From: Chrysophaeum taylorii
Lineage: Eukaryota > Sar > Pelagophyceae > Pelagomonadales > Pelagomonadaceae
DNA length: 64,000 nt
Assembly (NCBI GenBank): GCA_029834535.1
Contig: JAQMWT010000060.1
Location: 62,001 to 126,000 of the forward strand
Direction of reading: 5' to 3'
Below are positions 1-64,000 of this stretch, one piece after another. The notes under the pieces were generated by a model. It had not been told where the DNA came from. It saw nothing but the letters and a program-made list of their open reading frames with translations, and did not search any database. Numbering within the stretch: the stretch's first letter is position 1; every line of letters starts with the position of its first letter. Made by a program: the position numbers and the translations under genes.

Positions 1-1813
1 GGCCGCCGTGCGCGGGGGAGAGGATGTCGAGGTCGGCCTCGAGGGCCCGGTCGAGGTCTTGAAGGAGGTCGGCGAGCGTGCGGTTTCTCGGCGCCGCCGA
101 CGAGGCGGACACCGTGGCGATCGCCGCCGATATCGCCGCCGTCTGGCCGACTTCCACGAGCTGCTCGAGGGCCGAGAGGTCGACGTCGTTGTTGTCGCCG
201 TACTGGAAGGTTTTCATAGTCCTCGTCGCGCATCGACCGCGCGGCGTTAACGATTGGAGGTCGGGGGCGCGCGGGGCGAAGAAGCGTCGCGGAGCGGGGG
301 GCGGCGAATGGTCGTGGGCGAGGTCCTTGGCTTTCTGCGTCGCGTCGCGAGGAAGGTACGCGTCCATGACGACGACCGCGTCGGCCACGGCGAAGTAATC
401 GCCCGTGCCGCCGACGACGAGGATCGACGACACGCCGCGCGCGTCGGCGAGCGCCCTCACGCGGTCGACGAAGGGCGTGATGGGTTCCCGGTCGTCGGCG
501 ACGAGACGCCGCATGCGTTCGTCCCTAATCATAAAATTTGTGGCGCACGTGTCCTCGTCGAAGAGGAGAGTAGTCGCGCCGACTTCGAGCGCTTCGGCGA
601 TCGCGGCCGCTTGCGAGGTCGATCCCGAGGCGTCGTTCGTCGAGAAGGCGCTCGTCTGGACCCCGTTGGGGAGGTTGGCCAAAAAGGCGCCGACGTCGAC
701 GGCATTCGCGAACCTGCCGTCCTCGGCTCGAATCTTGGTCGCGTCTTTTCGCGCCACCGCGAGCTCCCGGCCGTCCCCCGGAATCTTGTCGTAACACCCG
801 ACCTGCAGCGCCTGGAGGAGGGTCGACTTGCCGTGGAACCCCCCCCCGCAAATCAGGGAGACTCCCGCGGGCAGCCCGAGCCCCGAGACGAGCGAGCCGT
901 CGCGTTGCTCGAGAGCGACGCGCAGCTTCCCGCACTCCGAGCTGTCGAATTTCCGAGCGCCCTCGCGCATCGGCCGGTCGTCGGCGCCCGAGGCGCGCGG
1001 GAGGATGGCCCCGTCGCCCACGAAGGCGCACAGCCCCTTCGCATCGAGCTGCCGCCGGAGGTGCTGCTGTTCCAGGACAGAATCGACGTGCGCGAGAATG
1101 CCGGGTCCGTCGCGCAGCGCGGTTTTCGCGATTCTAGGAAGCCGCGCGCACACGACGTCTGCCGCCCATCGCCCCTCGATCGACCGTCCGCGCGCGGGCA
1201 GCGCGACGGTGAACCGGGCCTCGATCGCCCCCCTGGAAGACACGCGCGTCGAGGTCCGAGACAGGACGAACTGAGACGCTACCGCGATGCGGATCTCGCC
1301 TCCCTTCTTCCCGCCCCACCCTCCCGTCTCCGTCCGGACGTCGTCCCCGCTCCTGCGCGCCGTCTCGAAGAACCGCCGGGCGAGCCAGTCGGCCGCGGCG
1401 ACGCGCGCCTCGGCCGTCGCGAACGTGTCTCCGGGCAACGACGCCCTTCCCTCGGGCACCACGACCCGGCACCGCGACGGCGCCGCGAACGCGTCTCGTT
1501 GCACGCGGTCGACGACCAACAACAAGTCCTCGAAATACCACGCGCTGCGCTCGATCTCGCGGTACGCACCGTACCCGGCGCCCTCCATCCGCGACAACCG
1601 CCGTTCCAGCTCCGATACATCCCCAGACGGGGCGTACGGCGCGCACGCCGACCCGTCCCGCCGAAACGCTCGACCCTCCGCCGCCATAGTCTCGGCCTCC
1701 CGCCTCTCCCTCTCCCTCTCCCTCTCGGGGGGTGCTGCTGCTGCTGCCCCCCGGCCCCGCCCGCCGTACTTGGCCTTGTAGTACGCGCCGCGACCAGAAG
1801 AAGAAGAAGACAT
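1..1813 (-). CDS. Predicted ATPase of the ABC class (COG3044-like), 3' end outside window
   Basis: The open frame reads from an ATG at 1813 to the window edge, about 604 codons, without a stop. It starts with a short Ser run and a Gly/Arg-rich stretch. The body has a Walker-A-like loop GGGFHGKST (about 840-870 on the complement), then FSTNDASGSTSQAA, LLFDEDTCATNFMIRDE (Walker-B region) and ILVVGGTGDYF. These signatures are those of the COG3044 'predicted ATPase of the ABC class', common in bacteria and scattered in eukaryotic algae and fungi. The role is unknown; the family is soluble and not a transporter. The visible C-terminal part (MKTFQYGDNND onward) also fits the family. The frame on the opposite strand here is a shadow. 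Family assignment is from recalled motifs; the frame was read by hand. Confidence 0.85.
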   Translation of the reverse strand, partial: MSSSSSGRGAYYKAKYGGRGRGAAAAAPPERERERERREAETMAAEGRAFRRDGSACAPYAPSGDVSELERRLSRMEGAGYGAYREIERSAWYFEDLLLVVDRVQRDAFAAPSRCRVVVPEGRASLPGDTFATAEARVAAADWLARRFFETARRSGDDVRTETGGWGGKKGGEIRIAVASQFVLSRTSTRVSSRGAIEARFTVALPARGRSIEGRWAADVVCARLPRIAKTALRDGPGILAHVDSVLEQQHLRRQLDAKGLCAFVGDGAILPRASGADDRPMREGARKFDSSECGKLRVALEQRDGSLVSGLGLPAGVSLICGGGFHGKSTLLQALQVGCYDKIPGDGRELAVARKDATKIRAEDGRFANAVDVGAFLANLPNGVQTSAFSTNDASGSTSQAAAIAEALEVGATTLLFDEDTCATNFMIRDERMRRLVADDREPITPFVDRVRALADARGVSSILVVGGTGDYFAVADAVVVMDAYLPRDATQKAKDLAHDHSPPPAPRRFFAPRAPDLQSLTPRGRCATRTMKTFQYGDNNDVDLSALEQLVEVGQTAAISAAIATVSASSAAPRNRTLADLLQDLDRALEADLDILSPAHGG

Positions 1814-2260
1814 GCTCGGCGACGCCGTGAACCACAAATAAAATAAAACAAACGTACCCCCCCCGAACATGACCATTTCCTTCCTAACGGAATTAATTAA
1901 TTGAAACCTCTCGGAGGCGCTCGATTTCATATGCCTGCCTTTGAGGCGACCCCGACTCGGAGTGCCATTCGCTTCGCGTTGCGATTTACAGCAGCAGCGT
2001 GGCGGTCCTTGAGGCGGTAAAGCTATTTATTGGGGGTCTGTCTGACACGCGCAACACTCCTTCCTTCGTTCCGCCGCGTCGGCAGCCACCGCCTTGGCAT
2101 CTTCCTTCACCAACGACTCCAGTCTATCGCGAATTGCTGCAGTTTCGCCACGTCGCGCGGCTGCATTTCCCTCGTGGCATCAGGAGTCGCTCCTCCCGAC
2201 GTGCGGCATCCCGGACCGCGTGCTTCCTCTTGGCAGCCGACGACGACGACGACGACGTCG
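1814..2260. other. Intergenic, no gene seen
   Basis: Spacer between the start of the ABC-class ATPase and the end of the CAP-domain gene, both on the minus strand. It is AT-richer than its neighbours near 1850-1930. A short GAC repeat lies at about 2240-2260. It should hold the ATPase promoter; no convincing TATA or other motif was found. Confidence 0.5.
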
Positions 2261-3283
2261 TCAAGCAGCTTGGTCCTCGTCCGTGACGTCGACGGTGGTG
2301 ACGGCTCCCGACTTTTCACGAATTTCAACTTTGGTAGTGGTGGTAGAAGAGTAGTCGATGATAACCTTTGCGCCGGCCTTGATGTGCTTCATGAGGTCAT
2401 TCGGTAGGGGTTCGGGGAGAGCGAGGAGAACTTCGAGGAAAGCTTCGTCCCGGACGGGAAGCTTCCCCTCGTACTCGAACTTGCCCGGCTTGAGGTGAGG
2501 CCGAAAGGTCTGGGCAAGAACGAGGTTGTTGTCCTTCTCGCCGCATCGCGTGAGCCTAGCGTCGAAGATACGGTTTCGCGCGAGGCGCATCTTGTCGCCG
2601 TCGCATATCAGCAAATCCAACATCGCTTCGTCGGGCAAACCGTCCGCTCGAAGGTCGACCCTGAGCCCCTCGATCTTCCCCGAATCTTTGCCTCCGGCAG
2701 CCTCGTCGAGACCCTCGACGCGCTTCAACGGACCGCGAGGCTTCTGCGTATAGAGCCATTTTACGACTCGAGAATACCCTTCTATCCCTTCATTCGTAGA
2801 CCGCGGCCCGCTTCGCGCGTGGAAGGTTAAACCATCGTAAAATGGCCGGAACTGCTCGAGTTTCCGCGCGTACGCCGGCGGATCTGTCCGTGCGGCATTG
2901 AGTTCCTCGACCAACGATAAACGACCCGGAGGAAGAGCCGGCGGTTTCGAGTATACTTCCGGTACGACCACCTCGGGTTTCGCGATTTCGGGACCTTCGT
3001 ATGGCAAAGCGGCCTCCATTTTTGCGCCGTAGGCCGTGTAAGCCCTGTCATCTACGGCTGACCCCTGAGCGCCGGAAGCCACCGTCGAGACGTGCGTCCC
3101 AGCGCGAAATCCAACGACATTATTACAACCACCAGGAGGAGAATCTTCCTTCACCTCGGACGTCTTCCAGGTCGTCGCACCCTTCTGCCCGCGCAGCGCC
3201 GCCAAGTTTTTTGCCGACGCTACATCTTCCTCATCGCTGCTGTCCTCGGCTTGGAGCTTGGCGAAATCGCTCCTCAGACCCAT
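2261..3283 (-). CDS. CAP/SCP-domain-like protein, N-terminal Met-Gly
   Basis: The frame extends further upstream, but the upstream part is AT-rich and low-complexity. I chose the ATG at 3283, giving about 340 residues beginning MGLRSDFAKL, followed by an acidic stretch. Residues 130-150 hold LVEELNAARTDPPAYARKLE, the typical first helix of CAP (SCP/PR-1) domains in algae and plants (E-x-N-x-x-R-x-x-P). The middle has short charged helices. The C-terminus (KVIIDYSS then a Thr run) could be a beta-sandwich strand. No signal peptide is evident, unlike secreted PR-1 proteins; the MG start could be N-myristoylated (inference). The gene is divergent from the Cbf5 gene, with a 785-bp spacer. Function unknown. 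Confidence 0.6.
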   Translation of the reverse strand: MGLRSDFAKLQAEDSSDEEDVASAKNLAALRGQKGATTWKTSEVKEDSPPGGCNNVVGFRAGTHVSTVASGAQGSAVDDRAYTAYGAKMEAALPYEGPEIAKPEVVVPEVYSKPPALPPGRLSLVEELNAARTDPPAYARKLEQFRPFYDGLTFHARSGPRSTNEGIEGYSRVVKWLYTQKPRGPLKRVEGLDEAAGGKDSGKIEGLRVDLRADGLPDEAMLDLLICDGDKMRLARNRIFDARLTRCGEKDNNLVLAQTFRPHLKPGKFEYEGKLPVRDEAFLEVLLALPEPLPNDLMKHIKAGAKVIIDYSSTTTTKVEIREKSGAVTTVDVTDEDQAA

Positions 3284-4068
3284 ACCGCGATCCGGGGGAT
3301 CTTCTTCGAATTTATTATTTTTTTTCCAGTACAGTACGCATACATATGCTTTTTTATTATTATTGTGGATGGTGTGCATACATACTACTACTACATAACC
3401 TCTTGCACGTTCCTTCCTCTCGGAAAAAAAAATCGTGGTGGTCTCGTTGAACAACAACAAGTTCAATAATATACTCACAACGACCTACTACCTGGCACTC
3501 CCTCGCCCAAACCGAGGTGACGACTACTGGCGACAACCAAATAGCGACTCGTCCGCAATCCCCCTTGCTACCTACCCCCCCCCGTCTCATCGCCAATGGA
3601 AAAAAACCTAATCCCACGCGCCATGGCGCTGCGGGATTAGAGGCCTTCGCCCCATCCAATCTCGCTCAAGATTTGAGTACCAATAATATAGATTTTTGGC
3701 TCTAGGTCTCAGGGCCTGGGAGTTAGTTGCACACCGTAGTAGTATGTATTAAAGTTGCTGCGCAATTTCACGGTCTTTCTTTCTTTCTTCTTCGAGTGGT
3801 TGGCCCACCGCATGCGCGACGGCGTTGGTATGTTATGCCCGCCCGAATCTGTCTGCCGAGTGAAGCTTTGAGACTGGAGTGTTGCCCCTCGTGGAGTGGT
3901 GTTTGCGCGATGAGGAAACGTATGTGGTTCGGAAGTGAAGAGTGGCGTCGACGAGGCTCGTCGAAACACTTCTACCCCCCCCCTTTTTACTGCGTTATAG
4001 AGGGTAAGAACAACAACAACAACAACAGATCACGTCGTCGTCGTAATAAGAGGATCGTGTCGTCGGCG
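3284..4068. other. Divergent intergenic region with repeat tail and AAC microsatellite
   Basis: This is the shared upstream region of the CAP-domain gene (minus) and Cbf5 (plus). Positions 3570-3660 (cgtctcat, then cccacgcgccatggcgctg and gggattag) resemble the 3' part of the dispersed repeat found near 32.9-33.05 kb. An AAC repeat lies at 4009-4026, just upstream of Cbf5. A longer in-frame extension of Cbf5 to 3727 exists, but it runs through this low-complexity DNA and is judged non-coding. Confidence 0.5.
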
Positions 4069-5346
4069 ATGGACGCGTCTGAGGAGACGAAGAAGAAGAA
4101 GAAGAAGAAGAAGACCAAGGAGGAGAAGGCGAGCAAGAAGCGCAAAGTTGCGGAGGAGGAGGAGGAGGAGGAGTTGAAGATCGAGCCGTCGACGGTTACT
4201 CCAAAGCTCGACACGTCACAGTGGCCTTTGTTACTGAAGAACTACGACGAGCTGCACGTACGCACCGCTCACTACACGCCAATCCCCGAGGCCGGGTGCT
4301 CGCCGTTGAAACGGCCTCTCGCGACGTACCTCAAGTACGGCGTGATCAATCTCGACAAGCCGGCGAATCCGTCTAGCCACGAGGTGGTCGCGTGGATAAA
4401 GAGAATCCTTCGCGTCGAAAAGACAGGGCACAGCGGGACGCTCGACCCAAAGGTGACCGGGTGTTTGATCGTGTGCGTGGACCGCGCGACGCGGCTGGTC
4501 AAGGCCCAGCAGTCGGCGGGCAAGGAATACGTCGGTATCTTGCGGCTCCACGCGTTCGCGCCGGAAAAGAAGATACGGAGGGCGGTGGAGATGCTGCAGG
4601 GGGCCTTGTTCCAGCGACCGCCGCTGATTTCGGCGGTGAAGCGCCAGCTCCGGATCCGGACGATCTACGAGTCGAAGCTCTTGGAGGTGGACGAAAAACG
4701 CCATCTCGCGGTTTTCTGGGTAAGCTGCGAGGCGGGCACTTACATCCGAACGCTCTGCGTCCATCTCGGGCTTCTGATTGGGGTGGGGGGGCACATGCAG
4801 GAACTCCGACGCGTCCGGAGCGGCGCGATGGACGAGAACGCGCACCTCGTGACGATGCACGACGTCCTCGACGCGCAGTACCACCTCGACGCGACCAGAG
4901 ACGAAGCTTACCTCCGCCGAGTCGTCAAGCCCCTCGAGATTCTTCTTACGGGCTACAAGCGAATCGTTGTGAAGGACTCGGCCGTCAACGCGCTCTGCTA
5001 CGGAGCCAAGTTGATGATCCCGGGCCTCCTGCGCTTCGCCGCGGACGTCCACGTCAACGACGACGTCGTCCTCATGACCACCAAGGGCGAGGCCATCGCC
5101 ATCGGGGTGGCGCTCATGCCCACCTCCGTGATGGCCGACTGCGACCACGGCGCGGTCGCCCGCGTCAAGCGTGTCATCATGGAGCGCGATACCTACCCGC
5201 GGAAGTGGGGCTTGGGGCCCATGGCCCAGAAGAAGAAGGCCCTCGTCGCGGCGGGCGAGCTCACCAAGAACGCTCAATACCCCACACCCCTCGACAGCAG
5301 CAACAACAACGGCACTACTACTCCTGCAGCTGGTGATGGCAAATAA
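4069..5346 (+). CDS. CBF5: H/ACA snoRNP pseudouridine synthase Cbf5/dyskerin
   Basis: Catalytic subunit of H/ACA small nucleolar RNPs, which isomerises uridine to pseudouridine in rRNA and snRNA; nucleolar. The 425-residue protein starts at ATG 4069 with a Lys-rich N-terminal tail (nucleolar-type). A dyskerin-like N-terminal segment (about 50-85) and the TruB catalytic domain follow. [14 protein letters not shown] contains the catalytic Asp (D126), and [23 protein letters not shown] and [12 protein letters not shown] are family hallmarks. A C-terminal PUA domain begins around residue 300 ([16 protein letters not shown] to AIAIGVALM). Length is slightly short because the KKE-rich C-terminal tail is brief. 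The stop codon overlaps the start of the next gene by 11 bp on the same strand. Confidence 0.97.
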
Positions 5347-6190
5347 TAAAAATGTACTCATAAAACTCGCAGATGTCATTGCCTCGCGCGAAGCGTTTGT
5401 GGGCGCGTTGGGCGGGATCTACGAGTCGTCGCCCTGGGTCGCAGAGAGGGCCTACGGCACCGGTGCCGTGGAGTCGGTGACCACCCTCGCAGCAACGATG
5501 CGGCGCGTCGTGGATGCTGCAACGGACGGGGAGAAACTCGCCCTTTTAAACGCCCACCCCGACCTCGCGACGAAGGCTGCGACCGCCGAATCGCGGGCCG
5601 AGCAGCGCAGCGCCGGCCTCGATGCTCTCACCCCAGCGGAGATGGCGCGGTTTGAATTTCTCAACGACTCTTACAAGTCTCGGTTTGGTTTTCCGTTCGT
5701 CCTCGCGGTTCGCAACGCAACGAAACGCGCCATCCTCGGCGCCTTCGAACGACGCGTCAACAGCGACCCCGACCTCGAGAAGGCCGAATGCCTCGCGCAA
5801 GTCCATAAAATCGCATGGATGCGCTTGCTGTCGACCGTCGCGCCCGCGCCTACCGGTCTTCTCACGTGCCACGTCCTCGACGCGGCCAACGGTACCCCCG
5901 CGGCCGGGATGGCCGTAACCTTGATAACCCCCGACGGAGCCACCCTCGACTTTGTCACCAATGACGACGGCCGCCTCGGTCGGGCCCTCGAGGGCGCCGA
6001 CTTCGAGTGGGGCAGGTACGAGTGGCGCTTCCATGTTGGCGAGTACTTTACTGCGCGAGGCGGGGTCCTCCCGGCGACCCCCTTCCTCGATGTCGTCCCC
6101 ATCGTTTTTGGGGTCGACAACCCCGAGGCTCACTACCACGTCCCCCTCCTTTGCTCCCCCTGGACTTTCTCGACATACCGCGGCAGCTGA
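5336..6190 (+). CDS. Bifunctional allantoin synthase (OHCU decarboxylase-HIU hydrolase fusion)
   Basis: This enzyme carries out the last two steps from urate to (S)-allantoin: hydrolysis of 5-hydroxyisourate and decarboxylation of OHCU. The 284-residue frame starts at ATG 5336, inside the end of Cbf5. Residues 1-165 are the OHCU decarboxylase domain, with LLNAHPDLA (catalytic His about H74) and FPFVLAVRN. Residues from about 168 are the transthyretin-like HIU hydrolase, with [14 protein letters not shown] and [12 protein letters not shown], ending in the signature YRGS tetrapeptide. The domain order matches the plant-type fusion. No obvious C-terminal PTS1 is present; plant homologues use an internal PTS2-like signal. 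The 11-bp overlap with Cbf5 raises the question of a shared transcript. An alternative upstream in-frame Met at 5171 lies wholly within Cbf5 and is unlikely. Confidence 0.95.
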
Positions 6191-7213
6191 AGAAGAAGAA
6201 GAAGAAGAAGAAGATGAAGAAGGACCTCCTACCCGCTATTATACCGTATAACTTCTTCTACTGCGCACGATGTGGGGCTTAGAGACGAATAATTCCACCA
6301 CCGCCCTGCGGCGCGGAGAATCAGAGTCTCCGGGCGTTCGGACGCGTTTGTGATGTGATTGCGGAGTGCCTTGTCGAGCGAGCGAGCGAGCGAGCGAGAC
6401 CCCAGCACGACGATCGCCTCGTTTTTGGAGACCGCGGACATTCATTTTCGCTGTCAACTTGGTCGTCATTCTTCTTTCTCCACCCCTCGCAAAAATACCC
6501 GAACCATAACGGCGGCTACCTGCACTCTTCCTCTAATTTACTGGTAGGGTAAAGTAAAAGTCTTTACTCTCAGGTGTTGTGTGGCGCAAGAAGGGACAAC
6601 TTTAAAAAAGGGCCGGCCACAAGGTTATCGAGGGTAAAGTAAAAGTTTTAAAGTTGACGGACGTCCACTCTTTTTCTTTGGATGCGCCGACGACATTCGC
6701 AAGCCGTCGCATGTCGCCTCCTCTTCCGGCGAGTCCGCGTCGTCGTCCTCGTGGGTTTTTTATTCGGCGGGGATCACGCGTGGTCTCGTCGGCGACCTTG
6801 CCACTATTTGCCTCGGGCCCACGCCATGAACTCGAGGTTGATGCCAAAGAGGACGACCATCTCGCATTCTGCGTCGCCAAGCCGCAAGCAGCGAGTTACC
6901 CTCGGTGCCAGCCGAGATGATTTGATCGCAGAAGCTCTCGGCAGGAAGCGTGCCGATGGAGCCGCGTGAAGAGATCTGGCGAGGTTGGGGATGAAGCATT
7001 ATAGTTGGCGTCTCGATTTTTTCTACTAGAAGCCCACTTTGCCACAAGGGTATAGTAGTAAAACCCTTTACTCTAGGCGCGCGAAGAGGGGTAAAGCAGG
7101 AAAAGGTAAAGTCAAGCAGATTTCGTTTTTTTTTTCGAATTTCTCTTTATTTGGAGAGAAAAAGTGCAACTCTGACTAAGAACATTCTTCTGCTGACAAG
7201 TCCGAGTGGTGAC
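6191..7213. other. Intergenic with TAAAGTAAAAG-type repeats; possible decayed exon
   Basis: There is no convincing full gene here. A GAAGAA run lies at 6188-6214 and a GCGA run at 6378-6398. Several copies of a GGTAAAG-type motif are listed separately. On the minus strand about 6800-6960 reads open in one frame and ends with VVLFGINLEFMAWARGK then a stop. This looks protein-like, but I recognise no family and see no start, so I do not call a gene. Confidence 0.4.
6546..7112. repeat. Dispersed short repeats related to GGTAAAGTAAAAG
   Basis: Near-identical short motifs occur at about 6548 (gggtaaagtaaaagtcttta), 6632 (gggtaaagtaaaagttttaa), 7048-7075 (a diverged copy with tttactct) and 7088-7113 (two GGTAAAG copies). 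The first and third are followed by a TTTACTCT inverse, so each can form a small stem. They flank the spacer between allantoin synthase and ascorbate peroxidase. Nature unknown. Confidence 0.5.
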
Positions 7214-8038
7214 ATGGGCAACATCATGAGCTACGAGAAGCCGAGCTACGAGAACCTCGTCGCCGACCTGAAGAAGCTCGTCGAAACGAAGAATTGTGGA
7301 CCCATACTGATCAGGCTCAGCTGGCACGACGCGGGGGTGTACAGCACTGGAAAGTTGACCGGAGGGTGCCCGAACGCGGCGATGCGGTTCACCGACGGCG
7401 GCGAGGCGAAATTCGCCGCGAACGCGGGGCTTCCCACGGTCGCCCTGGGCCTCCTCAATCCCATCACTGACAAGTACGAAGGGTTCATCGGCCACGCCGA
7501 CCTCTGGGCGCTGGCGGCGAACGTAGCTATAGAGGTTATGGGCGGGCCGAAGATACCGACGCGTTTTGGGCGCCAAGACGCCAAATCGAGCGCCGACGGC
7601 GTCGATTCCTTCGTCGGCCGGTTGCCTGATGGCGACAAGGGCGGCGATCACCTCCAGCAAATCTTTTACCCTAAGGGATTCGACGACAAAGATATCGTCG
7701 CCTTGAGCGGCGCGCACACCGTGGGGAGCAATCACCTCGACCGCTCGGGTTTCGACGGGCCCTGGACCGAGGAACCCCTCAAGTTCGACAACACATACTT
7801 TGTCGAGATGCTCAAGAAGGAATACAAGCCGGAGACGACCTCCAAGGGCGCGAGCCAATTCCGTAACTCGGACACCAACACGGTGATGCTCGCCTCGGAC
7901 CTCGCCCTCCTCGAGCCGCCTTATCGCCAGTACGTCGAAAAGTACGCCGCCGATCAGGACGCCTTTTTCACGGACTACACGGCCGCCTGGGTTAAGCTTC
8001 AGGAGCTTGGCTGCTCGGGCCTCCGCGACACCCTCTAA
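7214..8038 (+). CDS. APX: Ascorbate peroxidase (class I haem peroxidase)
   Basis: Reduces hydrogen peroxide using ascorbate. I chose the ATG at 7214 (MGNIMSYEK), giving 274 residues, close to the 250-290 of soluble APX; an upstream in-frame ATG at 7151 would add 21 residues without homology. Distal haem-pocket residues R34, W37 and H38 lie in ILIRLSWHDAG, and the proximal His is H168 in ALSGAHTVG. FDGPWT and KFDNTYF follow as in the family. There is no transmembrane tail and no clear transit peptide, so it is probably cytosolic. The 3' flank carries a GTC microsatellite (8046-8070) and ATTGATTG repeats. Confidence 0.96.
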   Translation: MGNIMSYEKPSYENLVADLKKLVETKNCGPILIRLSWHDAGVYSTGKLTGGCPNAAMRFTDGGEAKFAANAGLPTVALGLLNPITDKYEGFIGHADLWALAANVAIEVMGGPKIPTRFGRQDAKSSADGVDSFVGRLPDGDKGGDHLQQIFYPKGFDDKDIVALSGAHTVGSNHLDRSGFDGPWTEEPLKFDNTYFVEMLKKEYKPETTSKGASQFRNSDTNTVMLASDLALLEPPYRQYVEKYAADQDAFFTDYTAAWVKLQELGCSGLRDTL

Positions 8039-8240
8039 CGTATCGTCGTCGTCGTCGTCGTCGTCGTCGCGAGCAACCAATCTCCCCGCGATTGATTGAT
8101 TGATTTGATTGGTTCCTGATGGACGTCGGTCCACGCTATGCTTTGATACATCCATTCCTCCTCCTGGAAAAGAAAAAAAAACCTCGTCATCCCACACACG
8201 GCGACGGTCGTATTTTTTAGAGGTAGTATATGAAGAGAGG

Positions 8241-9146
8241 TTATCGCCGCGCGGTGTGGTAGAGGTCGCGGGCGCGGTACATGGCGCTGTACGAGTGCGC
8301 GGTGCCGCCGCGCACATCGTCGTGGAGGGCCTTGTCCTCCACAAAGAGGAGTGGATTATCTCTGACGGTTTTGTTGAGTCGAAGGAACGGGGTGGTTATG
8401 GTCTCGGTGCGGGCCACTTGGTCGCAGACGATGGCGACGCGGCCCTTGTCGAGTCCCGGGCGCACCGCGGCGCCGATCGCCCTCGGCCCGGTAATCGCCA
8501 GCACGCGGACATCGTAGGAGCGTCGTTGGACGTTGGCGATCGCCAGTCTCAAGGTCTCGGCGAGGTCGGGGCTTCGCGGGGCTGCCATCAAGAACCCCTG
8601 CCAGAGCGGAAGCGGTTCCGCGTCGCGCCGAGTCAGGTACCGGTCGGCGCACGTCATCAACGAAGCATCGTCGTGCGAGGAGAGTGCATTGGCATAAAAA
8701 GCACCAAAGTCCGCCGTCAGTTTCATCTTGGCATCGACGTAGATCCCGCCGCACGCCCACAAGATCGCGTATCGCCAGAGGTCTGCTCGGAGCGCCCAGT
8801 TGCGGAGCGACTCGAAGGCGTCGTACGCGCCCGTCACGTTGTTGGTCTTCGCCAACTCCGCATCCAAGTGCTTCATCGACGTCCGCATCGCACCGTCGCT
8901 GAAGAAGGAGAAACCAAAGTCGGCGGGCCACGACCCGTTCGCATCCGTGAGCATTCGGAGCCGGCTGTCGACCTTTCCCGTGTAGAAGACGTGCCGCGGG
9001 ATGCGCTCGCGCGACGACTCTGGGCACCGCCCAAGGGGGGGGCTCGCTCGATCATGCCGCGGCCGCACCATCACGACGACGACCACCACCACAACGAGAG
9101 CGCCGCCGCAGAGGGCTGGCCGGCGCACGAGGGTTTTCTTCGTCAT
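8241..9146 (-). CDS. GT32-like glycosyltransferase, type II membrane protein
   Basis: 301 residues. A short basic N-terminus is followed by one hydrophobic anchor (about residues 12-27, mostly Val), as in Golgi type II glycosyltransferases. IPRHVFYTGK starts the catalytic domain. ALRADLWRYAILWACGGIY followed by VDAK is the sugar-nucleotide site of GT32/OCH1-like enzymes. The usual DxD is here D-A-K, a variant that needs attention when judging activity. The C-terminal TGPRAIGAAV is also typical. Likely role: transfer of a sugar to glycoprotein or glycolipid in the Golgi; donor and acceptor unknown. The gene is convergent with ascorbate peroxidase and divergent from the next gene, with 54 bp between start codons. 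Confidence 0.85.
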   Translation of the reverse strand: MTKKTLVRRPALCGGALVVVVVVVVMVRPRHDRASPPLGRCPESSRERIPRHVFYTGKVDSRLRMLTDANGSWPADFGFSFFSDGAMRTSMKHLDAELAKTNNVTGAYDAFESLRNWALRADLWRYAILWACGGIYVDAKMKLTADFGAFYANALSSHDDASLMTCADRYLTRRDAEPLPLWQGFLMAAPRSPDLAETLRLAIANVQRRSYDVRVLAITGPRAIGAAVRPGLDKGRVAIVCDQVARTETITTPFLRLNKTVRDNPLLFVEDKALHDDVRGGTAHSYSAMYRARDLYHTARR

Positions 9147-9200
9147 AAGACTTTTCTTCTTTTTTTCACAACGCCCGAATAATCAATCAATCAATCTAGG

Positions 9201-10748
9201 ATGAGGCTCAAGGTCGTGGTGGACGAGAGGACCTTCGACGTGCCGTGCGGGGCCGGGGGGCAGAGCATCAAATGGCTGGGCAATGTTGCGTCGCAGCGGT
9301 ACGCGTTGATGAAGCCGTGCGGGCGGCTGCGAAGCCGCGAATCGGAATCGAGCGACGGTGCCATGTTGCTGCCGAAGGACGTGATATTCGAGAATTCGTC
9401 GATCGACCCCGATCGCACAATCAACGAGGTATTCGAGGACGGGGCTGAAGTTCGCGTAGAGCTGATGAAGGAGGTGACGCTCGACGAGATCGGCGCGCCC
9501 GCGCACACGGCGTGGCAGCAAAAAGCCTTCTGGTCCGACTCTAACGCGTCTCGGATCCGTCGCGAAGGTATCGAGAGCCGCGAGAAGATCAAGCAAGCCG
9601 AACAAAGAATCGCAGAGGAAATCGAGCGCCGGCGGCGCGAGGCCCGGCGGTACAAAGAGGAAGCGAGGAACGAGGTGCTTTTGGGTCATTTCGAACGCGA
9701 GGAAGACTCGGTCGTCGCGCTAGAGCTCGACTGGAAGAGCCTCGAGGCAACTCTAGAAACTCTTCGATGCGTGCCGGGGCCGACCTCCAGCGCGGCCTTC
9801 AAGGAGGATCTCAAGGCGAACTACAAGAAGTTGAATTCGATATACGCGAGATACGCGGGTATCGGGAAGATCGGCGACCCCAACGGTCTGACACTTCTCG
9901 ACTTTTCCCACATCGTCCACATCCTCGGTGTGGCCTGTTTGACGGACCTGTCGGACCGCGACACGATTGTCCGGGTCTTCGACAAGGCGCGCGGCGCCGG
10001 TTATTTGGTGACGCGCGCTCAGTTCGTTGCGGCGCTCGTCTCGCTTTCTCTCCGCAAGAGAACGCGTTTCGAAGAGGAGGAGGACCCGAAAAGGCGCCCG
10101 CCCTCGAGGCGCGTCTGCGAGACCCCGATGCGGGCGCTCGAGCTTCTGATCGACGAACACCTCACGCCCCTCCTCGAAAAGCGTCGCTCAGACCCCTGCC
10201 TCAGCGTCTTCGATGCTGTCCATATCCAAGACGCGATACATCAGGCGCGACCCGTGATATATCAAATTTACGAAACATTCGCCGCCCTCCCCCGCGAACC
10301 CGACGACGACGACGACGACGACGAGAGCTTCATCATCCACAAAGACGACGGCGACGACGACGGCCAACAACAACAACAACAACACCGCGAAGATCGTGCT
10401 CATCATCATCATCATCCAGACTCCGGCGCAACGCGCTGCGTCGAGGACGTCGTCGTCGGCCGCGGCATGACCCTCAAACAACTCACCAAACTGCTCAAAG
10501 ACTGCGGCCTCGTCGCCCTTTTCTACCTCGACGCGGAGGCTTCGAAGCTTCTCTCCAAGACGACAGAGAACGCGTTCTTCGACGCCCAAAACGACCCAAT
10601 CCCCAAGCTCCAACTCTCCGACCTCGCCTTCGCCGAGGTCATCGAGGCCTACGCCCGCGTCGCGGCGACCATGCTGGAGTCCGACGACGTCTCCGGCAAA
10701 ATTCTCCTCGCGATCGACCGCCTCTCGAACTACGCCCTCAACAATTAA
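9201..10748 (+). CDS. Conserved-looking coiled-coil protein of unknown function
   Basis: 515 residues; I do not recognise the family. Residues 1-90 resemble a ubiquitin-like or doublecortin-type beta-grasp start (MRLKVVVDERTFDVPCG). Residues 105-160 form a charged coiled coil (REKIKQAEQRIAEEIERRR). Residues 170-290 are helical, with a pattern (LLDFSHIVHILG, then TRAQFVAALVSLSLR) reminiscent of EF-hand-like C-terminal domains of flagellar and cytoskeletal proteins. A low-complexity Asp/Gln/His insert covers about residues 365-410, encoded by GAC, CAA and CAT repeats. A helical C-terminus (GMTLKQLTKLLKDCGL) follows. Single exon, AT-rich just after the stop. A cytoskeletal or ciliary role is only a guess. 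Confidence 0.75.
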   Translation: MRLKVVVDERTFDVPCGAGGQSIKWLGNVASQRYALMKPCGRLRSRESESSDGAMLLPKDVIFENSSIDPDRTINEVFEDGAEVRVELMKEVTLDEIGAPAHTAWQQKAFWSDSNASRIRREGIESREKIKQAEQRIAEEIERRRREARRYKEEARNEVLLGHFEREEDSVVALELDWKSLEATLETLRCVPGPTSSAAFKEDLKANYKKLNSIYARYAGIGKIGDPNGLTLLDFSHIVHILGVACLTDLSDRDTIVRVFDKARGAGYLVTRAQFVAALVSLSLRKRTRFEEEEDPKRRPPSRRVCETPMRALELLIDEHLTPLLEKRRSDPCLSVFDAVHIQDAIHQARPVIYQIYETFAALPREPDDDDDDDESFIIHKDDGDDDGQQQQQQHREDRAHHHHHPDSGATRCVEDVVVGRGMTLKQLTKLLKDCGLVALFYLDAEASKLLSKTTENAFFDAQNDPIPKLQLSDLAFAEVIEAYARVAATMLESDDVSGKILLAIDRLSNYALNN

Positions 10749-10768
10749 TTAAGTAATTAATTGCTTAC

Positions 10769-11128
10769 TTAGAGTTCGTTCTTGTAGTTGATGGCGCCAT
10801 ACTCGGGGACGACACCCAGAGGGGCGCGGGGGAGATTCGAGGTCGTCGTCGTCGTCGGTCTCTGGTTGTTGAATCTGTCGTAGACGAGAACGAAGATCGA
10901 GACGCAGACGATCGAGGTGTAGATCCACGCCGCCGCAAAACATTCCTTGGCGGCCTTGGCGGGGTCGTGGATGCCGACCATGTAAACGGGCTGCCTCTTG
11001 AGGAGGATCCCGATAAAACTCAAAAAAGCGACGCCCGTCGACGCAAAAAAGACGCAGCACTTGGCACAGCCAACGCTGTTCGGCCCCGGCGGAGGCACCT
11101 TGGCCAGCATATCGCTCACGCGGTCCAT
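10769..11128 (-). CDS. RNase kappa / V-ATPase subunit f-like small membrane protein, copy 1
   Basis: 119 residues from ATG 11128 (MDRVSDMLAK). The core is GPNSVGCAKCC, a first membrane span (VAFLSFIGILL), a loop with QPVYMVGIHDP, CFAAAWIYTS and a second span. This matches the layout of RNase kappa proteins: an N-terminal Cys-containing GP segment, two spans, and CF-x-AA-x-x-Y before the second. In animals and yeast this family is part of the V-ATPase Vo sector (subunit f). The frame stays open upstream to an ATG at 11290, which would overlap the eIF2B epsilon start; a splice acceptor near 11235 could also extend it. A paralogue lies at 62486. Converges on the gene ending at 10748, with 20 bp between. 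Confidence 0.75.
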   Translation of the reverse strand: MDRVSDMLAKVPPPGPNSVGCAKCCVFFASTGVAFLSFIGILLKRQPVYMVGIHDPAKAAKECFAAAWIYTSIVCVSIFVLVYDRFNNQRPTTTTTSNLPRAPLGVVPEYGAINYKNEL

Positions 11129-11278
11129 TGGACGCCGCTCGATCAGCCTTTCCCCTTCCTGCTCCTCAGGCAGGAGCCTCTCGAACGCCTCCTCGTCGTC
11201 TTCCGCCGTCTTGGGTGAGGCGAGCAATCGCCTGCAACGAGGAGGAAGGAGGGTTTTGTTTTGTTTTGTATAGATTAC

Positions 11279-13147
11279 ATGGGGAAGCATCCAAACAAGC
11301 GAGACGCGGCGGCGGAGGTCGTCGTCGTCGAGCAGGAGGCGTGCCTGCAGGGCGTGGTGGTGAGCGATGGGCTCGTGGAGGTGTGCGGTCGGGCCGTGCT
11401 CGAGTACTCGCTGGATGTGCTCGAGAAAGCGGGGGCGTTGGACATACTGGTGCTGTGCAACGAGGCGAACGCCGGGGCCGTCGCGGACGCCGTTGGGTCG
11501 CGAGGACGCGTGCTGGAATTCCGAGGGTGCGGGAGCGCGGGGGACGTGCTGCGGGAGCTGGACCAGCGCGGGGTCGTGAAGTCTGACCCGTTTATCATGG
11601 TGTCGGGATCTTCGGCGTGCGCGATCGACGGGCTCGAAAAGGTCGTCGCCGCGCACGCCGAGCGCAAGAAAAAGAACCCCGAGGCGACGCTGACGGTGGT
11701 GCTGCGGGAGGGCGGGCGGCGCGCCGCCGAACGCATCCGACCGACGCTGAAAGACGACCTGGTGGTCGCGTACGAAGCGGATACGCGGCGCGTGGTCGCG
11801 TGGCACGACCCGGACTCGTGGTCGACCGCGTGCGTCGAACTCCCCCTCAAGGTTTTGGGGGGAGGCGCTGTCGAGGTGCGGCGCGACCTCGTCGACACGG
11901 GGGTCGACGTGTGCTCGCCCGAGGTGTTGTGGCGCTACTCTGAAAATTTCGACTACCAAAACAGACGGGATTTTGTCGCGAACGAGGTGGCCAACCTCGA
12001 GCTCGGCCAGCGCGCGCACGCTTACGTCCTCGAGGGACCGGGGTATGCGTACGGGGCGAGGCTCGAGGATCCGCGGGGCATCGACGCGGTGGCCCAGGAC
12101 GTCTTGGGCGGCTGGGCCGGACCCCCGCCGCCGATAGGTCGGAGACCTCGCAACGCGATCGTCGTCGCGTCGTTCGTATCGCCGACGACGATCGTCGGCG
12201 ACGGCTGCGAGATTTCGCGATCCGTTATTGGCGAGGACGTCGTGCTTGGGGACGGTGCGAAGCTCTCCCACGCGCACGTCGCGTCGGGGTGTCGCGTCGG
12301 GAACCGCGTCCATATCACGCGAGCTATTCTCGGCCGAGGGGTGGTCGTCGGCGACGACGCCGTCGTGCCCCGCGGCTGCGTCCTCGCCCACGGCGTCGCC
12401 CCCGGCACCATTCTGGCCGAATACACGAGGCTCCCCGGTCCCGAAGAGGAGGAGGACGACGACATCGCTAACCTCCGCGCGACGGCCCCGGGCGGCGATC
12501 CAGAACTCGAGCGCCGCAAGGCTGATCTCTGGCGCGACGATTGGGGCGACGACGACCGCGGGGAGGAGGAGGAGGAGGAGGAGGAGAACCCCCCCGCCGA
12601 GTCGTGGTCGACGGCCTCCAACCTCTTCGCCAAAACTGTCAGAGACATGGTCATCTCGGGCTACAAAGCGGGCTCTCCCGTCGACAGCATGCTCATGGAA
12701 CTCAACTGCTACAAGCTGTCAGAAAACCGCACCTTCCTCGACGCCGCCCCCGCCGCGCTCGACGCTGTCTTGGCCATCGCCTTCGAGCCCCTTGCGCCTG
12801 GCGCCTCTACCATGGCTCTCGTGCGCGCCCTCAAGAACCAGATCGACCACTGGACTCCGCTCCTCGCCAAGCTCGTGGGCGACGACCCCGACGATCAGGC
12901 CCACTCCCTATCTTCCTTGGCCACCGACCTCGCGCACGTCCACGCACCTCTCGCCAACCCCGACGTCTTCCGCGCGACGCTCCAGCTCCTCTACGACGCG
13001 GACGTCCTCACCGACGAAGCGATCCTCGAATTTGCGGCCCTCAACGCCAACAACCCCCTCGTCGCCTCTCCCCAAGTCGCCTCCTTCCTTGCCTGGCTCG
13101 AAGAAGAAGACGAAGACGATGATGAAGCGTCGTCGTCGGCGTCGTAG
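11279..13147 (+). CDS. EIF2B5: Translation initiation factor eIF2B, epsilon subunit
   Basis: Catalytic subunit of the guanine-nucleotide exchange factor that reloads eIF2 with GTP. About 622 residues from ATG 11279 (MGKHPNKRDA); an in-frame ATG at 11261 would add six. The N-terminus is a nucleotidyltransferase-like domain (EVCGRAVLEYSLDVLEKAG). A left-handed beta-helix with hexapeptide repeats follows (SPTTIVGDGCEISRSVIG, GNRVHITRAILGRGV). After an acidic linker, the C-terminal W2/HEAT domain (about residues 440-610) carries the exchange activity and ends in the acidic tail EEEDEDDDEASS. The frame is 600-700 residues, as expected. The upstream spacer to RNase-kappa copy 1 is about 150 bp, a likely bidirectional promoter. 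Confidence 0.95.
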   Translation: MGKHPNKRDAAAEVVVVEQEACLQGVVVSDGLVEVCGRAVLEYSLDVLEKAGALDILVLCNEANAGAVADAVGSRGRVLEFRGCGSAGDVLRELDQRGVVKSDPFIMVSGSSACAIDGLEKVVAAHAERKKKNPEATLTVVLREGGRRAAERIRPTLKDDLVVAYEADTRRVVAWHDPDSWSTACVELPLKVLGGGAVEVRRDLVDTGVDVCSPEVLWRYSENFDYQNRRDFVANEVANLELGQRAHAYVLEGPGYAYGARLEDPRGIDAVAQDVLGGWAGPPPPIGRRPRNAIVVASFVSPTTIVGDGCEISRSVIGEDVVLGDGAKLSHAHVASGCRVGNRVHITRAILGRGVVVGDDAVVPRGCVLAHGVAPGTILAEYTRLPGPEEEEDDDIANLRATAPGGDPELERRKADLWRDDWGDDDRGEEEEEEEENPPAESWSTASNLFAKTVRDMVISGYKAGSPVDSMLMELNCYKLSENRTFLDAAPAALDAVLAIAFEPLAPGASTMALVRALKNQIDHWTPLLAKLVGDDPDDQAHSLSSLATDLAHVHAPLANPDVFRATLQLLYDADVLTDEAILEFAALNANNPLVASPQVASFLAWLEEEDEDDDEASSSAS

Positions 13148-13965
13148 TATGATGCGGTTGGAATGAGCCTCGCGCACTCCCTCCGTCCTTCCGTCCCTCC
13201 GTCCTTCCAGGGGGGTAACTAAAATCTCCCCCATTGCGGTGGCTTTCTGTCTTGAAATCACCGCGGGGAGGACTGTGGTGGTGGTGGTGGTGGTGGAGGT
13301 GGTGGTGGTGGTGCCATTTTTTTTCCCGCCTCCGGGATTCGGTCGACTTACCATTAGTGTTTCGTCGCAGCAGCAGCAGCGACACCAGTAGCAGCCGCCT
13401 TTAGAGCCACTTTTTTTTGACTTGCACTCTCAGTTCTCAACGGACCAGAAAACCTTCGAATACTCTCACTCGGTCGCCAGTATATATAGGCACTAAAAAT
13501 GAGTCCGTTTTGTGTCCGTTTGAAGTACTTTCAACTTCCCGAAGTATCATGCATGATACAGCAGTATCTCTCTCTTATAAACAAACAAAACAGAAATGTA
13601 GTAGTTTTTGAAACGTAAATCGTACTCTTGGGGTCCCCTCCTCTCCTCTCCCCTCCCCTCCTCTCCCCTCCTCGCCCCTCGCCTCCCCTCGCCTCGTCGT
13701 TTTTGCGGCGGCCACGGCAATAATGAGGCCCGTAAGGTGGTAAGGTTCGTCTCCTTGTTCTCCTCCTTCGCCCGGCGCGAGGTGTGAGCACTGTGGTGGA
13801 TCGAGATCCTCGACTCTGCAGCCAACCACCCACGAGAGGAGGACGACGACGACGATTAAAAAAAAAAAATCATCCGTCGGCGTCAAAAAAAAAGGTGTTG
13901 TAGCCTCGCCGGTGTGCGACAACGGTCATCATTCGATGTGTTCAACGGCAAGGTAAAAGTTTGGG
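13148..13965. other. Intergenic with simple-sequence tracts
   Basis: No gene is seen. Tracts include CCGTCCTT repeats (13185-13210), GTGGTG repeats (13270-13312), a CCTCTCC-type pyrimidine tract (13637-13695) and an A-run at 13857-13869. TATATATAGG occurs at 13480-13489. The region should contain the helicase promoter. Confidence 0.5.
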
Positions 13966-16900
13966 TTGAAAGGAGTGATGGATCGAGCGCGAACGCCGCA
14001 GGAGAGGGCGTGTCTGCGGCAGGCCGTGGAACAGATCATCGGTGCGATGGGTGGCGAGCTGGACCCCGATTTGGTGCTGCGGGTGGTGCTGCACTACGAC
14101 GACGCCGACGAGGCATTGACCGCGTTAATCAACGGAACTCTGCCGGCGGAATTGGAAGAGGAACGGCGGGGGTGGAAAGAGAAGAAAATGAAGACCCCGA
14201 AGAAGGTACGGCCTGGGGTGGTGATGGCACCGAAGACGCCGTCGCCCCCGTCGTTTTCGTCGTCCTCCTCGAAAAGGAAAAACAACTCGGAGGTGGCGAA
14301 GGTCGCGAGCAGCAAGTCGCGGCATAAGTTGTGGGTCGGCGGATGTTCGGACAAGCACCTCAAGGCGGAGGACATCGAGAAGGTCGTGGAGGCGTCGCTG
14401 CCCGAGTTTCCGTTTGTGGCTGTGGAGGTGCCGACCCAGAAGTGCGGGGAAGGGGAGTCGAACCCGGGGTACTTTTTCGTGACGTTCGAGTCGGCCGAGC
14501 ACGCCGCGCGAATAGTGGAAGCGTCGCGCGGAAACGCGAGCATAGCCCTCCCTCGGAACGCGTCGTCGAGCAGGGGGGGTGGGAAGACGTGGGTGTTCGA
14601 CTTTGCGGACCAGCGAAACGACACGACCTTGGACGCGGTGTTGGACCGGCGCGAGAGACAGGACCGGCTGCCGTCGAGCGTGCTGAGGGCTAAGCTGGTC
14701 GGCGGACCGACGTCGGGCATCGACGTGGGCGATTCGGTCGAGTGGAAACTAAAGCTCGAAAACCGAACCCCCTCGAAGCTTCGGCTGCGGGACGCGACCT
14801 TCGTGCCTCGACGCCGCGAGTTCCGCCTCTCGGAGCGGCGCGCGGTCGTCGACGAGCGCGGAGCGACGTCGTTGACGTTGTCGTTCGGGCCCGCGACCCG
14901 GTACGGTTTGTTCCGGAGCATGCTGATCCTCGAGTTCGAGGAGACCCACAAGCAGCAGCTCCGGTCGATTTCTCAAGATTTGTGCGTCGAGGTCTTACCC
15001 CCGACTCCCCTCGGAGAAGGGGGGTGTTTCGACGACGACGAGAATTCAAAGCTCAGAGGCCACGACGGCTCGGGCGTCTGGGACGGCAAGAAGCGGACGG
15101 TCGTCGCGACGGTCCCGCCCGACGTGCGGCGCGGGTTGGGGCTTCACGTTCACACCCCCGACGATGTCGCGTGGGACCCCGGTCGCTCGTTGGGGGGGTA
15201 CGATATTCCCGACGACATTCAAGCGGGCATCGACGCGGCCGACAGGGCGGTCGGCTTCAACGCGTGGAACATCCGAAACGACGACGCCTTCAAGCAGCGG
15301 CTCCATGCCCTCTTGTGGGCCGAGGAGGCCTCGCTCGTGAAGGACTTTCGAAAGTACGACATTGCCAACGCCGCGTTTAAGCCCGAGTTCGATCCGCGAC
15401 GGAGGGTCGCGCTCCACCGCCTCGAGGTCCCCGGCCTGGCCGAGAGGCGCCCGAGTCTCTTGAAGGGCGACATGTGCTACGTCTGGGAGCCGGACACCGA
15501 GGACATCGAGTACGAAGGTTGGATTGCGGACGTCGAGCAGACCTCGATCCTGCTTGCCTTCGCGGCCGCCTTCTCTGCCCACTACGCTCGACGCCGAGCG
15601 TCCGAGTCCGAGTCGGAAGGAGACGCGGCCGGCTTCCACGTGCGCTTTACCTTCCCCCGCATCGAGCAGCGACGCCTCCACATGGCCGTCGACGCCGTCT
15701 CCTTCGATCTCTTGTGGCCGACGCAAACCTACCCCCTCCGCATCGCGCCGTCGTCGGACGACGACTTGGAGTGGTACGACGACAAGATACCGCTGTGCGA
15801 GGCGCAGCGCGACACCGTCTTGGAGATCGTCGCCCTCTCCAAGGCGCCCGACCTGCTAGAAGAGGAGGAGGAGGAGGAGGAGGAGGAGGGGGGGGGTTCT
15901 GTGGTAAAGCGACGACGACGACGACGTCGGATCCGACCCCCGCCCTTCGTTCTCGCGGGCGCCTTCGGGACGGGAAAAACGCGCACCATGGTCGAGGCCG
16001 CGTGGCAAGTCCTCAAAACGGATCCCGCCGCCAGGGTCTTGGTGTGCTCCGAAACTAACTCGGCCGCCGACCTCGTCGTCGACAAGCTTTCGGAAGTCCT
16101 CGACCCATCCGCGATGTTGCGCCTCGTTCAAGCCCACAGAAACCCCTCGAGCGTACCTCCGGGCGTCAAACCGTACGCGCTCTACGACGACCGCCACGGC
16201 ATCTACAAGACGCCCTCCCTTGCCGCCGTCGCGCGCTACCGCGTCGTCGTATCCACCATGGCAAACTCGGCCGTCTTGTACGGAATCGGCGTCCCCGACG
16301 ATCATTTTACGCACGTATTCCTCGAAGAAGCGGCGAACGCGCTCATGCCGGCGGCGATGCTCCCTTTGACCCTCGCGAGCGCCAGAACGGTCCTGGTCTT
16401 GGTCGGCGACGAGAAGCAGGTCGTCCCGCGCGTCAGGTCTCCGTCGGCACGCTTCCACGGCCTCGAAAAGTCGCTTCTCGCGTGGTACGCCGAACGCCGC
16501 GACGACGCGCACGCAGAATTGACAAACCGAGCCCCCGTGCTCAAGGTCGAATTGGTCGAAAATTTTAGGAGTCACCCGGTCCTCCTCGCCCTCCCCTCCA
16601 AGCTCTTTTATGCCGACAGGCTGGTCCCGCGGGTCGACCCCGCGACCCACGACGCGGGACTTCTCCACAACTGGCGCCGCCTCCCCAAACCGGGCGTCCC
16701 CCTTTTGGTCGTCGGCGTCGAAGGCCGCGAAGAGCAAGTCCCCAACTCCCCCAGCTTCATGAACACCTACGAGGCCCTCGAGTGCGTCCGCCTCATCGCC
16801 GAACTCCTCCGCGACAACCCCCGAACCCTCCGCCAGGACGACATCGCCGTCATCACGGCCTTTCAGCTCCAAACCTACCACGTCCGCTCTCTCCTCAGAC

Positions 16901-18189
16901 GCAACATGCTCTCGAGGGTCAACGTCGGCGGCGTCCAGGTCCTCCAGGGTCAGGAAAAGAAGGCGGTCTTCGTCTCGACCGTGCGCGCGCGCCGCCAGTG
17001 GCAGGCCTACGACCGCCGCCACAAACTCGGCTTTCTCTTCGACGACAAGAAGCTCAACACTGCCCTCACCCGCGCCGTCTCTTTGCTCGTCCTCGTCGGC
17101 GATCCCTACGTCTTGCTCGAGGAAAGACACTGGCGCGACTGTCTCGAGTACGCCGATGCCCTCGGCTGCTACGAAGGCATCCCCCTCAAGGACGACGACT
17201 ACTACCGAGAGCGCGCCGACCGCGAGAATTCGGAGGCGCGCGACGCCCGCGTCGACGACGACGGTTTCCTCACACGCTTTGCCAACGCCGAAGCCGACCA
17301 CCAAGAAGAATACCTCCCGCCTCCGACGACCACTACTACTACGTCCAAGAAGGACGAACACCACCCCGCGCCGCCCCGCGCCGACGACGACGGCGCGACC
17401 GCCGCCCTCCCCCCCCAACTGCCTCCGACGATCCCCGAGGACGAGGTGGAAACGCCCCCTCCGAGGGACCAAGACCCGCCGACAGCGACGACTAAACCCG
17501 TCGTCGTGCAACAACAACAAGTACAACAACAACAACAACAGCAAAAAGATTCGCCCCCGCCGACACCCCCGCCGAGAAGACGCACGCGTCCCGAAAACAA
17601 CAACAACAACAACAAGAGGCCTCCGCCGCCGCTACCGCAACCGACGCCGCCGCCGCCGCTGCCGCGACCGGTGCCGGTGCCGCAACAGCAACAACAACAG
17701 CCGCCGCCGCCGCCGCCGCCGCCAAGATTTCCGCTCTTCCCTCCCCAACTCGTCGAGCCCCCCTTCCAGCTCCACCACGCGGCGCAGCCCTTCATCCCTC
17801 AGGGCCTCGTCCCCCTCCGCAACCTCTTCTTCGAGGCCAAGGCCTACGCGACGCCGCCCGTCGCGGCGCCCGCCTTCCGCTCCTTCACCATCAACGACGC
17901 CTATCAGAGGCACCTCCTCGCCCACGTCTGCACCTTTGGCTGGCGCGCCTCCGTCTACGTCCACCCCCCGCCCTTTCCCGACAATTGGCGCGGCGTCACC
18001 GTCAGCCTCGAGCGCGACAACGACACCTTTCCCGTCATCGACCCCGCCATTGGCCGCGGCGCCGTCGGCGAGAAGGCCAACCTCGTGGTGCGGGGGCCGA
18101 TCGAGTTTTTTGGCGAACCTCGGAGCACCATGCTCAGCCAGGACCTCTTGGAGCTCCGCTTCCCCCTGCCTCCCTTGCCCCGGTTTTGA
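13966..18189 (+). CDS. MOV10/UPF1-like SF1 RNA helicase with N-terminal CUE- and RRM-like domains
   Basis: 1407 residues in one frame. Residues about 10-62 resemble a CUE/UBA ubiquitin-binding fold (ACLRQAVEQIIGAMGG to ALTALINGTLP). Residues 120-200 look like an RRM (KLWVGG to YFFVTFESAEHAARIV). A MOV10-type beta-rich region (230-350) precedes two RecA domains: motif I GAFGTGKT, motif Ia/Ib VCSETNSAADLVV, motif II FLEEAANA (E-E-A-A instead of DEAA/DEAG), motif III VGDEKQVVP (D-E-K-Q), motif IV/V RVNVGGVQVLQGQE and motif VI NTALTRA. The tail of about 300 residues is rich in Pro, Gln and Asn with one well-conserved-looking C-terminal globular part. MOV10/SDE3-type helicases act in RNA silencing and control of retroelements. 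That role here is inference. Frames on the opposite strand are shadows. Confidence 0.9.
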   Translation: MKGVMDRARTPQERACLRQAVEQIIGAMGGELDPDLVLRVVLHYDDADEALTALINGTLPAELEEERRGWKEKKMKTPKKVRPGVVMAPKTPSPPSFSSSSSKRKNNSEVAKVASSKSRHKLWVGGCSDKHLKAEDIEKVVEASLPEFPFVAVEVPTQKCGEGESNPGYFFVTFESAEHAARIVEASRGNASIALPRNASSSRGGGKTWVFDFADQRNDTTLDAVLDRRERQDRLPSSVLRAKLVGGPTSGIDVGDSVEWKLKLENRTPSKLRLRDATFVPRRREFRLSERRAVVDERGATSLTLSFGPATRYGLFRSMLILEFEETHKQQLRSISQDLCVEVLPPTPLGEGGCFDDDENSKLRGHDGSGVWDGKKRTVVATVPPDVRRGLGLHVHTPDDVAWDPGRSLGGYDIPDDIQAGIDAADRAVGFNAWNIRNDDAFKQRLHALLWAEEASLVKDFRKYDIANAAFKPEFDPRRRVALHRLEVPGLAERRPSLLKGDMCYVWEPDTEDIEYEGWIADVEQTSILLAFAAAFSAHYARRRASESESEGDAAGFHVRFTFPRIEQRRLHMAVDAVSFDLLWPTQTYPLRIAPSSDDDLEWYDDKIPLCEAQRDTVLEIVALSKAPDLLEEEEEEEEEEGGGSVVKRRRRRRRIRPPPFVLAGAFGTGKTRTMVEAAWQVLKTDPAARVLVCSETNSAADLVVDKLSEVLDPSAMLRLVQAHRNPSSVPPGVKPYALYDDRHGIYKTPSLAAVARYRVVVSTMANSAVLYGIGVPDDHFTHVFLEEAANALMPAAMLPLTLASARTVLVLVGDEKQVVPRVRSPSARFHGLEKSLLAWYAERRDDAHAELTNRAPVLKVELVENFRSHPVLLALPSKLFYADRLVPRVDPATHDAGLLHNWRRLPKPGVPLLVVGVEGREEQVPNSPSFMNTYEALECVRLIAELLRDNPRTLRQDDIAVITAFQLQTYHVRSLLRRNMLSRVNVGGVQVLQGQEKKAVFVSTVRARRQWQAYDRRHKLGFLFDDKKLNTALTRAVSLLVLVGDPYVLLEERHWRDCLEYADALGCYEGIPLKDDDYYRERADRENSEARDARVDDDGFLTRFANAEADHQEEYLPPPTTTTTTSKKDEHHPAPPRADDDGATAALPPQLPPTIPEDEVETPPPRDQDPPTATTKPVVVQQQQVQQQQQQQKDSPPPTPPPRRRTRPENNNNNNKRPPPPLPQPTPPPPLPRPVPVPQQQQQQPPPPPPPPRFPLFPPQLVEPPFQLHHAAQPFIPQGLVPLRNLFFEAKAYATPPVAAPAFRSFTINDAYQRHLLAHVCTFGWRASVYVHPPPFPDNWRGVTVSLERDNDTFPVIDPAIGRGAVGEKANLVVRGPIEFFGEPRSTMLSQDLLELRFPLPPLPRF

Positions 18190-18788
18190 TTTCGCGATAC
18201 TTTGCCGCTACGTACATGGACATGGGGTAAGAAAAAAAAGAAAGAAAGAAAGAAAGAAAGCGCGCTCAGCTCCGAAAAGACTCCGCAGCCGCCCCCTTCA
18301 CTGGATGAATGGATGGATGGATGGATGGATGGATGGATCCAGGCGACTCGATCGGTCTGACTTCCTTTATTATTAAGGGTGGAACGGAGTTTGGTTGTTT
18401 GGCCGGTCACCCGGGGACAAAGGGGCGAGAGAGGCACAGAGGTTGGCGGAACGTTGTTAGTGTCGAATCGCGGGTGGTCCTGTCGCTCCCACAGTATTGT
18501 TTTTTGCGACCGACGACCGGTCGACATCCATGGTCGCCCGGGGTCTAATTAATTAAATTCTACGTGTATACCGCTACGAAAGAAGAGCTGGACCAAGTTC
18601 TTTCTTCGACGGAGCAATATTCCGAGACGTCGCCCGGGGCATTTCGTACCCCCATCATCCATTGCAGCAGTAGTAGAACCCTATCGAATCGAAGATGATT
18701 CCGGAAATCTTACTCCTAGCATAATATATGTAGTCGTTGGTTGCCTATTTTCATCATCAAAAACCCTAATATAATACACGCAAGAGTT
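18190..18788. other. Intergenic with microsatellites
   Basis: Contains GAAA repeats at 18236-18259 and GGAT repeats at 18303-18338. Positions 18400-18540 (ggcggaacgttgttagtgtc, aatcgcgg) loosely resemble part of the dispersed repeat near 32.87 kb. No gene is seen. Confidence 0.4.
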
Positions 18789-19691
18789 ATGGCCAACGAG
18801 AAGGCTCAACGCGGAGCCCCAACGAGGATGCGACGGCGACCAACCGCGCTCAACACGGAGCGTCGGTTCGGCGAGGGCCTCACGACGGTCGGCCTAGAGA
18901 ACGCGGAACAACATTTTGCCGCCCACAGAGATCAACGAGTCCGTAAAGGCGACATCTTCATGCGGCGTTGCCTCGTTGCCTTCATGCTCGCCCTCATCGG
19001 CGTCATGAAGACGCGGCAGTATTCGGTGGAGTACTACGTGTGCTGGGTTGCAACCTACATCTCCGTTTTCCTCATCATGCCCTCGGTGCTACCCACCGAC
19101 AACACCAAGATCAGAGTGATGATCTTCGTCACGATGTGGAACATGTGTTGCGGCGGCGCTCTCGCGTTGCGCTTCTTTTTGCGCAAGTGGACTTCTCTGG
19201 ATTCCTGCGACCTCGTGCGATGGATGTGCCATTTCAACATGGCATTTTGGGCCGCACACGCGTCGCTCGCATTGTTTATGGGCGGCAAAGCCGGCTACGT
19301 CTTGTTGAGATTCGCACCCGCGCAGGCGCTCCACAGTTTCTGGCACACGGCGGGGTACTACTTTGTTTTGGTGAGCATCGTCACTGGCGTCGATTTGGCG
19401 GTCGCGACCAAATCCGGCAAGTATAATCTCCCGCAGTACCAAGTAGCCTTCTACGGAAACGCGATACTCACGCTCGTCCAGTTCGCCATCGGTCGCCTCT
19501 GCCACTCCCCGGCCTTCAAATACCGGATGTGGCGCTTCGCCGCATCGGTCGCCTCGATCCGCCTGCGCAACCCCCAGCGCAACCACTCCTACCGACTCCT
19601 CTGCTGGCTCGTCCCGTCCGTCAGCCTCATCTTCGTCCTCGCCTTCTTCAACACTCGCGACTTCTGGCTACACAAGGTCGCACGGAGATAG
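18789..19691 (+). CDS. Multi-pass membrane protein of unknown family, copy A
   Basis: 300 residues from ATG 18789 (MANEKAQRGAPTRMRRR). A basic hydrophilic N-terminus of about 55 residues is followed by about seven hydrophobic segments: RRCLVAFMLALIGVM, WVATYISVFLIMPSVL, MIFVTMWNMCCGGALAL, MCHFNMAFWAAHASLAL, FWHTAGYYFVLVSIVTGV, FYGNAILTLVQFAIGRL and LLCWLVPSVSLIFVLAFF. His residues occur in spans 4 and 5 (H-FNMAFWAA-H, H-SFW-H), which might bind metal or haem. I do not recognise the family. A second copy lies at 22625, with the N-terminal 60 codons almost identical at DNA level; the C-terminal tails differ. The upstream ATG at 18741 is not shared with the other copy. Confidence 0.8.
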   Translation: MANEKAQRGAPTRMRRRPTALNTERRFGEGLTTVGLENAEQHFAAHRDQRVRKGDIFMRRCLVAFMLALIGVMKTRQYSVEYYVCWVATYISVFLIMPSVLPTDNTKIRVMIFVTMWNMCCGGALALRFFLRKWTSLDSCDLVRWMCHFNMAFWAAHASLALFMGGKAGYVLLRFAPAQALHSFWHTAGYYFVLVSIVTGVDLAVATKSGKYNLPQYQVAFYGNAILTLVQFAIGRLCHSPAFKYRMWRFAASVASIRLRNPQRNHSYRLLCWLVPSVSLIFVLAFFNTRDFWLHKVARR

Positions 19692-21586
19692 TTCCTACTT
19701 TCCCTATGAAGAGGGATAAAGCATCAATAGTGTTGCCTCGGACTCCTGGCTTTTATGTTGAAATCAACTTCCAGGCGCGCAGACGGGATCCATCCTGATC
19801 GCAGAGGAAGAAAACAAAGCCCGCAGAGCACGGCGAAGAAGCCCGTAACTCATGCAATAAAAGTGAACGAACTATCGTGGCATGTTCGAATCTCTCACTC
19901 ATAGAGTGAGTGGTTGGATATGAAACGTCGTGCCTCGCTTTTCCTGGGCCCGTCCCATGCCGCCGTCAGTTGGCGTACCGTGTGATTCGAAGTTTTCCGT
20001 CACCGTCTGAAGTACTACGCACAACCGAGTTCGTGGCCTTGGGTAGACCAAGCCCGTCGTGATGACGATTGAATCAAACTCCGCCGGAGGGATGTCTGAC
20101 TAGCTTCGATAGTGCCCTTCAATGCCATTGGCTTTTCGCGTCGAGAATTCGGCAGCCTATGATACGTTGCGGACTGGTGTAGAAAAAGGCATTCATTCTC
20201 CTCGGTTCGACTAACATCGACGCGAAAGAAGCCGGCAGGCTTCGATTTGACAGAACAAGGACGCCTCCATAGCACGTGCACAATGCTTACCAACGGAGAA
20301 GTTGGGTATGTGCGATGCTAGCTGGTTGCTGAAGATCTTAAAGACAATATCCCATCATGGCTCGACCTTCTTGACAACGAAGAGCAGAACCTCGCCCGCA
20401 GGCAAAGCGCGTCAACGTTATTCGAGCTCGACGCTTGGGGCGTTGACGTTGCATCACAAGCAATAATATCGTGGGCATTTGCCTCGGACCCGAGTGGTCA
20501 CAGTCCGCGGGGTCCATGGCGCGCGGGGTTCCATGCCGTCGAAAGGGTGGCAGCAGCGCACCCGCGGCAAGCCCAGATTTATCCGTGTCTCTCGATCTCG
20601 GCGGAAATAGCGCAAGAGATTTCGCACCGAACGGAAGCGCCACGACGCTCGAGAGATTGACCTGACCGATCCCGCCGACGAAAGCGTGCGAGAATGAATA
20701 GAGTATTGCCTGCATGGTTTGCTTAATGTGGCGGCCACAACCTACACACGACGACTAGCATACCAGGCGCCGTCACTAAAGAAAGTAAACCACCGGTCTC
20801 ATTGGAGATCCGATCTAGATGCACTTCGAAAATCGCCTGTTTCTTCTCCACCATAATGTTGTCTGTCTAAGAGCCAGTTCTTTCGGCTTTGGGCTGGCCC
20901 ATGCGTAGCATGCATTGACGCACGGTGCTCCGCTTGCCATTTGAGTGGCAGGCGACTACCGATCCGTCTATCCGCAATGCTGATTACTGTTACGTTCGGC
21001 AGAAACGCGTACTCGTGTTTTTTTGAAAATCGGCGACGCCAAACGCCGCCTAGACTTGGAATCGTCAAATTCAGCGACAGCGTCTAATCATCGTCGAGGG
21101 ATTGGACGCTCCGACGTTCCACCAACTGCGGGGTCTGATGCCGTCGAATAGTTCAACGAAAGCGCAAGTCCGATTCGGTGACGGTCGAGTGCCAATGCAC
21201 GAGCTTTTTACAATGCAAGCCAAAACGTTCACTTATTCCCAAATCTCTAACCCCACAAAGTTTCGTGCTGCGCTCGGTGCCTCCCACACTCGAAGTCGCC
21301 CGACCAGGTCGTTGTGCTCCCTTCCTGCGAAAGACATTAACGGCCGACCAGCCAGGAAGAACGGAGCGCCGAAAATTGTTGCGGGTACGACTAGCTCCCG
21401 CTCGTCCCGGTCCTTCGAAAGGTGCTCCACCTCTTCGTTCTCTGTTTGTCTTTAAATGTCTTCGTTCTCTGTTCCTTGAGCTTTATGATGCTTTGCCCTT
21501 TAGGGAGTGTATTTAATGACGCATGAATTGGTGTTGCGGCCATTTGGTCTGCGCGCTCGACGACTCTGCTGCGGGAGAGAGGACGG
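19692..21586. other. Intergenic, no gene; probably old repeat sequence
   Basis: About 1.9 kb between copy A and the PIF1 remnant. All open frames are under 130 codons, overlap in several frames and show no recognisable domain. A tRNA-like T-loop at 19885 was tested and rejected. Composition is less GC-biased than the gene blocks, consistent with decayed mobile DNA. Confidence 0.5.
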
Positions 21587-22084
21587 CTACCCGAGGAGCT
21601 CGCGGTAGACAACATTGCGCCTGCAGATAGATGCCGGGGTGGCGTTGTCGGTATTGCGCAACGTGGGGTAGGGTGGAGTCGTCGACCCAGAAGACGATGT
21701 CCTCACCGACTCGGCTGAAAGCCACGCGCGAAGCTGGCGGCGGCTGAAGATGGGCAAGAGGACGCCGACCTTCTTGGGGAGCGTCCGGCCCTGGCTCTTG
21801 TTGGTCGTCATGGCGAAGGCAGGCCGCAAGGGAAACTGGCGCCGGCGTAGCTCGGTGGGAAGCTCGCCGAGGCTGCCTGACGCGCGGGACCGTGATGGAT
21901 TTTTATCACCGTAGGTGCGTTGGAGGAGCCTCGGCGAGACGATATGATAAATGATATATCGGGTGCCGTTGCAGTGGCCGACGGGTTGAGATTGCGAAGA
22001 AAAGTTGCGCTCAAAAGTCGGCGTGCTGAGAGAGTTGACGAGAAACTCGACTGAAAAGAGCGAGGTGAGGATTGGCCGCCGCAA
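21587..22084 (-). pseudogene. Decayed PIF1-type helicase C-terminus (Helitron remnant), copy A
   Basis: The frame carries the C-terminal helicase region of PIF1-like proteins of the Helitron type: VEFLVNSLSTP, a HCNGTRYIIYHIVSP stretch, LRRRQFPLRPAFAMTTNKSQG (motif V/VI area) with GRTLPKKVGVLLP and the terminal NVVYRELL. N-terminal helicase motifs and the Rep domain are missing, so it is a fragment. It lies between the two membrane-protein copies. Related fragments occur at 53201 and 54651. The fragment is too short to be active. Confidence 0.8.
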
Positions 22085-22624
22085 GCAAGGACCGCTCGTT
22101 TAATAATGAACCGTTGATGCGGCCAAGGGGTCTGTCGCTTTGCACGCGATTGATCCCGCAGCCATCGCGGGAAATTAGCAACCTCTCCGTTCGCACCGGC
22201 GCACTGGGCCATCGCAAGTTTAATAATAATAATAATACTTCATAGACCACATTCGCCAGGACAACAGTGCTATCTCTTAAGAAATTCCTTTCGAGCATGC
22301 AGGTTACGGACGAAGGTCTACGTGTCCAGGGCGATAGCGGTGCCCACCACACCTACATCGGATCGGTGCGTCATCCTGCGGCGGCTTTGCTTTGCTTTGC
22401 TTTGCTTTGCCTTGCCTTGCCTTGCCTTGCCGAGGAGATCTACCTACCTTCTACCCTCGAGTCTGATCATCTGCGTCGTAGCAATCTCGACTCAACGCGA
22501 CTGCAATGTGTCAAGCGTCCGTATTTGACATCCCAACGGACACAAAAGTTCTTGGGCTCGATCATTTGTGCCAAAACTTGATCGACGCCCAAAGTCGCTC
22601 GAACTAAAGTCAATCTATCGATAC
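22085..22624. other. Spacer with TTTGC/TTGCC microsatellite
   Basis: Positions 22386-22432 carry tandem TTTGC then CTTGC units. ATAATAATA occurs at 22219-22234. The PIF1 fragment may extend a little into 22085-22150. No gene is seen; the last 60 bases precede the copy B start. Confidence 0.5.
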
Positions 22625-23593
22625 ATGGCGAACGAGAAGGTTCAACGCGGAGCCCCAATGAGGATGCGACGGCGACCAACCGCGCTCAACACGGAGCGTC
22701 GGTTCGGCGAGGGCCTCACGACTGTCGGCCTAGAGAACGCGGAGCAACATTTTGCCGCCCACAGAGACCAACGAGTCCGTAAAGGCGACATCTTCATACG
22801 ACGTTGCCTCGTTGCCTTCATGTTCGCCCTCACCGGCGTCATGAAGACGCGACAGTACTCTATCGAATACTACGCGTCTTGGATAGCCACCTACATCTCC
22901 GTTTTCCTCATCATGCCCTCGGTCCTACCCACCGACAACACCAAGATCAGAGTGATGATTCTCGTCACCGCGTGGAACATGTGCTGCGGCGGCGCTCTCG
23001 CGTTGCGTTTTTTTTTGCGCAAATGGATGTCTTTGGATTCGTGCGACCTCGTGCGATGGATGTGTCACTTCAACATGGCGTTTTGGGCGGCGCACGCCGC
23101 GCTCGCGACGAGCATGGGGGGCAAAGCGGGCTACGTCGTTTTGAGATTCACCCCCGCGCAGGCGCTCCACAGTTTCTGGCACACAGCGGGGTACTACTTC
23201 GTTCTGGTGAGCATCGTCACCGGCGTCGACTTGGCCGTCATGACCAAAGCCGGAAAGTACGACCTCCCGCAGTACGGAGTTGCTTTTTACGGCAACGCGC
23301 TCCTCGTGCTCGTCCAGTTCGCTATCGGTCGTCTCTGCCATACCCCGGCCTTTAAGTACCGGATGTGGCGCTACGCCGCCTCGGTTGCGTCAATCCGCCT
23401 GCGCAACCACCGGCGCTGCCCCTCCTACCGACTCCTCTGCTGGCTCGTCCCCTCCGTCACCCTCATCTTCGTCCTCGCAATCATCAACACGCGCAAAGGC
23501 GACTCCTCTTCTTTTGCCAGAACCTGGCTCAGAAACAAAGTGAGCCAATCCATGCCTTTCTTCCAGCCTCGCGTCGCGATCCAAGGGGTTTGA
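22625..23593 (+). CDS. Multi-pass membrane protein of unknown family, copy B
   Basis: 322 residues from ATG 22625 (MANEKVQRGAPMRMRRR), same family as the gene at 18789, about 3.8 kb downstream in the same orientation. The two proteins align along their whole length with substitutions concentrated in the membrane spans and the C-terminus. Copy B has a longer hydrophilic tail (FARTWLRNKVSQSM onward). Span 4 keeps HFNMAFWAAHAALA and span 5 keeps HSFWHTAGYYF. Function unknown. An upstream in-frame ATG (22568) is not shared and is unlikely to be used. Confidence 0.8.
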   Translation: MANEKVQRGAPMRMRRRPTALNTERRFGEGLTTVGLENAEQHFAAHRDQRVRKGDIFIRRCLVAFMFALTGVMKTRQYSIEYYASWIATYISVFLIMPSVLPTDNTKIRVMILVTAWNMCCGGALALRFFLRKWMSLDSCDLVRWMCHFNMAFWAAHAALATSMGGKAGYVVLRFTPAQALHSFWHTAGYYFVLVSIVTGVDLAVMTKAGKYDLPQYGVAFYGNALLVLVQFAIGRLCHTPAFKYRMWRYAASVASIRLRNHRRCPSYRLLCWLVPSVTLIFVLAIINTRKGDSSSFARTWLRNKVSQSMPFFQPRVAIQGV

Positions 23594-23754
23594 ACTGAGA
23601 TGAGATCGAGATGAGATCAGATCAGATCTCCCCGATTCGTGGACCTCCTACGCATACTTAAATATAATGCCCGCGGAAGGGGACGTCCACCATCGTCGTG
23701 TACACACCACTTGTAATGAAATGGAACTAAGTCCAAGTCGTGACCATCGGTCCG

Positions 23755-24459
23755 CTATGCGAGCAAGGAGCCCGTCGTCGACGTCTTCTGTAGGGAGGAT
23801 GCGTCCCACTTCTCACCGTCTTTTTCCTCTTCTTCTTCTTCTTCTTCGAAATTGAGCTCCGTACGATCCTCGTCCCGAGACGACTGGTCGTGGAATGCGT
23901 TGCAAGTCTCGCTTTCAAGCTTGGGACCGTTGTTTGTGCGCGGAGTAAGCTTGGTTAGCTGCTTGACGCGCAAGACCGCGCCTGAACGCTTGTCGAGCCA
24001 TTCGATGCGGTCCATGTAGAGCTGGTAGACGCCATCGGCGTGCGACACGCCCTTGATGACGACGACCCGCCCGTCCGCAAAGACCGCGTCTCGCTTGCAG
24101 CCCACGAGCTTGAAGGACTGGCCAGCCTGCCAATCGGCCTTCTTCCTGGCCTTACCCGCCGCCGTCGACGTCACGCCCGAGATACCTCCCACAACTGCGA
24201 ATGTCACCGGCGCCATACCACCCGAAATCACCGTCGCGCCCACAATGAACGACAGCCGCAGCGCGACGCCAGCCCCCGTCGGTAGCCTGCCCTTATCGAA
24301 CACATTCACCGATAACGTAAACCAAACACGACCGCTCGACAGTTTCACGGTCTCGCCCACGCCGATCGGTTTGTCGTTCCAGTGAAGTGGGGACAGCTGC
24401 GACAGCACCGCCATGATCGCCACATCGCTCTCGTTTTTTATACGGATCCCACCACCCAT
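23755..24459 (-). CDS. Small protein resembling fungal/protist 'LSQVGPLY' family, function unknown
   Basis: 234 residues from ATG 24459 (MGGGIRIKNESD); the frame continues to an ATG at 24492. The N-terminal segment (VAIMAVLSQLSPLHWNDKPI, then GVGETVKLSSGRVWFTLSV) resembles a family of uncharacterised mainly fungal proteins built as a beta-sandwich with LSQ-x-GPL and GRVWFT motifs (recalled, not searched). A Gly-rich hydrophobic segment follows (FIVGATVISGGMAPVTFAVV, about residues 75-95), possibly one membrane span. The second half contains a strand-rich region (SFKLVGCKRDAVFADGRVVV). The C-terminus is acidic, encoded by a GAA repeat. No function is assigned. Confidence 0.6.
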   Translation of the reverse strand: MGGGIRIKNESDVAIMAVLSQLSPLHWNDKPIGVGETVKLSSGRVWFTLSVNVFDKGRLPTGAGVALRLSFIVGATVISGGMAPVTFAVVGGISGVTSTAAGKARKKADWQAGQSFKLVGCKRDAVFADGRVVVIKGVSHADGVYQLYMDRIEWLDKRSGAVLRVKQLTKLTPRTNNGPKLESETCNAFHDQSSRDEDRTELNFEEEEEEEEKDGEKWDASSLQKTSTTGSLLA

Positions 24460-25755
24460 TCTTTCCGCCGGTGACGTAGCTGGCCTTCCCAAAATGAGAA
24501 GGGTTCTGGGAACGAAGGAACGAAGGAACGAACGAACGCCAAGAGGGACGTCTGGGAACGAAGAGGGACCTCAACGGCCTGTAAATCGCAACGAACCATA
24601 AATTTTCGAGGCAGCCACAACAGACGCGGAATTTTGGCGCCTTCGCGAGTTCATCTCAACAACATGGCACAATTCTTTTCAACGGCTGGGGTCGAGAAAC
24701 GGTCTGACGATCATCGTCTAAGCAGCACCTCTTCTGGTCTGAGAGAGTTCACAACGCGCAAGGGCTTGTGAGACACAGCCTGGTCATTTGCAAACGCAGC
24801 CGCTAAAGCCCCTCAGCTCTTCGACGACGAAGTCGCTGACTTGAGGAGGCTATGACCAACATCGTGGGAACAACGCACAAACAAATCTCGTCAATTTGCG
24901 TCGACTGGAGGGGCCAATCGTTTCGTCTAGTCTAGGCGTCTGAGAGCACGTCAACTCAGAGGAGAAGGTCAACCAAGGCTGCAGTCCGCGCATCAAAACA
25001 CTGACCTCAGATCATCATCACGGCTCTAGCGCGACGTCGCGATCGACCTCGATCGAATTGGGTGACTGCGCAAGCCCTCAACCACGTGACATCGCTGGTC
25101 GAAGCAGCACGGGGTCAACACGTCTTCAAGGGACGAGCACGGTGAACGCACCCGCACGCTGCAAGTCGAGGCTCTTGCGACGGCTCGGTTGTGTCATCCA
25201 CGCTGCCTACTTCGTCTTCGTCTTCGAGTGGCCGCTCCCTTTGATGACGCCATATTTCGACAAATGCAAAGATCGACAACGCAGATGTTATTGCTCGTCA
25301 AACAACCGTGACTTGAGGACCTTGATGTCAATGTGTCTTGGTTGCGTCGAACGGCGGGGCGCTGTGGAGAGGTTTGCGTCAACCCCGCACCAAACAACAA
25401 GCGTAGATGGGTCCCAAGTTGACCGGGAGCTGCAGCTGGCGATGATGGAGCTTGCTGGAAGATCTGATCTGATCTGATCTAAGGGCCGCTGAAGTTGCCA
25501 AGGAAGATATCGAGGAAGACGAGCGCGGCGCTCTGGTTCTTCGAAAGAGAGCAGGCTCCATGCTTAACGACAGACATTTCGAACGTGTGGCGCGTCGCGC
25601 CAATCATGATGGCAATCATCTATTGAGTACACGTTGCCGCAGTCCGGGGTCGCATAGATCTATAATACTGTGTATGTACCGACCGTTGTGCAAACTCCTT
25701 TACTTATTATTACTTGCGAGGCTCGCCCGCTTATAAGAAGTGATAATAAATAATT
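24460..25755. other. Intergenic, no recognisable gene
   Basis: Holds a GAAC/GAAG repeat (24515-24560) and GATCT repeats at 25461-25481. GATCT/GAGAT repeats also occur near 23600. A 139-codon frame at 25058-25477 has no recognisable domain and I do not call it. The sequence probably includes decayed repeat DNA. Confidence 0.45.
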
Positions 25756-27012
25756 CTAGGACGCCTCAAGGCTGGTCGCCCTTGGTGCATGGACATTGCG
25801 GCGAGCTGGGACGAACTGGACGAATGCGTCTCCAGCTGCATCGCGGCACCTGTCAAGTATAAAAGCTGGTTTATAGCGGTGGTGGTGGTGGTGGATATCG
25901 ACTTCCCTGCGGTGGTGGTGGTGGTGGTCATGCCACTCATCCCCCAGAATCGCAAGGACGCAGTCGGCGATGCCTTCGGCGAGCGCGACGTCGATCGTGC
26001 TTCTACGCGACAAAGTCGTTTGGTTAAGAGCGAAGGATACGTAAGAAGCTCGAGAGTTGTGGACCCGGAAGAACCAAAGTGCGTTCGCGCGCTTCGGCGT
26101 GCCGGAGTGGATGTCGACGAGGACGCCGCCGTCGCGCAACCAGTACGCGTGCGCGAGCCCGGCGCCGTGCATCCTAAAGGCGCCGACGATTCTCGTCGAA
26201 GTCAAACAGCATACTCACCCTAGGACTACGTCGACGTTGGCTACCTTGCTAATGGCCTCTTTCGTAGAATTTATGCGGTGCCAGTCGCAGCATCTTACCC
26301 ATCCTGTCCCGCGGCGCGCGAACGCCGCTTCGAGATAACGATCAGTCAAGAGCGTTCGGTGGCTGCTACGAGGACCAGTATCGTCGCGCACGATGTGCGT
26401 AACGCGGCGGCGTCGTCCGGGAGCGGGCTGGACCCCGAAGGCCTTGAATCCGTGCTGCCTGTAGAGTTGCACTAGAGCTTCCGAGGCAATCGTGACGGAG
26501 GGGGGGTCGGGAACCACGACGAGGCGCGAGAGAATCTGTAGCTCCCGCGGTACGCATTCCTGGCTCAACGAAACGCCTCCGGGAAAGAGTGACTCGATCA
26601 GCGGCCGCCATCTTTCGACGAATTGCGGCAGCTCGCAGGTCGGTCTGCCGTCATAAAAAACCAGAGCGGCATCCTCGCGGGGACCCGCGCGGCTCGCGGC
26701 CCCCACGATCGAATTTAGGCACCGCGCGAACAGGTGCCAAAGGCCCCAGCGCCCAGCACAGTCTGGGGTAAACGGCCAGGAAATCGCCCAGCGCTGCGTG
26801 TTGACGCGGTGGTGCGCGCTTTTAACGAACACGAGCCTTTGAGTCCTATTGTTGTCTTCCCACTCGCTTGCAATCGACGCCTCAACGACTCCAAGGATCG
26901 CCGAGGTGCTGTGCGGCTGCCAGTGTACCTTGTCGAACACGATTGCCGATGACACGGGGCCGAGCGCAACGCTCACGACGACCACAAACAGGCGCCGGGG
27001 CTCTCCGAACAT
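25756..27012 (-). CDS. GT61/DUF563-type glycosyltransferase, two exons
   Basis: Exon 1 is 26219-27012 and exon 2 is 25756-26173, joined across a 45-nt intron. I chose ATG 27012 because it begins a signal-anchor-like stretch (MFGEPRRLFVVVVSVALG). The upstream ATG at 27120 lies in a dispersed repeat. Exon 1 ends in VDVVLG and exon 2 starts with MHGAGLAHAYWLRDGG and then VLVDI, reconstituting the diagnostic G-x-HGAGL of GT61 enzymes right at the junction. Such enzymes add xylose, arabinose or GlcNAc to glycans in the secretory pathway; the substrate here is unknown. A His-rich insert is encoded by a CCACCA repeat. FkbM methyltransferase and sulfotransferase genes lie downstream on the chromosome. 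Confidence 0.8.
26174..26218 (-). other. Spliceosomal intron, 45 nt
   Basis: On the minus strand the segment starts GTGAGTATG and ends GCGCCTTTAG. It has canonical GT-AG ends, interrupts the GT61 HGAGL motif exactly, and carries in-frame stops if retained. It has TTTGAC 13 bases from the donor and a TTTAG acceptor. Splicing restores Gly-Met-His-Gly-Ala-Gly-Leu. Confidence 0.8.
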
Positions 27013-27088
27013 AAATCCCTTACCCTCTAAACGCGTGGCTAGCGAGGCGGACGCCAATCGTGTGGCAGAGAACAGAACGCGTCGCCCA

Positions 27089-27135
27089 CACACACCCACC
27101 CCCCTCTTAGCAGTCGACATTTAAAGACAAACAGA
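27089..27135 (+). repeat. Dispersed element end, 'CTTAGCAGTCGACATTTA' copy 1
   Basis: cacacacccacccccctctt then agcagtcgacatttaaagac. The same sequence is found at about 34083-34110 and 55419-55447. It sits directly upstream of the GT61 gene. Confidence 0.7.
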
Positions 27136-27640
27136 TACTCGCCACTCCTCTACATCGCGAGCGCGTGCGGGCACGTGGCTGTCGCAAACGCGTTGTATGT
27201 CGTCGACGAGGCGATGGCCGACCGTTGCTCACGAACAGCCAAGTTGACGTCGCGCGGCTCCTGATTGCGCACGACGTCAACTTGGCCTGAGGTGTGCGGG
27301 CTCGTGCACAGGGCCAGCCTGAACGGCCTCGAACATGGCGTGAACCGGTTGACGGCTGGTCGTTTTTTTCACCTCTCGAGCGTCGACAGTCGAGATCGCA
27401 CGGCGCGAACTGGATATTTGACAGGCCTTTGCCGCTACTGATCGCCGCAGCCCAAGTTGGTCGACGTCGCTCTTCTCTATCGTGCCCGGCGCGAGGGTCG
27501 ACCAAGCGATTTACGACGGGTGGACTACGCTGGTGGCCGCGTGCGAGGGCAGCCATTTCAACACCGTGCGCCTCCTGCTCGCGCGCCGTCGATCACACCA
27601 GGAACGATCGTGCTTCGCGTCGCGTTTTTGCCAGGTTATG
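27131..27640 (+). pseudogene. Ankyrin-repeat protein pseudogene
   Basis: Three pieces in shifting frames look like ankyrin repeats: YIASACGHVAVANAL (27150-27200), NSQVDVARLLIAHDVNLA followed by a stop (27235-27290), and DGWTTLVAACEGSHFNTVRL with LLAR (27511-27580). No single frame connects them, and no start is evident. The remnant begins just after the dispersed element end at 27126. A decayed ankyrin gene is the simplest reading. Confidence 0.65.
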
Positions 27641-29213
27641 TCGCGGCTCTCAATGCCCCGAATCGCGTTTGTGTTGTTTCACGGCCTGCGAGCTGACCAC
27701 GCCGCCGCCGCGGCATTCTCTACAACGCGATGGCCGCCGTTTCCTTTGTACGTCGCTTTGCTCTAGGCTTTTTTTGCTGATCGTCGGGTATGTCGGCGTC
27801 TTCTTCTTGTCCGACGATGACGACGATCTCGCCGTATTATTTTGCGAATGGGACGACAAGGAAACTGCGCAGTGCTGACGTACGAACGAACTTCGCGATG
27901 GTATGGTACGAGATCGACGACCGAGGTCGTTGATAACAGCACATCGGTGGTTGATCAACCTTTTGATCTATTAATAATTCGACGCTTCTTGGCGTGATGA
28001 ATGCCCCAATCATATTTCTTTCGTGTCTATTCGAATGGAGAATTACTACTGACGAAACGATCGAAACAAGATCGGACGCCCTTTTTTGGAGGAGCATTTA
28101 TTTACATCCGGATTCTTCACTTGTCTGGCTGCTTGCTGCTGCTGCATATACACTGGTTTGTCCCTAGGCGACGACCGACCCGGGGAAGAGATTCCTGGCG
28201 TCTCGCCCAGACATTTATATGCGGGGCGGCCAGAGTGAGTGCGATATCCACCTGACTGTAGCAAAGAAGATAACATATTGATGCGGGCCGGCCTCTCCTG
28301 AGATTCGCCTCGAGGAAGATCGCCGCGTGCGGGGTTCAACGTCGAGAGTACGTACCCCAAGAAAAATCATGAAATGCTGGTGCTCGCTCGGAGCGCTGTC
28401 AAGTCTCAACACTCCCCGTTTCCAGAGTGGTGTTGCAGCTTCGAGTGCGCCACGTGGATCTCACTTGCAATAATACACCATGCTGCGCGCGCGATGGTCT
28501 GCTGAAGAAGAAGAAGAAGAAGAAGTATGCGACTGTCTCCATGACTGATGAAAACCTCGATAAGCCGCCCATATTTTTTCGCCGAGAAAATTTCGAGCCC
28601 GCCGTGTACCACTCACAATCAACGAATTTCGGAGAGCCAGGATTAGTGATGGGTCGGAAGAAAGGCACAAAAAGAAGAAGCAAGAGGCTGGGTGTACATC
28701 TGCGGGTGAGGCAAAAACAGTGAGGAATTTGAGCAAGAAAGGAAAGTAGATGATGTTGGGTTTTGGTTCTTCCGAGGCAATGCCGCCAAGCACTAATAAT
28801 ATGGCAACAACAACGCCCCCGGGCTCAACAGAGCCAGATTGGAGTACCGGAGGAGGGGAAGAGGAAGAAAATATACATGCTGTCGTGGCTTCTTTTTTTT
28901 AAGGAGGGGCATCCATCCATCCATCCATCCATCCATCCTCCTCAGGCTGACACGACCGCTGTTCTCAGCGCCTCGGCTGTCGTCTACTATTGGAGATCGT
29001 GCAATAATAATAATAATAATAATAAACACAAGCCTGGCTACGAGACAGGTGGCGTGCTCGGCCCGTAACGAAAGAAATATGATGTGCCACACGGGGAGGA
29101 GAATTATTCGAAGACGAAGGATAGATGTGGCGCACTTGGTCGAGAAGAAGGAACCTGCGCGGCTCCTATTAATCAACTCCTCCCATTTTGAACAGCGAAA
29201 AGATCTCAAGATC
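27641..29213. other. Intergenic, no gene; several microsatellites
   Basis: GAA repeats at 28503-28527, CATC repeats at 28911-28938 and AATAAT at 29002-29027. Frames here are low-complexity and overlap on both strands. No recognisable domain was found. Confidence 0.5.
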
Positions 29214-30317
29214 TCAGCTCCGCGCGGTTAGCGCGGGTCCAGCAGGAATGGTAGCTGGGAGTGAGGCGTCCGACGGAAAACCTAGTTTTTCCGGCTGCCT
29301 GGTGGCCAAGATGTCGACAAAGCGTTCTTGGCGGTCAACGCGGCCGTCGTCGACGTCGAGGACGAATTTGTCGACGTCGAAGATGGGCTCGAGGTCGATG
29401 GACGGCCAGGCCAGGGAGGCGTCGGGGTAGGTGAAGGGGAGGAGGTAGAGTCTAAAGCCAAACGACCTGACATAATGGAGCGTCGCAGCCGCCGTCTCGA
29501 GTCCTTGGACGCGGGGGTTGAGCTCGAAGAGAACGTTGTCGACGCGCTCGGCCTCGAACAAGCTGTACATGGAGAGCAGGGCGCGGAACTCGTGGCCTTC
29601 AACATCGACCTTGGCGATGGCAACCGTCTTGCCATGTGCGAACTTGTCGACGGAGGTGTCGACTCGAACCGTTCGCATCTCGTGGCAGCCGTCGGAGGCA
29701 CCCGGCTCGCACGGCACGACGGCGAGGCCAACACCGCCTATGTTCGAGGAATGGCCCAACCGCGGCGGCCTGTAGCCGACCTTCATCCACGGAATCTCGT
29801 GCACGGGGAACGCGACCAAGTTGAAGTGGCGTTCCTTCTCCTCTCCCGCGGAGGCGACGGTCGAGCGTCGGGCGAGACAAAGGCTCGTTCTGATTGCCTT
29901 GTGCATGAGCGGTTGCATTTCAAAGGCAACGACGTGGCAGTTGGCTTGCCACGCGAGCAAGCCGAAGAATCCCAGGTTGGCGCCGACGTCGAGCACGACG
30001 TCGTCTCGCTCGCAAGGACGCGATCGCATCACGACGTGACTCATGGCCGCCAGAACGTGAACGTCCCAAGTGCCTTTCTCGACGAGCCATTTGGAAACGA
30101 CTCCGTCGAGGCTTGGCGAAAGCACTGCCATTTCCAACGGAGGGACGGTGTTGGTCTTTACCTTTCGAAAGACATTGCGATGATGGCTCAAAGTCGAGTC
30201 GCCAGCAAACAGCTTCTTATGCATGTAGACGGCTGCGCACTGACTAGGAATTCTCGACTCTTCGTCTTCGTATCGTTCGCCCACAACTTGCGCTGCGAGC
30301 ACCAAAAACAACACCAT
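29214..30317 (-). CDS. FkbM-family methyltransferase, secreted or lumenal
   Basis: 367 residues. The start MVLFLVLAAQVVGERYE is signal-peptide-like. The SAM-binding motif I is DVVLDVGANLGFFGLLAW (about residues 106-123), followed by VVAFEMQPL. The FkbM signature KVDVEGHEFRALLSM comes in the middle, and DNVLFELNPR later. FkbM enzymes methylate hydroxyl groups, often of sugars. With a signal sequence and a sulfotransferase 193 bp away on the other strand, a role in modifying exported glycans is plausible (inference). The complete domain and lack of breaks suggest an active gene. Confidence 0.9.
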   Translation of the reverse strand: MVLFLVLAAQVVGERYEDEESRIPSQCAAVYMHKKLFAGDSTLSHHRNVFRKVKTNTVPPLEMAVLSPSLDGVVSKWLVEKGTWDVHVLAAMSHVVMRSRPCERDDVVLDVGANLGFFGLLAWQANCHVVAFEMQPLMHKAIRTSLCLARRSTVASAGEEKERHFNLVAFPVHEIPWMKVGYRPPRLGHSSNIGGVGLAVVPCEPGASDGCHEMRTVRVDTSVDKFAHGKTVAIAKVDVEGHEFRALLSMYSLFEAERVDNVLFELNPRVQGLETAAATLHYVRSFGFRLYLLPFTYPDASLAWPSIDLEPIFDVDKFVLDVDDGRVDRQERFVDILATRQPEKLGFPSDASLPATIPAGPALTARS

Positions 30318-30510
30318 AAGCTAGTGCATCCAGATCTTCTTCTTCTTCTTCTTCTTCTTGGTGTGCGTGATAAAATTCGTCCGCTTTGAGCATATTCTAG
30401 AAACTTTCCTAAAAGATATGAGGACCTTGCGTGCGCAGACATCGGCATCAACGACGCGTTCTTCTTCGTCAAAGTAGAGTCTCGCGAGACTTATCACAAA
30501 GGACGTCCCC

Positions 30511-31473
30511 ATGATATCAGCAATGACATTGTGGGGACCCTTTGCGATCGCGCTCCAATATTTACGCGTTGCTGGAATCGAGCTAGCTGTGGGCGAATCC
30601 TACGACGTGTCTTGCGGCGTTCGCGTTGCTGAGACCACCTACGTAAACGCGATCGCGGACCAGCGCGAGGTCGTGATACGAAAGTTGGACATCCTGCGCG
30701 ACTCTGACCTGCCCGAATTCGTCTTCAATCACCTCCCGAAAGCAAGCGGAGCCAGCTTCGCTCGCTACCTGATGGAACGCGCCGCCGAGATCTGTCACGC
30801 GCCCGTCTGTTGGCACCCGTTCGACACGCCCAACGGCGCCGTCGCCGAGGTCAAGGCGTCGAGATGCAGTGCGATATTTGGCCACCTCAACTACGGCATT
30901 GCCGGACCCTCTCGGATATACGTGACGGTCCTTCGCGAGCCCCTCGATCGCCACATCTCGCTCTACTACTTTGTGCGACGAACTAAGAAGCACTTTATGA
31001 ATGCGATAACGACGAAACTCAGCCTCAAGGAGTTCGTCACTGTGCCTGGCTTCCTACACATTGGATACCAATATTTCAATCAGCAGACCAACATGATCTG
31101 CGGCGGCTGCATTCGTAGCAACAACGCCTCCGTCTTGCTCGACGACTGGCCCGTGCTGCGAGCGCAGGCCAATATTGATAAGTACTTCCTTGCCGCGGGC
31201 GTCCTAGAAGACCCGCAGCAAACTTGGACGGCACTCAACAGGGCGCTGCCCGTCTGGTTCCCGAGCGATAAGAGGTTGCCCCACCTCAACGCGATGCCTA
31301 ACAACGCTAGTGAACGCCCTCCGGGCCGCGAATCTCTAAGTGACAGTGCCCTCCGCACTTTTGCATCACTTACTTCCCACGATCACCTCCTTTACACGTG
31401 GGCACGCCAGCGCCTCCTCGCCAAGTTCTTCCTCCCTCACCTCCCCCTCGCGAATTCGGATGACGCCCCGTAG
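30511..31473 (+). CDS. Carbohydrate sulfotransferase (Sulfotransfer_2-like)
   Basis: 320 residues. The N-terminal hydrophobic stretch (MTLWGPFAIALQYL) is a likely signal or anchor. FNHLPKASGASFARYL is the 5'-phosphosulfate loop for PAPS, and VTVLREPLDRHISLYY is the 3'-phosphate-binding segment with the typical R-x-P-x-x-R and S. The pattern fits the heparan-sulfate 2-O-sulfotransferase/Sulfotransfer_2 group of Golgi enzymes that sulfate polysaccharides. The acceptor is unknown. The gene is divergent from the FkbM gene, so a common promoter region (30318-30510) may coordinate both. Confidence 0.88.
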   Translation: MISAMTLWGPFAIALQYLRVAGIELAVGESYDVSCGVRVAETTYVNAIADQREVVIRKLDILRDSDLPEFVFNHLPKASGASFARYLMERAAEICHAPVCWHPFDTPNGAVAEVKASRCSAIFGHLNYGIAGPSRIYVTVLREPLDRHISLYYFVRRTKKHFMNAITTKLSLKEFVTVPGFLHIGYQYFNQQTNMICGGCIRSNNASVLLDDWPVLRAQANIDKYFLAAGVLEDPQQTWTALNRALPVWFPSDKRLPHLNAMPNNASERPPGRESLSDSALRTFASLTSHDHLLYTWARQRLLAKFFLPHLPLANSDDAP

Positions 31474-32473
31474 CGGCCGCTGCACTGCAGTGCTTCTGAA
31501 CAAAACAGAACAGAACGGAACATCCCCGGGGGGGGGGGGGGGGGATTGTCGCCGCCGACGCGTGTTGTTTGTTGTTTCTCGTCGCGCCAGTGTCGATTCT
31601 TTTGTTCGCTGCCCGTGTTGTTTAGATCCACCATAGTCTGAGTTGGATAACTCTTTTTTGGTGTGTGCCTCGCCAAAAGATTAACAATGGCCGAATTTTC
31701 TTCTGATGTCTGGTTGGTGGCGTCACTGCCGAACGGACGCTTAAAGTAGTAGTTAAATCTGGTGATGCCACAGAACCTGAGCGACGCGCTCTTCAAGATG
31801 TATTTGTTTCTCGCCGTGTGCGCGATCCGGTTTCGCACTGATGTGGGACATCTTCTTTCTTCGACAAAAGTGAATGATATGGGCACAGATTAGTCTTGTG
31901 AACAGCTCAATTAAAAAAAAAAACGAGAGCACGGGTCGCGGATATGATTTAAGTCAGCACAGAAAAAGCGAACCAAATTGAGTTCGGGCTTCGTTTCTCA
32001 GGCGCTGACTTTTCCTTATGTCGCTAAGTCGCCCAGGTGCTTCGTGGTTTTGGTGTGAAATGGAACTTCGTCTATGCGTCTCTGAGCGTATGTTGAACGT
32101 TTCTTCTTGGCAAAAGCCTGCGAGGAATGCGAAATTCATCGGCACTTCAGTGCGACGCGGAACTGCTGAAAAAAGTGTGCGTTGTGTTTCGTGAATTCAC
32201 ATTCTGGTGGTGCGCATCGCGGGTCTGCTCGTCACTAAGACCGCACAGGTCCTTTCATCCAGAGTGCGAGCAGCCGCTAAGAAATTGCGAGTCGAGGCGC
32301 GCGGATTCATCTGGACGACACTCAAAGTGAGAAACTGGGGCTGCTCGCCGCGCCGTCTTGGCGCTTCGTAATTTTCCTATACGCATCTAACTCCCGTCCC
32401 TGTCCGATGATCGGCAACTAGTCGTAGGTGGGTGCGCACACGGCTCTTGCGTGGGGTCAGCTTACAATACACG
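31474..32473. other. Intergenic with long G-run
   Basis: A run of about 17 G lies at 31527-31543 and an A-run at 31911-31923. No protein domain is recognised. Sequence quality at the G-run should be treated with caution. Confidence 0.5.
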
Positions 32474-32846
32474 TCAAGAATATCTCGCTGAAATCGCCTC
32501 TACACGCGGCAGCCTAATCGGCACGCCCAACGGTTGGCGTTGGTGCAAGAGTTCTCGTGCCCACTGGGATGATGAAGTTTTGATGTGATGTTGCCAGGTC
32601 TGGCGACGTGTAACGCGGCGCATCGCGCGTGCGCATTGTGCGTGAGACCATCGTAGGCGATTGTAGACAACCTCGGTTAGGCACCATGATTCCGCGCCGT
32701 GAAGGAGAATAGCGATGATAAGACCGACGTGGACAGTTCGTTTTGGCTCGGACAGAGACGTATTTCGAGGCAAAAACGTAGTGACGGAGCGCACCGAAAG
32801 CCGCTGCCGCCTTCTTTAATGATGTTATTATTGATGTGGTTTGCAA
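32474..32846 (-). pseudogene. LINE (non-LTR retrotransposon) reverse-transcriptase C-terminal fragment
   Basis: Two overlapping frames together give the familiar tail of non-LTR RTs: KKAAAAFGALRHYVFASKYV in one frame, then VGLIIAILLHGAESWCLTEV and RLRWSHAQCARAMRRVTRR in the next. At least one frameshift separates them and the upstream catalytic part is absent. It is a 5'-truncated, decayed copy. Confidence 0.8.
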
Positions 32847-32859
32847 CTCCCAGGGCCCA

Positions 32860-33060
32860 GAAGGAAACGTTAACGACGAGATGGTTGTCGGTCGAATCGT
32901 GGTTTCCGCGCCGCATGGCGACAGGAGTGAAATCTCCCCCGACGCTCCTTTTCCGCGCCCCTCGTCTCATGGTCCCGTGACTCTGGTCCCATGCGCCACG
33001 GCGCTGGGAATTAGCCTACGCCTCATGCATCGGGCGCCCCATGCACTGGGCAGTAGGCAT
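32860..33060 (+). repeat. Dispersed repeat family R1, copy 1
   Basis: aaggaaacgttaacgacgag, atggttgtcggtcgaatcg, ccgcatggcgacaggagtga and a tail ccatgcactgggcagtagg. The same sequence recurs on the minus strand at 59272-59580, and related copies occur at 53945-54260 and 57180-57470. A tail-like piece is at 3570-3660. Nature unknown, possibly a SINE-like or MITE element. Confidence 0.75.
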
Positions 33061-34082
33061 ATACCTAGTTAGTTAGCAACTCCAAGGCTCAATGAATGAG
33101 CTAGAGAGGGGATGATCTGAATGAGCTAGCCTAGAGGGGGTGATCTCAGAGTAAAAGAAAGACCGAAGAAAAGACCACCGACGACCGGAGAGGACGGTGA
33201 AGAAGAAAGCGTGAAAGCGCAAGGGAGACGGTAAAAAAAGCAGGTCGTCCGCAGATGAAGGACGCTAGGGAGCGTAAATGAGACGGTAGAAGCAAGTAGG
33301 GAGACAAGGGAAACGCAGAGAGAGGTGAGGACGGCAAGAAAAATGTAGGAGAAAAAGAAGAGCGTTCGGGAATCGGCTCAGCAGCGAGAGATGCTGGGAC
33401 TTGGTTCTGAGGCAGGGCCGCCGCAACTGTTTAATTGGGTCACGTCTAGATGATATCAACACACTAATCACAGCTCCCAACCCAAGCTGTGCCCGAGTTG
33501 CGACATACAGTCATCGTCGTGACATCGATAATCTGTGAGAGCTATGCCTTTCCGACGTAACGCGCGACGAGATCGATGTTACTGGTCGCACCAAACTCCG
33601 CAAGTAAGCCAAATTGAGTGTGAGCCGAGGCAGTCTGTTACTGAGAAAGCGCAGGTTGCGGTCACTTGTCGCCATCCTAGAGAATAAGCCGTTGTGCTTG
33701 TGTGAAGAGCGCTGTCTCTTTATCGGCGTCGTTAGTTCGGTGGTGCCCATGGACCTGTCGGCAGCAGAGCGGATCGGTGGCGATCGTTCCACACCGCAAA
33801 TTACCTAATTAATTTGTGGCAATCGACGAAAGAGCAGTCGCCTTTACGAAAAAAAGCCGCTTAGTCGCGTATCTTATCGACCGAGTTGATGCACACAAAG
33901 GAAACCGTGACAGTGCACGCTTTGAGTTCGCCCTTACTTTATTTTCGCCCGTGCTTAGGAATGACGGCACGACCAAGTCTTCGATGTAACCCTACGGACG
34001 AACGATATGCCCACTTCCGCCTCCCAGGCACATCCCTTATGTCCCCACACATTGCACGAAACACTTAAGCCTCCTCGCGCCA
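33061..34082. other. Repeat-rich intergenic sequence
   Basis: Contains GAATGAGCTAG duplicates (33090-33130) and a purine-rich tract (33150-33420). Positions 33990-34082 (cccacttccgcctcccaggc, acatccct) match 55340-55380, showing that the DNA just left of the LTR element belongs to another repeat family. No gene is seen. Confidence 0.5.
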
Positions 34083-34117
34083 CCCCCCGCTCTTAGCAGT
34101 CGACATTTATATAACCC
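34083..34117 (+). repeat. Dispersed element end, copy 2, interrupted by the LTR retrotransposon
   Basis: ccccccgctcttagcagtcg then acatttata, followed directly by the left LTR. Compare copies at 27089 and 55419. Confidence 0.65.
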
Positions 34118-34443
34118 TGTGGCAGTAACGCCCATTCCCCCCCACTTGCCTGCCTGCCTGCCACCTGACTTACCATGATTGTTGCCCTGGTACTGACCTT
34201 GCAATTATGGGGGAGGGTGTCATCTTGACACCCTCGCGTGCGCTTCCACTGAACTCAATGTACCGGGCATTTGTATCGCTTTCTTGCTGTCTTCTTGCTA
34301 TTACCCTCATTTTGATTGTCCGATTTTCAGTGTTACGCTGAGATCGGGCGTGTGGTGGTTTCACCCGCGGTTCGGGTTGGGAGAAAGGGTTGTTGAGGCC
34401 TCTGGCCTGGCCAAGAGGGGCGGGTGTCTAAGAAACCACTACA
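34118..34443 (+). repeat. Left LTR (about 326 bp)
   Basis: Starts tgtggcagtaacgcccattc and ends accactaca. It contains an inverted pair ggtgtcatcttgacacc (34217-34233). It differs from the right LTR by several substitutions and small indels, so insertion is not very recent. Confidence 0.9.
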
Positions 34444-34444
34444 A

Positions 34445-34460
34445 TGGTCTCAGAAACGGG
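34445..34460 (+). other. Primer-binding site of the LTR element
   Basis: tggtctcagaaacggg starts one base after the left LTR. It begins TGG, complementary to the tRNA CCA end, and resembles the initiator-Met PBS (TGGTATCAGAGC). Confidence 0.5.
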
Positions 34461-34828
34461 AATCGATAGTCCAACAATCGATAGTCCAACTCCTTTCGGC
34501 GGCGAGTCGGTTCGTAACGGTTGAGTGAGCGCGAAGCCGACGCATTTGTGGGTGGAGATCCAGGGAATCACGGGTACCGCCGCTGGGTTCATTTTGCGTG
34601 ATTCGGATCGAACGGGGAGCGGAGTCACTACGACTCATTTTGGCAAACATCGTAAGACCTGAGTAGACAGCGCAACGTCAGCCCCGACCTAGCTCGCGCG
34701 AGGCAGACCACCTCGCTGACGGCGAGCGACAGCACCGGGAAGACCGTCCATAGTCTTCACGCGCAAGGCAAATACTTCCGTAAGTCCAGCGCACCGGTAC
34801 CAGCGCGCAGTCAGACGGCTGCCGGCAA

Positions 34829-36028
34829 GTGTCGTCTGACGAAAAAGAACACAAAAAGCGAGTTGTGAGCGTTCGGATTAATCCTATTATCCGGGCAAAG
34901 CGCGCGGTCATGGCAGAGAGGCCAATGACAACAGAACGACCGCAGTGGTTTCGGGACGCACAGGAGCGTCTGCAACGATTCAGTGCAGGGACTCCATTTG
35001 CATCTATATTGGAAGAACACCGTTCAGCACGCCCTTTCAGCGGCCGGAAGCCGAGGAAAGCGGCATTAGAAGAGAGGCAAGATCGTCTGATAGCCTCGAC
35101 AGCCCCCCAAGCGTGGTCATCCTTCCGGATCCACGCGCCGGCGAAGGGGGAGCTACGGTTGCGCCAGACGCAACTTCCAAGACCCCCGGGTGAGCCGACG
35201 TTCCCGTACGCACGACCCTACGAACGTGCGATGAATACTACGGAGCCATCTCGAGCGGAACCCGGACCGTTTACGGCGATGCGTGGACCAGAGGAGAGTG
35301 CACCTCCTAGGTCACCATCCGCGAATATGAGAGCGACAGATTTTCGCGTGGATACCGACCCCGAGATTCTGCAGACCATCAACGAGCGATTCGAGATGTG
35401 CCAGTCGCAGATCGAGCAAGTCCTACGTGAAATTGAGCGCACCCGCCGCGACGCGCAATAACAACGCTCAGAAGTGGAGCGGCAGCGGATCGACAACGAT
35501 CGACTTCGACGAATGGTGGAGGAATCCACGCGGGCGCATGCTCGAGAGGCACGGCCAGCCTCTCCGGATGCTACGCGTGTTACGCCCGAAGAAGATGACG
35601 CTGTATCGGCACTGACCGATGATCAGCCACCGCGAAGTCGACCGGGGCCTACTCCGCAGCATCATACTGACCCCGGTTCAGCTCGTCCTCGTGACGAAGA
35701 AGAAGTACTTCAGATCAAGAAGGGAGCAGCTGATATGACTCGTATTACGCTTTCGCCTCTCACCGGGCAAATCACCAAAACCCAGGATGAGGTTAACGCG
35801 TGGTTTATGCAGTTGCAGCGTAAGGTCGAAGGCGAGATCATGCCGCATGAAGGATGTGTCAACATGCAGCTAGAAGCCACTGACGACGTTTGTCATGCGA
35901 CTCTCACGGCTGCTGTTGACGAGAATGAAGTCGAGGAGGATGTTTTGAGTGACAGACCTCCTCCTGAGCCACCTCCAGATGAAGAAATGAAAAAAAAAAA
36001 TACCAGAAATGGAGATGAAGGCGACTGA
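34829..36028 (+). pseudogene. Gag-like ORF of the LTR element with an in-frame stop
   Basis: One reading frame of about 400 codons, interrupted by TAA at 35459-35461. The first part (210 residues) is basic and Pro-rich, ending in a coiled coil (INERFEMCQSQIEQVLREIE). The second part continues the coiled coil (RQRIDNDRLRRMVEEST), then an acidic Pro-rich region with MQLQRKVEGEIMPHEG-like text. No CCHC zinc knuckle was seen. It ends with tandem TGA TAA at 36026-36031. A stop read-through or a single mutation are both possible; position and coiled-coil content suggest gag, but there is no family match. Confidence 0.55.
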
Positions 36029-36925
36029 TAAGGACCTGCTATCCAAGCATGCCTCCGTGGTTTGGGTACTCATCACCTACACCTTTGTCGTCGTCTACTT
36101 TGCTGGCGCTGGAGGATCAACGTTGGGTATCCGGCGATGCAATGAGCTATATGGCAGTTCATTTCGCATTGTCTTGGCTTTGGATGCTTGTCCGCAAGCC
36201 CGAGCCACCTTTGAGCTCAATTTTCCGGAGATTCCCTATGTTTTGCATGAGTTGGGGAATTGGTCTTGTCGTATTTACATTCAGATTTTTGGAAGCATTC
36301 TTATTTTCACGCAAGTCCGCCGTGTATCTATGGATCGACCGCCAATTTGCACTACAGGGACGCACGCAAGGGCGCTACTATTACTTCTTGGGTCCTGCGT
36401 CATTTCCGCAACGCACTTTATGTAATTGGACGATGGACGCTCGAGCAGGAACCATCAGTAATCCCTTTCGTGCATCACCAGTTTTATGTGCCGCGCATTG
36501 TCGAACTTTATAGTATCACACCAGAATTACTGTGCTCGCGCACGCGCCTACTTGCTTGCAATGTTCGCCTGGAACCGCCGTTATTATCGCGTGTACCACC
36601 GAATTTACCGGACCGTTTTGGGCCAGCGTTAGGATTTACAGGTGGTCACCCGCTCATTATAGTGAACAGTTTCTCATCTACGCGCCCGGCTACCGGCCCT
36701 GCCTTCACAGTGACGTGCAACAAACTGCAGATGGGACCTCATTTCTCGAACACCCGTCCACTCACGTTGCAGATGCACCAGGAAATTATGACCGTTCCTG
36801 CTACGTGGCAATGGGGTGAGGAAGTTTCAGAGACAGCAGCTATGAAGATGCTTGGCAGTATGGTGCCACCCGCGACTATGACGCGGATCGCGCTAGCAGT
36901 GCACAATTCGTTTGACCCTTCACTT
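36009..36925 (+). pseudogene. C5 cytosine DNA methyltransferase domain within the LTR element (frameshifted)
   Basis: The N-terminal part is read in one frame (36009-about 36250) and the rest in another (from about 36250, the same frame as RT). Motif I is FAGAGGSTLG at 36099, followed by VLALDACPQARATF (motif II area). Motif IV is HASPPC (36308-36325) with the catalytic Cys present, followed by ANLHYRDARKG. Motif VI is WTLEQ (36434-36448), in place of ENV. A motif VIII-like SRTRLLACN follows. Motif IX is RPLTLQMHQEIMTVP (36755), and motif X is GSMVPPATMTRIA (36854). The gap between VIII and IX is short, so the target-recognition region is small. One frameshift disrupts this copy. The domain is fused upstream of the RT in the same frame. 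Confidence 0.85.
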
Positions 36926-38340
36926 CGAAATTTGGGTAAGTTGCGGAATATTGCGACGACTACGATAGCCCAACCCGATCACCATAGTCTACGGTTTTCA
37001 CCTTTCGCTGTCGAGTCGCGCATTCCAACGCTCGACCCTGCCACTCGAAGTGTGTCATGGATCTCGCCCGATGACGTCTACTCTCCTGCGAGTCCTGCAC
37101 CATCAGCTGCTGCCACCACCACCCCGCCACCGCCTTCGGTTACATCGCCTGGGACGGCGCAATCTTTTGCAGGGGGCACCGTCGCCACTGCTGTTATGCA
37201 GAGCAACCAAGCCGACAACCAGCCCTCCGCAATTGCTGAAGAAGAAGGCACCGCGAAAGAGCGACCTGCGTATTTCAATAAGTACGACGTTCCGTGGGCG
37301 GACGCGCCTCACGACGAACATGGTCAACCTTTACCGGTGATGCCTCCTCATTTAGCGGGTCAGCAGAGCATGCAGGTCATCTCTCCGACCGTCGTGCAGG
37401 TCGAAGGGGTGATGACTGAATTGGGTATTACAGAGCATCCTGCTTTAGATGACGACGAGAAGCTGATGATGAAGCATCTAATCTTGTATTCATGGGCATT
37501 TTTCGATGATGTGATGAGACCTGTTGATTCACCTGAAGTGACGCTCCGGTTCAAAGAAGAGAACCCGACTCCCGTCAAACTCTCGCCATGTCGGTTGTCG
37601 AAAGAAAAGATTGAATGCTTGCGGATGCAGATTGAAGAATGGACCCGAGACGGAATAATTCGTCCTGCGAATTCTCCATGGGGCTTCCCTATTTTGATGT
37701 TGCCTAAGAAAGGTGCTGAGCCTGGCACTTCCAATGCTTACAGGGCAGCTGTCGACCTACGGCGCCTCTACACGTTGCTCAAGGATGATAGCTGGCCGAG
37801 TGTGAGCACGGCTGACGCGTTGATGTTTCTCATCGACAAGCTCTGTCGTTCCAGTTTGGATATTCGTTGGGGCTATCACAATTTACGATTGTCGCTAGAT
37901 GCACAAGATGTGGTCACCTTTACTAGTCCTCTGGGAGCGTACAGCTACATGCGTCTACCTTTGGGAGTCAAACCAGCCGGAAGTTTATTCTGTAGGCAGT
38001 TGAACACTGACTTGTCGAAACGGCTATATCGTGATCTTGTGGCATATATCGACGATATTCTCGCCGGTCACACAGATACAAAGAATTACTTGCAGTGCCT
38101 TCTGCAAGTTATTCCCCATCTCGCCTTGAAAGGGTATAGCGCCAAGATCAAGAAGATTCATTTTATGCAAGAAGTCATTGAGTTTTTGGGTCATTTATCC
38201 ACCCCGAACGGACTTCTTCCATCACCAAGGTCTTTAGAAGCCATCAGACACATGCCAATTCCTGGCACTTTGTCGGATGCTGACCCTAAGAAGCAAGTGC
38301 GATCTTTCCTTGGAATGGGGAGTTTTTGCCGGCGTAAGGA
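36926..38340 (+). pseudogene. Pol: linker and reverse transcriptase of the LTR element
   Basis: Continues the methyltransferase frame. After a low-complexity Thr/Pro/Ala linker (about 37080-37200), the RT begins near 37440. Features: LSPCRLSKEKIECLRMQIEE, DGIIRPANSPWGFPILMLPK, AAVDLRRLYTLL, SSLDIRWGYHNLRLS, FTSPLGAYSYMRLPLGVKPA and the catalytic YIDD at 38045-38056. EFLGHLSTPNGLLPSP and QVRSFLGMGSF end the domain, all typical of Ty3/gypsy. A frameshift at about 38320 separates it from RNase H. No protease motif was seen in the linker. Confidence 0.9.
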
Positions 38341-39047
38341 ATTTTGCGAAAGTTGCAGAGCCATTAAGACAACTGACGCTGGCGGACGTGAAATTCAAGT
38401 GGACGAAAGAGTGTCAGGAAGCTTGGGATGCCATCATCGAGGCTATTGTCACTTCGACGGGTGTCTACCATCCTGATTACTCGTTGCCTTTTTACATTCG
38501 AACTGATGCTTCCGCGCATGGGTTGGGTGCTTACCTATTTCAAAAGGTACCAGTCGTTGACGACGATGGAAGAGAAAGAATTGAAGAGAGAGTTATTGAG
38601 TACTGGAGTCGAACCGTGCCTAAGTCGATGAGGAAGTATGATCCTCGGCGCTTGGAACTCCTCGCAGTACTCTCCGCTCTTGAAAATTTCCGATTTTATA
38701 TCGAAGGTCATCAGACGAAATTAGAGACAGATCATCGTAATTTAAAGCTTCTTCGGGATTCGAATCATACGTCCGGACAGTTAGCACGATGGGCTATGCG
38801 GCTTGCTGCGTTCGATCGGGAGCTCGGATACTAGCCTGGAAATTCCCCTGGCATGCGCATCCCGGATTGTCTGTCGCGCAACACTATCGGCAAATTGATC
38901 GAGAAAGACGAAGACGGGGAACCGATCAACGAAGCTTTTTTGATTTTCCAAGAAATCCCCACCGATGTACCTGGCACAGCTTGTTTCACCTTCTCTTCGG
39001 TGACGATGCCCATACCGACGGACAGCAGACCCACCGCAGCTATGTAA
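38320..39047 (+). pseudogene. RNase H domain of the LTR element, with in-frame TAG
   Basis: NFAKVAEPLRQLT opens the connection; the RNase H domain has YIRTDASAHGLGAYLFQ (first catalytic Asp), RKYDPRRLELLAVLSALENF (Glu) and ETDHRNLKLL (Asp). A TAG at 38832-38834 interrupts the frame, which continues as PGNSPGMRIPDCLSRN, the normal end of the gypsy RNase H region. Confidence 0.88.
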
Positions 39048-39291
39048 GCAGTTAGTACGCGACAGAACGTACAACCGCCTCAATTCTCGTACGAGTCTGA
39101 GCCAGTTGACTCCGTCGAACGTCTCCCTTTTGCGGATCAAGCGGAGGATGAGATCACGATGAGATCACTCTCGATGAGATAGCGAAAGAACAAGCTGAGG
39201 ATGACACATGCAAGCGCATCAGACGAAATCTCGACTCTGAACAGAAAGATCAAGACGAGCAGTCATCCTACCATATGAGGTTGATGACAAC

Positions 39292-40602
39292 GTGTTGTAT
39301 AAGGTCGATGATTCAGATTCTCAACGTCTTATTGTGGTCCCTCAGTCTATGCGAAAGCGTGTGATCGCCATGCATCACCGAGGATTGTTCGGAGGCCATG
39401 TAGGACGAGACTCCACACCGAATCAAATCTTAGAACGGTACTGGTGGCCAAACGTTTCATCGTCATTTAATGAGTTCGTCAATGCCTGCACTATTTGCCA
39501 GAAGATTCAATCCACCATGCCTAGGCGTCATGGCTTGCTCTGTCAACCGAATCGCGTCGGAGATTGCTATGTTCTAGGTACGGATATGATTGGACCTCTG
39601 AGAGGCGCTGACCTGTACACGTACATACTCGCAATGTACGATGCAGCGTCGCATTTCTTGAAATTAGCTCTGATCAACACAAAACATGACTATTCAATTT
39701 TGAACGCGTTTGTGGACAAGATTTTACTTGAGGGATGTCTCCCACGGTGCATAGTCACGGATAATGGAAATGAGTTCGCGAACAGGTTATTTCGCACGTT
39801 TGTTCGTCAATTCAACGTACGTTATCGTACTACCCTTCCGTATCACCCTCAGAGTAATCATACTGAGCGTGTCAACCGATTCATCAAAGCCTTCTTGCGA
39901 GCTGCGATCGATGAACAGCGTCAGCCAGATTGGTCGAATTTCCTCCCATATGTGGCATTCATGTACAATAGGATGTACATTCCGGGAACGAAGATTTCAC
40001 CTTTCATGATGCGTACTGGCAAGCAACCCCTGTTACCACCCGATTACAATCTTTTGAGTGAACAGCGTGATCTACCGCAATCACGTCATCAGATTTTGGT
40101 GGACTTTAAGAACAAGTTTGAATTTTATAGTCGACTCGTTACACGAGCTCACCAGAAAGCACAGGAGAGTCAAAAACTCAACTATGATGCCCACCAAATT
40201 GACATCCAGTTTTCCCCAGGTGATTATGTTCTGCGTTTCGTGCCTAAGACGCGCCACAAGCTACGGCCCATTTGGCGCGGACCTTACATAGTTACCAGAA
40301 AGATCTCTCCCGTCGTTTACGAAATTCAGGACGTCAACGACGATGATGCTGAATCGGTTGTAGTATCTGTACAACAGATTGTGCCTTTGAAAGTGCCAAC
40401 CATCGACACTTCTTCAGCCTCTCTGCATTTACCTTCAGACCGCGACCGTTTCAAACATGGTAAGTTCGTGATTTTCAGGGTTAAAGGACGATCCAACGCG
40501 TGGAAGAAGCGTATCTACGTTGCCGAAGTCTACGAAGAATATGATCACGACAATGATACAGTTGCGCTTCACTACTATACCGATTTGGGACCCGCGCGAT
40601 GA
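39292..40602 (+). pseudogene. Integrase of the LTR element
   Basis: 436 codons open. The HHCC zinc-binding region is HHRGLFGGHVGRD with YWWPNVSSSFNEFVNAC and TICQK. The core has D in LGTDMIGPLRG, D in VTDNGNEF and E in HTERVNRF (D-D-35-E layout). The GPY/F-type segment is LRPIWRGPYIVTRKI. The start is an arbitrary Met: upstream DNA (39150-39290) continues the protein in other frames. The final part after the GPY module has VKGRSNAWKKRIYVAEVYEE, an uncharacterised tail. The frame may continue after a shift into 40608-40855 (WDPRDDPRVFDPTKPL onward). Confidence 0.9.
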
Positions 40603-40607
40603 TCCTC

Positions 40608-40855
40608 GTGTTTTTGATCCTACTAAGCCTCTGGCTGAGCGACGTTTAAGACCAGAATACAAGGACCCTGACGGAGGTAGCTTCACACGCCTACGACCAA
40701 ACATGGAGGGCTGTGAACCCTGTGTGACTGATTTTCGCCCGGATGAAATCGATGTCCTCGTCAGTAACTTCGGCCTCCACAGCAACAAAGTTCCTGCTGA
40801 TGTAGCTGACCGAGCTTATCGTACCATTCGTGAGCGTGACCTTCGTCACCCTTGA
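40608..40855 (+). other. Out-of-frame C-terminal extension of the LTR element polyprotein
   Basis: Open frame ending TGA-free at 40855, encoding a hydrophilic stretch (PLAERRLRPEYKDPDGGSF). It follows the integrase stop in another frame and lies before the right LTR. It may be the true C-terminus after a frameshift; no domain is recognised. Confidence 0.4.
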
Positions 40856-40889
40856 AGTCGAGGACGACTTCATCTCAAGTAGGGGCTCC

Positions 40890-41203
40890 TGTGGCAGTAA
40901 CGCCCATTCCCCCCACTTGCCTGCCTGCCACCTGACTTACCCTGATTGTTGCTCTGGTACTGACCTTGCAATTATGGGGGGGTGTCATCTTGACACCCTC
41001 ACCTGCGCTTCCACTGAACCCAATGTACCAGGCATTTGTATTGCTTTCTTGCTGTCTTCTTGCTATACCCTCATTTGATTGATCCGATTTGTTGGCGTGA
41101 GTACGCTGAGATCGCGTGGGTGTTTCCACCCGCGGTTCGGGTTGGGGGTTGTTGAGGCCCCTGGTCCGGCCAAGAGGGGCGGGTGTATGAGAAAACCAAT
41201 ACA
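40890..41203 (+). repeat. Right LTR (about 314 bp)
   Basis: Direct repeat of 34118-34443, lacking one TGCC unit near the start and with other small indels. It ends accaatacа-like (accaatac then a) and is followed by aaccg. A weak polypurine tract (aagtagggg) precedes it. Confidence 0.9.
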
Positions 41204-41847
41204 AACCGTGACAGTGCAGCTTGAGGTTCGCCCTGGCACGACTTGGCCTGGCGGGACGGTGAGCGACCAATTATTTCGGTGCGACCGCGCCCAGACGAAC
41301 GGTGACCGCCCCCACCAGAGCATCGCGGCGTGCCCACAACGCACCAAACCTCAGCGCCTCGCGCCACCCGCGGCAGTGAAACGATCCGTAACCGCTGACA
41401 CCGCGTCTTGGCAGTAGGCGACATAACCCCCGCCATGCGCCGCCCCCTCCTCTGCGGCAGTGGCGTAGTAAAGCGATCGACCTCGATGAGCGAGTAAACC
41501 GTGAATTTGGTCCAGAACTGGGGCGTGATCAGATCAGCGAGACCGCGAGGCGCAGCAGACATCGGGCTCTTGCCACACCGGTGCGCCGCGTGACGATGCG
41601 GTCGATAAGGGGCGGGTGGGATGTCGGCCAGTGGCGGGAGCACGGCCGGTTTTTAAGGTACAAGACGGCGCGCGCGGCGAAGGGTACCGCCCGCCGAGCC
41701 GTGCGATCGCCCACGGCCGGTTATTCACGGCGAAGCAGCAAGCAGGGGCGGGCACCTCTGGGACCGACCTCACGAGCCGGGGGTATTTCTTTCGTTCACG
41801 AGATGTTATCGGGCGCCTTCGGTCCAGAGTTATTATCAAGCCAGTGA
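41204..41847. other. Intergenic, GC-rich, no gene called
   Basis: The first 30 bases (aaccgtgacagtgcagcttg) resemble 33900-33930 left of the LTR element (gaaaccgtgacagtgcacgc). Open frames on both strands are shadows without recognisable domains. It should contain the 3' end of the AIM24-like gene. Confidence 0.45.
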
Positions 41848-42774
41848 CTATGGGGCTTCGCGGTACGTCATGTAGTGAGCGTCGGGGGGAGCGCTGGCGC
41901 CAGAGTTGGCGGCGTAGGTCATGTAGGAGTCGTCGGGAGCAAGGGGGCTACCAGAGGCAGCGCTGCCGCCACCGCCCCTGCGCTGGTTGTTGGCAGCGGC
42001 GACCGAGAGTGCGGCCTTGAACTTTTCTTTGGACATGGACTGAAGGAAGATGTGTCCAGGGCCCGTAAGCGTGGTGTTGAAGAGGCCCTCGCCCGCGCAG
42101 CAGCAGGTGCAGCAGCCGCCGGTGCGGCGGATCCCGAGTTTGACCGAATCTTGCCAGGCGACGAGGCTGTGGGTGTCGACGACGAGGACCTCGCCGTCGT
42201 CGAGGCGTTTGGTAAGGATAGTGCCCATCGCCGAGAGGAAGGCGGTGCTGGACGAGGAACCGACGATAACCTGGTGCAGCAAGCCCTGGCCGGCAAAGCA
42301 GCAGGTGCAGGGATTGCAATCGAAGTGAAATGTGAGACGAGCGTCACCGAGGGAGGCGAAGAAGGCTCCGGTCTTGGTGCGGATCTTTCCGTCGACGTCA
42401 CCGAGATGCACGGGAATGACTTTGCCGGGGACGTCGGACGCGAGAGCGACGTAAGCGTCGGGCGACGTCGCTTTATACGTCGCCATAATGCATCTCTCCC
42501 CGGACATGCATCTTCCGAAGCAGTCCTTGCAGTCGACGCTGCTGTGGATCCCCGGATGCATGAAGTTGAGCGACCCTGGCGCGGTGGTCACCTGCGCGTC
42601 TCGTTGATTCATCACAGCACACAGCCCTACCTCCTCGGCAAGGTCGAGCTTGATCGACAGCACCTGCATGTCGTCGCCCAGGATCTCGTACTTTGGGGAC
42701 GCGACGACGGCCACGAACTTCTCGAAACCCCCGACGATCCCCACCACCTCTGCCTCCGGCGGGGGTGCTTCCAT
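41848..42774 (-). CDS. AIM24-family protein, copy 1
   Basis: 308 residues starting MEAPPPEAEVVG. The AIM24 (DUF124) family has a double beta-helix fold; fungal AIM24 supports mitochondrial inner-membrane organisation, while many algal and bacterial members are uncharacterised. Seen here: QVLSIKLDLAEEVGLCAVMN at the start, ALASDVPGKVIPVHLGDVDG, KTGAFFASLGDA, GEVLVVDTHSLVAWQDSVKL and GEGLFNTTLTGPGHIFLQSM, all family hallmarks. Cys clusters (CNPCTCCFAGQG, CCTCCCAGEG) are unusual and might bind metal or be palmitoylated. The tail repeats a DxxYMTY motif. Divergent from copy 2, with 71 bp between starts. Confidence 0.88.
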   Translation of the reverse strand: MEAPPPEAEVVGIVGGFEKFVAVVASPKYEILGDDMQVLSIKLDLAEEVGLCAVMNQRDAQVTTAPGSLNFMHPGIHSSVDCKDCFGRCMSGERCIMATYKATSPDAYVALASDVPGKVIPVHLGDVDGKIRTKTGAFFASLGDARLTFHFDCNPCTCCFAGQGLLHQVIVGSSSSTAFLSAMGTILTKRLDDGEVLVVDTHSLVAWQDSVKLGIRRTGGCCTCCCAGEGLFNTTLTGPGHIFLQSMSKEKFKAALSVAAANNQRRGGGGSAASGSPLAPDDSYMTYAANSGASAPPDAHYMTYREAP

Positions 42775-42845
42775 ACTGCTGCTGCTGCTGCACTATCCTG
42801 ACAATTTAATAATAAGAATAATAACAAGTTGCCACAAACAAATAT
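42775..42845. promoter_or_regulatory. 71-bp bidirectional promoter region between AIM24 paralogues
   Basis: The only DNA between the two start codons. It has a CTG repeat next to copy 1, and an AT-rich core (caatttaataataagaata) next to copy 2. It must hold both 5' UTRs and promoters unless these lie within the genes. Confidence 0.5.
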
Positions 42846-43703
42846 ATGGATGCGTGCAGCTTGATACCGGAGGCGTCGGTGATCGGGCAGAGGTCCGCGC
42901 CCCCGGGGTACGAGTTTGTGGGGAATAGATACACGGTTGTGAACAAGGTGCTCAAGCCCTCGGAGACGTTCATCGCCGAGGCGGGGTCGATGTTGCACAT
43001 GTCTGATGGTGTGCGCATGTCGAGCACCTTTGGTGGTGTCGCGGGAGTGGCGAACTCGTTGGTGAGCGGAGAGGATATCGCGCGCGTGCGCTTCATCAAC
43101 GCGGGGAGCAGCGACGGGTTCGTGGGGATCACGCCGAACCAGCCGATGGCCGTCGTCGTTCCCGTCGACCTCGGCTCGGGCGGAGCGATCAACGCGAAGC
43201 GAGGGGCCTATATCGCCGGTCCCGAGACAGTGAGGCCCGTGGCCCAAATTCTGCCGGCGACGTCCTGTCTCGCGTGTTGTTGCGGCGGCATGCCCCCGAT
43301 CATTCAGTCGGTAAGGGGGTCGGGCGTCGCGTTTCTCGCAGCCGGAGGGACTGTCGTCCGGAAAACCCTCGCTCGCGGCGAGAGCGTCTTGGTCGACACC
43401 CACTCCGTCGTCGCCTTTTCGCCCACGGTCGGCTACGACGTGAAGCGCGTTGGGAGCTGCGTGACCTGCTGCTTTGGCGGGGAGGGATGCTTCAACACCC
43501 ATCTCCGAGGCCCCGGCGATGTCTATATCCAGTCCATGTCCTACGAAAAGCTCATCGACTTTCTCCTCACGCCCACGCCCGCTGGAGGTGGCGACGGCGA
43601 CCGCGACCGCGATGGCGATGGCGGCGGTAACGGCGCCCCCCCGCAGGCCGAAATTAGCCGCTACCAAACCCCCCTCGAAGTCGAGGAGGGTTTTAATTCT
43701 TAA
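42846..43703 (+). CDS. AIM24-family protein, copy 2
   Basis: 285 residues starting MDACSLIPEASVIGQRSAPP. The same fold as its neighbour: KPSETFIAEAGSMLHMSDGV, FVGITPNQPMAVVVPVDLG, KRGAYIAGPETV, GESVLVDTHSVVAFSPTVGY and GEGCFNTHLRGPGDVYIQSM. It keeps Cys clusters (SCLACCCGG, SCVTCCFGG) in equivalent places to copy 1, so these are a shared feature of the pair. The C-terminal Asp/Arg/Gly repeat (GDGDRDRDGDGGG) is low-complexity. Sequence has diverged well beyond a recent duplication. Function unknown; the pair may form a hetero-oligomer (inference). Confidence 0.88.
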   Translation: MDACSLIPEASVIGQRSAPPGYEFVGNRYTVVNKVLKPSETFIAEAGSMLHMSDGVRMSSTFGGVAGVANSLVSGEDIARVRFINAGSSDGFVGITPNQPMAVVVPVDLGSGGAINAKRGAYIAGPETVRPVAQILPATSCLACCCGGMPPIIQSVRGSGVAFLAAGGTVVRKTLARGESVLVDTHSVVAFSPTVGYDVKRVGSCVTCCFGGEGCFNTHLRGPGDVYIQSMSYEKLIDFLLTPTPAGGGDGDRDRDGDGGGNGAPPQAEISRYQTPLEVEEGFNS

Positions 43704-43822
43704 TTAAAGCCTTGGACTTTGAATCAAACAACTCCAAGTTCCAAGCAAGACGGTGCCATCGCCGCGTGAAGAAGGGTGTTTGTTGTGAAGCTCTCGAGAC
43801 TCCTCTAGGGATTTACAATACG

Positions 43823-45406
43823 ATGCGGTTGTTGGTGTTGTCGATGTTGGGCGGCGTCTCGGTCGCCTGGGTGGTCCAGAACGCGGTTCCTCCGCCTTGC
43901 TGCCGGGCGTCGCGAGTCGAGGAGACGGACGGTCTGGCGAAGAAGAAGAGAAAGAAGAAGAAGAAGATTGAAGCGCTCGAGTCGCGGCTGGAGAAGAAGT
44001 TCGCAACGGCCGATTTGGAGGAGGCGAGTCCCCCCCCAGAGGCAGAGGCAGAGAAGAAGCTCGCCGGGTGGGGTCGCGAGGCGGAGGTGTCGTTTATAGT
44101 CCGGCGGACGCGGGATGAGGCCTTCCCCCCAAACGTCGTCGTCGACGACGGGGCGCCGAAGAAAAAGGTTGCGAAAAAAAGCGCGGGTCGTCCGCTCTCG
44201 GCGTTGGTCGAGTCGTTCGGGGTCGACGAGACCGAGGCGGGGTTCGCGGAGTACGTCGAGCCCGAGATGGTCGATGTCCTGCGGCGGGAGTTTGGCGCTA
44301 CGAGGCCGACGGATATCCAAAAAGCAGCGCTCGACGCGTTCGACGAACTTTCCGGCGACCTGTTGGTACCGGGTCCGACCGGCTCGGGGAAGACGCTGGC
44401 CTTTCTCCTGGGCTCGGAGAAGCCTCTTCTCGTCGTCACCCCGAGTCGCGAACTCGCCGCGCAAGTCGGGAAAGTCGCCGAAGTCTTGTGGCCGGGACGG
44501 TGCGCGACGTGCGCCGGCGGAGCCAGCGTCCGGCGGCAGATCGAGCGCCTCCGGAAAATAAAGCCCGATGTGGTGGTAGGAACGCCGGGCCGCCTCGCGC
44601 AGCTCGGGAGCGAGGGCAAGCTCAAGCTGTCGCGGTTTCGAACGTGCGTCGTCGACGAGGCCGACGCGGCCGCGAGGCGGCCTCACGCGCGGGACCTCGA
44701 GCTCGCGTACGCGGGGCTTCTCCGCGACGCGCGCCTCGTCTTTGTCTCGGCGAGCGTCGAGGACCTTCTGCAGACGACGGACGCTCCGCGCGTCGTGGAA
44801 AGAGCGAAGCTCGCCGCGCGCGTCGTCGGAGCGACGTCGACGTCCCGGCATCCGGCCCTCGCCGGCGACAAGGCACACGCTAGGCTCCTCGTGCGGCGGC
44901 GTCGGGAGGCTGTCGATACTCTCCGCCGCGCGCTACGCGCGACCGACCCCCGCGTCGAGGCAGCCATAGTCTTCGTCGAAGACGCGGTAGCTTCGAGGGA
45001 GCTCGAGAGCCAGTTGCGAGACCTCAACTTTCGCGCTTTTGCCTTGTCGGGGGACCAGCCCGACGCCCTCAGGCAGGCCGCGCTCCGCGAAATTTCTAAG
45101 GGTCGCCGGGGGGACGACCCCCCGGTTCTCGTCGCGACCGAGCTCGCCGCGAGGGGGCTCGACCTTTCCAAAGTCTCCCACGTAATCAACTTCCTCAGCC
45201 TCCCGTCCTCCCCCACGCACTACGCCCACCGCGCCGGCCGCTGCGGCCGGACCCCGGGCGCCCCCGGCTTCGTCCTGACAATAGCCGAGCCCAAAGACAA
45301 TCGCATCCTCGACGCTCTCGCCCGCGACCTCCACATCCCCATCTACCCCGCCATCCCCCACATGGGCGCCCTCCACCTAGAATCAGAATCAGAATCAGAA
45401 TCATAA
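43823..45406 (+). CDS. DEAD-box RNA helicase with signal-like leader, possibly plastid-targeted
   Basis: 527 residues from ATG 43823; an in-frame ATG at 43712 would hide the leader. The leader MRLLVLSMLGGVSVAW looks like a signal peptide followed by a Ser/Arg/Lys-rich stretch, which fits the bipartite plastid presequences of algae with complex plastids, with the aromatic residue W at +1 (inference). A Lys-rich linker follows. Helicase motifs: Q-like RPTDIQKAALDAF, motif I GPTGSGKT, Ia TPSRELAAQ, Ib GTPGRLAQL, II VDEADA (VDEAD), III VSASVED (SAS in place of SAT), IV IVFVEDAV, V ATELAARGLDL, VI HRAGRCGR. The C-terminus is a short Glu-Ser repeat from an AGAATC microsatellite. Confidence 0.92.
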   Translation: MRLLVLSMLGGVSVAWVVQNAVPPPCCRASRVEETDGLAKKKRKKKKKIEALESRLEKKFATADLEEASPPPEAEAEKKLAGWGREAEVSFIVRRTRDEAFPPNVVVDDGAPKKKVAKKSAGRPLSALVESFGVDETEAGFAEYVEPEMVDVLRREFGATRPTDIQKAALDAFDELSGDLLVPGPTGSGKTLAFLLGSEKPLLVVTPSRELAAQVGKVAEVLWPGRCATCAGGASVRRQIERLRKIKPDVVVGTPGRLAQLGSEGKLKLSRFRTCVVDEADAAARRPHARDLELAYAGLLRDARLVFVSASVEDLLQTTDAPRVVERAKLAARVVGATSTSRHPALAGDKAHARLLVRRRREAVDTLRRALRATDPRVEAAIVFVEDAVASRELESQLRDLNFRAFALSGDQPDALRQAALREISKGRRGDDPPVLVATELAARGLDLSKVSHVINFLSLPSSPTHYAHRAGRCGRTPGAPGFVLTIAEPKDNRILDALARDLHIPIYPAIPHMGALHLESESESES

Positions 45407-45496
45407 CCCGCGCTCCTCTGGTTTTATAGCGGCGGAGAAATTCTAAACCTACCTAACCCCCCTTGTGCACAAAAGACGGTTAGGAGGACTCATTAC

Positions 45497-45504
45497 ATGC
45501 TCGA

Positions 45505-45537
<33 letters not shown>

Positions 45538-45994
45538 CTCCATGGTGATGAAAACGCCCACGAGGCGTGCGCTGCGGGCCGTGAACGGGGAGCCGCGCGT
45601 CATGTCGAAGATCCTCGGGACACCGCGCACCCTCGAGGAACTGAGCACCTTGAGCGACGCCGACTTGCTGCACGACGCCTGGACCTCGAGCAAAAAGAAA
45701 AAAAAAGACAACTCGTGCTTCGAAGAGACGACGGCCTCGATCAACGCCGACGCCCGAGACCGGCTCTCGGCGGCGATGCTGCGGCTGCTCAACGACGCCG
45801 ACGAGATCGAACTCGCGGACGTCCTCGCGGGCATCGGCAAGAAGCGGGCCGCCGCCCTCGTCGCCAAGCGCGGGGGTAAATTCGAGTCGGTCCACCACGC
45901 CCTCGACCTCGTCGGCCTCTCCCCAAAACAAATCGAAAACCTCATGATAGCCAACATGAAACAGGTCCTCCTCGCGCGCGGCTCTTCTTCATAG
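45497..45994 (+). CDS. Small helix-hairpin-helix protein
   Basis: 165 residues. A Ser run from a TCG repeat opens the ORF; a second Met (MVMKTPTRRAL, 45542) may be the true start. The C-terminal half holds a helix-hairpin-helix module: ELADVLAGIGKKRAAALVAK followed by FESVHHALDLVGLSPKQIENL. The layout resembles the C-terminal HhH of kinesin-10/KIF22 proteins and ComEA-like DNA-binding modules, but no motor domain is present. Probably a DNA-binding protein; role unknown. Its 3' end overlaps the convergent GNAT gene by 6 bp. Confidence 0.7.
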
Positions 45995-46483
45995 TATCGC
46001 GCGCATCCAAACAGCCTCGAAATCGAGGTTCGGGGTTATCGGAATAGTGCGGGCCTCGATCACAACAAAGCCCATCTTCTCGTAAAAGGGGACCGCATTC
46101 AACGTCGAATAGCAGTCCATCTCGCGAAACCCTCGCGAAACCGCGTCCCTTTTGAGCGCCTCCAACAGCAGCCGACCAACGCCGCGCCTGCTGGCTTCGG
46201 GGTGGCACGCGACGTGCCGCACGTGGCACCGCCCCTCTTCAACCTCCCCGGTCCCGGGGGTCGCGGCCGTCCAGCCCCCAGCAGCGATAACGCGACCGCT
46301 CTCGTCCTCGACGACGCGGAACCCGGGGTCCTCCAGCAGCGCGGGCTGAGCTTGGGAGATGATGGGAACCGCGGTCGCGACCACTTCCTGGGGGTACGCC
46401 GCAGGGCAAAAATGGGCGTACGACGCGAAATACACGGCCGTCACCGCCCCGAGGTCTCCGGCCTGCGAGGGACGCACCCTCAT
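45989..46483 (-). CDS. GNAT-family N-acetyltransferase
   Basis: 164 residues starting MRVRPSQAGDLGAVTAVYF. The acetyl-CoA-binding motif A is VRHVACHPEASRRGVGRLLL (R-x-x-G-x-G/A), followed by EALKRDAVSRGF and FYEKMGFVVIE, the classic C-terminal GNAT strand-helix. The substrate is unknown. The full domain is present. The last codons overlap those of the convergent HhH gene by 6 bp. Confidence 0.92.
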   Translation of the reverse strand: MRVRPSQAGDLGAVTAVYFASYAHFCPAAYPQEVVATAVPIISQAQPALLEDPGFRVVEDESGRVIAAGGWTAATPGTGEVEEGRCHVRHVACHPEASRRGVGRLLLEALKRDAVSRGFREMDCYSTLNAVPFYEKMGFVVIEARTIPITPNLDFEAVWMRAIL

Positions 46484-47256
46484 GATCCAAACCCTTCATG
46501 ATGTTCTGGAGGTTACGATAATTGGAATCAACATCGTAATAATAATGTATGTGCCTTGAACTTACAACAACAGCAAACAATCCGATATTCTTCAACTTAT
46601 GTGCATCTTTGAGCAAGAAGGAAAGTTACAACGAAGTTCATCAAACCCTTCAACGAAGGTTCAAGCCCTTCAACGGTCCAAAAATTCCAAGAAATCATGG
46701 CGATGGCGTCTCCTGCGTAAAGAGCGGCGCGATCGCGAGAAACACGCGCGGGCGGGCGGGCGGCCTGCGCGGCAGCGCCTAAGCGAAGATGCGAAGCGCG
46801 CCCAAGCGAAGATGCGAAGCGCGCCCAAGCGATGATGCGAAGCCCCCCGACCTCGACGCGGACCGAAAACGCTCGCGCCGCACTCGCGCCGCACTCGCGC
46901 CGCGCGGGTGCCGCACTCGCGCCGCACTCGCGCCGCGCGGGTGCCGTAATTACGGCATAGCAGTACATCGCGGACATCAGCAGCAGCCCCCGGCGTCCGC
47001 CCCTCTTAATTTAGAGGTGGAAGGAAGCTGAGACACCAGAGAGAGAGCCCGCACCTATCCCAGGATCCGGCATCGCGGGGACCATCGCGAGCAGCTGGCA
47101 TCAGGACGACGTTCAATTCGAATGCGGAAGGAGTTCTTTCGGAAACGTCGTCGTTGCATTATCAAGCGGGGGCACCGGGGTTCGTTCGAGACAAGAAGGT
47201 CGCGGGTCGACGACGACGACGACGAGTGCAAGGGGCAGAGAGTAAAAGAAAAAAAA
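46484..47256. other. Intergenic with tandem repeats
   Basis: A 23-bp unit (cgaagcgcgcccaagcgaag) is repeated at 46787-46845, and a CGCCGCACT unit repeats at 46874-46940. CAACGAAG-type short direct repeats occur near 46630-46680. A GACGAC tract lies at 47209-47224. No gene. Confidence 0.55.
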
Positions 47257-48033
47257 TTATCGCGATCCGGGGAGATTCGCGTCGACGAAGGCGGTGATAT
47301 GGCGGAGGTAGGCGCCGCGAACGGTGCGGCGGTCGTTAAGTCGAAAGGGCTCGTGGCCGGCCTCGTCGTAGATCTCGAGTCTCGGGGACGGCGGTGGGGC
47401 ACGTGTCGCGAGGTCCCGCATGTCGTCGACGCGGACAAGTGGATCGTTGGAGGCGATCTGGAGCAAGAGTGGTCCCCCCCTAAGTTTTCGAGGATCAAAG
47501 TCCGCGCACGCGTTGGCCGCGCTCGCGAGCCACCCGAGGGTGCACACTCCGTGGCAGGGCGGCTGGGCGTGGGGGTTGATGGTGATCGCGGTGGTCGGCG
47601 TTACCCAAGCGGCCGCCTTGAGGAGGCCGCGCACGAAAGGTCCTACGGGCAGCGATAGCATCGGGGCGGACGCGACGACGGGGACGAAACTGCGACACGC
47701 GAGGTCCAAGGCGAGCAAGCCACCCATCGACGAGCCCCAGACGACGACCGGTCCGAAGCGGCGTTTCGCGTACTCGACGGAAAGGTCTACGGCTCGAGCG
47801 TACTGCGCCCAGTCATCGACGTGGCCGCGGCATCCGGACGACGACCCGTGGCCAGGGAGTTCGACCGCGACGCATGCGACCCCCGGCGGGCGCGCCTCGA
47901 CCACCGATGGCTGGTAGAGCGCGTGGTCGCCAAACCCGTGGATGATCACGAGGCACCCCCTCTCACCACCACCATCGGACCAGACCCTGCACGCGACCCC
48001 ATCCTCATCGTTCAAGAGGGTTTCTTCTTCCAT
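47257..48033 (-). CDS. Alpha/beta hydrolase, monoacylglycerol-lipase-like
   Basis: 258 residues, starting MEEETLLNDEDGV. IHGFGDHALY (residues 31-40) forms the oxyanion region, ELPGHGSSSG follows, and WGSSMGGLLALDLA carries the nucleophile (S102, G-x-S-x-G). The Asp is in IASNDPLVRVDD and the His in DEAGHEPFRL. The cap region is short. The layout matches the serine aminopeptidase S33 / monoglyceride lipase group; an ester of a lysolipid or acylglycerol is a likely substrate (inference). No signal peptide is seen. The start codon is only 8 bp from the divergent GOST gene. Confidence 0.9.
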   Translation of the reverse strand: MEEETLLNDEDGVACRVWSDGGGERGCLVIIHGFGDHALYQPSVVEARPPGVACVAVELPGHGSSSGCRGHVDDWAQYARAVDLSVEYAKRRFGPVVVWGSSMGGLLALDLACRSFVPVVASAPMLSLPVGPFVRGLLKAAAWVTPTTAITINPHAQPPCHGVCTLGWLASAANACADFDPRKLRGGPLLLQIASNDPLVRVDDMRDLATRAPPPSPRLEIYDEAGHEPFRLNDRRTVRGAYLRHITAFVDANLPGSR

Positions 48034-48041
48034 CCAAGCAT

Positions 48042-49499
48042 ATGAGAAGAAGGCTGTTAGTGGTCGTCTTGTTGGTCTCGGGCCTCGGCGGCGGCGCTTT
48101 TGCCTACAAATGGCAGGTGAGCGAGACGTACCACGAGTCCAAGGTGTCGTTCTCCGAGGTGTACATGTTCGGAAGTGATGATTTCTTCCCCGAGAAGTGG
48201 TGGCCGTCGAGAAGAAGTTCGCGCATAAGAGCGAACCTCGAGGTTGTGCCGCCGTCTGATATCGCCGTGGTCTTGGTGTCGAAGAGCATCGGGCTGGGCC
48301 ACGTCCACGCCTGCGCGAACGCGTCGCGGGTGTCGAAGATACGTAGGGTTTTCGACGTGCGTTCGAGCGGTTTCCACTCTTTAGCGATCGAAGTCTGCGG
48401 CCGGTCGTCGACTCCCGTCAGATTCGAAGGGACCGTTGTGTTTCGGAACCCGACGGGCTACTTGCCCGCCCCAGAGTTCGGGAACCTACCCTTCCAGGCG
48501 GCGCGCTTGGCGGTTGTGTGCGTCGCCTTAATCGTCCACGTATGTCGTTCGCTCGATAAAAAAAAACGCAAACCCGCGCACCTTCTCATCACTTTGGCTT
48601 TGGGCCTCGCGGCAGCGGATGCGGCGGCCTGGGTCGCCACATACTTCACGATCAACTCGTCCGGACGGCCGTTGTGCTGTCCGTTTGGCCTCGCGGCCGT
48701 CGTTTCGATGGCCTCGAGGCTCGCGAGCGACGCGTTCGCGCGCGTCTTGGTGTTGTGCGCGGCCCAGGGCGTCGGTACCGACGTCGGGATGCGGACTGGC
48801 AGAGCCACCGCCATGATTGTGTTGTGGACTTCCGCCTACGTCTCCGTGGGCGCGATGGCCGTCGCGGCCGCCGTCGATTCTGGAACGCGAGAGTCGACCA
48901 ACTACTTTCGGCCCAAACCGGCGAGGCTGCTCTTGTGGCAAATCCCGGCTGCGCTCCTCGAGGCGATTTTTCTCGTGTGGCTCCACAAGGTCTGCCCCGG
49001 GACGATCCACTTCCTCCGCCAAACCGGGCAGACGGCCGAGGCTGCCAAGTGCCGACGCCTCCGGCGCGTTTTTTTCGTCGGAATTTTCCTCGCCGCGACC
49101 TACTCGGCAGCCGTCCTTGCGTTGCGCCCCTTGTGGCCCTACCCGTGGAAATGGGCGCAGGACGTCCAGCAGGATCTCTTCTCGCTCCTTCTTCTCCTCT
49201 GCGTCGCCGTCGAGTGGCGACCCAGATTTGACGACGACGACGGGCGCCGCCGCCACGACCTCGTCGTCGGCGCCGCGGACGACGAGTGGGGCGCCGACGA
49301 CTTCGACGAGCACGACGACGACGACGACGACGGTATGCTGCCGCGCCAGGACGACGACCTAGAAGATGTCCCGCCCGACGGCAGCAACCGACGGGGTGCT
49401 GCCCCGACAAAGCAAAAAGGCCAGTACCAGGGCCTCACCACCCAAGACGAGCAGGACGACGACGACGACATCGAGACCCCCCCCCAAAAACGCGATTGA
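48042..49499 (+). CDS. GOST-family seven-transmembrane protein (Lung7TM / GPR107 / TMEM87 type)
   Basis: 485 residues. MRRRLLVVVLLVSGLGGGAFA is a signal peptide. An extracellular/lumenal beta-rich domain follows (about 25-145). The signature NPTGYLPAPEFGNLPFQAAR marks the entry to the first span, as in Golgi-localised GOST proteins (N-P-x-G-Y-L). Seven hydrophobic segments then cover about 150-395. The cytosolic tail is Asp-rich (GAC repeats) and ends with IETPPQKRD. Family members act in Golgi and endosomal trafficking. The start lies 8 bp from that of the divergent hydrolase. Confidence 0.88.
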   Translation: MRRRLLVVVLLVSGLGGGAFAYKWQVSETYHESKVSFSEVYMFGSDDFFPEKWWPSRRSSRIRANLEVVPPSDIAVVLVSKSIGLGHVHACANASRVSKIRRVFDVRSSGFHSLAIEVCGRSSTPVRFEGTVVFRNPTGYLPAPEFGNLPFQAARLAVVCVALIVHVCRSLDKKKRKPAHLLITLALGLAAADAAAWVATYFTINSSGRPLCCPFGLAAVVSMASRLASDAFARVLVLCAAQGVGTDVGMRTGRATAMIVLWTSAYVSVGAMAVAAAVDSGTRESTNYFRPKPARLLLWQIPAALLEAIFLVWLHKVCPGTIHFLRQTGQTAEAAKCRRLRRVFFVGIFLAATYSAAVLALRPLWPYPWKWAQDVQQDLFSLLLLLCVAVEWRPRFDDDDGRRRHDLVVGAADDEWGADDFDEHDDDDDDGMLPRQDDDLEDVPPDGSNRRGAAPTKQKGQYQGLTTQDEQDDDDDIETPPQKRD

Positions 49500-49554
49500 C
49501 CTAATTAGCGCCGGTTTTCCTTCGTCTGCTTGCTTCTTACTTAGTATAGTACAT

Positions 49555-50361
49555 CTATGATGATGATGATGATGATGATGATTCGAGCCGAGTGATGCCC
49601 CTCATGATCGACTCGCAGAGCTCAGAAAATTCGTCGTCGGTGGTTGCCCCAATTTGCCTCGCGTCCTTTTCGTGAGCGCCCTCGTTGCGAAGAATCACGA
49701 GACGGTTGACGTCTCGGCGGAGCGCGTCGTCGAGCCTCGCGTAAACCCGATTCACTTTTCGGCGAAACCTAACTCGGCTCTGGCGAGCGTTGAGCCGGTG
49801 AATCCGGTCGAGCCGGTCCTCTAATTCGACGCAAAAGCTCACGACCTGAGTCTTACGCTTGTAATCGCGCAACGTCCCCGCGTCGACGCGGGACCCCAGA
49901 ACGAACGACTCGACCGTCTGCGACAACCGCCGCTCGTTTTCACCCTTGCACAGAGCCCGAATGTTCTCCTCGTTGTCTTCGACTTCGCGCTCGAGCTCGG
50001 CGACCCTCCGTTCCGCCTCGCTCGCCCTCCGCTCCGCTTCCGTTGCCCTCCGCTCCAGCTCGGCAACCCTCGTCTCGTCCATTCGCGGCTCATCCGCTCG
50101 AGCCTTCTTCCTCGAGTGCTCCTCGTGATAATCGTCGCGGGCCGTCCCGCACAGAGCGCACTGCAGAAATTCCCGCGCGTCCTTCCCGTCCGACACTCCA
50201 TCGTGAATCAGAGAACACCTCCTGCACGTCCACGGAGCCGGTGCCGACCCCCTTTTCGACGACGACTTTGCCGACGACGACTTTGCCGACGACCACTTTG
50301 CCGACGACGACCCTGCCGACGACGACCCTTCCTCCTCTGCAACCAGGCCGTATTTAACCAT
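49555..50361 (-). CDS. Zinc-finger (RanBP2-like) coiled-coil protein
   Basis: 268 residues starting MVKYGLVAEEEGSSS. A Ser/Lys repeat SSAKSSS (from a 15-bp tandem repeat at 50259-50330) is followed by PWTCRRCSLIHDG and LQCALCGTARDD, a C-x2-C...C-x2-C zinc finger resembling the RanBP2/NZF type (W-x-C-x2-C). Residues 95-140 are a heptad coiled coil (ELERRATEAERRASEAERR). The C-terminal helical part includes DALRRDVNRLVILRNEGAH, similar to a DUF4145-like stretch, and ends in a Ser run from an ATG/ATC repeat. Ubiquitin or RNA binding via the finger is a guess. Confidence 0.7.
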   Translation of the reverse strand: MVKYGLVAEEEGSSSAGSSSAKWSSAKSSSAKSSSKRGSAPAPWTCRRCSLIHDGVSDGKDAREFLQCALCGTARDDYHEEHSRKKARADEPRMDETRVAELERRATEAERRASEAERRVAELEREVEDNEENIRALCKGENERRLSQTVESFVLGSRVDAGTLRDYKRKTQVVSFCVELEDRLDRIHRLNARQSRVRFRRKVNRVYARLDDALRRDVNRLVILRNEGAHEKDARQIGATTDDEFSELCESIMRGITRLESSSSSSSS

Positions 50362-50372
50362 CCCCGAATCCG

Positions 50373-50380
50373 TGACGTCA
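50373..50380. promoter_or_regulatory. TGACGTCA palindrome (bZIP/CRE-like site)
   Basis: A perfect tgacgtca, 12 bp before the start of the zinc-finger gene on the minus strand. Two more copies lie in another promoter region at 62370 and 62451. This is the classic site for CREB/ATF-type bZIP factors. Confidence 0.5.
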
Positions 50381-51216
50381 CGCTACAAGGGGAATTTTGC
50401 GACTTGTGGCGCCGTGTAGGAACACTTCCGCGCGCGATGGCAAGCGACCGCACGAAGCAAGAGAGTTTTCTTGAAAGTGGCCTCGCAAAAAGAACTCGTG
50501 GAGAGGCACTGTGCCACAAGGTCCTCGCAGTAGTCGAAAGCGCGATGCACCTAATGCCTTGCTCGTACAGCGGGAAGACGTAACTCCTTCCTTCATCGCG
50601 TCGAAGCAGCCAGGTTCTGTTCGAGAGGGCTAACCGCCGGTCGCGGCCGCCAAGTTGAGTCACGAGCAGCCGAGAGCTCTCGCTGGCGCGTTCAAACGGT
50701 GGTGCCCCGCGTCGAACAAATAGCAAACGGAATCCGAGGACTATCACTTAGTAGACAAAAAACTAGTGTCCACGCGACGGCCGAATACTTCTCAAACTGA
50801 AGACGCAAGTTCGTTCGTTTGTTTACCGCTTTGGCCCAACGAATAAAACCAGCCAGAGGCTCTTTATTTTTCCTTTCTTTCTTTCTTTCTTTCCTTTCTT
50901 TTCTTTCTTTCCTTTCTTTCTATTCTTTCAAGAAAGTGCGATAAGGAAAGATCTATGGGACCGACCACACCCACAACCGGCGAGGGGAGGTCGGGTCCTC
51001 ACGGCAACAAATTTATTTCGACGTCCACCGCCGATGCGCCGCCGCGCCGGTTATTAATTGTGAGATACGCGCGGCGCGAAACGCAGAATCCATAGTAAAG
51101 GACATACGAACACGCGCTCAAACACACGCACACACGGGAGATGAACGACTCGTCGTTTGAAACGACGACGATTTCGAGGAGAAAAGTGAAGTAAAAGAGG
51201 CGCGTGGTTCTCGTGC
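50381..51216. other. Intergenic with CTTT tract
   Basis: A CTTT/CCTTT tract covers 50871-50930. Short frames at 50388-50750 on the minus strand have no recognisable domain. The 3' region of the FAD oxidoreductase starts around 51000-51216. Confidence 0.5.
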
Positions 51217-52689
51217 TCAACGGCGTTCGCCGGCTTTGACCTTGGCACCCTGGTCTTGGAGTGCCGCCTGAATGGCCTGGACGAGGGGGCCCTTGAGATC
51301 GTGGGTGTGGAGGCCGAGGCGAAGGGAGGTCGCTGCCGCGACGCCGGCGGCCTGGCCCGTGACGCAGCAGCACATCATATTGCGAGTGGCGGCGTGCGAG
51401 ACCGAGTCTCCGGAGACGCAGCGACCGGCGACGATGAGGTTGTTGATTTTTGGAGGGACGAGGGCGCGATATGGGAGCTCGAAGGCGCGTCCCGTGGTGG
51501 GAAGGAGGAGGACGTTGTAGCCGTCGACGAACTCGGGGAAGACGCCGATCGCGTCGTCGAAGCGCGCCTGGCGCGTGACGTCGTGCGCCGTCAGGTCGTA
51601 AATTCCTTTGATTTTCCGCGTGTCGCGCACGCCCAAGGTCATCGCGAGGTTGCGGAGCCTCGCCTTCTCGAAGCCCGGGACGGTGTCCCGGAGACGCGTT
51701 ATGGCCTCGAGGGCGCCGGCGCGACCCTCCATTTCGGCCTTGGTGAGGTGCTCGACGTTGGTCGCGTCGTAGCCTTTCAAGTGCACCAGATTGAGATTTG
51801 TCGCCTCGCCCGTATCAGTCGAGAGGCCCGACCAGCTCCCGCCGATGTCGCCGCCGAGATCGAGATATGGAGTCTTGAGGCCGTTCTCCTTGCCAGAAGT
51901 TTCTTGCTCCCAGCCCGGCGTCGCGTTCCAATCGTCGTAGGTCTTGCAGTTCGACTCGGTGAACTGCTTGAACTTGGGGACGTTGACCCCGCAGGCGTTC
52001 AAAACGAGGCTGACCCCCAAGGCCCTGTCGGGCGAAACCGTCGAATACTCGCAGCCCGCGCGGTGTGCGACGTCGGCGTCGCCCGTGCAATCGACGACGC
52101 GCTTCGCGAGAACGGCCTTGCGACCCGACTTTGATTCGGTGACGACGCCCGCGATCTTTCCGTCGACCAAGATCGCGTCGACCACGAGACAGTGGAGGTA
52201 GCACCGGACCTTTTCCTTGGTCAGCAGGTCGTCCGCGATGCATTTGAATCGTTCCGTGTCGAGGCAGTGCGAGTCGTTGTAGGGCCACTGCTGCGAGGCC
52301 CCCAGGTTCTGCGCGAGCCGTTCCATCTCGCGCCCGATCCCCTCGGTGTCGTCCGTCCCGGCATACCGGTACCAACCCACCGTCTCCATGCCCACGTGCG
52401 TGATCACCCCTCCGTAACACCCAAACCGCTCCAGTATCACCACGTCCAGCTCGCGGCTCGCTCGCTTCGCGCCCAGTGCCGCGCACAACCCCGCGGGACC
52501 CCCGCCAACCACCAAAACGTCGCACTTGGTCAGGGGTTCCACGATGCGCTTCTCGATGATGCACCCGGTATTCGGGTCAGCGTCGAACGACGCCGACGAC
52601 GAAAACCTTTCGACCCTGCGAATCTCGTTGCGCCGCGTCCCGCTGCGTCGCCCGCTCAGAAACCGAGTCACGCTCTCGAGCACAGTCAT
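51217..52689 (-). CDS. FAD-dependent oxidoreductase (FAD_oxidored/succinate-dehydrogenase-like flavoprotein fold)
   Basis: 490 residues from ATG 52689 (MTVLESVTRFLSGRRSG); the frame extends to 52722 only through a Lys run from a CTT repeat. The N-terminus is basic and Ser/Arg-rich, a possible mitochondrial presequence. The dinucleotide-binding site is CDVLVVGGGPAGLCAALGA (GGGPAG at about 62-67), then VVILERFGCYGG. A second FAD motif is KRVVDCTGDADVAHRAG. The C-terminus has NLIVAGRCVSGDSVSHAATR and MCCCVTGQAAGVAAA, typical of the FAD_oxidored family, frequent in bacteria and some protists. Substrate unknown. The nearby repeat island begins at 52800. Confidence 0.85.
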   Translation of the reverse strand: MTVLESVTRFLSGRRSGTRRNEIRRVERFSSSASFDADPNTGCIIEKRIVEPLTKCDVLVVGGGPAGLCAALGAKRASRELDVVILERFGCYGGVITHVGMETVGWYRYAGTDDTEGIGREMERLAQNLGASQQWPYNDSHCLDTERFKCIADDLLTKEKVRCYLHCLVVDAILVDGKIAGVVTESKSGRKAVLAKRVVDCTGDADVAHRAGCEYSTVSPDRALGVSLVLNACGVNVPKFKQFTESNCKTYDDWNATPGWEQETSGKENGLKTPYLDLGGDIGGSWSGLSTDTGEATNLNLVHLKGYDATNVEHLTKAEMEGRAGALEAITRLRDTVPGFEKARLRNLAMTLGVRDTRKIKGIYDLTAHDVTRQARFDDAIGVFPEFVDGYNVLLLPTTGRAFELPYRALVPPKINNLIVAGRCVSGDSVSHAATRNMMCCCVTGQAAGVAAATSLRLGLHTHDLKGPLVQAIQAALQDQGAKVKAGERR

Positions 52690-52819
52690 CTTCTTCTTCT
52701 TCTTCTTCTTCTTCTTCTGCAACGCCGTTATCCGGCCCGTGCATACAATAAGATATACTTGTTATGTAGCGGGAGAAGACCGGAAAAGGTTGGAACATTC
52801 AAGGATTTTAGACCAACAA

Positions 52820-53165
52820 GTGCAGGCCAGTAAGTTCGCCAGTAAGTTCACCTGATCCCAATCTCTAACCCCAGTAAGTTCACCTTGTCCCAGTAAGTTC
52901 ACCTAGTCCCAATCTCTAACCCCAGTAAGTTCGGTGTAAGCCCACTCGTGCTCACATCCACTCACCCCACTCTCCTTCGAGCTCGTCGCTCTCACCTCCG
53001 CCAATCCAAGCTGCTTTGATCCGTACACGCCGCTCGCCTTTGCGTTCACTCTAAAAACCCCAGTAAGTTCACTTGGTCCCAGTAAGTTCACCTGGTCACT
53101 AAGTTCACCTAGTCCCAATCTCAAACCCCAGTAAGTTCACCTGGTCCCAGTAAGTTCACCTACCG
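52820..53165. repeat. Minisatellite CAGTAAGTTCACCT, array 1
   Basis: Many copies of ccccagtaagttcacct and tcccagtaagttcacctggt separated by aatctctaacc units. A unique insert (52940-53050: cccactcgtgctcac, gctgctttgatccg) lies in the middle. A second, similar array with the same insert lies at 54290-54625. Confidence 0.9.
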
Positions 53166-53200
53166 TGCGCGTGTAGACGCCGGGAGGGGGCTTATCGGTA

Positions 53201-53590
53201 TTGCGCAGCACGTGTGGGGTAGGGTGGAGTCGTCGACTCAGAAGAGGATATCCTCGGGGTTGCCGATCGACAGAGAGCCACGTAGAGCTGGACGTGGCAG
53301 AAGACGGGCTTGGGCAAGAGGACGCCGACCTTGCGGGGCGTCTGCCTCTGGCTCTTGTTGATCGTTTGGCGTCGGTGGGGCTTGAGGGATACAGGTTGGA
53401 GGAGCCTCGGTGACAACGACACTATCGATCATGTATCTGGTACCGTTGCAGTGGCCGTGCGACGGGTCGAGGTTGCGAAGACATTAAGCTCGCGATCAAA
53501 GTCAGCATGCCGTTGGTTGTCAGGGAGTTGAAAACTCTACTGTAAAGAGCGAGGCGTCGTCTTCCGACCCAGCCTAGTCAGCCGAAAAGA
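53201..53590 (-). pseudogene. Decayed PIF1-type helicase fragment (Helitron remnant), copy B
   Basis: Reading minus from 53590: RNLDPSHGHCNGTRYMID in one frame, then TINKSQRQTPRKVGVLLPKP and VFCHVQLYVALCRSATP in another. These are the C-terminal helicase motifs of PIF1-like Helitron proteins. Frameshifts break the reading. Copy C, 1.46 kb away, is closely related and copy A at 21.6 kb is more distant. Confidence 0.75.
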
Positions 53591-53680
53591 ACTCCGACGC
53601 TTCGTCTCCGGGAAAAAAAGGCCGCGGTCATCACTGTCTGGCTCTCGCGCCTACCTGATCCTTACCCTAAATCGAGGGAC

Positions 53681-53690
53681 AAACAAACAA

Positions 53691-53725
<35 letters not shown>

Positions 53726-53735
53726 TCTGTCGATT
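53681..53735 (+). repeat. ACAA/ACAG microsatellite, copy 1
   Basis: gacaaacaaacaaacaaaca followed by gacagacagacagaca, then catctgtcgattagtagtta. The same motif order occurs at 55441-55514. Confidence 0.8.
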
Positions 53736-53944
53736 AGTAGTTAGGACTTTTTGTTATTTTACTTTTCGCCAAGGCACTAACGGAATTATGATTCCTTTCG
53801 ACGCGACTACTACAACTTTGTGCCGCCTGATACTTTTCGAATACTTGCATTACGAATGTGCATCCAACCCTTTCTGAACACTTTATTAAAACGACGACCG
53901 AGCACCGACCATCGTCAAAATCATTCAGTCAGTCCTCCTGATCG

Positions 53945-54260
53945 CTCATGGCATATGGTTGCGATGGGGGACGGTGCCTGGGAGGGAGGACACCCGCCCT
54001 CCCGGCGTTGGTTGGCATCTGTTCGCCGAAGTACCGGGCGGCCGGCCGGTTGTTACGATCGCAGTGGGACGGGGTATGGCCGGGGGGCGTAGGAGCGAAA
54101 GGAATTGGTTGTGTCAGTCATATCGCGGTCTCCGCATCGCGTGGCGACAAGCCTGATGATCACTCTCCGCCGACTCACCTTCCGGCACCCCTCGTCCGAT
54201 TACCCCCGCAATTCATTCAGCGTTTGGATGAGCCAACGCCCCATGCACTGGGCTGGGTCT
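53945..54260 (+). repeat. Dispersed repeat family R1, copy 2
   Basis: gggggacggtgcctgggagg, cgccctcccggcgttggttg, cgcagtgggacggggtatgg and the tail gccccatgcactgggctgg. It aligns with the reverse complement of 57180-57470 and 59272-59580. Confidence 0.75.
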
Positions 54261-54289
54261 AAAGTTAGTACTACAACTTAGTACCCCAA

Positions 54290-54625
54290 GTGCAGGCCAG
54301 TAAGTTCACCTAGTCCCAATCTCTAACCCCAGTAAGTTCACCTTGTCCCAGTAAGTTCACCTGGTCAGTTAGTTCACCTAGTCCAAATCTCTAACCCCAG
54401 TCGGCGTTAACCCACTCGTGCTCACGCCCACTCCTTTGAGCTCGTCGCTCTCACCCCCACCAATCCAAGCTGCTTTGATCCGCACGCGCCGCCAACCCTT
54501 GAGTTTACTCTAAAAACCCCAGTAAGTTCACCTGGTCCCAGTAAGTTCACCTGGTCACTCAGTTCACCTAGTCCCAATCTCAAACCCCAGTAAGTTCACC
54601 TGGTCCCAGTAAGTTCACTTACAGT
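54290..54625. repeat. Minisatellite CAGTAAGTTCACCT, array 2
   Basis: Same units as array 1 (agtaagttcacctggtccc, agtaagttcacctagtccc) with the same embedded insert (gctgctttgatccgcac). Followed by PIF1 copy C, so array plus PIF1 fragment were duplicated as one unit. Confidence 0.9.
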
Positions 54626-54650
54626 GCGCGTGTAGACGCCGGGAGGGGGC

Positions 54651-55209
54651 TTATCGGTATTGCGGAGCACGTGTGAAGTAGGGTGGAGTCGTCGACTCAG
54701 AAGAGCATATCCTCGGGGTTGCCGATCGACAGAGAGCCACGTAGAGCTGGACGTGACAGAAGACGGGCCTGGGCACGAGGACGCCGACCTCGCGGGGCGT
54801 CTGGCCCTGGCTCTTGTTGATCGTTTGGCGTCGGCGGGCCTTAAGGGATACAGGTTGGAGGAGCCTCGGTGACACGACACGATCGATCATGTATCTGGTA
54901 CCGTTGCAGTGGCCGTGCGACGGGTCAAGGTTGCGAAGACTTTAAGCTCGCGATCAAAGTCAGCATCCCGTTGGTTGTCAGGGAGTCGAAAACTCGACTG
55001 TAAAGAGCGAGGCGTCGTCTTCCGACTCAACCTAGTCTGCCGAAAAGAACTCCGACGCCTCGTCTCCGGGAAAAAAAGGCCGCGGTCATGCGCGCGTTGT
55101 CAGCATCGACAACATCGTTTCGACGGGGCGTGAGAATGGCGCGCTGAAAGAGCCGCCGCGGCTCGTGGAAATAGTCTGCGAGGTCGCCGTAGACGGCTTG
55201 GAGGATCAC
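54651..55209 (-). pseudogene. Decayed PIF1-type helicase fragment (Helitron remnant), copy C
   Basis: Longest of the duplicated pair. The upstream part reads AVYGDLADYFHEPRRLFQRA with ILTPRRNDVVDADNARM, a typical PIF1/Helitron motif block. After frameshifts come TINKSQGQTPREVGVLVPRP and VFCHVQLYVALCRSATP. It matches copy B except for about 120 bp (55091-55205) that copy B has lost. Confidence 0.8.
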
Positions 55210-55418
55210 TGTCTGGCTCTCGCGCCGACCTGATCCTTACTCTCGGGTCTAACTGATCCTTACCCTAAATCGAAGGACAGACAAGGCCCGTCCTCTCTTC
55301 GCCTGCCCCACGCCTCGGCGATGACCCCGACTAGGTCCCGCGCACTTATCTCCGCCCGTCAGGCACATCCCTCATACCGCACAAACCCACCCACATCCTT
55401 CATGCTCCCCACACACAC

Positions 55419-55514
55419 CCCCCTCTTAGCAGTCGACATTTAAAGACAGACAGACAGACAAACAAACAAACAAACAAACAAACAAACAAACAAACATCTG
55501 TCGATTAGTAGTTA
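55419..55514 (+). repeat. Dispersed element end, copy 3, with ACAG/ACAA microsatellite
   Basis: acacacacccccctcttagc then agtcgacatttaaagacag, followed by ACAG and ACAA repeats (55441-55495) and catctgtcgattagtagtta. Copies 1 and 2 are at 27089 and 34083. Confidence 0.75.
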
Positions 55515-57175
55515 AGAAAAGTTAGTACTACCTACTGTTCCGTATTTTAAAGTCGCTAAGAGGGGAGTGCGAGTGTGAGCGCACAAGTGGCTGCTACTTT
55601 ACTAGACAGTAGCTGTGAAAGAACTCCTCCCCATAGGCGGCCGGATAGACGGCCCCAATAGCCCCCCGCACAACCCGAGGTAGCTCGTGTTTTTGTACGA
55701 GTGTCGGCTGGCAGTGGTGGCTTCACGGCTCATCGCCCTGGATGCCAAGAATAAAACAGCATAAGATTATTGGCTACTGTACACGCTGTAAATGAGAAGA
55801 GGCGCTGTGAGAGCACGGCAGACGCGCCACTGGGTCGAGAGAGGTCCGGTGGGAGTAAGGACTTCGGCAGGAGCAGCGCGAAAGTCGAGCTGCTCGACCT
55901 AAAGTTGGCATCCGCGGGCCCTTCATCGCCGTCGTTGTCGTCAACAGCAGCTCCACCACTATCGTCAGCGGCGGCCTCGCGCTCCTTCACGCACTTCTTC
56001 CTATTGTAGGGCCTCTTTTTGAGGTCGCCATAAGTTTCGCACCGGATGAGGCGGCTGGCATTGGCATCGCAAGCCTCGACGCCCATCGGATGGCCCCTTG
56101 CTTACGTGGCCATCCTTGCATCGATACCAGGCTGTCGGTCAAGGGACTTTCTTGGTGAGCCGGTTCGAGCGAGAACCCGAGGAAGAACTAGGCCGAGGGT
56201 ATCTTGCCGCAGCGAACCTCGCAGACAGGACGGTTGAAGGGCACGTGCTCGCGGCCGCCCTTCCGGTTCTGGTGGCGCCACCCCTTCAAGATGTGACACA
56301 CCTTCGCGCCCAGCTTATTGCCGCTGGCCGCGTCTAGCGCCCGGTTCTTCGCGATCGCCCAATCCACCAGTGAGTTCTCCTCGACCTCCGTCAGCAGCGA
56401 CTGGTCCCGATGCACGCGCAGCTCGACCCTCGTAGAAAGTATCTCTCCGTTTTAGGAGCCCATCATCGAGCTGCCGCCGCGAGATCCACTCCTTCCACTC
56501 GGGGTTCTTTCTTCGCTCCGACGCTTTCCTCCCGGCAGTATTTCAAGTCCACCGCAAAGTCTGTTGCTGCTTCCGCATCTTCGCAGCAACGCATCCCCGT
56601 CGTCTTGTCGAAGACCGCCGCTTTATGGGTGGGTGGGTGGGTGGGTCGTTCGCCGCCCGGCTTCCCACACTTCCGAGATCCAGAGGCTCGAGAAGGTGTG
56701 GGGAAAAGTTGAGATGTCGAAGAACTCCGAGGTCCTTGCAAAAATTCACAGATAGAGCACGTGAAAGTGGAGACTCGATTGGTGAGGGAGGTTCTCATTG
56801 CCAAGGTCGAAAGGCGCGGGTTCGTCCAGACGCGCGTGCTCGTCGAGTGGGCTGCCTCGAACGTATTTAAAGGGATGAAGCCAGCGGCCGCGGAGAAGAA
56901 AGTCGCGAAATAGAATAAACACGACAAGGACGAACTGTCGAGTCGAAGCACTGGCTCGAAGAGCTATGTACGCGAGAACCTCGAGCGAAGTGTTTGCACC
57001 GAGCTGGAGAATGCACACTCTCCCCAGGGAAGTGCATGATATCGTGACGCGGACCCCGGTTTTTAAGTTGGAGCTCGCCGTCTTCCGACCCGAGTCACCG
57101 TCGCCATCCTCATCCTCAAGGCTCAGTTGTTCAGGAATTCACTCCTAACTAAACTAACTTCAGACCTCTCCCGAG
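55515..57175. other. Region with possible decayed gene or transposase; no clear CDS
   Basis: A minus-strand frame at 56188-56415 reads LLTEVEENSLVDWAIAKNRA, which resembles the CENP-B/pogo-type HTH of transposases. Downstream (55730-56086) another minus frame reads RCETYGDLKKRPYNRKKCV. They are in different frames with no complete gene. The GTGG repeat at 56624-56645 adds low complexity. I see no intact gene in this stretch. Confidence 0.4.
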
Positions 57176-57179
57176 CATG

Positions 57180-57470
57180 GGAGCCAGGCCGGACCGACAG
57201 GAGCCAGCCCGGAATCACGGACCTGTAGACGAGGAGCGCCGAAAGGTCGGTCGGCGGAGAGTGACCATCAAGCTTGTCGCCATGCGACGAGGAGACCGCG
57301 ATGTGACTGACAACCAACTCGTCGATAACCTTCCGTATTCGCCCACCGGCCATACCCCGTCCCACTGCGAACGTTCCGGCTGCCAACCCCGGGAGGCGAA
57401 TAGGTGCCAACCTACGCCGGGAGGGCGGATGCCCTCGCAAGGCTCAGGATTCATGAGGCACCGTCCTCCA
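57180..57470 (-). repeat. Dispersed repeat family R1, copy 3
   Basis: Reverse complement carries gccctcccggcgtaggttgg, cgcagtgggacggggtatgg and cgcggtctcctcgtcgcatg; aligns with 53945-54260. Confidence 0.75.
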
Positions 57471-57759
57471 TTCACTCCGGCGGTCTACTACTGCAACGAG
57501 CACTACGAGACGGCCGCCAAGCTCGTGGGAGGCAAAGTTGTTCGGAAATTATGTACTCTTACGCCTACCAATACTGCTACTCCTTGGCTCGGCCTCGTGT
57601 GTTGTGCCACTAACTAACACTAACTGAACTAATTTGGGCCTAGGCTCGCGACATGGGATTATGGCTTGTCGCGAAAGATTCGAAAGGTCGTGATATTGGG
57701 CTCGTCCTCGTCAGTGCCTATGGCAGGCTATGCGCCGGTCGGTAATGCCTCTACTGAGG

Positions 57760-59255
57760 CGCGGAGACCTCTTTCTATTTTGATTTGGATGCCGCTCTAC
57801 AGCTGCAACGGCGTCACGACACTCTCGTTGTGGGTATGGATGTGAACGCCAACAATGGCGTTCGGTCTGATTTGGATGATGACAGACAAGTATGTGGTCC
57901 ACGTGGGGTCTGGCACGCGGACGACGCGGGTCGCCGGTTGTACACCTTTCTCGCTTCGAAGGAACTGGCAGCAGCAGCAGCAGCAGGCACCCACCTTCTT
58001 CACGAAACTGAACCATGGGACATAGGTACATCCTCGATCGCGTTTACCCCACCAACTGGACCATGTCGTCGTGGACCGTCACAGTTGGGTCATTTTTTTT
58101 GATGTAGGCGTCACTGAGAGCATAACCGATTCTGATATCACCGAGGGCTCGAGTGCATCGTCCGAATTCGCATGCGACTCGCTGGTCCTAAGAATAGTCA
58201 AAAACTCTCGAGCGGAGGGCGCCTAGACTACTCTCCGCTGCAAACTCCCGTTGGTGTTTCCAGCTTTTGTCGCGCTGTGTGCACGTTAACTCCCACACAC
58301 GTTAGCAACGGCACCGTCGGACGCTGAGGGGAGCTCTGCGTACTCCAAGTTGGAGACAGCGGCTCGAGTAACGGCTTCTGCCACGCTGAACCGCACCCGA
58401 CGCAACGAACTGGGTTGGTTCAGAGCTGCAGCCAAGATAATTCAAACGCCCAACTCGGCTTTTGCAGCTTTCACGGAAGCATCCTCGGCCGCCGCGCGTC
58501 GCTTCCTTCTTACTCCTCTGCGAGTTGCTCGTCGCGGAGTATCTAAGGCCGTGGTACGGGCAAGCGTTGGATCTGCTGCTCAATGTGTGGCGGCTGCGAG
58601 TCGTCGCTTGGAGGTGGCACTTCGCGATATAGGAAGATTATCGGCCGTCGCGAGAGCGGACTGTCCAAGGAGCGGTCTTCACGTCAGACGCGCAAGCGCC
58701 GGATGGTACGCGATGTTCAACGCGTCGCGAGAATCGATTCGTGCACACTTTGCGTTGGTGAAACTATAAACAACAGACAACCTTGTTTTGACGCAGGAGT
58801 CATTGAGGATATAACACAGCAGCCATTCCGAGACGAACTTGGTGTTATAGCTTCAGATGACGAAATTGCTAGTGCTGTGCGGCAGCTCAATCTTTCCGCT
58901 GGTCGAGCATCGGGCGTTCGCGCGGAGATATTGCGGACGTTCGCTGGTTGTCAAAGCACGTTTAGGATCCTCAGAACTGTAGTGCATGATTTCTGGTCGT
59001 CCAAAAACAACCGAAAGAATTGCATATCGGCCATTTCTTAGAAATTTTTTTGCCGAAGAATTTTTTAAGGTAGTGGTGGTGTTTCGCTGTTCTTATCGCG
59101 GCGGCGGCGGCGGCGGCGGCGTGAGGATGCGCAAAAGATTGTCTCCAACATCAAGCGCGCGCGTCTTTGTGTCATATCCGTTGAGCGAATCGTTGTGCGG
59201 CTTTCGGCCGGAACGGGGGACTGCCGACGCAACCCGAATTCAGCCCGAAGATTGA
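57760..59255 (+). pseudogene. LINE fragment with endonuclease and reverse-transcriptase remnants
   Basis: Several frames together form the middle of a non-LTR retrotransposon ORF2. Endonuclease: TLVVGMDVNANNGVRSDLDD and GVWHADDAGRRLYTFLASKE, then (shifted) LNHGTHRYILDRVYP. Linker: LGWFRAAAKIIQ, NSAFAAFTEASSAAARRFLL. RT start: IASDDEIASAVRQLNLSAGR with ASGVRAEIL, then ESLCGFRPERGTADA. Frameshifts and stops (for example after 58107 and 58223) disable it. The catalytic FADD region is missing. An internal GGC repeat at 59100-59121 interrupts it. Confidence 0.8.
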
Positions 59256-59271
59256 ATCGCGAGACTTAACT

Positions 59272-59580
59272 TCCTAGAGGCCAGCCCAGTGCACGGGGGG
59301 TAGGCCAATCCCAACGCAGTATCAGAATCACAGGGAAAGAGGGCGCTGAAAAATGGGGGTTGGGGGGAGATTTGACGCCTGTCGCCATGCGGAGACCGCG
59401 ATTGACCCACAAACCATCTCGTCGTTAACGTTTCCTCCGGACATAACCCAGACGTGCGAAGGTTCCGGCTTCCAACTGGCCCGCCCTGCGAGGCGAACAG
59501 GTACCAACCGACGCCGGGAGGACGAATGCCCTCGGATCCCCAGGAGGCACCACCGTCCTCCTCCATCACGACCATATATG
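59272..59580 (-). repeat. Dispersed repeat family R1, copy 4
   Basis: Reverse complement has cctcccggcgtcggttggta, ggaaacgttaacgacgagat and the end ccccgtgcactgggctgg. It joins the halves seen separately at 53945 (first half) and 32860 (second half). Confidence 0.75.
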
Positions 59581-59833
59581 GTGCGCGATCAGTAGTCGTA
59601 AAGAAAGATAAGATAAGATAAGATAAATAAGGCGTCATCTTCGTCGCTGTCGCCGACTCCCTCTTAGACTCGAGGGGGTCCCGCTGTGGTGTGCTGCCAT
59701 GGCGCTCTTCCCGTCAGCCTCGAAAACAATCTCCCTGCCGATCTCCGCCAAGGACTACTACACCATTTCTTGGATCAAAGATAGTCATTTCAGACCTTTG
59801 ATGATCGATATAAAACTACAACGTCTTTGTGTG

Positions 59834-61066
59834 ATGATGATGATGATGATGGTGCGTTGGGGTTGGAGGAGATTCGCGGCGAATCTTGGTCGTCGACGAC
59901 GGTTTCAGAGCAGCGAGAGCGAGCGAATCGTGTGGTACGCTCTCGGCGGGAACGGGTTGATCGCGGGGGTGAAGTTCGCCGCCGCTGTCCACTCGGGGAG
60001 CTCGGCGATGTACGCCGAGGCCGTCCACAGCGCCGTGGACTGCGCGAATCAGGGGCTGTTGCTGGTGGGGCTGCGGGCCGCGACGACGGCCGCCGACGTG
60101 GCTCACCCCTACGGATACGGGAAATCGGTATACTTCTGGTCGCTCGTGAGCGCGCTGGGAACCTTCTGGCTGGGCGCGGGCGTGACGGTCGCGTCGTCGG
60201 CGGGGGAACTTAGCGCTCCGTCGATCAACCTCGACGCGTCGTGGGAGGTGTTTTCGGTGCTGGGGGTCTCGTTCGCGATCGACGGGTACGTGTTTTCGCG
60301 GTCGCTTCGTCACCTTTACGAGACGAAGCCGCGCGGTAAACCGTTTCTGTCTCACGTCGCTTCGTTTCGAGACCCGACCGTTTTGGCCGTACTGTTGGAG
60401 GACGGCGCGGCGTGCTTGGGGGTCCTCGTCGCCGCCGGGGGGGTTTTTGCGGCGAGCTCGACGGGGCTTCACGTTTTGGACGCGGTCTCGGGGGTATTGG
60501 TCGGCGTTCTGCTCGGCGGGGTCGGCGCGACGCTCGCGGCCGTGAACGGGAGATACTTGATAGGAACTGCCGTCGAGCCCGAGACCGTGCGCGAGATCGA
60601 CCGCCTCATCCGGTCGAGACCCTCCGTCGAGGCCCTCCATTCGGTGCAGTCGATGTGGGTGGGTCCGAACGCGTTTTCTTACAAGTGCGAAGTCGAGTTC
60701 GACGGCACGTGGATCGCCGCGCGGCTCTACGACCGCTACAAGCCGCGCTTCTCTGACCCCAGCGAATTCAAGGTCTTGTTATCATTTTACGCCGAGGACG
60801 TCCTCCGCACGGTCGAGACCGAGGTCAAAAACATCGAGACGGCGGTCAGAGCAGAGCACCCCGCCGCGCTTTTTATAGAGATCGAGCCCGACGCGGGTAC
60901 GATCGAGGACGAGGGTTTTGCGATCGATGAACGGTATTTCGACGCCGAGGCGAAGAAGCACGAGGGCGAGGTCCTCGACGGCTTCCTCGAGGCCGCGCGT
61001 CGCCAGGAGGACTACCTCCTCAAGCGCCGCGGCTTCCTCGACGACGACGACTACCCCGCCCAATAA
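59834..61066 (+). CDS. Cation diffusion facilitator, ZnT9/SLC30A9-like
   Basis: About 410 residues from ATG 59834, the first of six ATG codons (ATG repeat). The basic leader VRWGWRRFAANLGRRRRFQS looks like a mitochondrial presequence. Span 1 ALGGNGLIAGVKFAAAV and span 2 with EAVHSAVDCANQGLLLVGLR carry the CDF H-x-x-x-D metal-site pattern. HPYGYGKSVYFWSLVSALGT follows, as in ZnT9. DPTVLAVLLEDGAACLGVL is the span 5 region with Asp/Glu. The C-terminal cytosolic-type domain extends to about residue 350 and has a family-specific helical tail. ZnT9 exports zinc from mitochondria in animals; transport of Zn here is inferred. In-frame ATGs upstream (59699) are unlikely. Confidence 0.9.
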   Translation: MMMMMMVRWGWRRFAANLGRRRRFQSSESERIVWYALGGNGLIAGVKFAAAVHSGSSAMYAEAVHSAVDCANQGLLLVGLRAATTAADVAHPYGYGKSVYFWSLVSALGTFWLGAGVTVASSAGELSAPSINLDASWEVFSVLGVSFAIDGYVFSRSLRHLYETKPRGKPFLSHVASFRDPTVLAVLLEDGAACLGVLVAAGGVFAASSTGLHVLDAVSGVLVGVLLGGVGATLAAVNGRYLIGTAVEPETVREIDRLIRSRPSVEALHSVQSMWVGPNAFSYKCEVEFDGTWIAARLYDRYKPRFSDPSEFKVLLSFYAEDVLRTVETEVKNIETAVRAEHPAALFIEIEPDAGTIEDEGFAIDERYFDAEAKKHEGEVLDGFLEAARRQEDYLLKRRGFLDDDDYPAQ

Positions 61067-61080
61067 ATTAATAATTATAT

Positions 61081-61127
61081 TTACGAGACGAGCAAGCCCA
61101 AGGTAGCGAGCCGCACGCGCCGCCCGC

Positions 61128-61162
<35 letters not shown>

Positions 61163-62352
61163 GATTCCTCGTGGTGGTGCTGGTAGTGCCGGCGCCACCA
61201 TCCCCTCCTCCTCGCCTCTTCGGGGCGCGTCGCGACGCGGATATCCTCTCTTGGCGGCGCCGCCGGCGGCCGCGGGACGAGGTGCCAGTCCTCTTCCTTT
61301 TCGACGATGGTCAGGTCGTGGACAAAGGCGAGCACTGGAACTTTTTTCGTTTTCTTCTCGAGGAAGACGACCTCTGCGACCAGGCCGCGCAGCCGGAGAC
61401 CAGGGGCGAGGAAGTGGCCCGGCCCAAAGGTGCTCCCCGCGCCCGCGCGGATGCGCGTCGCCGCGTTGGCCGCGCACCTCGCCACGGCGCGGTGCAGGGC
61501 GGGGTCCCGGACGAGCTGGCTCGAGGGTTCGGTCGCGTCGTCGCGCCGCCGGAGCGCGCCCGGCCAGGTCATCATTTCGCGGGTCTGGTTGGGCGACGGA
61601 AGCCCCCCCGAGACGTCGAAACCCTCGACGACGTACCGATGAAGAAAGACGCCGCTCGCCGTGCCGCAGCCGCTCGCCGCGAACGGCTGGAGCGCGACCA
61701 GCTGCGACCACGACGTCAGACCGGGGCCGGCGGTCGCGGGGACGCGCTCCTCGAGGTCGCGGAGCTCGCGCCACGTCAGGAGCGTCGACACCACGCGGGG
61801 TCGCGAAGCGCGCCATCGCAGCACGGCGACCGGATCTTCGGGATGCCCGCGCCGGTGCCGTTTCGCGAGAATGCCCACCACGATCTCGGGCCAGTTCAGC
61901 CGCTTCCGGTGCTTGCGGCGGAGGCGCCCGCGCCGGTCGCAGAATACCCAGCACACGGGCGCGCCCTCGGCGAACAGAATCGTGTCGGGTACGAGCACCT
62001 TTGCCTTTTTCTTCGCCTGAGCCCTGTCGCTCGCGAGCGCTATGAACGCCCATACTTCGGGCACAGAGGCCCCGACAACCACGCCCTCGCCCTCGACGTC
62101 CGACCCGCTCACCGACGAGGACGCCACTTCAAACGCTTCGCTCGACGACGACGACGACGACGACGACGCTACCGCCGCCTCTTCCGGCGCCTCGCGGACC
62201 ACGATTTCGGCCACCTCCGACGCCGCCGCCGCCGACGACGATGCGGACGACGACGACGACGACGACGACGATAAGTCCTCCTCGTCCTCCTCTGGGATCG
62301 ACGGTTGGACCTCCAGCGGCTTCTGCTTCCGCTCAGAAGAGGAAGACCACAT
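61081..62352 (-). CDS. Unknown protein, low-complexity N-terminus, His-rich C-terminus
   Basis: I chose ATG 62352 (MWSSSSERKQ), giving about 423 residues; the frame is open up to 62544, but this would overlap RNase-kappa copy 2 and the TGACGTCA sites. The N-terminus is acidic and Ser-rich (GAC/TCG repeats). A globular-looking region from about residue 95 begins PEVWAFIALASDRAQAKKKA and includes ILFAEGAPVCWVFCDRRGRL, LNWPEIVVGILAKRHRRGHP and VLRWRASRPRVVSTLLTWRE. This could be a PHD/bromo-associated (BAH-like) type fold, but I cannot name it. The His run near the C-terminus comes from an ATG/CAT repeat. Function unknown. Confidence 0.6.
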
Positions 62353-62369
62353 CGTTACAGATATTTTTG

Positions 62370-62458
62370 TGACGTCACCGCGCATCAGCGGACTTAGAGA
62401 CCACCGAGGCTGTTGTTGTCTTGGGGTGGTGGCTGGTGTCTGTGCTGCGGTGACGTCA
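62370..62458. promoter_or_regulatory. Two TGACGTCA palindromes in a bidirectional promoter
   Basis: tgacgtca occurs at 62370-62377 and 62451-62458, in the gap between the unknown gene (minus) and RNase-kappa copy 2 (plus). Two perfect 8-bp palindromes within 89 bp are unlikely by chance; they match the bZIP CRE. Confidence 0.55.
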
Positions 62459-62485
62459 GTACTAGGCTTAGTCATCAATGCGCAT

Positions 62486-62770
62486 ATGGAGATTGGTCCT
62501 CGCAGCATCGGATGTGCGAAGTGCTGCCTGTTCTTTTCGTGCACGGGCGTGATCTTTTTGAGTTTCGTGGGTATACTGCTCCGGAAGCAGCCTATCTACA
62601 TGATCGGGATCCACCACCCCCGCACCGCATCGACCCAGTGCTTCGGTGCGGCAGCGATATACGGAGCTTGCATTGTCGTGTCTGCCTTTGTTCTCCTCAA
62701 GGGCCCGAAACCAACGCATCGCGCGACCCTGTCTGCCGGCGAGTTGTGCCTTGTCCCCACCACCACCTGA
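62486..62770 (+). CDS. RNase kappa / V-ATPase subunit f-like small membrane protein, copy 2
   Basis: 94 residues from ATG 62486 (MEIGPRSIGCAKCC); the frame extends upstream to 62042, but that part is the shadow of the minus-strand gene. It has GPRSIGCAKCC, span 1 VIFLSFVGILLRKQ, loop PIYMIGIHHP, CFGAAAIYGACI and span 2 ending FVLLKGPKP. Compared with copy 1 at 10769, it shares long identical stretches such as GCAKCC and the spacing of all features. Family knowledge: RNase kappa proteins are V-ATPase Vo accessory subunits, around 100 residues. The length fits. Confidence 0.8.
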   Translation: MEIGPRSIGCAKCCLFFSCTGVIFLSFVGILLRKQPIYMIGIHHPRTASTQCFGAAAIYGACIVVSAFVLLKGPKPTHRATLSAGELCLVPTTT

Positions 62771-62882
62771 CGCGCAGGCCTGACGGAGAGGCAGCGGGGA
62801 TTCCTCGAGACGCTCGACCACCGCCATCCCGAGATCGAAATGCAGCCGCAGTCTAACGCCACCATGCTCTAAAGAACTTTAC

Positions 62883-63653
62883 CTAGAATGTAGCGAAATC
62901 CTCCTCCTCCTCCTCCTCCTCCTTGACGCGAGGAGGATCGTGATGGTCAGGCGGGTCCTCTACCGGGGGATCGCTCGCGTGCCAAAAGTCAAAGGGCGGA
63001 TCCTCGTCGAGGAGGAGGGGTTCGGCGAGCTCGGAGACAAGGTCCTGGGCCTTGGCGTGGCCGAGCTTGGCGGCCTTGAAGAAGCACCAGAGTTGTTCGT
63101 GTTTGTCGTAGAGCAGTCCGAGCTCGTAGAACGCGTCGGCCGAGCCAAGTTTCGCGGCTTGGCAATACCAGCGGACGGCTTCGTCTTCGTCGCGCTTCAC
63201 CCCGCCGCGGCCCGTGCTGTAGAGTCTCGCGAGCTGGAGTTGGGCTCGCACGACGCCGAGGTTGGCGGACTTGCGCAGTAGAAGGAGTGCCGCCGCGACG
63301 TCTTCTTCGCCGCCGACGCCGCGAGCCCGAAGAATTGAAGCATTGTAGGCTGCTTTTCCGTCGAGGAGCTCCGAGGCTCGTCGCTCGTACTCGCGGAGCG
63401 CCGCGGCGTCGGTGCGCGGCAGCCGCTCGAACGCGAGAGATATGGGACGCTCCAGAGACAACCGCAACACAAGAGCCGCGAAGTCTTCCGGCGTTTCGAC
63501 GTTGATACGACACCCGTTCACCGCCACCAATGCCTCCCGCTTCGCCGTAATCACGCGCACGGCGCCGTCGACGCGGGCGAGCACCAGCGATATCCCCAGC
63601 TTTCCCTCGGTCGTCCAGGACCGAGTGAACAGCCTCCCCTCATCGTCCTCCAT
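62883..63653 (-). CDS. Sel1-repeat protein with PDZ-like N-terminus
   Basis: 256 residues. Residues 1-75 could form a PDZ-like fold (LGISLVLARVDGAVRVITAK, ALVAVNGCRI). From about 95 come Sel1-type TPR repeats: AAALLLLRKSANLGVVRAQL, LYSTGRGGVKRDEDEAVRWY and AAKLGSADAFYELGLLYDK, with the typical A-x-x-LG-x-x-x-A pattern, and a further FKAAKLGHAKAQDL. The C-terminal tail is Pro/Asp-rich and ends in an acidic run (CTC repeat on plus). Sel1 proteins act as scaffolds; partner unknown. The gene is convergent with RNase-kappa copy 2. Confidence 0.85.
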   Translation of the reverse strand: MEDDEGRLFTRSWTTEGKLGISLVLARVDGAVRVITAKREALVAVNGCRINVETPEDFAALVLRLSLERPISLAFERLPRTDAAALREYERRASELLDGKAAYNASILRARGVGGEEDVAAALLLLRKSANLGVVRAQLQLARLYSTGRGGVKRDEDEAVRWYCQAAKLGSADAFYELGLLYDKHEQLWCFFKAAKLGHAKAQDLVSELAEPLLLDEDPPFDFWHASDPPVEDPPDHHDPPRVKEEEEEEEDFATF

Positions 63654-63835
63654 ATCCGTTGATGATGATCCCGTTAAGTTCCGTTGGAACTATGCAACTT
63701 GAAGTGCAGTTTGATGAACTTCCATAATTCCAATTGCCCGTTATTAGAACGTTTTTTTTTTCTGAAAGAACCGACTCCGAAAGTGGTGAGTCAGGCTGTA
63801 GCTGCGTGAGAACGCTCCACGAAAGTTAGTTGGCC

Positions 63836-64000
63836 ATGCGGCATGCAACCGTCGTTGACAGCGACGAGGCGACCGTCTTCGACGCCCTCACACACGCCCA
63901 CGACTCGCCGTACTGCGTTAAGCTCGAGCTCTTTTGCCGGGTACGCGATAATAATGAGGCGCAGGAGACGACGTTGACTCAGGTCGCGGGCATTCCCTAC
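63836..64000 (+). CDS. Partial ORF at window edge, unknown
   Basis: An ATG at 63836 opens a frame to the window end (55 codons): MRHATVVDSDEATVFDALTH, then SPYCVKLELFCRVRD. Codon composition resembles neighbouring genes. Too short to identify; the start is unproven. Confidence 0.45.
   Translation, partial: MRHATVVDSDEATVFDALTHAHDSPYCVKLELFCRVRDNNEAQETTLTQVAGIPY

Follow-up and report, generated by a model that had tools for sequence, protein, structure and literature searches.

A C5 cytosine methyltransferase encoded within a Ty3/gypsy retrotransposon family of the alga Chrysophaeum taylorii

Does an LTR retrotransposon of Chrysophaeum taylorii carry its own cytosine DNA methyltransferase, and what might such an enzyme do for the element and its host? 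The question is raised by a locus in a 64,000-nucleotide stretch of contig JAQMWT010000060.1 (positions 62,001 to 126,000; hereafter the window, whose own numbering is used below). A sequence-only reading had placed a C5 cytosine methyltransferase (DCM) here, between gag and reverse transcriptase (RT) of a Ty3/gypsy element and in the reading frame of the RT.

A Ty3/gypsy LTR element was delimited at positions 34118-41203, and a DCM is encoded upstream of its RT; all stranded features lie on the forward strand. The 5' LTR (34118-34443, 326 bp) has TG...CA ends, and the 3' LTR occupies 40890-41203 (314 bp). Comparison of the two LTRs by blastn gave 293 identical columns out of 335, with 24 gap columns and 18 mismatches among 311 aligned positions; a MAFFT alignment gave 31 mismatches in 309 but was misaligned around gaps. 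At the outer LTR ends, the sequence contains a candidate target-site duplication, aaccc at 34113-34117 and aaccg at 41204-41208, matching at four of five positions. A candidate primer-binding site (34445-34458) directly follows the 5' LTR and starts with TGGTCTCAG; it was assigned from its position and TGG start, and no tRNA was matched to the stretch. A candidate polypurine tract, agtagggg (40878-40885), directly precedes the 3' LTR.

Pfam searches of the window copy revealed the Ty3/gypsy order of RT, RNase H and integrase. The RT core (PF00078, 42.8 bits) lies at 37835-38194 with YIDD at 38045-38056, followed by RNase H at 38400-38813 (PF17917, 94.2 bits; PF17919, 87.5 bits), the integrase H2C2 zinc-binding domain at 39337-39513 (PF17921, 61.1 bits) and the integrase core rve at 39595-39849 (PF00665). 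The rve match of 32.3 bits is slightly under the cut-off of 32.6, and among the window copy and two relatives, L062 and L065, only L065 exceeded it (43.4 bits). A PF22938 match downstream of the rve core scored 30.2 bits, over its cut-off of 27. No Pfam Gag or protease match was found in the window copy or in its long-frame relatives, and Gag is therefore named by position. The N-terminal remnant of the Gag-position frame (34829-35823) is covered by two open reading frames, 34829-35461 and 35474-36028, whose pieces match residues 36-107 (32%) and 161-280 (38%) of the polyprotein of relative L061. At 35823-35824 lies an internal deletion junction, where the equivalent of about residues 281-1131 of the L061 polyprotein is missing; a weaker, overlapping match (30%) to residues 1031-1163 was also seen. 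The junction is crossed by 18 of the 49 rows of genomic matches to the window segment, the window's own row included, so the loss of much of Gag and of the protease-like region is common to at least 18 loci. The window copy is a decayed, frameshifted deletion derivative of a large DCM-bearing Ty3/gypsy family and lacks the protease-like region.

The DCM of the window copy is split between two frames. Its first part, from motif I onward (36024-36278, frame 0), is 86% identical to residues 1-85 of the DCM of relative L054, and its second part, with motifs IV, VI, VIII, IX and X (36257-36964, frame 2), is 94% identical to residues 86-321 and is open into the RT, which places the switch at about 36257-36278. 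All motifs named in the sequence-only reading were located, namely FAGAGG (36099-36116), SPPC with the catalytic Cys (36314-36325), LEQ (36440-36448), RPLT (36755-36766) and GSMVPP (36854-36871), together with a motif VIII, SRTR (36536-36547), that the reading had not listed. The proposed shared frame holds for motifs IV-X, which lie in frame 2 with the RT motifs LPLGVK and YIDD, and fails for motif I in frame 0. Against PF00145 the two halves scored 16.7 and 18.3 bits, below the curated cut-off of 22, so the window copy alone does not pass the profile check that the reading had suggested, whereas the DCM domains of undamaged relatives exceed the cut-off. The L054 DCM matched the window at E 1.9e-173, and when the letters of the element were shuffled 200 times, no shuffle gave a match at E <= 1e-3.

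A search of the genome for further copies, as the same reading had proposed, matched the window segment at 40 scored candidates in 49 pieces. Of 30 loci taken from these matches, the window locus among them, 12 had the whole DCM open in a single frame. Adding L061 and L062, whose DCMs are also open and which were chosen for their long frames, gave 14 open rows, with SPPC in all 14 and LEQ in 13. Full relatives have the order Gag-PR-DCM-RT-RNaseH-IN, in one case within a single frame of 3067 aa; here Gag denotes a long upstream frame at the Gag position, and PR a stretch in which DGMAD and LLLGAREL occur and which was read as protease by eye. The placement of the DCM between gag and RT needs amending in that full relatives carry it between the protease-like region and RT. 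The long frames of L062, L061 and L054 scored 28.2, 30.9 and 30.2 bits against PF00145, and the isolated L061 domain 38.2 bits; for L065 the isolated domain (26.3 bits) was over the cut-off of 22 and the whole frame (18.9 bits) under it.

A sister clade, 66% identical to the window's clade in RT-RNase H and 40% identical in the DCM, gave 128 matching loci, 104 of them stop-free in the matched stretch, and its DCM retains the motif I glycines, SPPC, EQ, R-x-R and VP. Across nine gypsy copies from three clades the invariant DCM columns were G28, G30, G31, P106-C108, E148, R180, R182, V287 and P288, which we take to belong to motifs I, IV, VI, VIII and X. The canonical ENV of motif VI is absent from the gypsy DCMs, which have LEQ or IEQ instead, and GSM stands in place of GNS in motif X. 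Between subfamilies the DCM had a median dN/dS of 0.07; the protease-like region had 0.12-0.13, RT 0.03, RNase H 0.06 and the DCM-RT linker 0.31. These values are rough because dS is near saturation, and biased downwards because open copies were chosen. Between the L062 and L054 DCMs, about half of the third positions and 74-92% of the residues are identical. The DCM thus looks selectively maintained. Judged from these comparisons, Pol regularly includes it, under selective constraint, in three of the genome's gypsy clades.

The genome also has a Ty1/copia family, in which another DCM occupies the equivalent position. In the frame of its member L063, RVT_2 (133.2 bits) spans residues 1686-1933, and an integrase-like stretch precedes it at residues 1016-1110 (17.2 bits; rve cut-off 32.6). 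All 12 open copia DCM rows have the catalytic Pro-Cys and an ENV motif VI. Profile comparison by hhalign revealed no match between the gypsy and copia DCMs (0.1-0.2% probability), and aligned them to the metagenomic protein P0001 with 96% and 85% probability, respectively. In a 13-row tree, gypsy plus the metagenomic protein P0003 (99/99) and copia (100/100) formed separate groups; its deep branches are weak, its long branches meet, and DNMT3 was not included. The missing hhalign match and the separate tree groups speak against a single shared origin of the two DCMs. These results favour, and do not prove, independent capture of the two enzymes.

Relatives of the gypsy DCM were also sought outside the genome. 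With the DCM region within the polyprotein as query, no relative was found elsewhere at E <= 0.001; the DCM alone retrieved P0001 and P0002 at E <= 1, and the DCM alignment retrieved P0003-P0006 and P0001 at E <= 0.1. P0003, which comes from a metagenome, belongs to this DCM family (E 1.1e-33) and has SPSC for SPPC, the Cys being kept, and CGIGG for AGAGG. P0003 itself had no Pfam match. Its predicted structure, of low confidence (mean pLDDT 42), gave no Foldseek match at E <= 0.001, the top row being a DNMT2 (E 1.7e-3) among many other folds, to which no weight is given here. No relative was found in viral_contigs or genome_contigs, from which records near the window's genome may have been excluded, and P0003 is the one indication of the gypsy DCM family beyond this genome. 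Against PDB sequences, the DCM profile matched only 8yf3 at E <= 1 (0.0036) and no DNMT3 chain, divergence being high. P0003 apart, the gypsy DCM appears nearest to stand-alone DCM proteins in these searches. Motifs I-IV and IX-X align with the stand-alone metagenomic DCMs (P0001, P0004-P0006) and 8yf3, the match to P0001 covering motifs I-IV. The gypsy DCM differs from these proteins by six residues inserted after motif I, by LEQ in place of ENV and by a far shorter stretch from motif VI to motif IX.

Retrotransposons with DCMs are already known (de Mendoza 2018, PMC5890265), and the likeness to dinoflagellate and charophyte cases that had been proposed for the window element is supported. 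According to the available text of that paper, KnitGypsy-Dnmt3 of Klebsormidium nitens likewise has a C5 DNMT within a Ty3/gypsy Pol polyprotein, in several copies and with purifying selection on the DNMT. KnitGypsy comes from a charophyte host and has a DNMT3-type enzyme and, in a figure legend, a DIRS-like repeat structure, whereas the present family, in another host, gave no DNMT3 match and is bounded by an ordinary pair of LTRs with TG...CA ends. Symbiodinium resembles C. taylorii in having many retrotransposon DNMTs in one algal genome, spread over at least two element classes that have DNMTs of their own (SymbioDIRS-Dnmt3 and SymbioLINE-Dnmt); there the classes are DIRS and LINE, the Copia elements being described as lacking a DNMT, and here they are LTR gypsy and LTR copia (PMC5890265). 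The SymbioDIRS enzyme is also of DNMT3 type, and in yeast SymbioDIRS-Dnmt3 domains carried out de novo methylation of CG; for KnitGypsy-Dnmt3 and SymbioLINE-Dnmt no activity was seen there, a result that the authors call inconclusive (PMC5890265).

A 2019 article (PMC6338049) attributes methyltransferase-bearing elements to many eukaryotes and mentions stramenopiles, red algae, green algae and charophytes by name, which lowers the novelty of another lineage. Its sentence is general and mixes adenine and cytosine enzymes, the source for gypsy and DIRS DCMs being de Mendoza 2018, and its accessible portion describes neither a stramenopile nor a haptophyte DCM element. PMC12344493 names Copia as a DNMT-bearing class, citing de Mendoza 2018, where the streptophyte element is a Gypsy; in the accessible portion, its section on Copia concerns DNMT3 and describes no Copia element. 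The Ectocarpus Sola element (PMC12477816) is also a transposon-borne DNA methyltransferase of an alga; unlike the window element it is a DNA transposon, with a ParB-methyltransferase in a separate gene and predicted to be an N4mC/N6mA enzyme. In the available texts of the open-licence PMC literature, DCM-bearing LTR elements are mentioned in PMC5890265, PMC6338049 and PMC12344493, and none is described from a chlorophyll-c alga or from Ty1/copia.

The genome gave 84 light-harvesting pieces, as expected of a photosynthetic host. Among the first 60 of 661 PDB matches to one of them, the best was 9vfj (LHCI-11) and several fucoxanthin chlorophyll a/c proteins followed lower down, so the host is probably a chlorophyll-c alga, of haptophyte or stramenopile kind. 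Host methylation genes were examined in the same genome. A DNMT5 was identified by PF00145 (62.1 bits) and PF00176 (SNF2; 50.0 bits) in one frame (1977 aa searched), and it matched PDB 7r76 at E 1.9e-272, a record named Rad8 that we take to be Cryptococcus Dnmt5. DNMT2 and one SRA domain were also present. The genome search with PF00145, in which 123 of 474 candidates were scored and which, being six-frame, can miss intron-rich genes, gave 57 rows: 2 host genes, 28 in copia copies, 21 overlapping and 2 adjoining copia matches, and 4 others (C23:3967, C104:69944, C683:49402 and C683:59821). A search for DNMT1-RFD gave no matches, but its control likewise gave none.

A footprint of methylation was sought in base composition and polymorphism. 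CpG observed/expected was 1.02-1.11 in the elements. Outside them, 53 overlapping windows of 2 kb gave values of 0.98-1.47 with a median of 1.30; the elements are thus mildly lower, which may be due to composition. C/T polymorphism at CpG (28/77) was not above that at CpT (33/74), nor was G/A polymorphism at CpG (28/76) above that at GpG (27/58). With the drop mild and CpG transitions not in excess, there is no clear methylation-decay footprint, and self-methylation of element copies is offered here as a hypothesis.

The best joint explanation, which we judge to have an even chance of being right, is that the enzyme of the gypsy Pol marks cDNA or fresh insertions de novo and that host DNMT5 and the SRA protein maintain the mark. 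The DCM would be translated within the polyprotein, cut free by the protease and carried in the particle beside RT, where it could methylate cytosines of the new double-stranded cDNA, or later those of the fresh insertion; DNMT5 with its SRA protein would then copy the mark at each replication. The element would benefit from bearing the mark of resident DNA on arrival, from keeping its own damage in check, or both, and the parallel Ty1/copia family would do likewise with another DCM.

Several observations run counter to this explanation: LEQ or IEQ in motif VI, the short motif VI-IX span, the missing CpG-decay footprint, the lack of observed activity of KnitGypsy-Dnmt3 and SymbioLINE-Dnmt in yeast, and the low-confidence predicted structure of P0003, which matched no fold at E <= 0.001.

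An unlikely alternative is that the DCM acts on RNA, placing m5C on genomic RNA or the tRNA primer in the particle and so affecting packaging or reverse transcription. DNMT2, which also belongs to PF00145, methylates tRNA according to its record names; the short motif VI-IX span leaves little room for a DNA target-recognition part, the CpG-decay signal was not found, and de Mendoza 2018 (PMC5890265, in its available text) raised RNA methylation for SymbioLINE. However, if P0003 is set aside, the closest sequence relatives found are stand-alone PF00145 proteins together with 8yf3, recorded as a "cytosine-specific methyltransferase", rather than DNMT2, and it is LTR elements, makers of cDNA, that harbour two different DCMs. 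Quite unlikely, too, is a catalytically dead DCM serving as a DNA- or RNA-binding or structural module of Pol. The non-canonical LEQ, GSM for GNS and the mere 26-38 bits of isolated gypsy domains against PF00145 would fit such a module, but the catalytic Pro-Cys persists in every open row (14/14 gypsy, 12/12 copia), clades 40% identical still share the motif I glycines and the motif VI Glu, and the Cys is still present in P0003 despite SPSC and CGIGG.

We consider it improbable that the DCM works chiefly in trans, serving the host genome as the principal or sole de novo DNA methyltransferase, with selection on the element for altered host chromatin. Many element copies exist, and DNMT5 and DNMT2 are the two stand-alone PF00145 genes recognised; on the other hand, 4 of the 57 PF00145 rows fall outside the host-gene and copia assignments, the search had the scope given above, the DNMT1-RFD search was uninformative, and in a selfish element, selection for an effect in trans is difficult to sustain. 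A chance insertion or a misread frame confined to one element, as the frameshift and sub-threshold Pfam scores of the window copy might suggest, is refuted as the source of the DCM by the genomic copies, with 40 scored candidates in the window's clade, 128 in the sister clade and a constrained protein.

Returning to de novo marking by the elements, a broader and doubtful proposal is that this host has DNMT5, a maintenance enzyme, without DNMT3, and that different DCMs, convergently captured behind the protease by gypsy and copia elements, are the source of de novo methylation, which they would place on new insertions and the host would perpetuate. Element-borne DCMs may mark their own copies and influence host silencing. 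In the comparisons made here, the enzymes of the two LTR superfamilies matched neither DNMT3 nor one another, and their parallel occurrence suggests that elements with free cDNA have repeatedly benefited from writing methylation, which would then be no one-off. If the host truly has only DNMT5, the source of new methylation in DNMT5 lineages would become directly testable.

The DCM-bearing Ty3/gypsy elements of Chrysophaeum taylorii form a real, multi-copy and selectively constrained family, and the copy in the window is a broken derivative of it. This LTR retrotransposon occupies positions 34118-41203 of the window, which is C60:62001-126000 and has eukaryotic content. Its LTRs (326 and 314 bp) were identical in 293 of 335 alignment columns, 24 of which were gap columns; the ends read TG...CA, and the 5-bp flanks agreed at four of five positions. 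Of the 311 aligned LTR columns 18 are mismatches, a divergence in keeping with an old insertion. Pfam matches 3' of the DCM region followed the Ty3/gypsy order of RT, RNase H, H2C2 finger and integrase core, the last at 32.3 bits against a cut-off of 32.6. The DCM motifs named in the sequence-only reading were all present at their places. The accompanying claim that the DCM shares the RT frame held for motifs IV-X (frame 2) and failed for motif I (frame 0); the frame switches near 36257-36278. The proposed Pfam DNA_methylase check failed on the window copy, whose two halves scored 16.7 and 18.3 bits, both below the cut-off of 22, and succeeded in three genomic relatives (L061, 30.9; L062, 28.2; L054, 30.2 bits). 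Elsewhere in the window, the ORF at 42846-43703 matched PDB 1yox (hypothetical protein PA3696; E 1.6e-25), and an adjoining ORF on the opposite strand (41848-42774) was similar by eye.

The window copy was without an equivalent of approximately residues 281-1131 of the L061 polyprotein, which cover the protease-like region and a large portion of the part at the Gag position; a weaker, overlapping match reached L061 residues 1031-1163 (30%). Gag and protease labels in these elements were given by position and by eye, and the Pfam models for Gag or protease had no match in the window copy or the related frames examined. A genome search with window positions 35000-37300 yielded 49 pieces from 40 scored candidates, and 18 of them, the window's included, crossed the same deletion junction at 35823/35824. 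This indicates that a derivative with this deletion, in which DCM, RT, RNase H and integrase are retained, has multiplied in its own right.

Relatives elsewhere in the assembly (70.8 Mb, 697 contigs) have longer frames and display the complete layout. In L061 a 2070-aa frame extends from the Gag position into RNase H, and in L062 a 2115-aa frame starts before the protease-like region and runs to the integrase end. With the RT-RNase H of L062 as query, 95 scored candidates gave 96 matches. Identity was 65-66% in 27 of them, 73% in one and 83-100% in the remainder. The layout of the 66% group was read from one of its 27 members, L065, a single 3067-aa frame (3059 aa analysed) with the same domain order and the motifs FSGAGG, ASPPC, IEQ and VPP. 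Its DCM scored 26.3 bits in isolation, above the PF00145 cut-off, and 18.9 bits, below it, within the whole frame. Of 1024 candidates for the L065 DCM, 128 were scored and yielded 128 matches, a lower bound; 104 of these matches were stop-free over the matched stretch, which was not always the whole domain. Copy counts of the family are lower bounds, and some contig pairs, such as C6/C268 and C10/C297, resemble alleles or duplicates.

The whole gypsy DCM was open in 12 of 30 loci cut from the window-segment matches; the window's own locus, among the 30, was not one of the 12. It was also open in L061 and L062, both chosen for their long frames. SPPC was retained in 14/14 open rows and LEQ in 13/14. 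Compared with L061, window-like copies had a median dN/dS of 0.069 in the DCM (12 pairs), 0.127 in the protease-like region (11 pairs), 0.030 in RT (5 pairs) and 0.311 in the linker between DCM and RT (15 pairs), and compared with L062 the median was 0.059 in RNase H (11 pairs); these between-subfamily values are rough because synonymous divergence is near saturation. Within the window-like group the DCM value was 0.20 at dS 0.09 (65 pairs), the use of open copies only biasing dN/dS downwards. Between the L062 and L054 DCMs, third positions were 48-58% and residues 74-92% identical. Separately, in the DCM-RT linker third-position identity between these two elements reached 0.60-0.82 (L062 Pol residues 866-1015) and was 0.76 at residues 1066-1115, compared with about 0.5 elsewhere; the rise in the linker may reflect recombination or an RNA/DNA signal.

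A genome search with PF00145 gave 57 matches (123 of 474 candidates scored), mostly in a family of Ty1/copia elements and not in DCM-gypsy. Its representative L063 (L063:1-9584; contig C96, about 60500-70083) has LTR pieces that agree at 96.7% over 122 bp and an upstream frame at the Gag position, followed by one 1952-aa frame. Within that frame a protease-like LIDGGASF precedes a DCM scoring 32-35 bits, after which come an integrase-like stretch that stays below cut-off at 17.2 bits and RVT_2 at 133 bits. The DCM thus lies between the protease-like region and the integrase, and it follows the protease-like region in both gypsy and copia elements. PCQ and ENV were present in 12/12 open rows from 11 loci (L017 is the L063 place; 29 rows matched), and median pairwise dN/dS was 0.149 (65 pairs with dS > 0.02, the L017/L063 place being partly counted twice). 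For the copia DCM, 112 of 668 candidates in the genome were scored and yielded 119 matches, a lower bound. At L020:3-2571 (C189), a gypsy integrase frame was followed by a copia-type DCM frame, which may be either a nested insertion or a recombinant.

Profile comparison gave no mutual match between the gypsy and copia DCMs, and one stand-alone DCM protein was matched by each profile separately. The two were apart in a 13-row tree that contained no DNMT3 sequences and left their depth unresolved. We read these relationships as two captures. Protein searches returned no relative for the polyprotein region, and for the DCM weak stand-alone DCM matches and P0003, a 322-aa JGI metagenomic protein on a 2598-base contig (E 1.1e-33 to the gypsy DCM). 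P0003 had no Pfam match; it shares the W-P-TY start, ASP-C and WTLEQ with the gypsy DCMs and has SPSC in place of SPPC. It groups with the gypsy DCMs in the tree. Another organism therefore probably carries members of the family as well. The stretch upstream in P0003 resembles, by eye, that preceding the DCM in the gypsy frames.

DCM-bearing retrotransposons are a known kind, as three reports make clear. De Mendoza et al. 2018 (PMC5890265) described DNMTs under purifying selection in DIRS, LINE and gypsy elements, and noted that Symbiodinium Copia elements have no DNMT; in its yeast assays DIRS enzymes had de novo CG activity and the gypsy enzyme was inconclusive. A 2025 paper (PMC12344493), citing that work, refers to DNMT3s in 'LTR Copia and DIRS'. 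In general terms, Morozov et al. 2019 (PMC6338049) report gypsy and DIRS elements encoding DAM and DCM from stramenopiles and further algae, and this weighs against the lineage being new. DNMT3 affinity defines KnitGypsy-Dnmt3, whereas none was detected for the present gypsy DCM among PDB sequences. Our literature search found no account of an LTR element from a chlorophyll-c alga that carries a DCM, of any DCM-bearing Ty1/copia element, or of a single genome in which two LTR superfamilies have different DCMs.

The host PF00145 genes recognised among the 123 of 474 candidates scored were DNMT5 and DNMT2, a set that may be incomplete. DNMT5 (L066:1068-7001, C621) carries DNMT and SNF2 in one frame and matched PDB 7r76 (E 1.9e-272), whose record is named Rad8 and which we take to be Dnmt5. 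DNMT2 (L001:1498-2577, C634) matched the DNMT2 structure 1g55 (E 3.9e-39). The other 55 rows comprised 28 within copia copies, 21 overlapping and two adjoining copia-DCM matches, and four assigned to neither copia copies nor host genes (C23:3967-4245, C104:69944-70243, C683:49402-49854 and C683:59821-60168). One SRA domain was matched (C594:64137-64520). As a separate observation, the genome held 84 light-harvesting (PF00504) pieces, and on C88, C390, C539, C533 and C518 adjacent genes had equal or near-equal scores, as in tandem clusters.

CpG observed/expected was 1.02-1.11 in elements versus a median of 1.30 (0.98-1.47) outside (53 overlapping 2-kb windows), and TG and CA were raised in element stretches. 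Among 26 gypsy copies, C/T polymorphic sites numbered 28/77 at CpG, 33/74 at CpT, 13/68 at CpA and 21/75 at CpC, and G/A sites 28/76 after C, 27/58 after G, 21/79 after T and 14/56 after A; in 22 copia copies, C/T at CpG (28/49) was below CpT (25/40). Polymorphism by context in these 26 and 22 copies thus gave no clear footprint of methylated-CpG decay. DNMT5, DNMT2 and SRA together suggest a DNMT5-based host methylation setting; DNMT5 is described as a maintenance enzyme linked to linker methylation in algae (PMC9998398). We infer that the element DCM would mark its own cDNA or insertions de novo, and that host DNMT5 would then maintain the mark.
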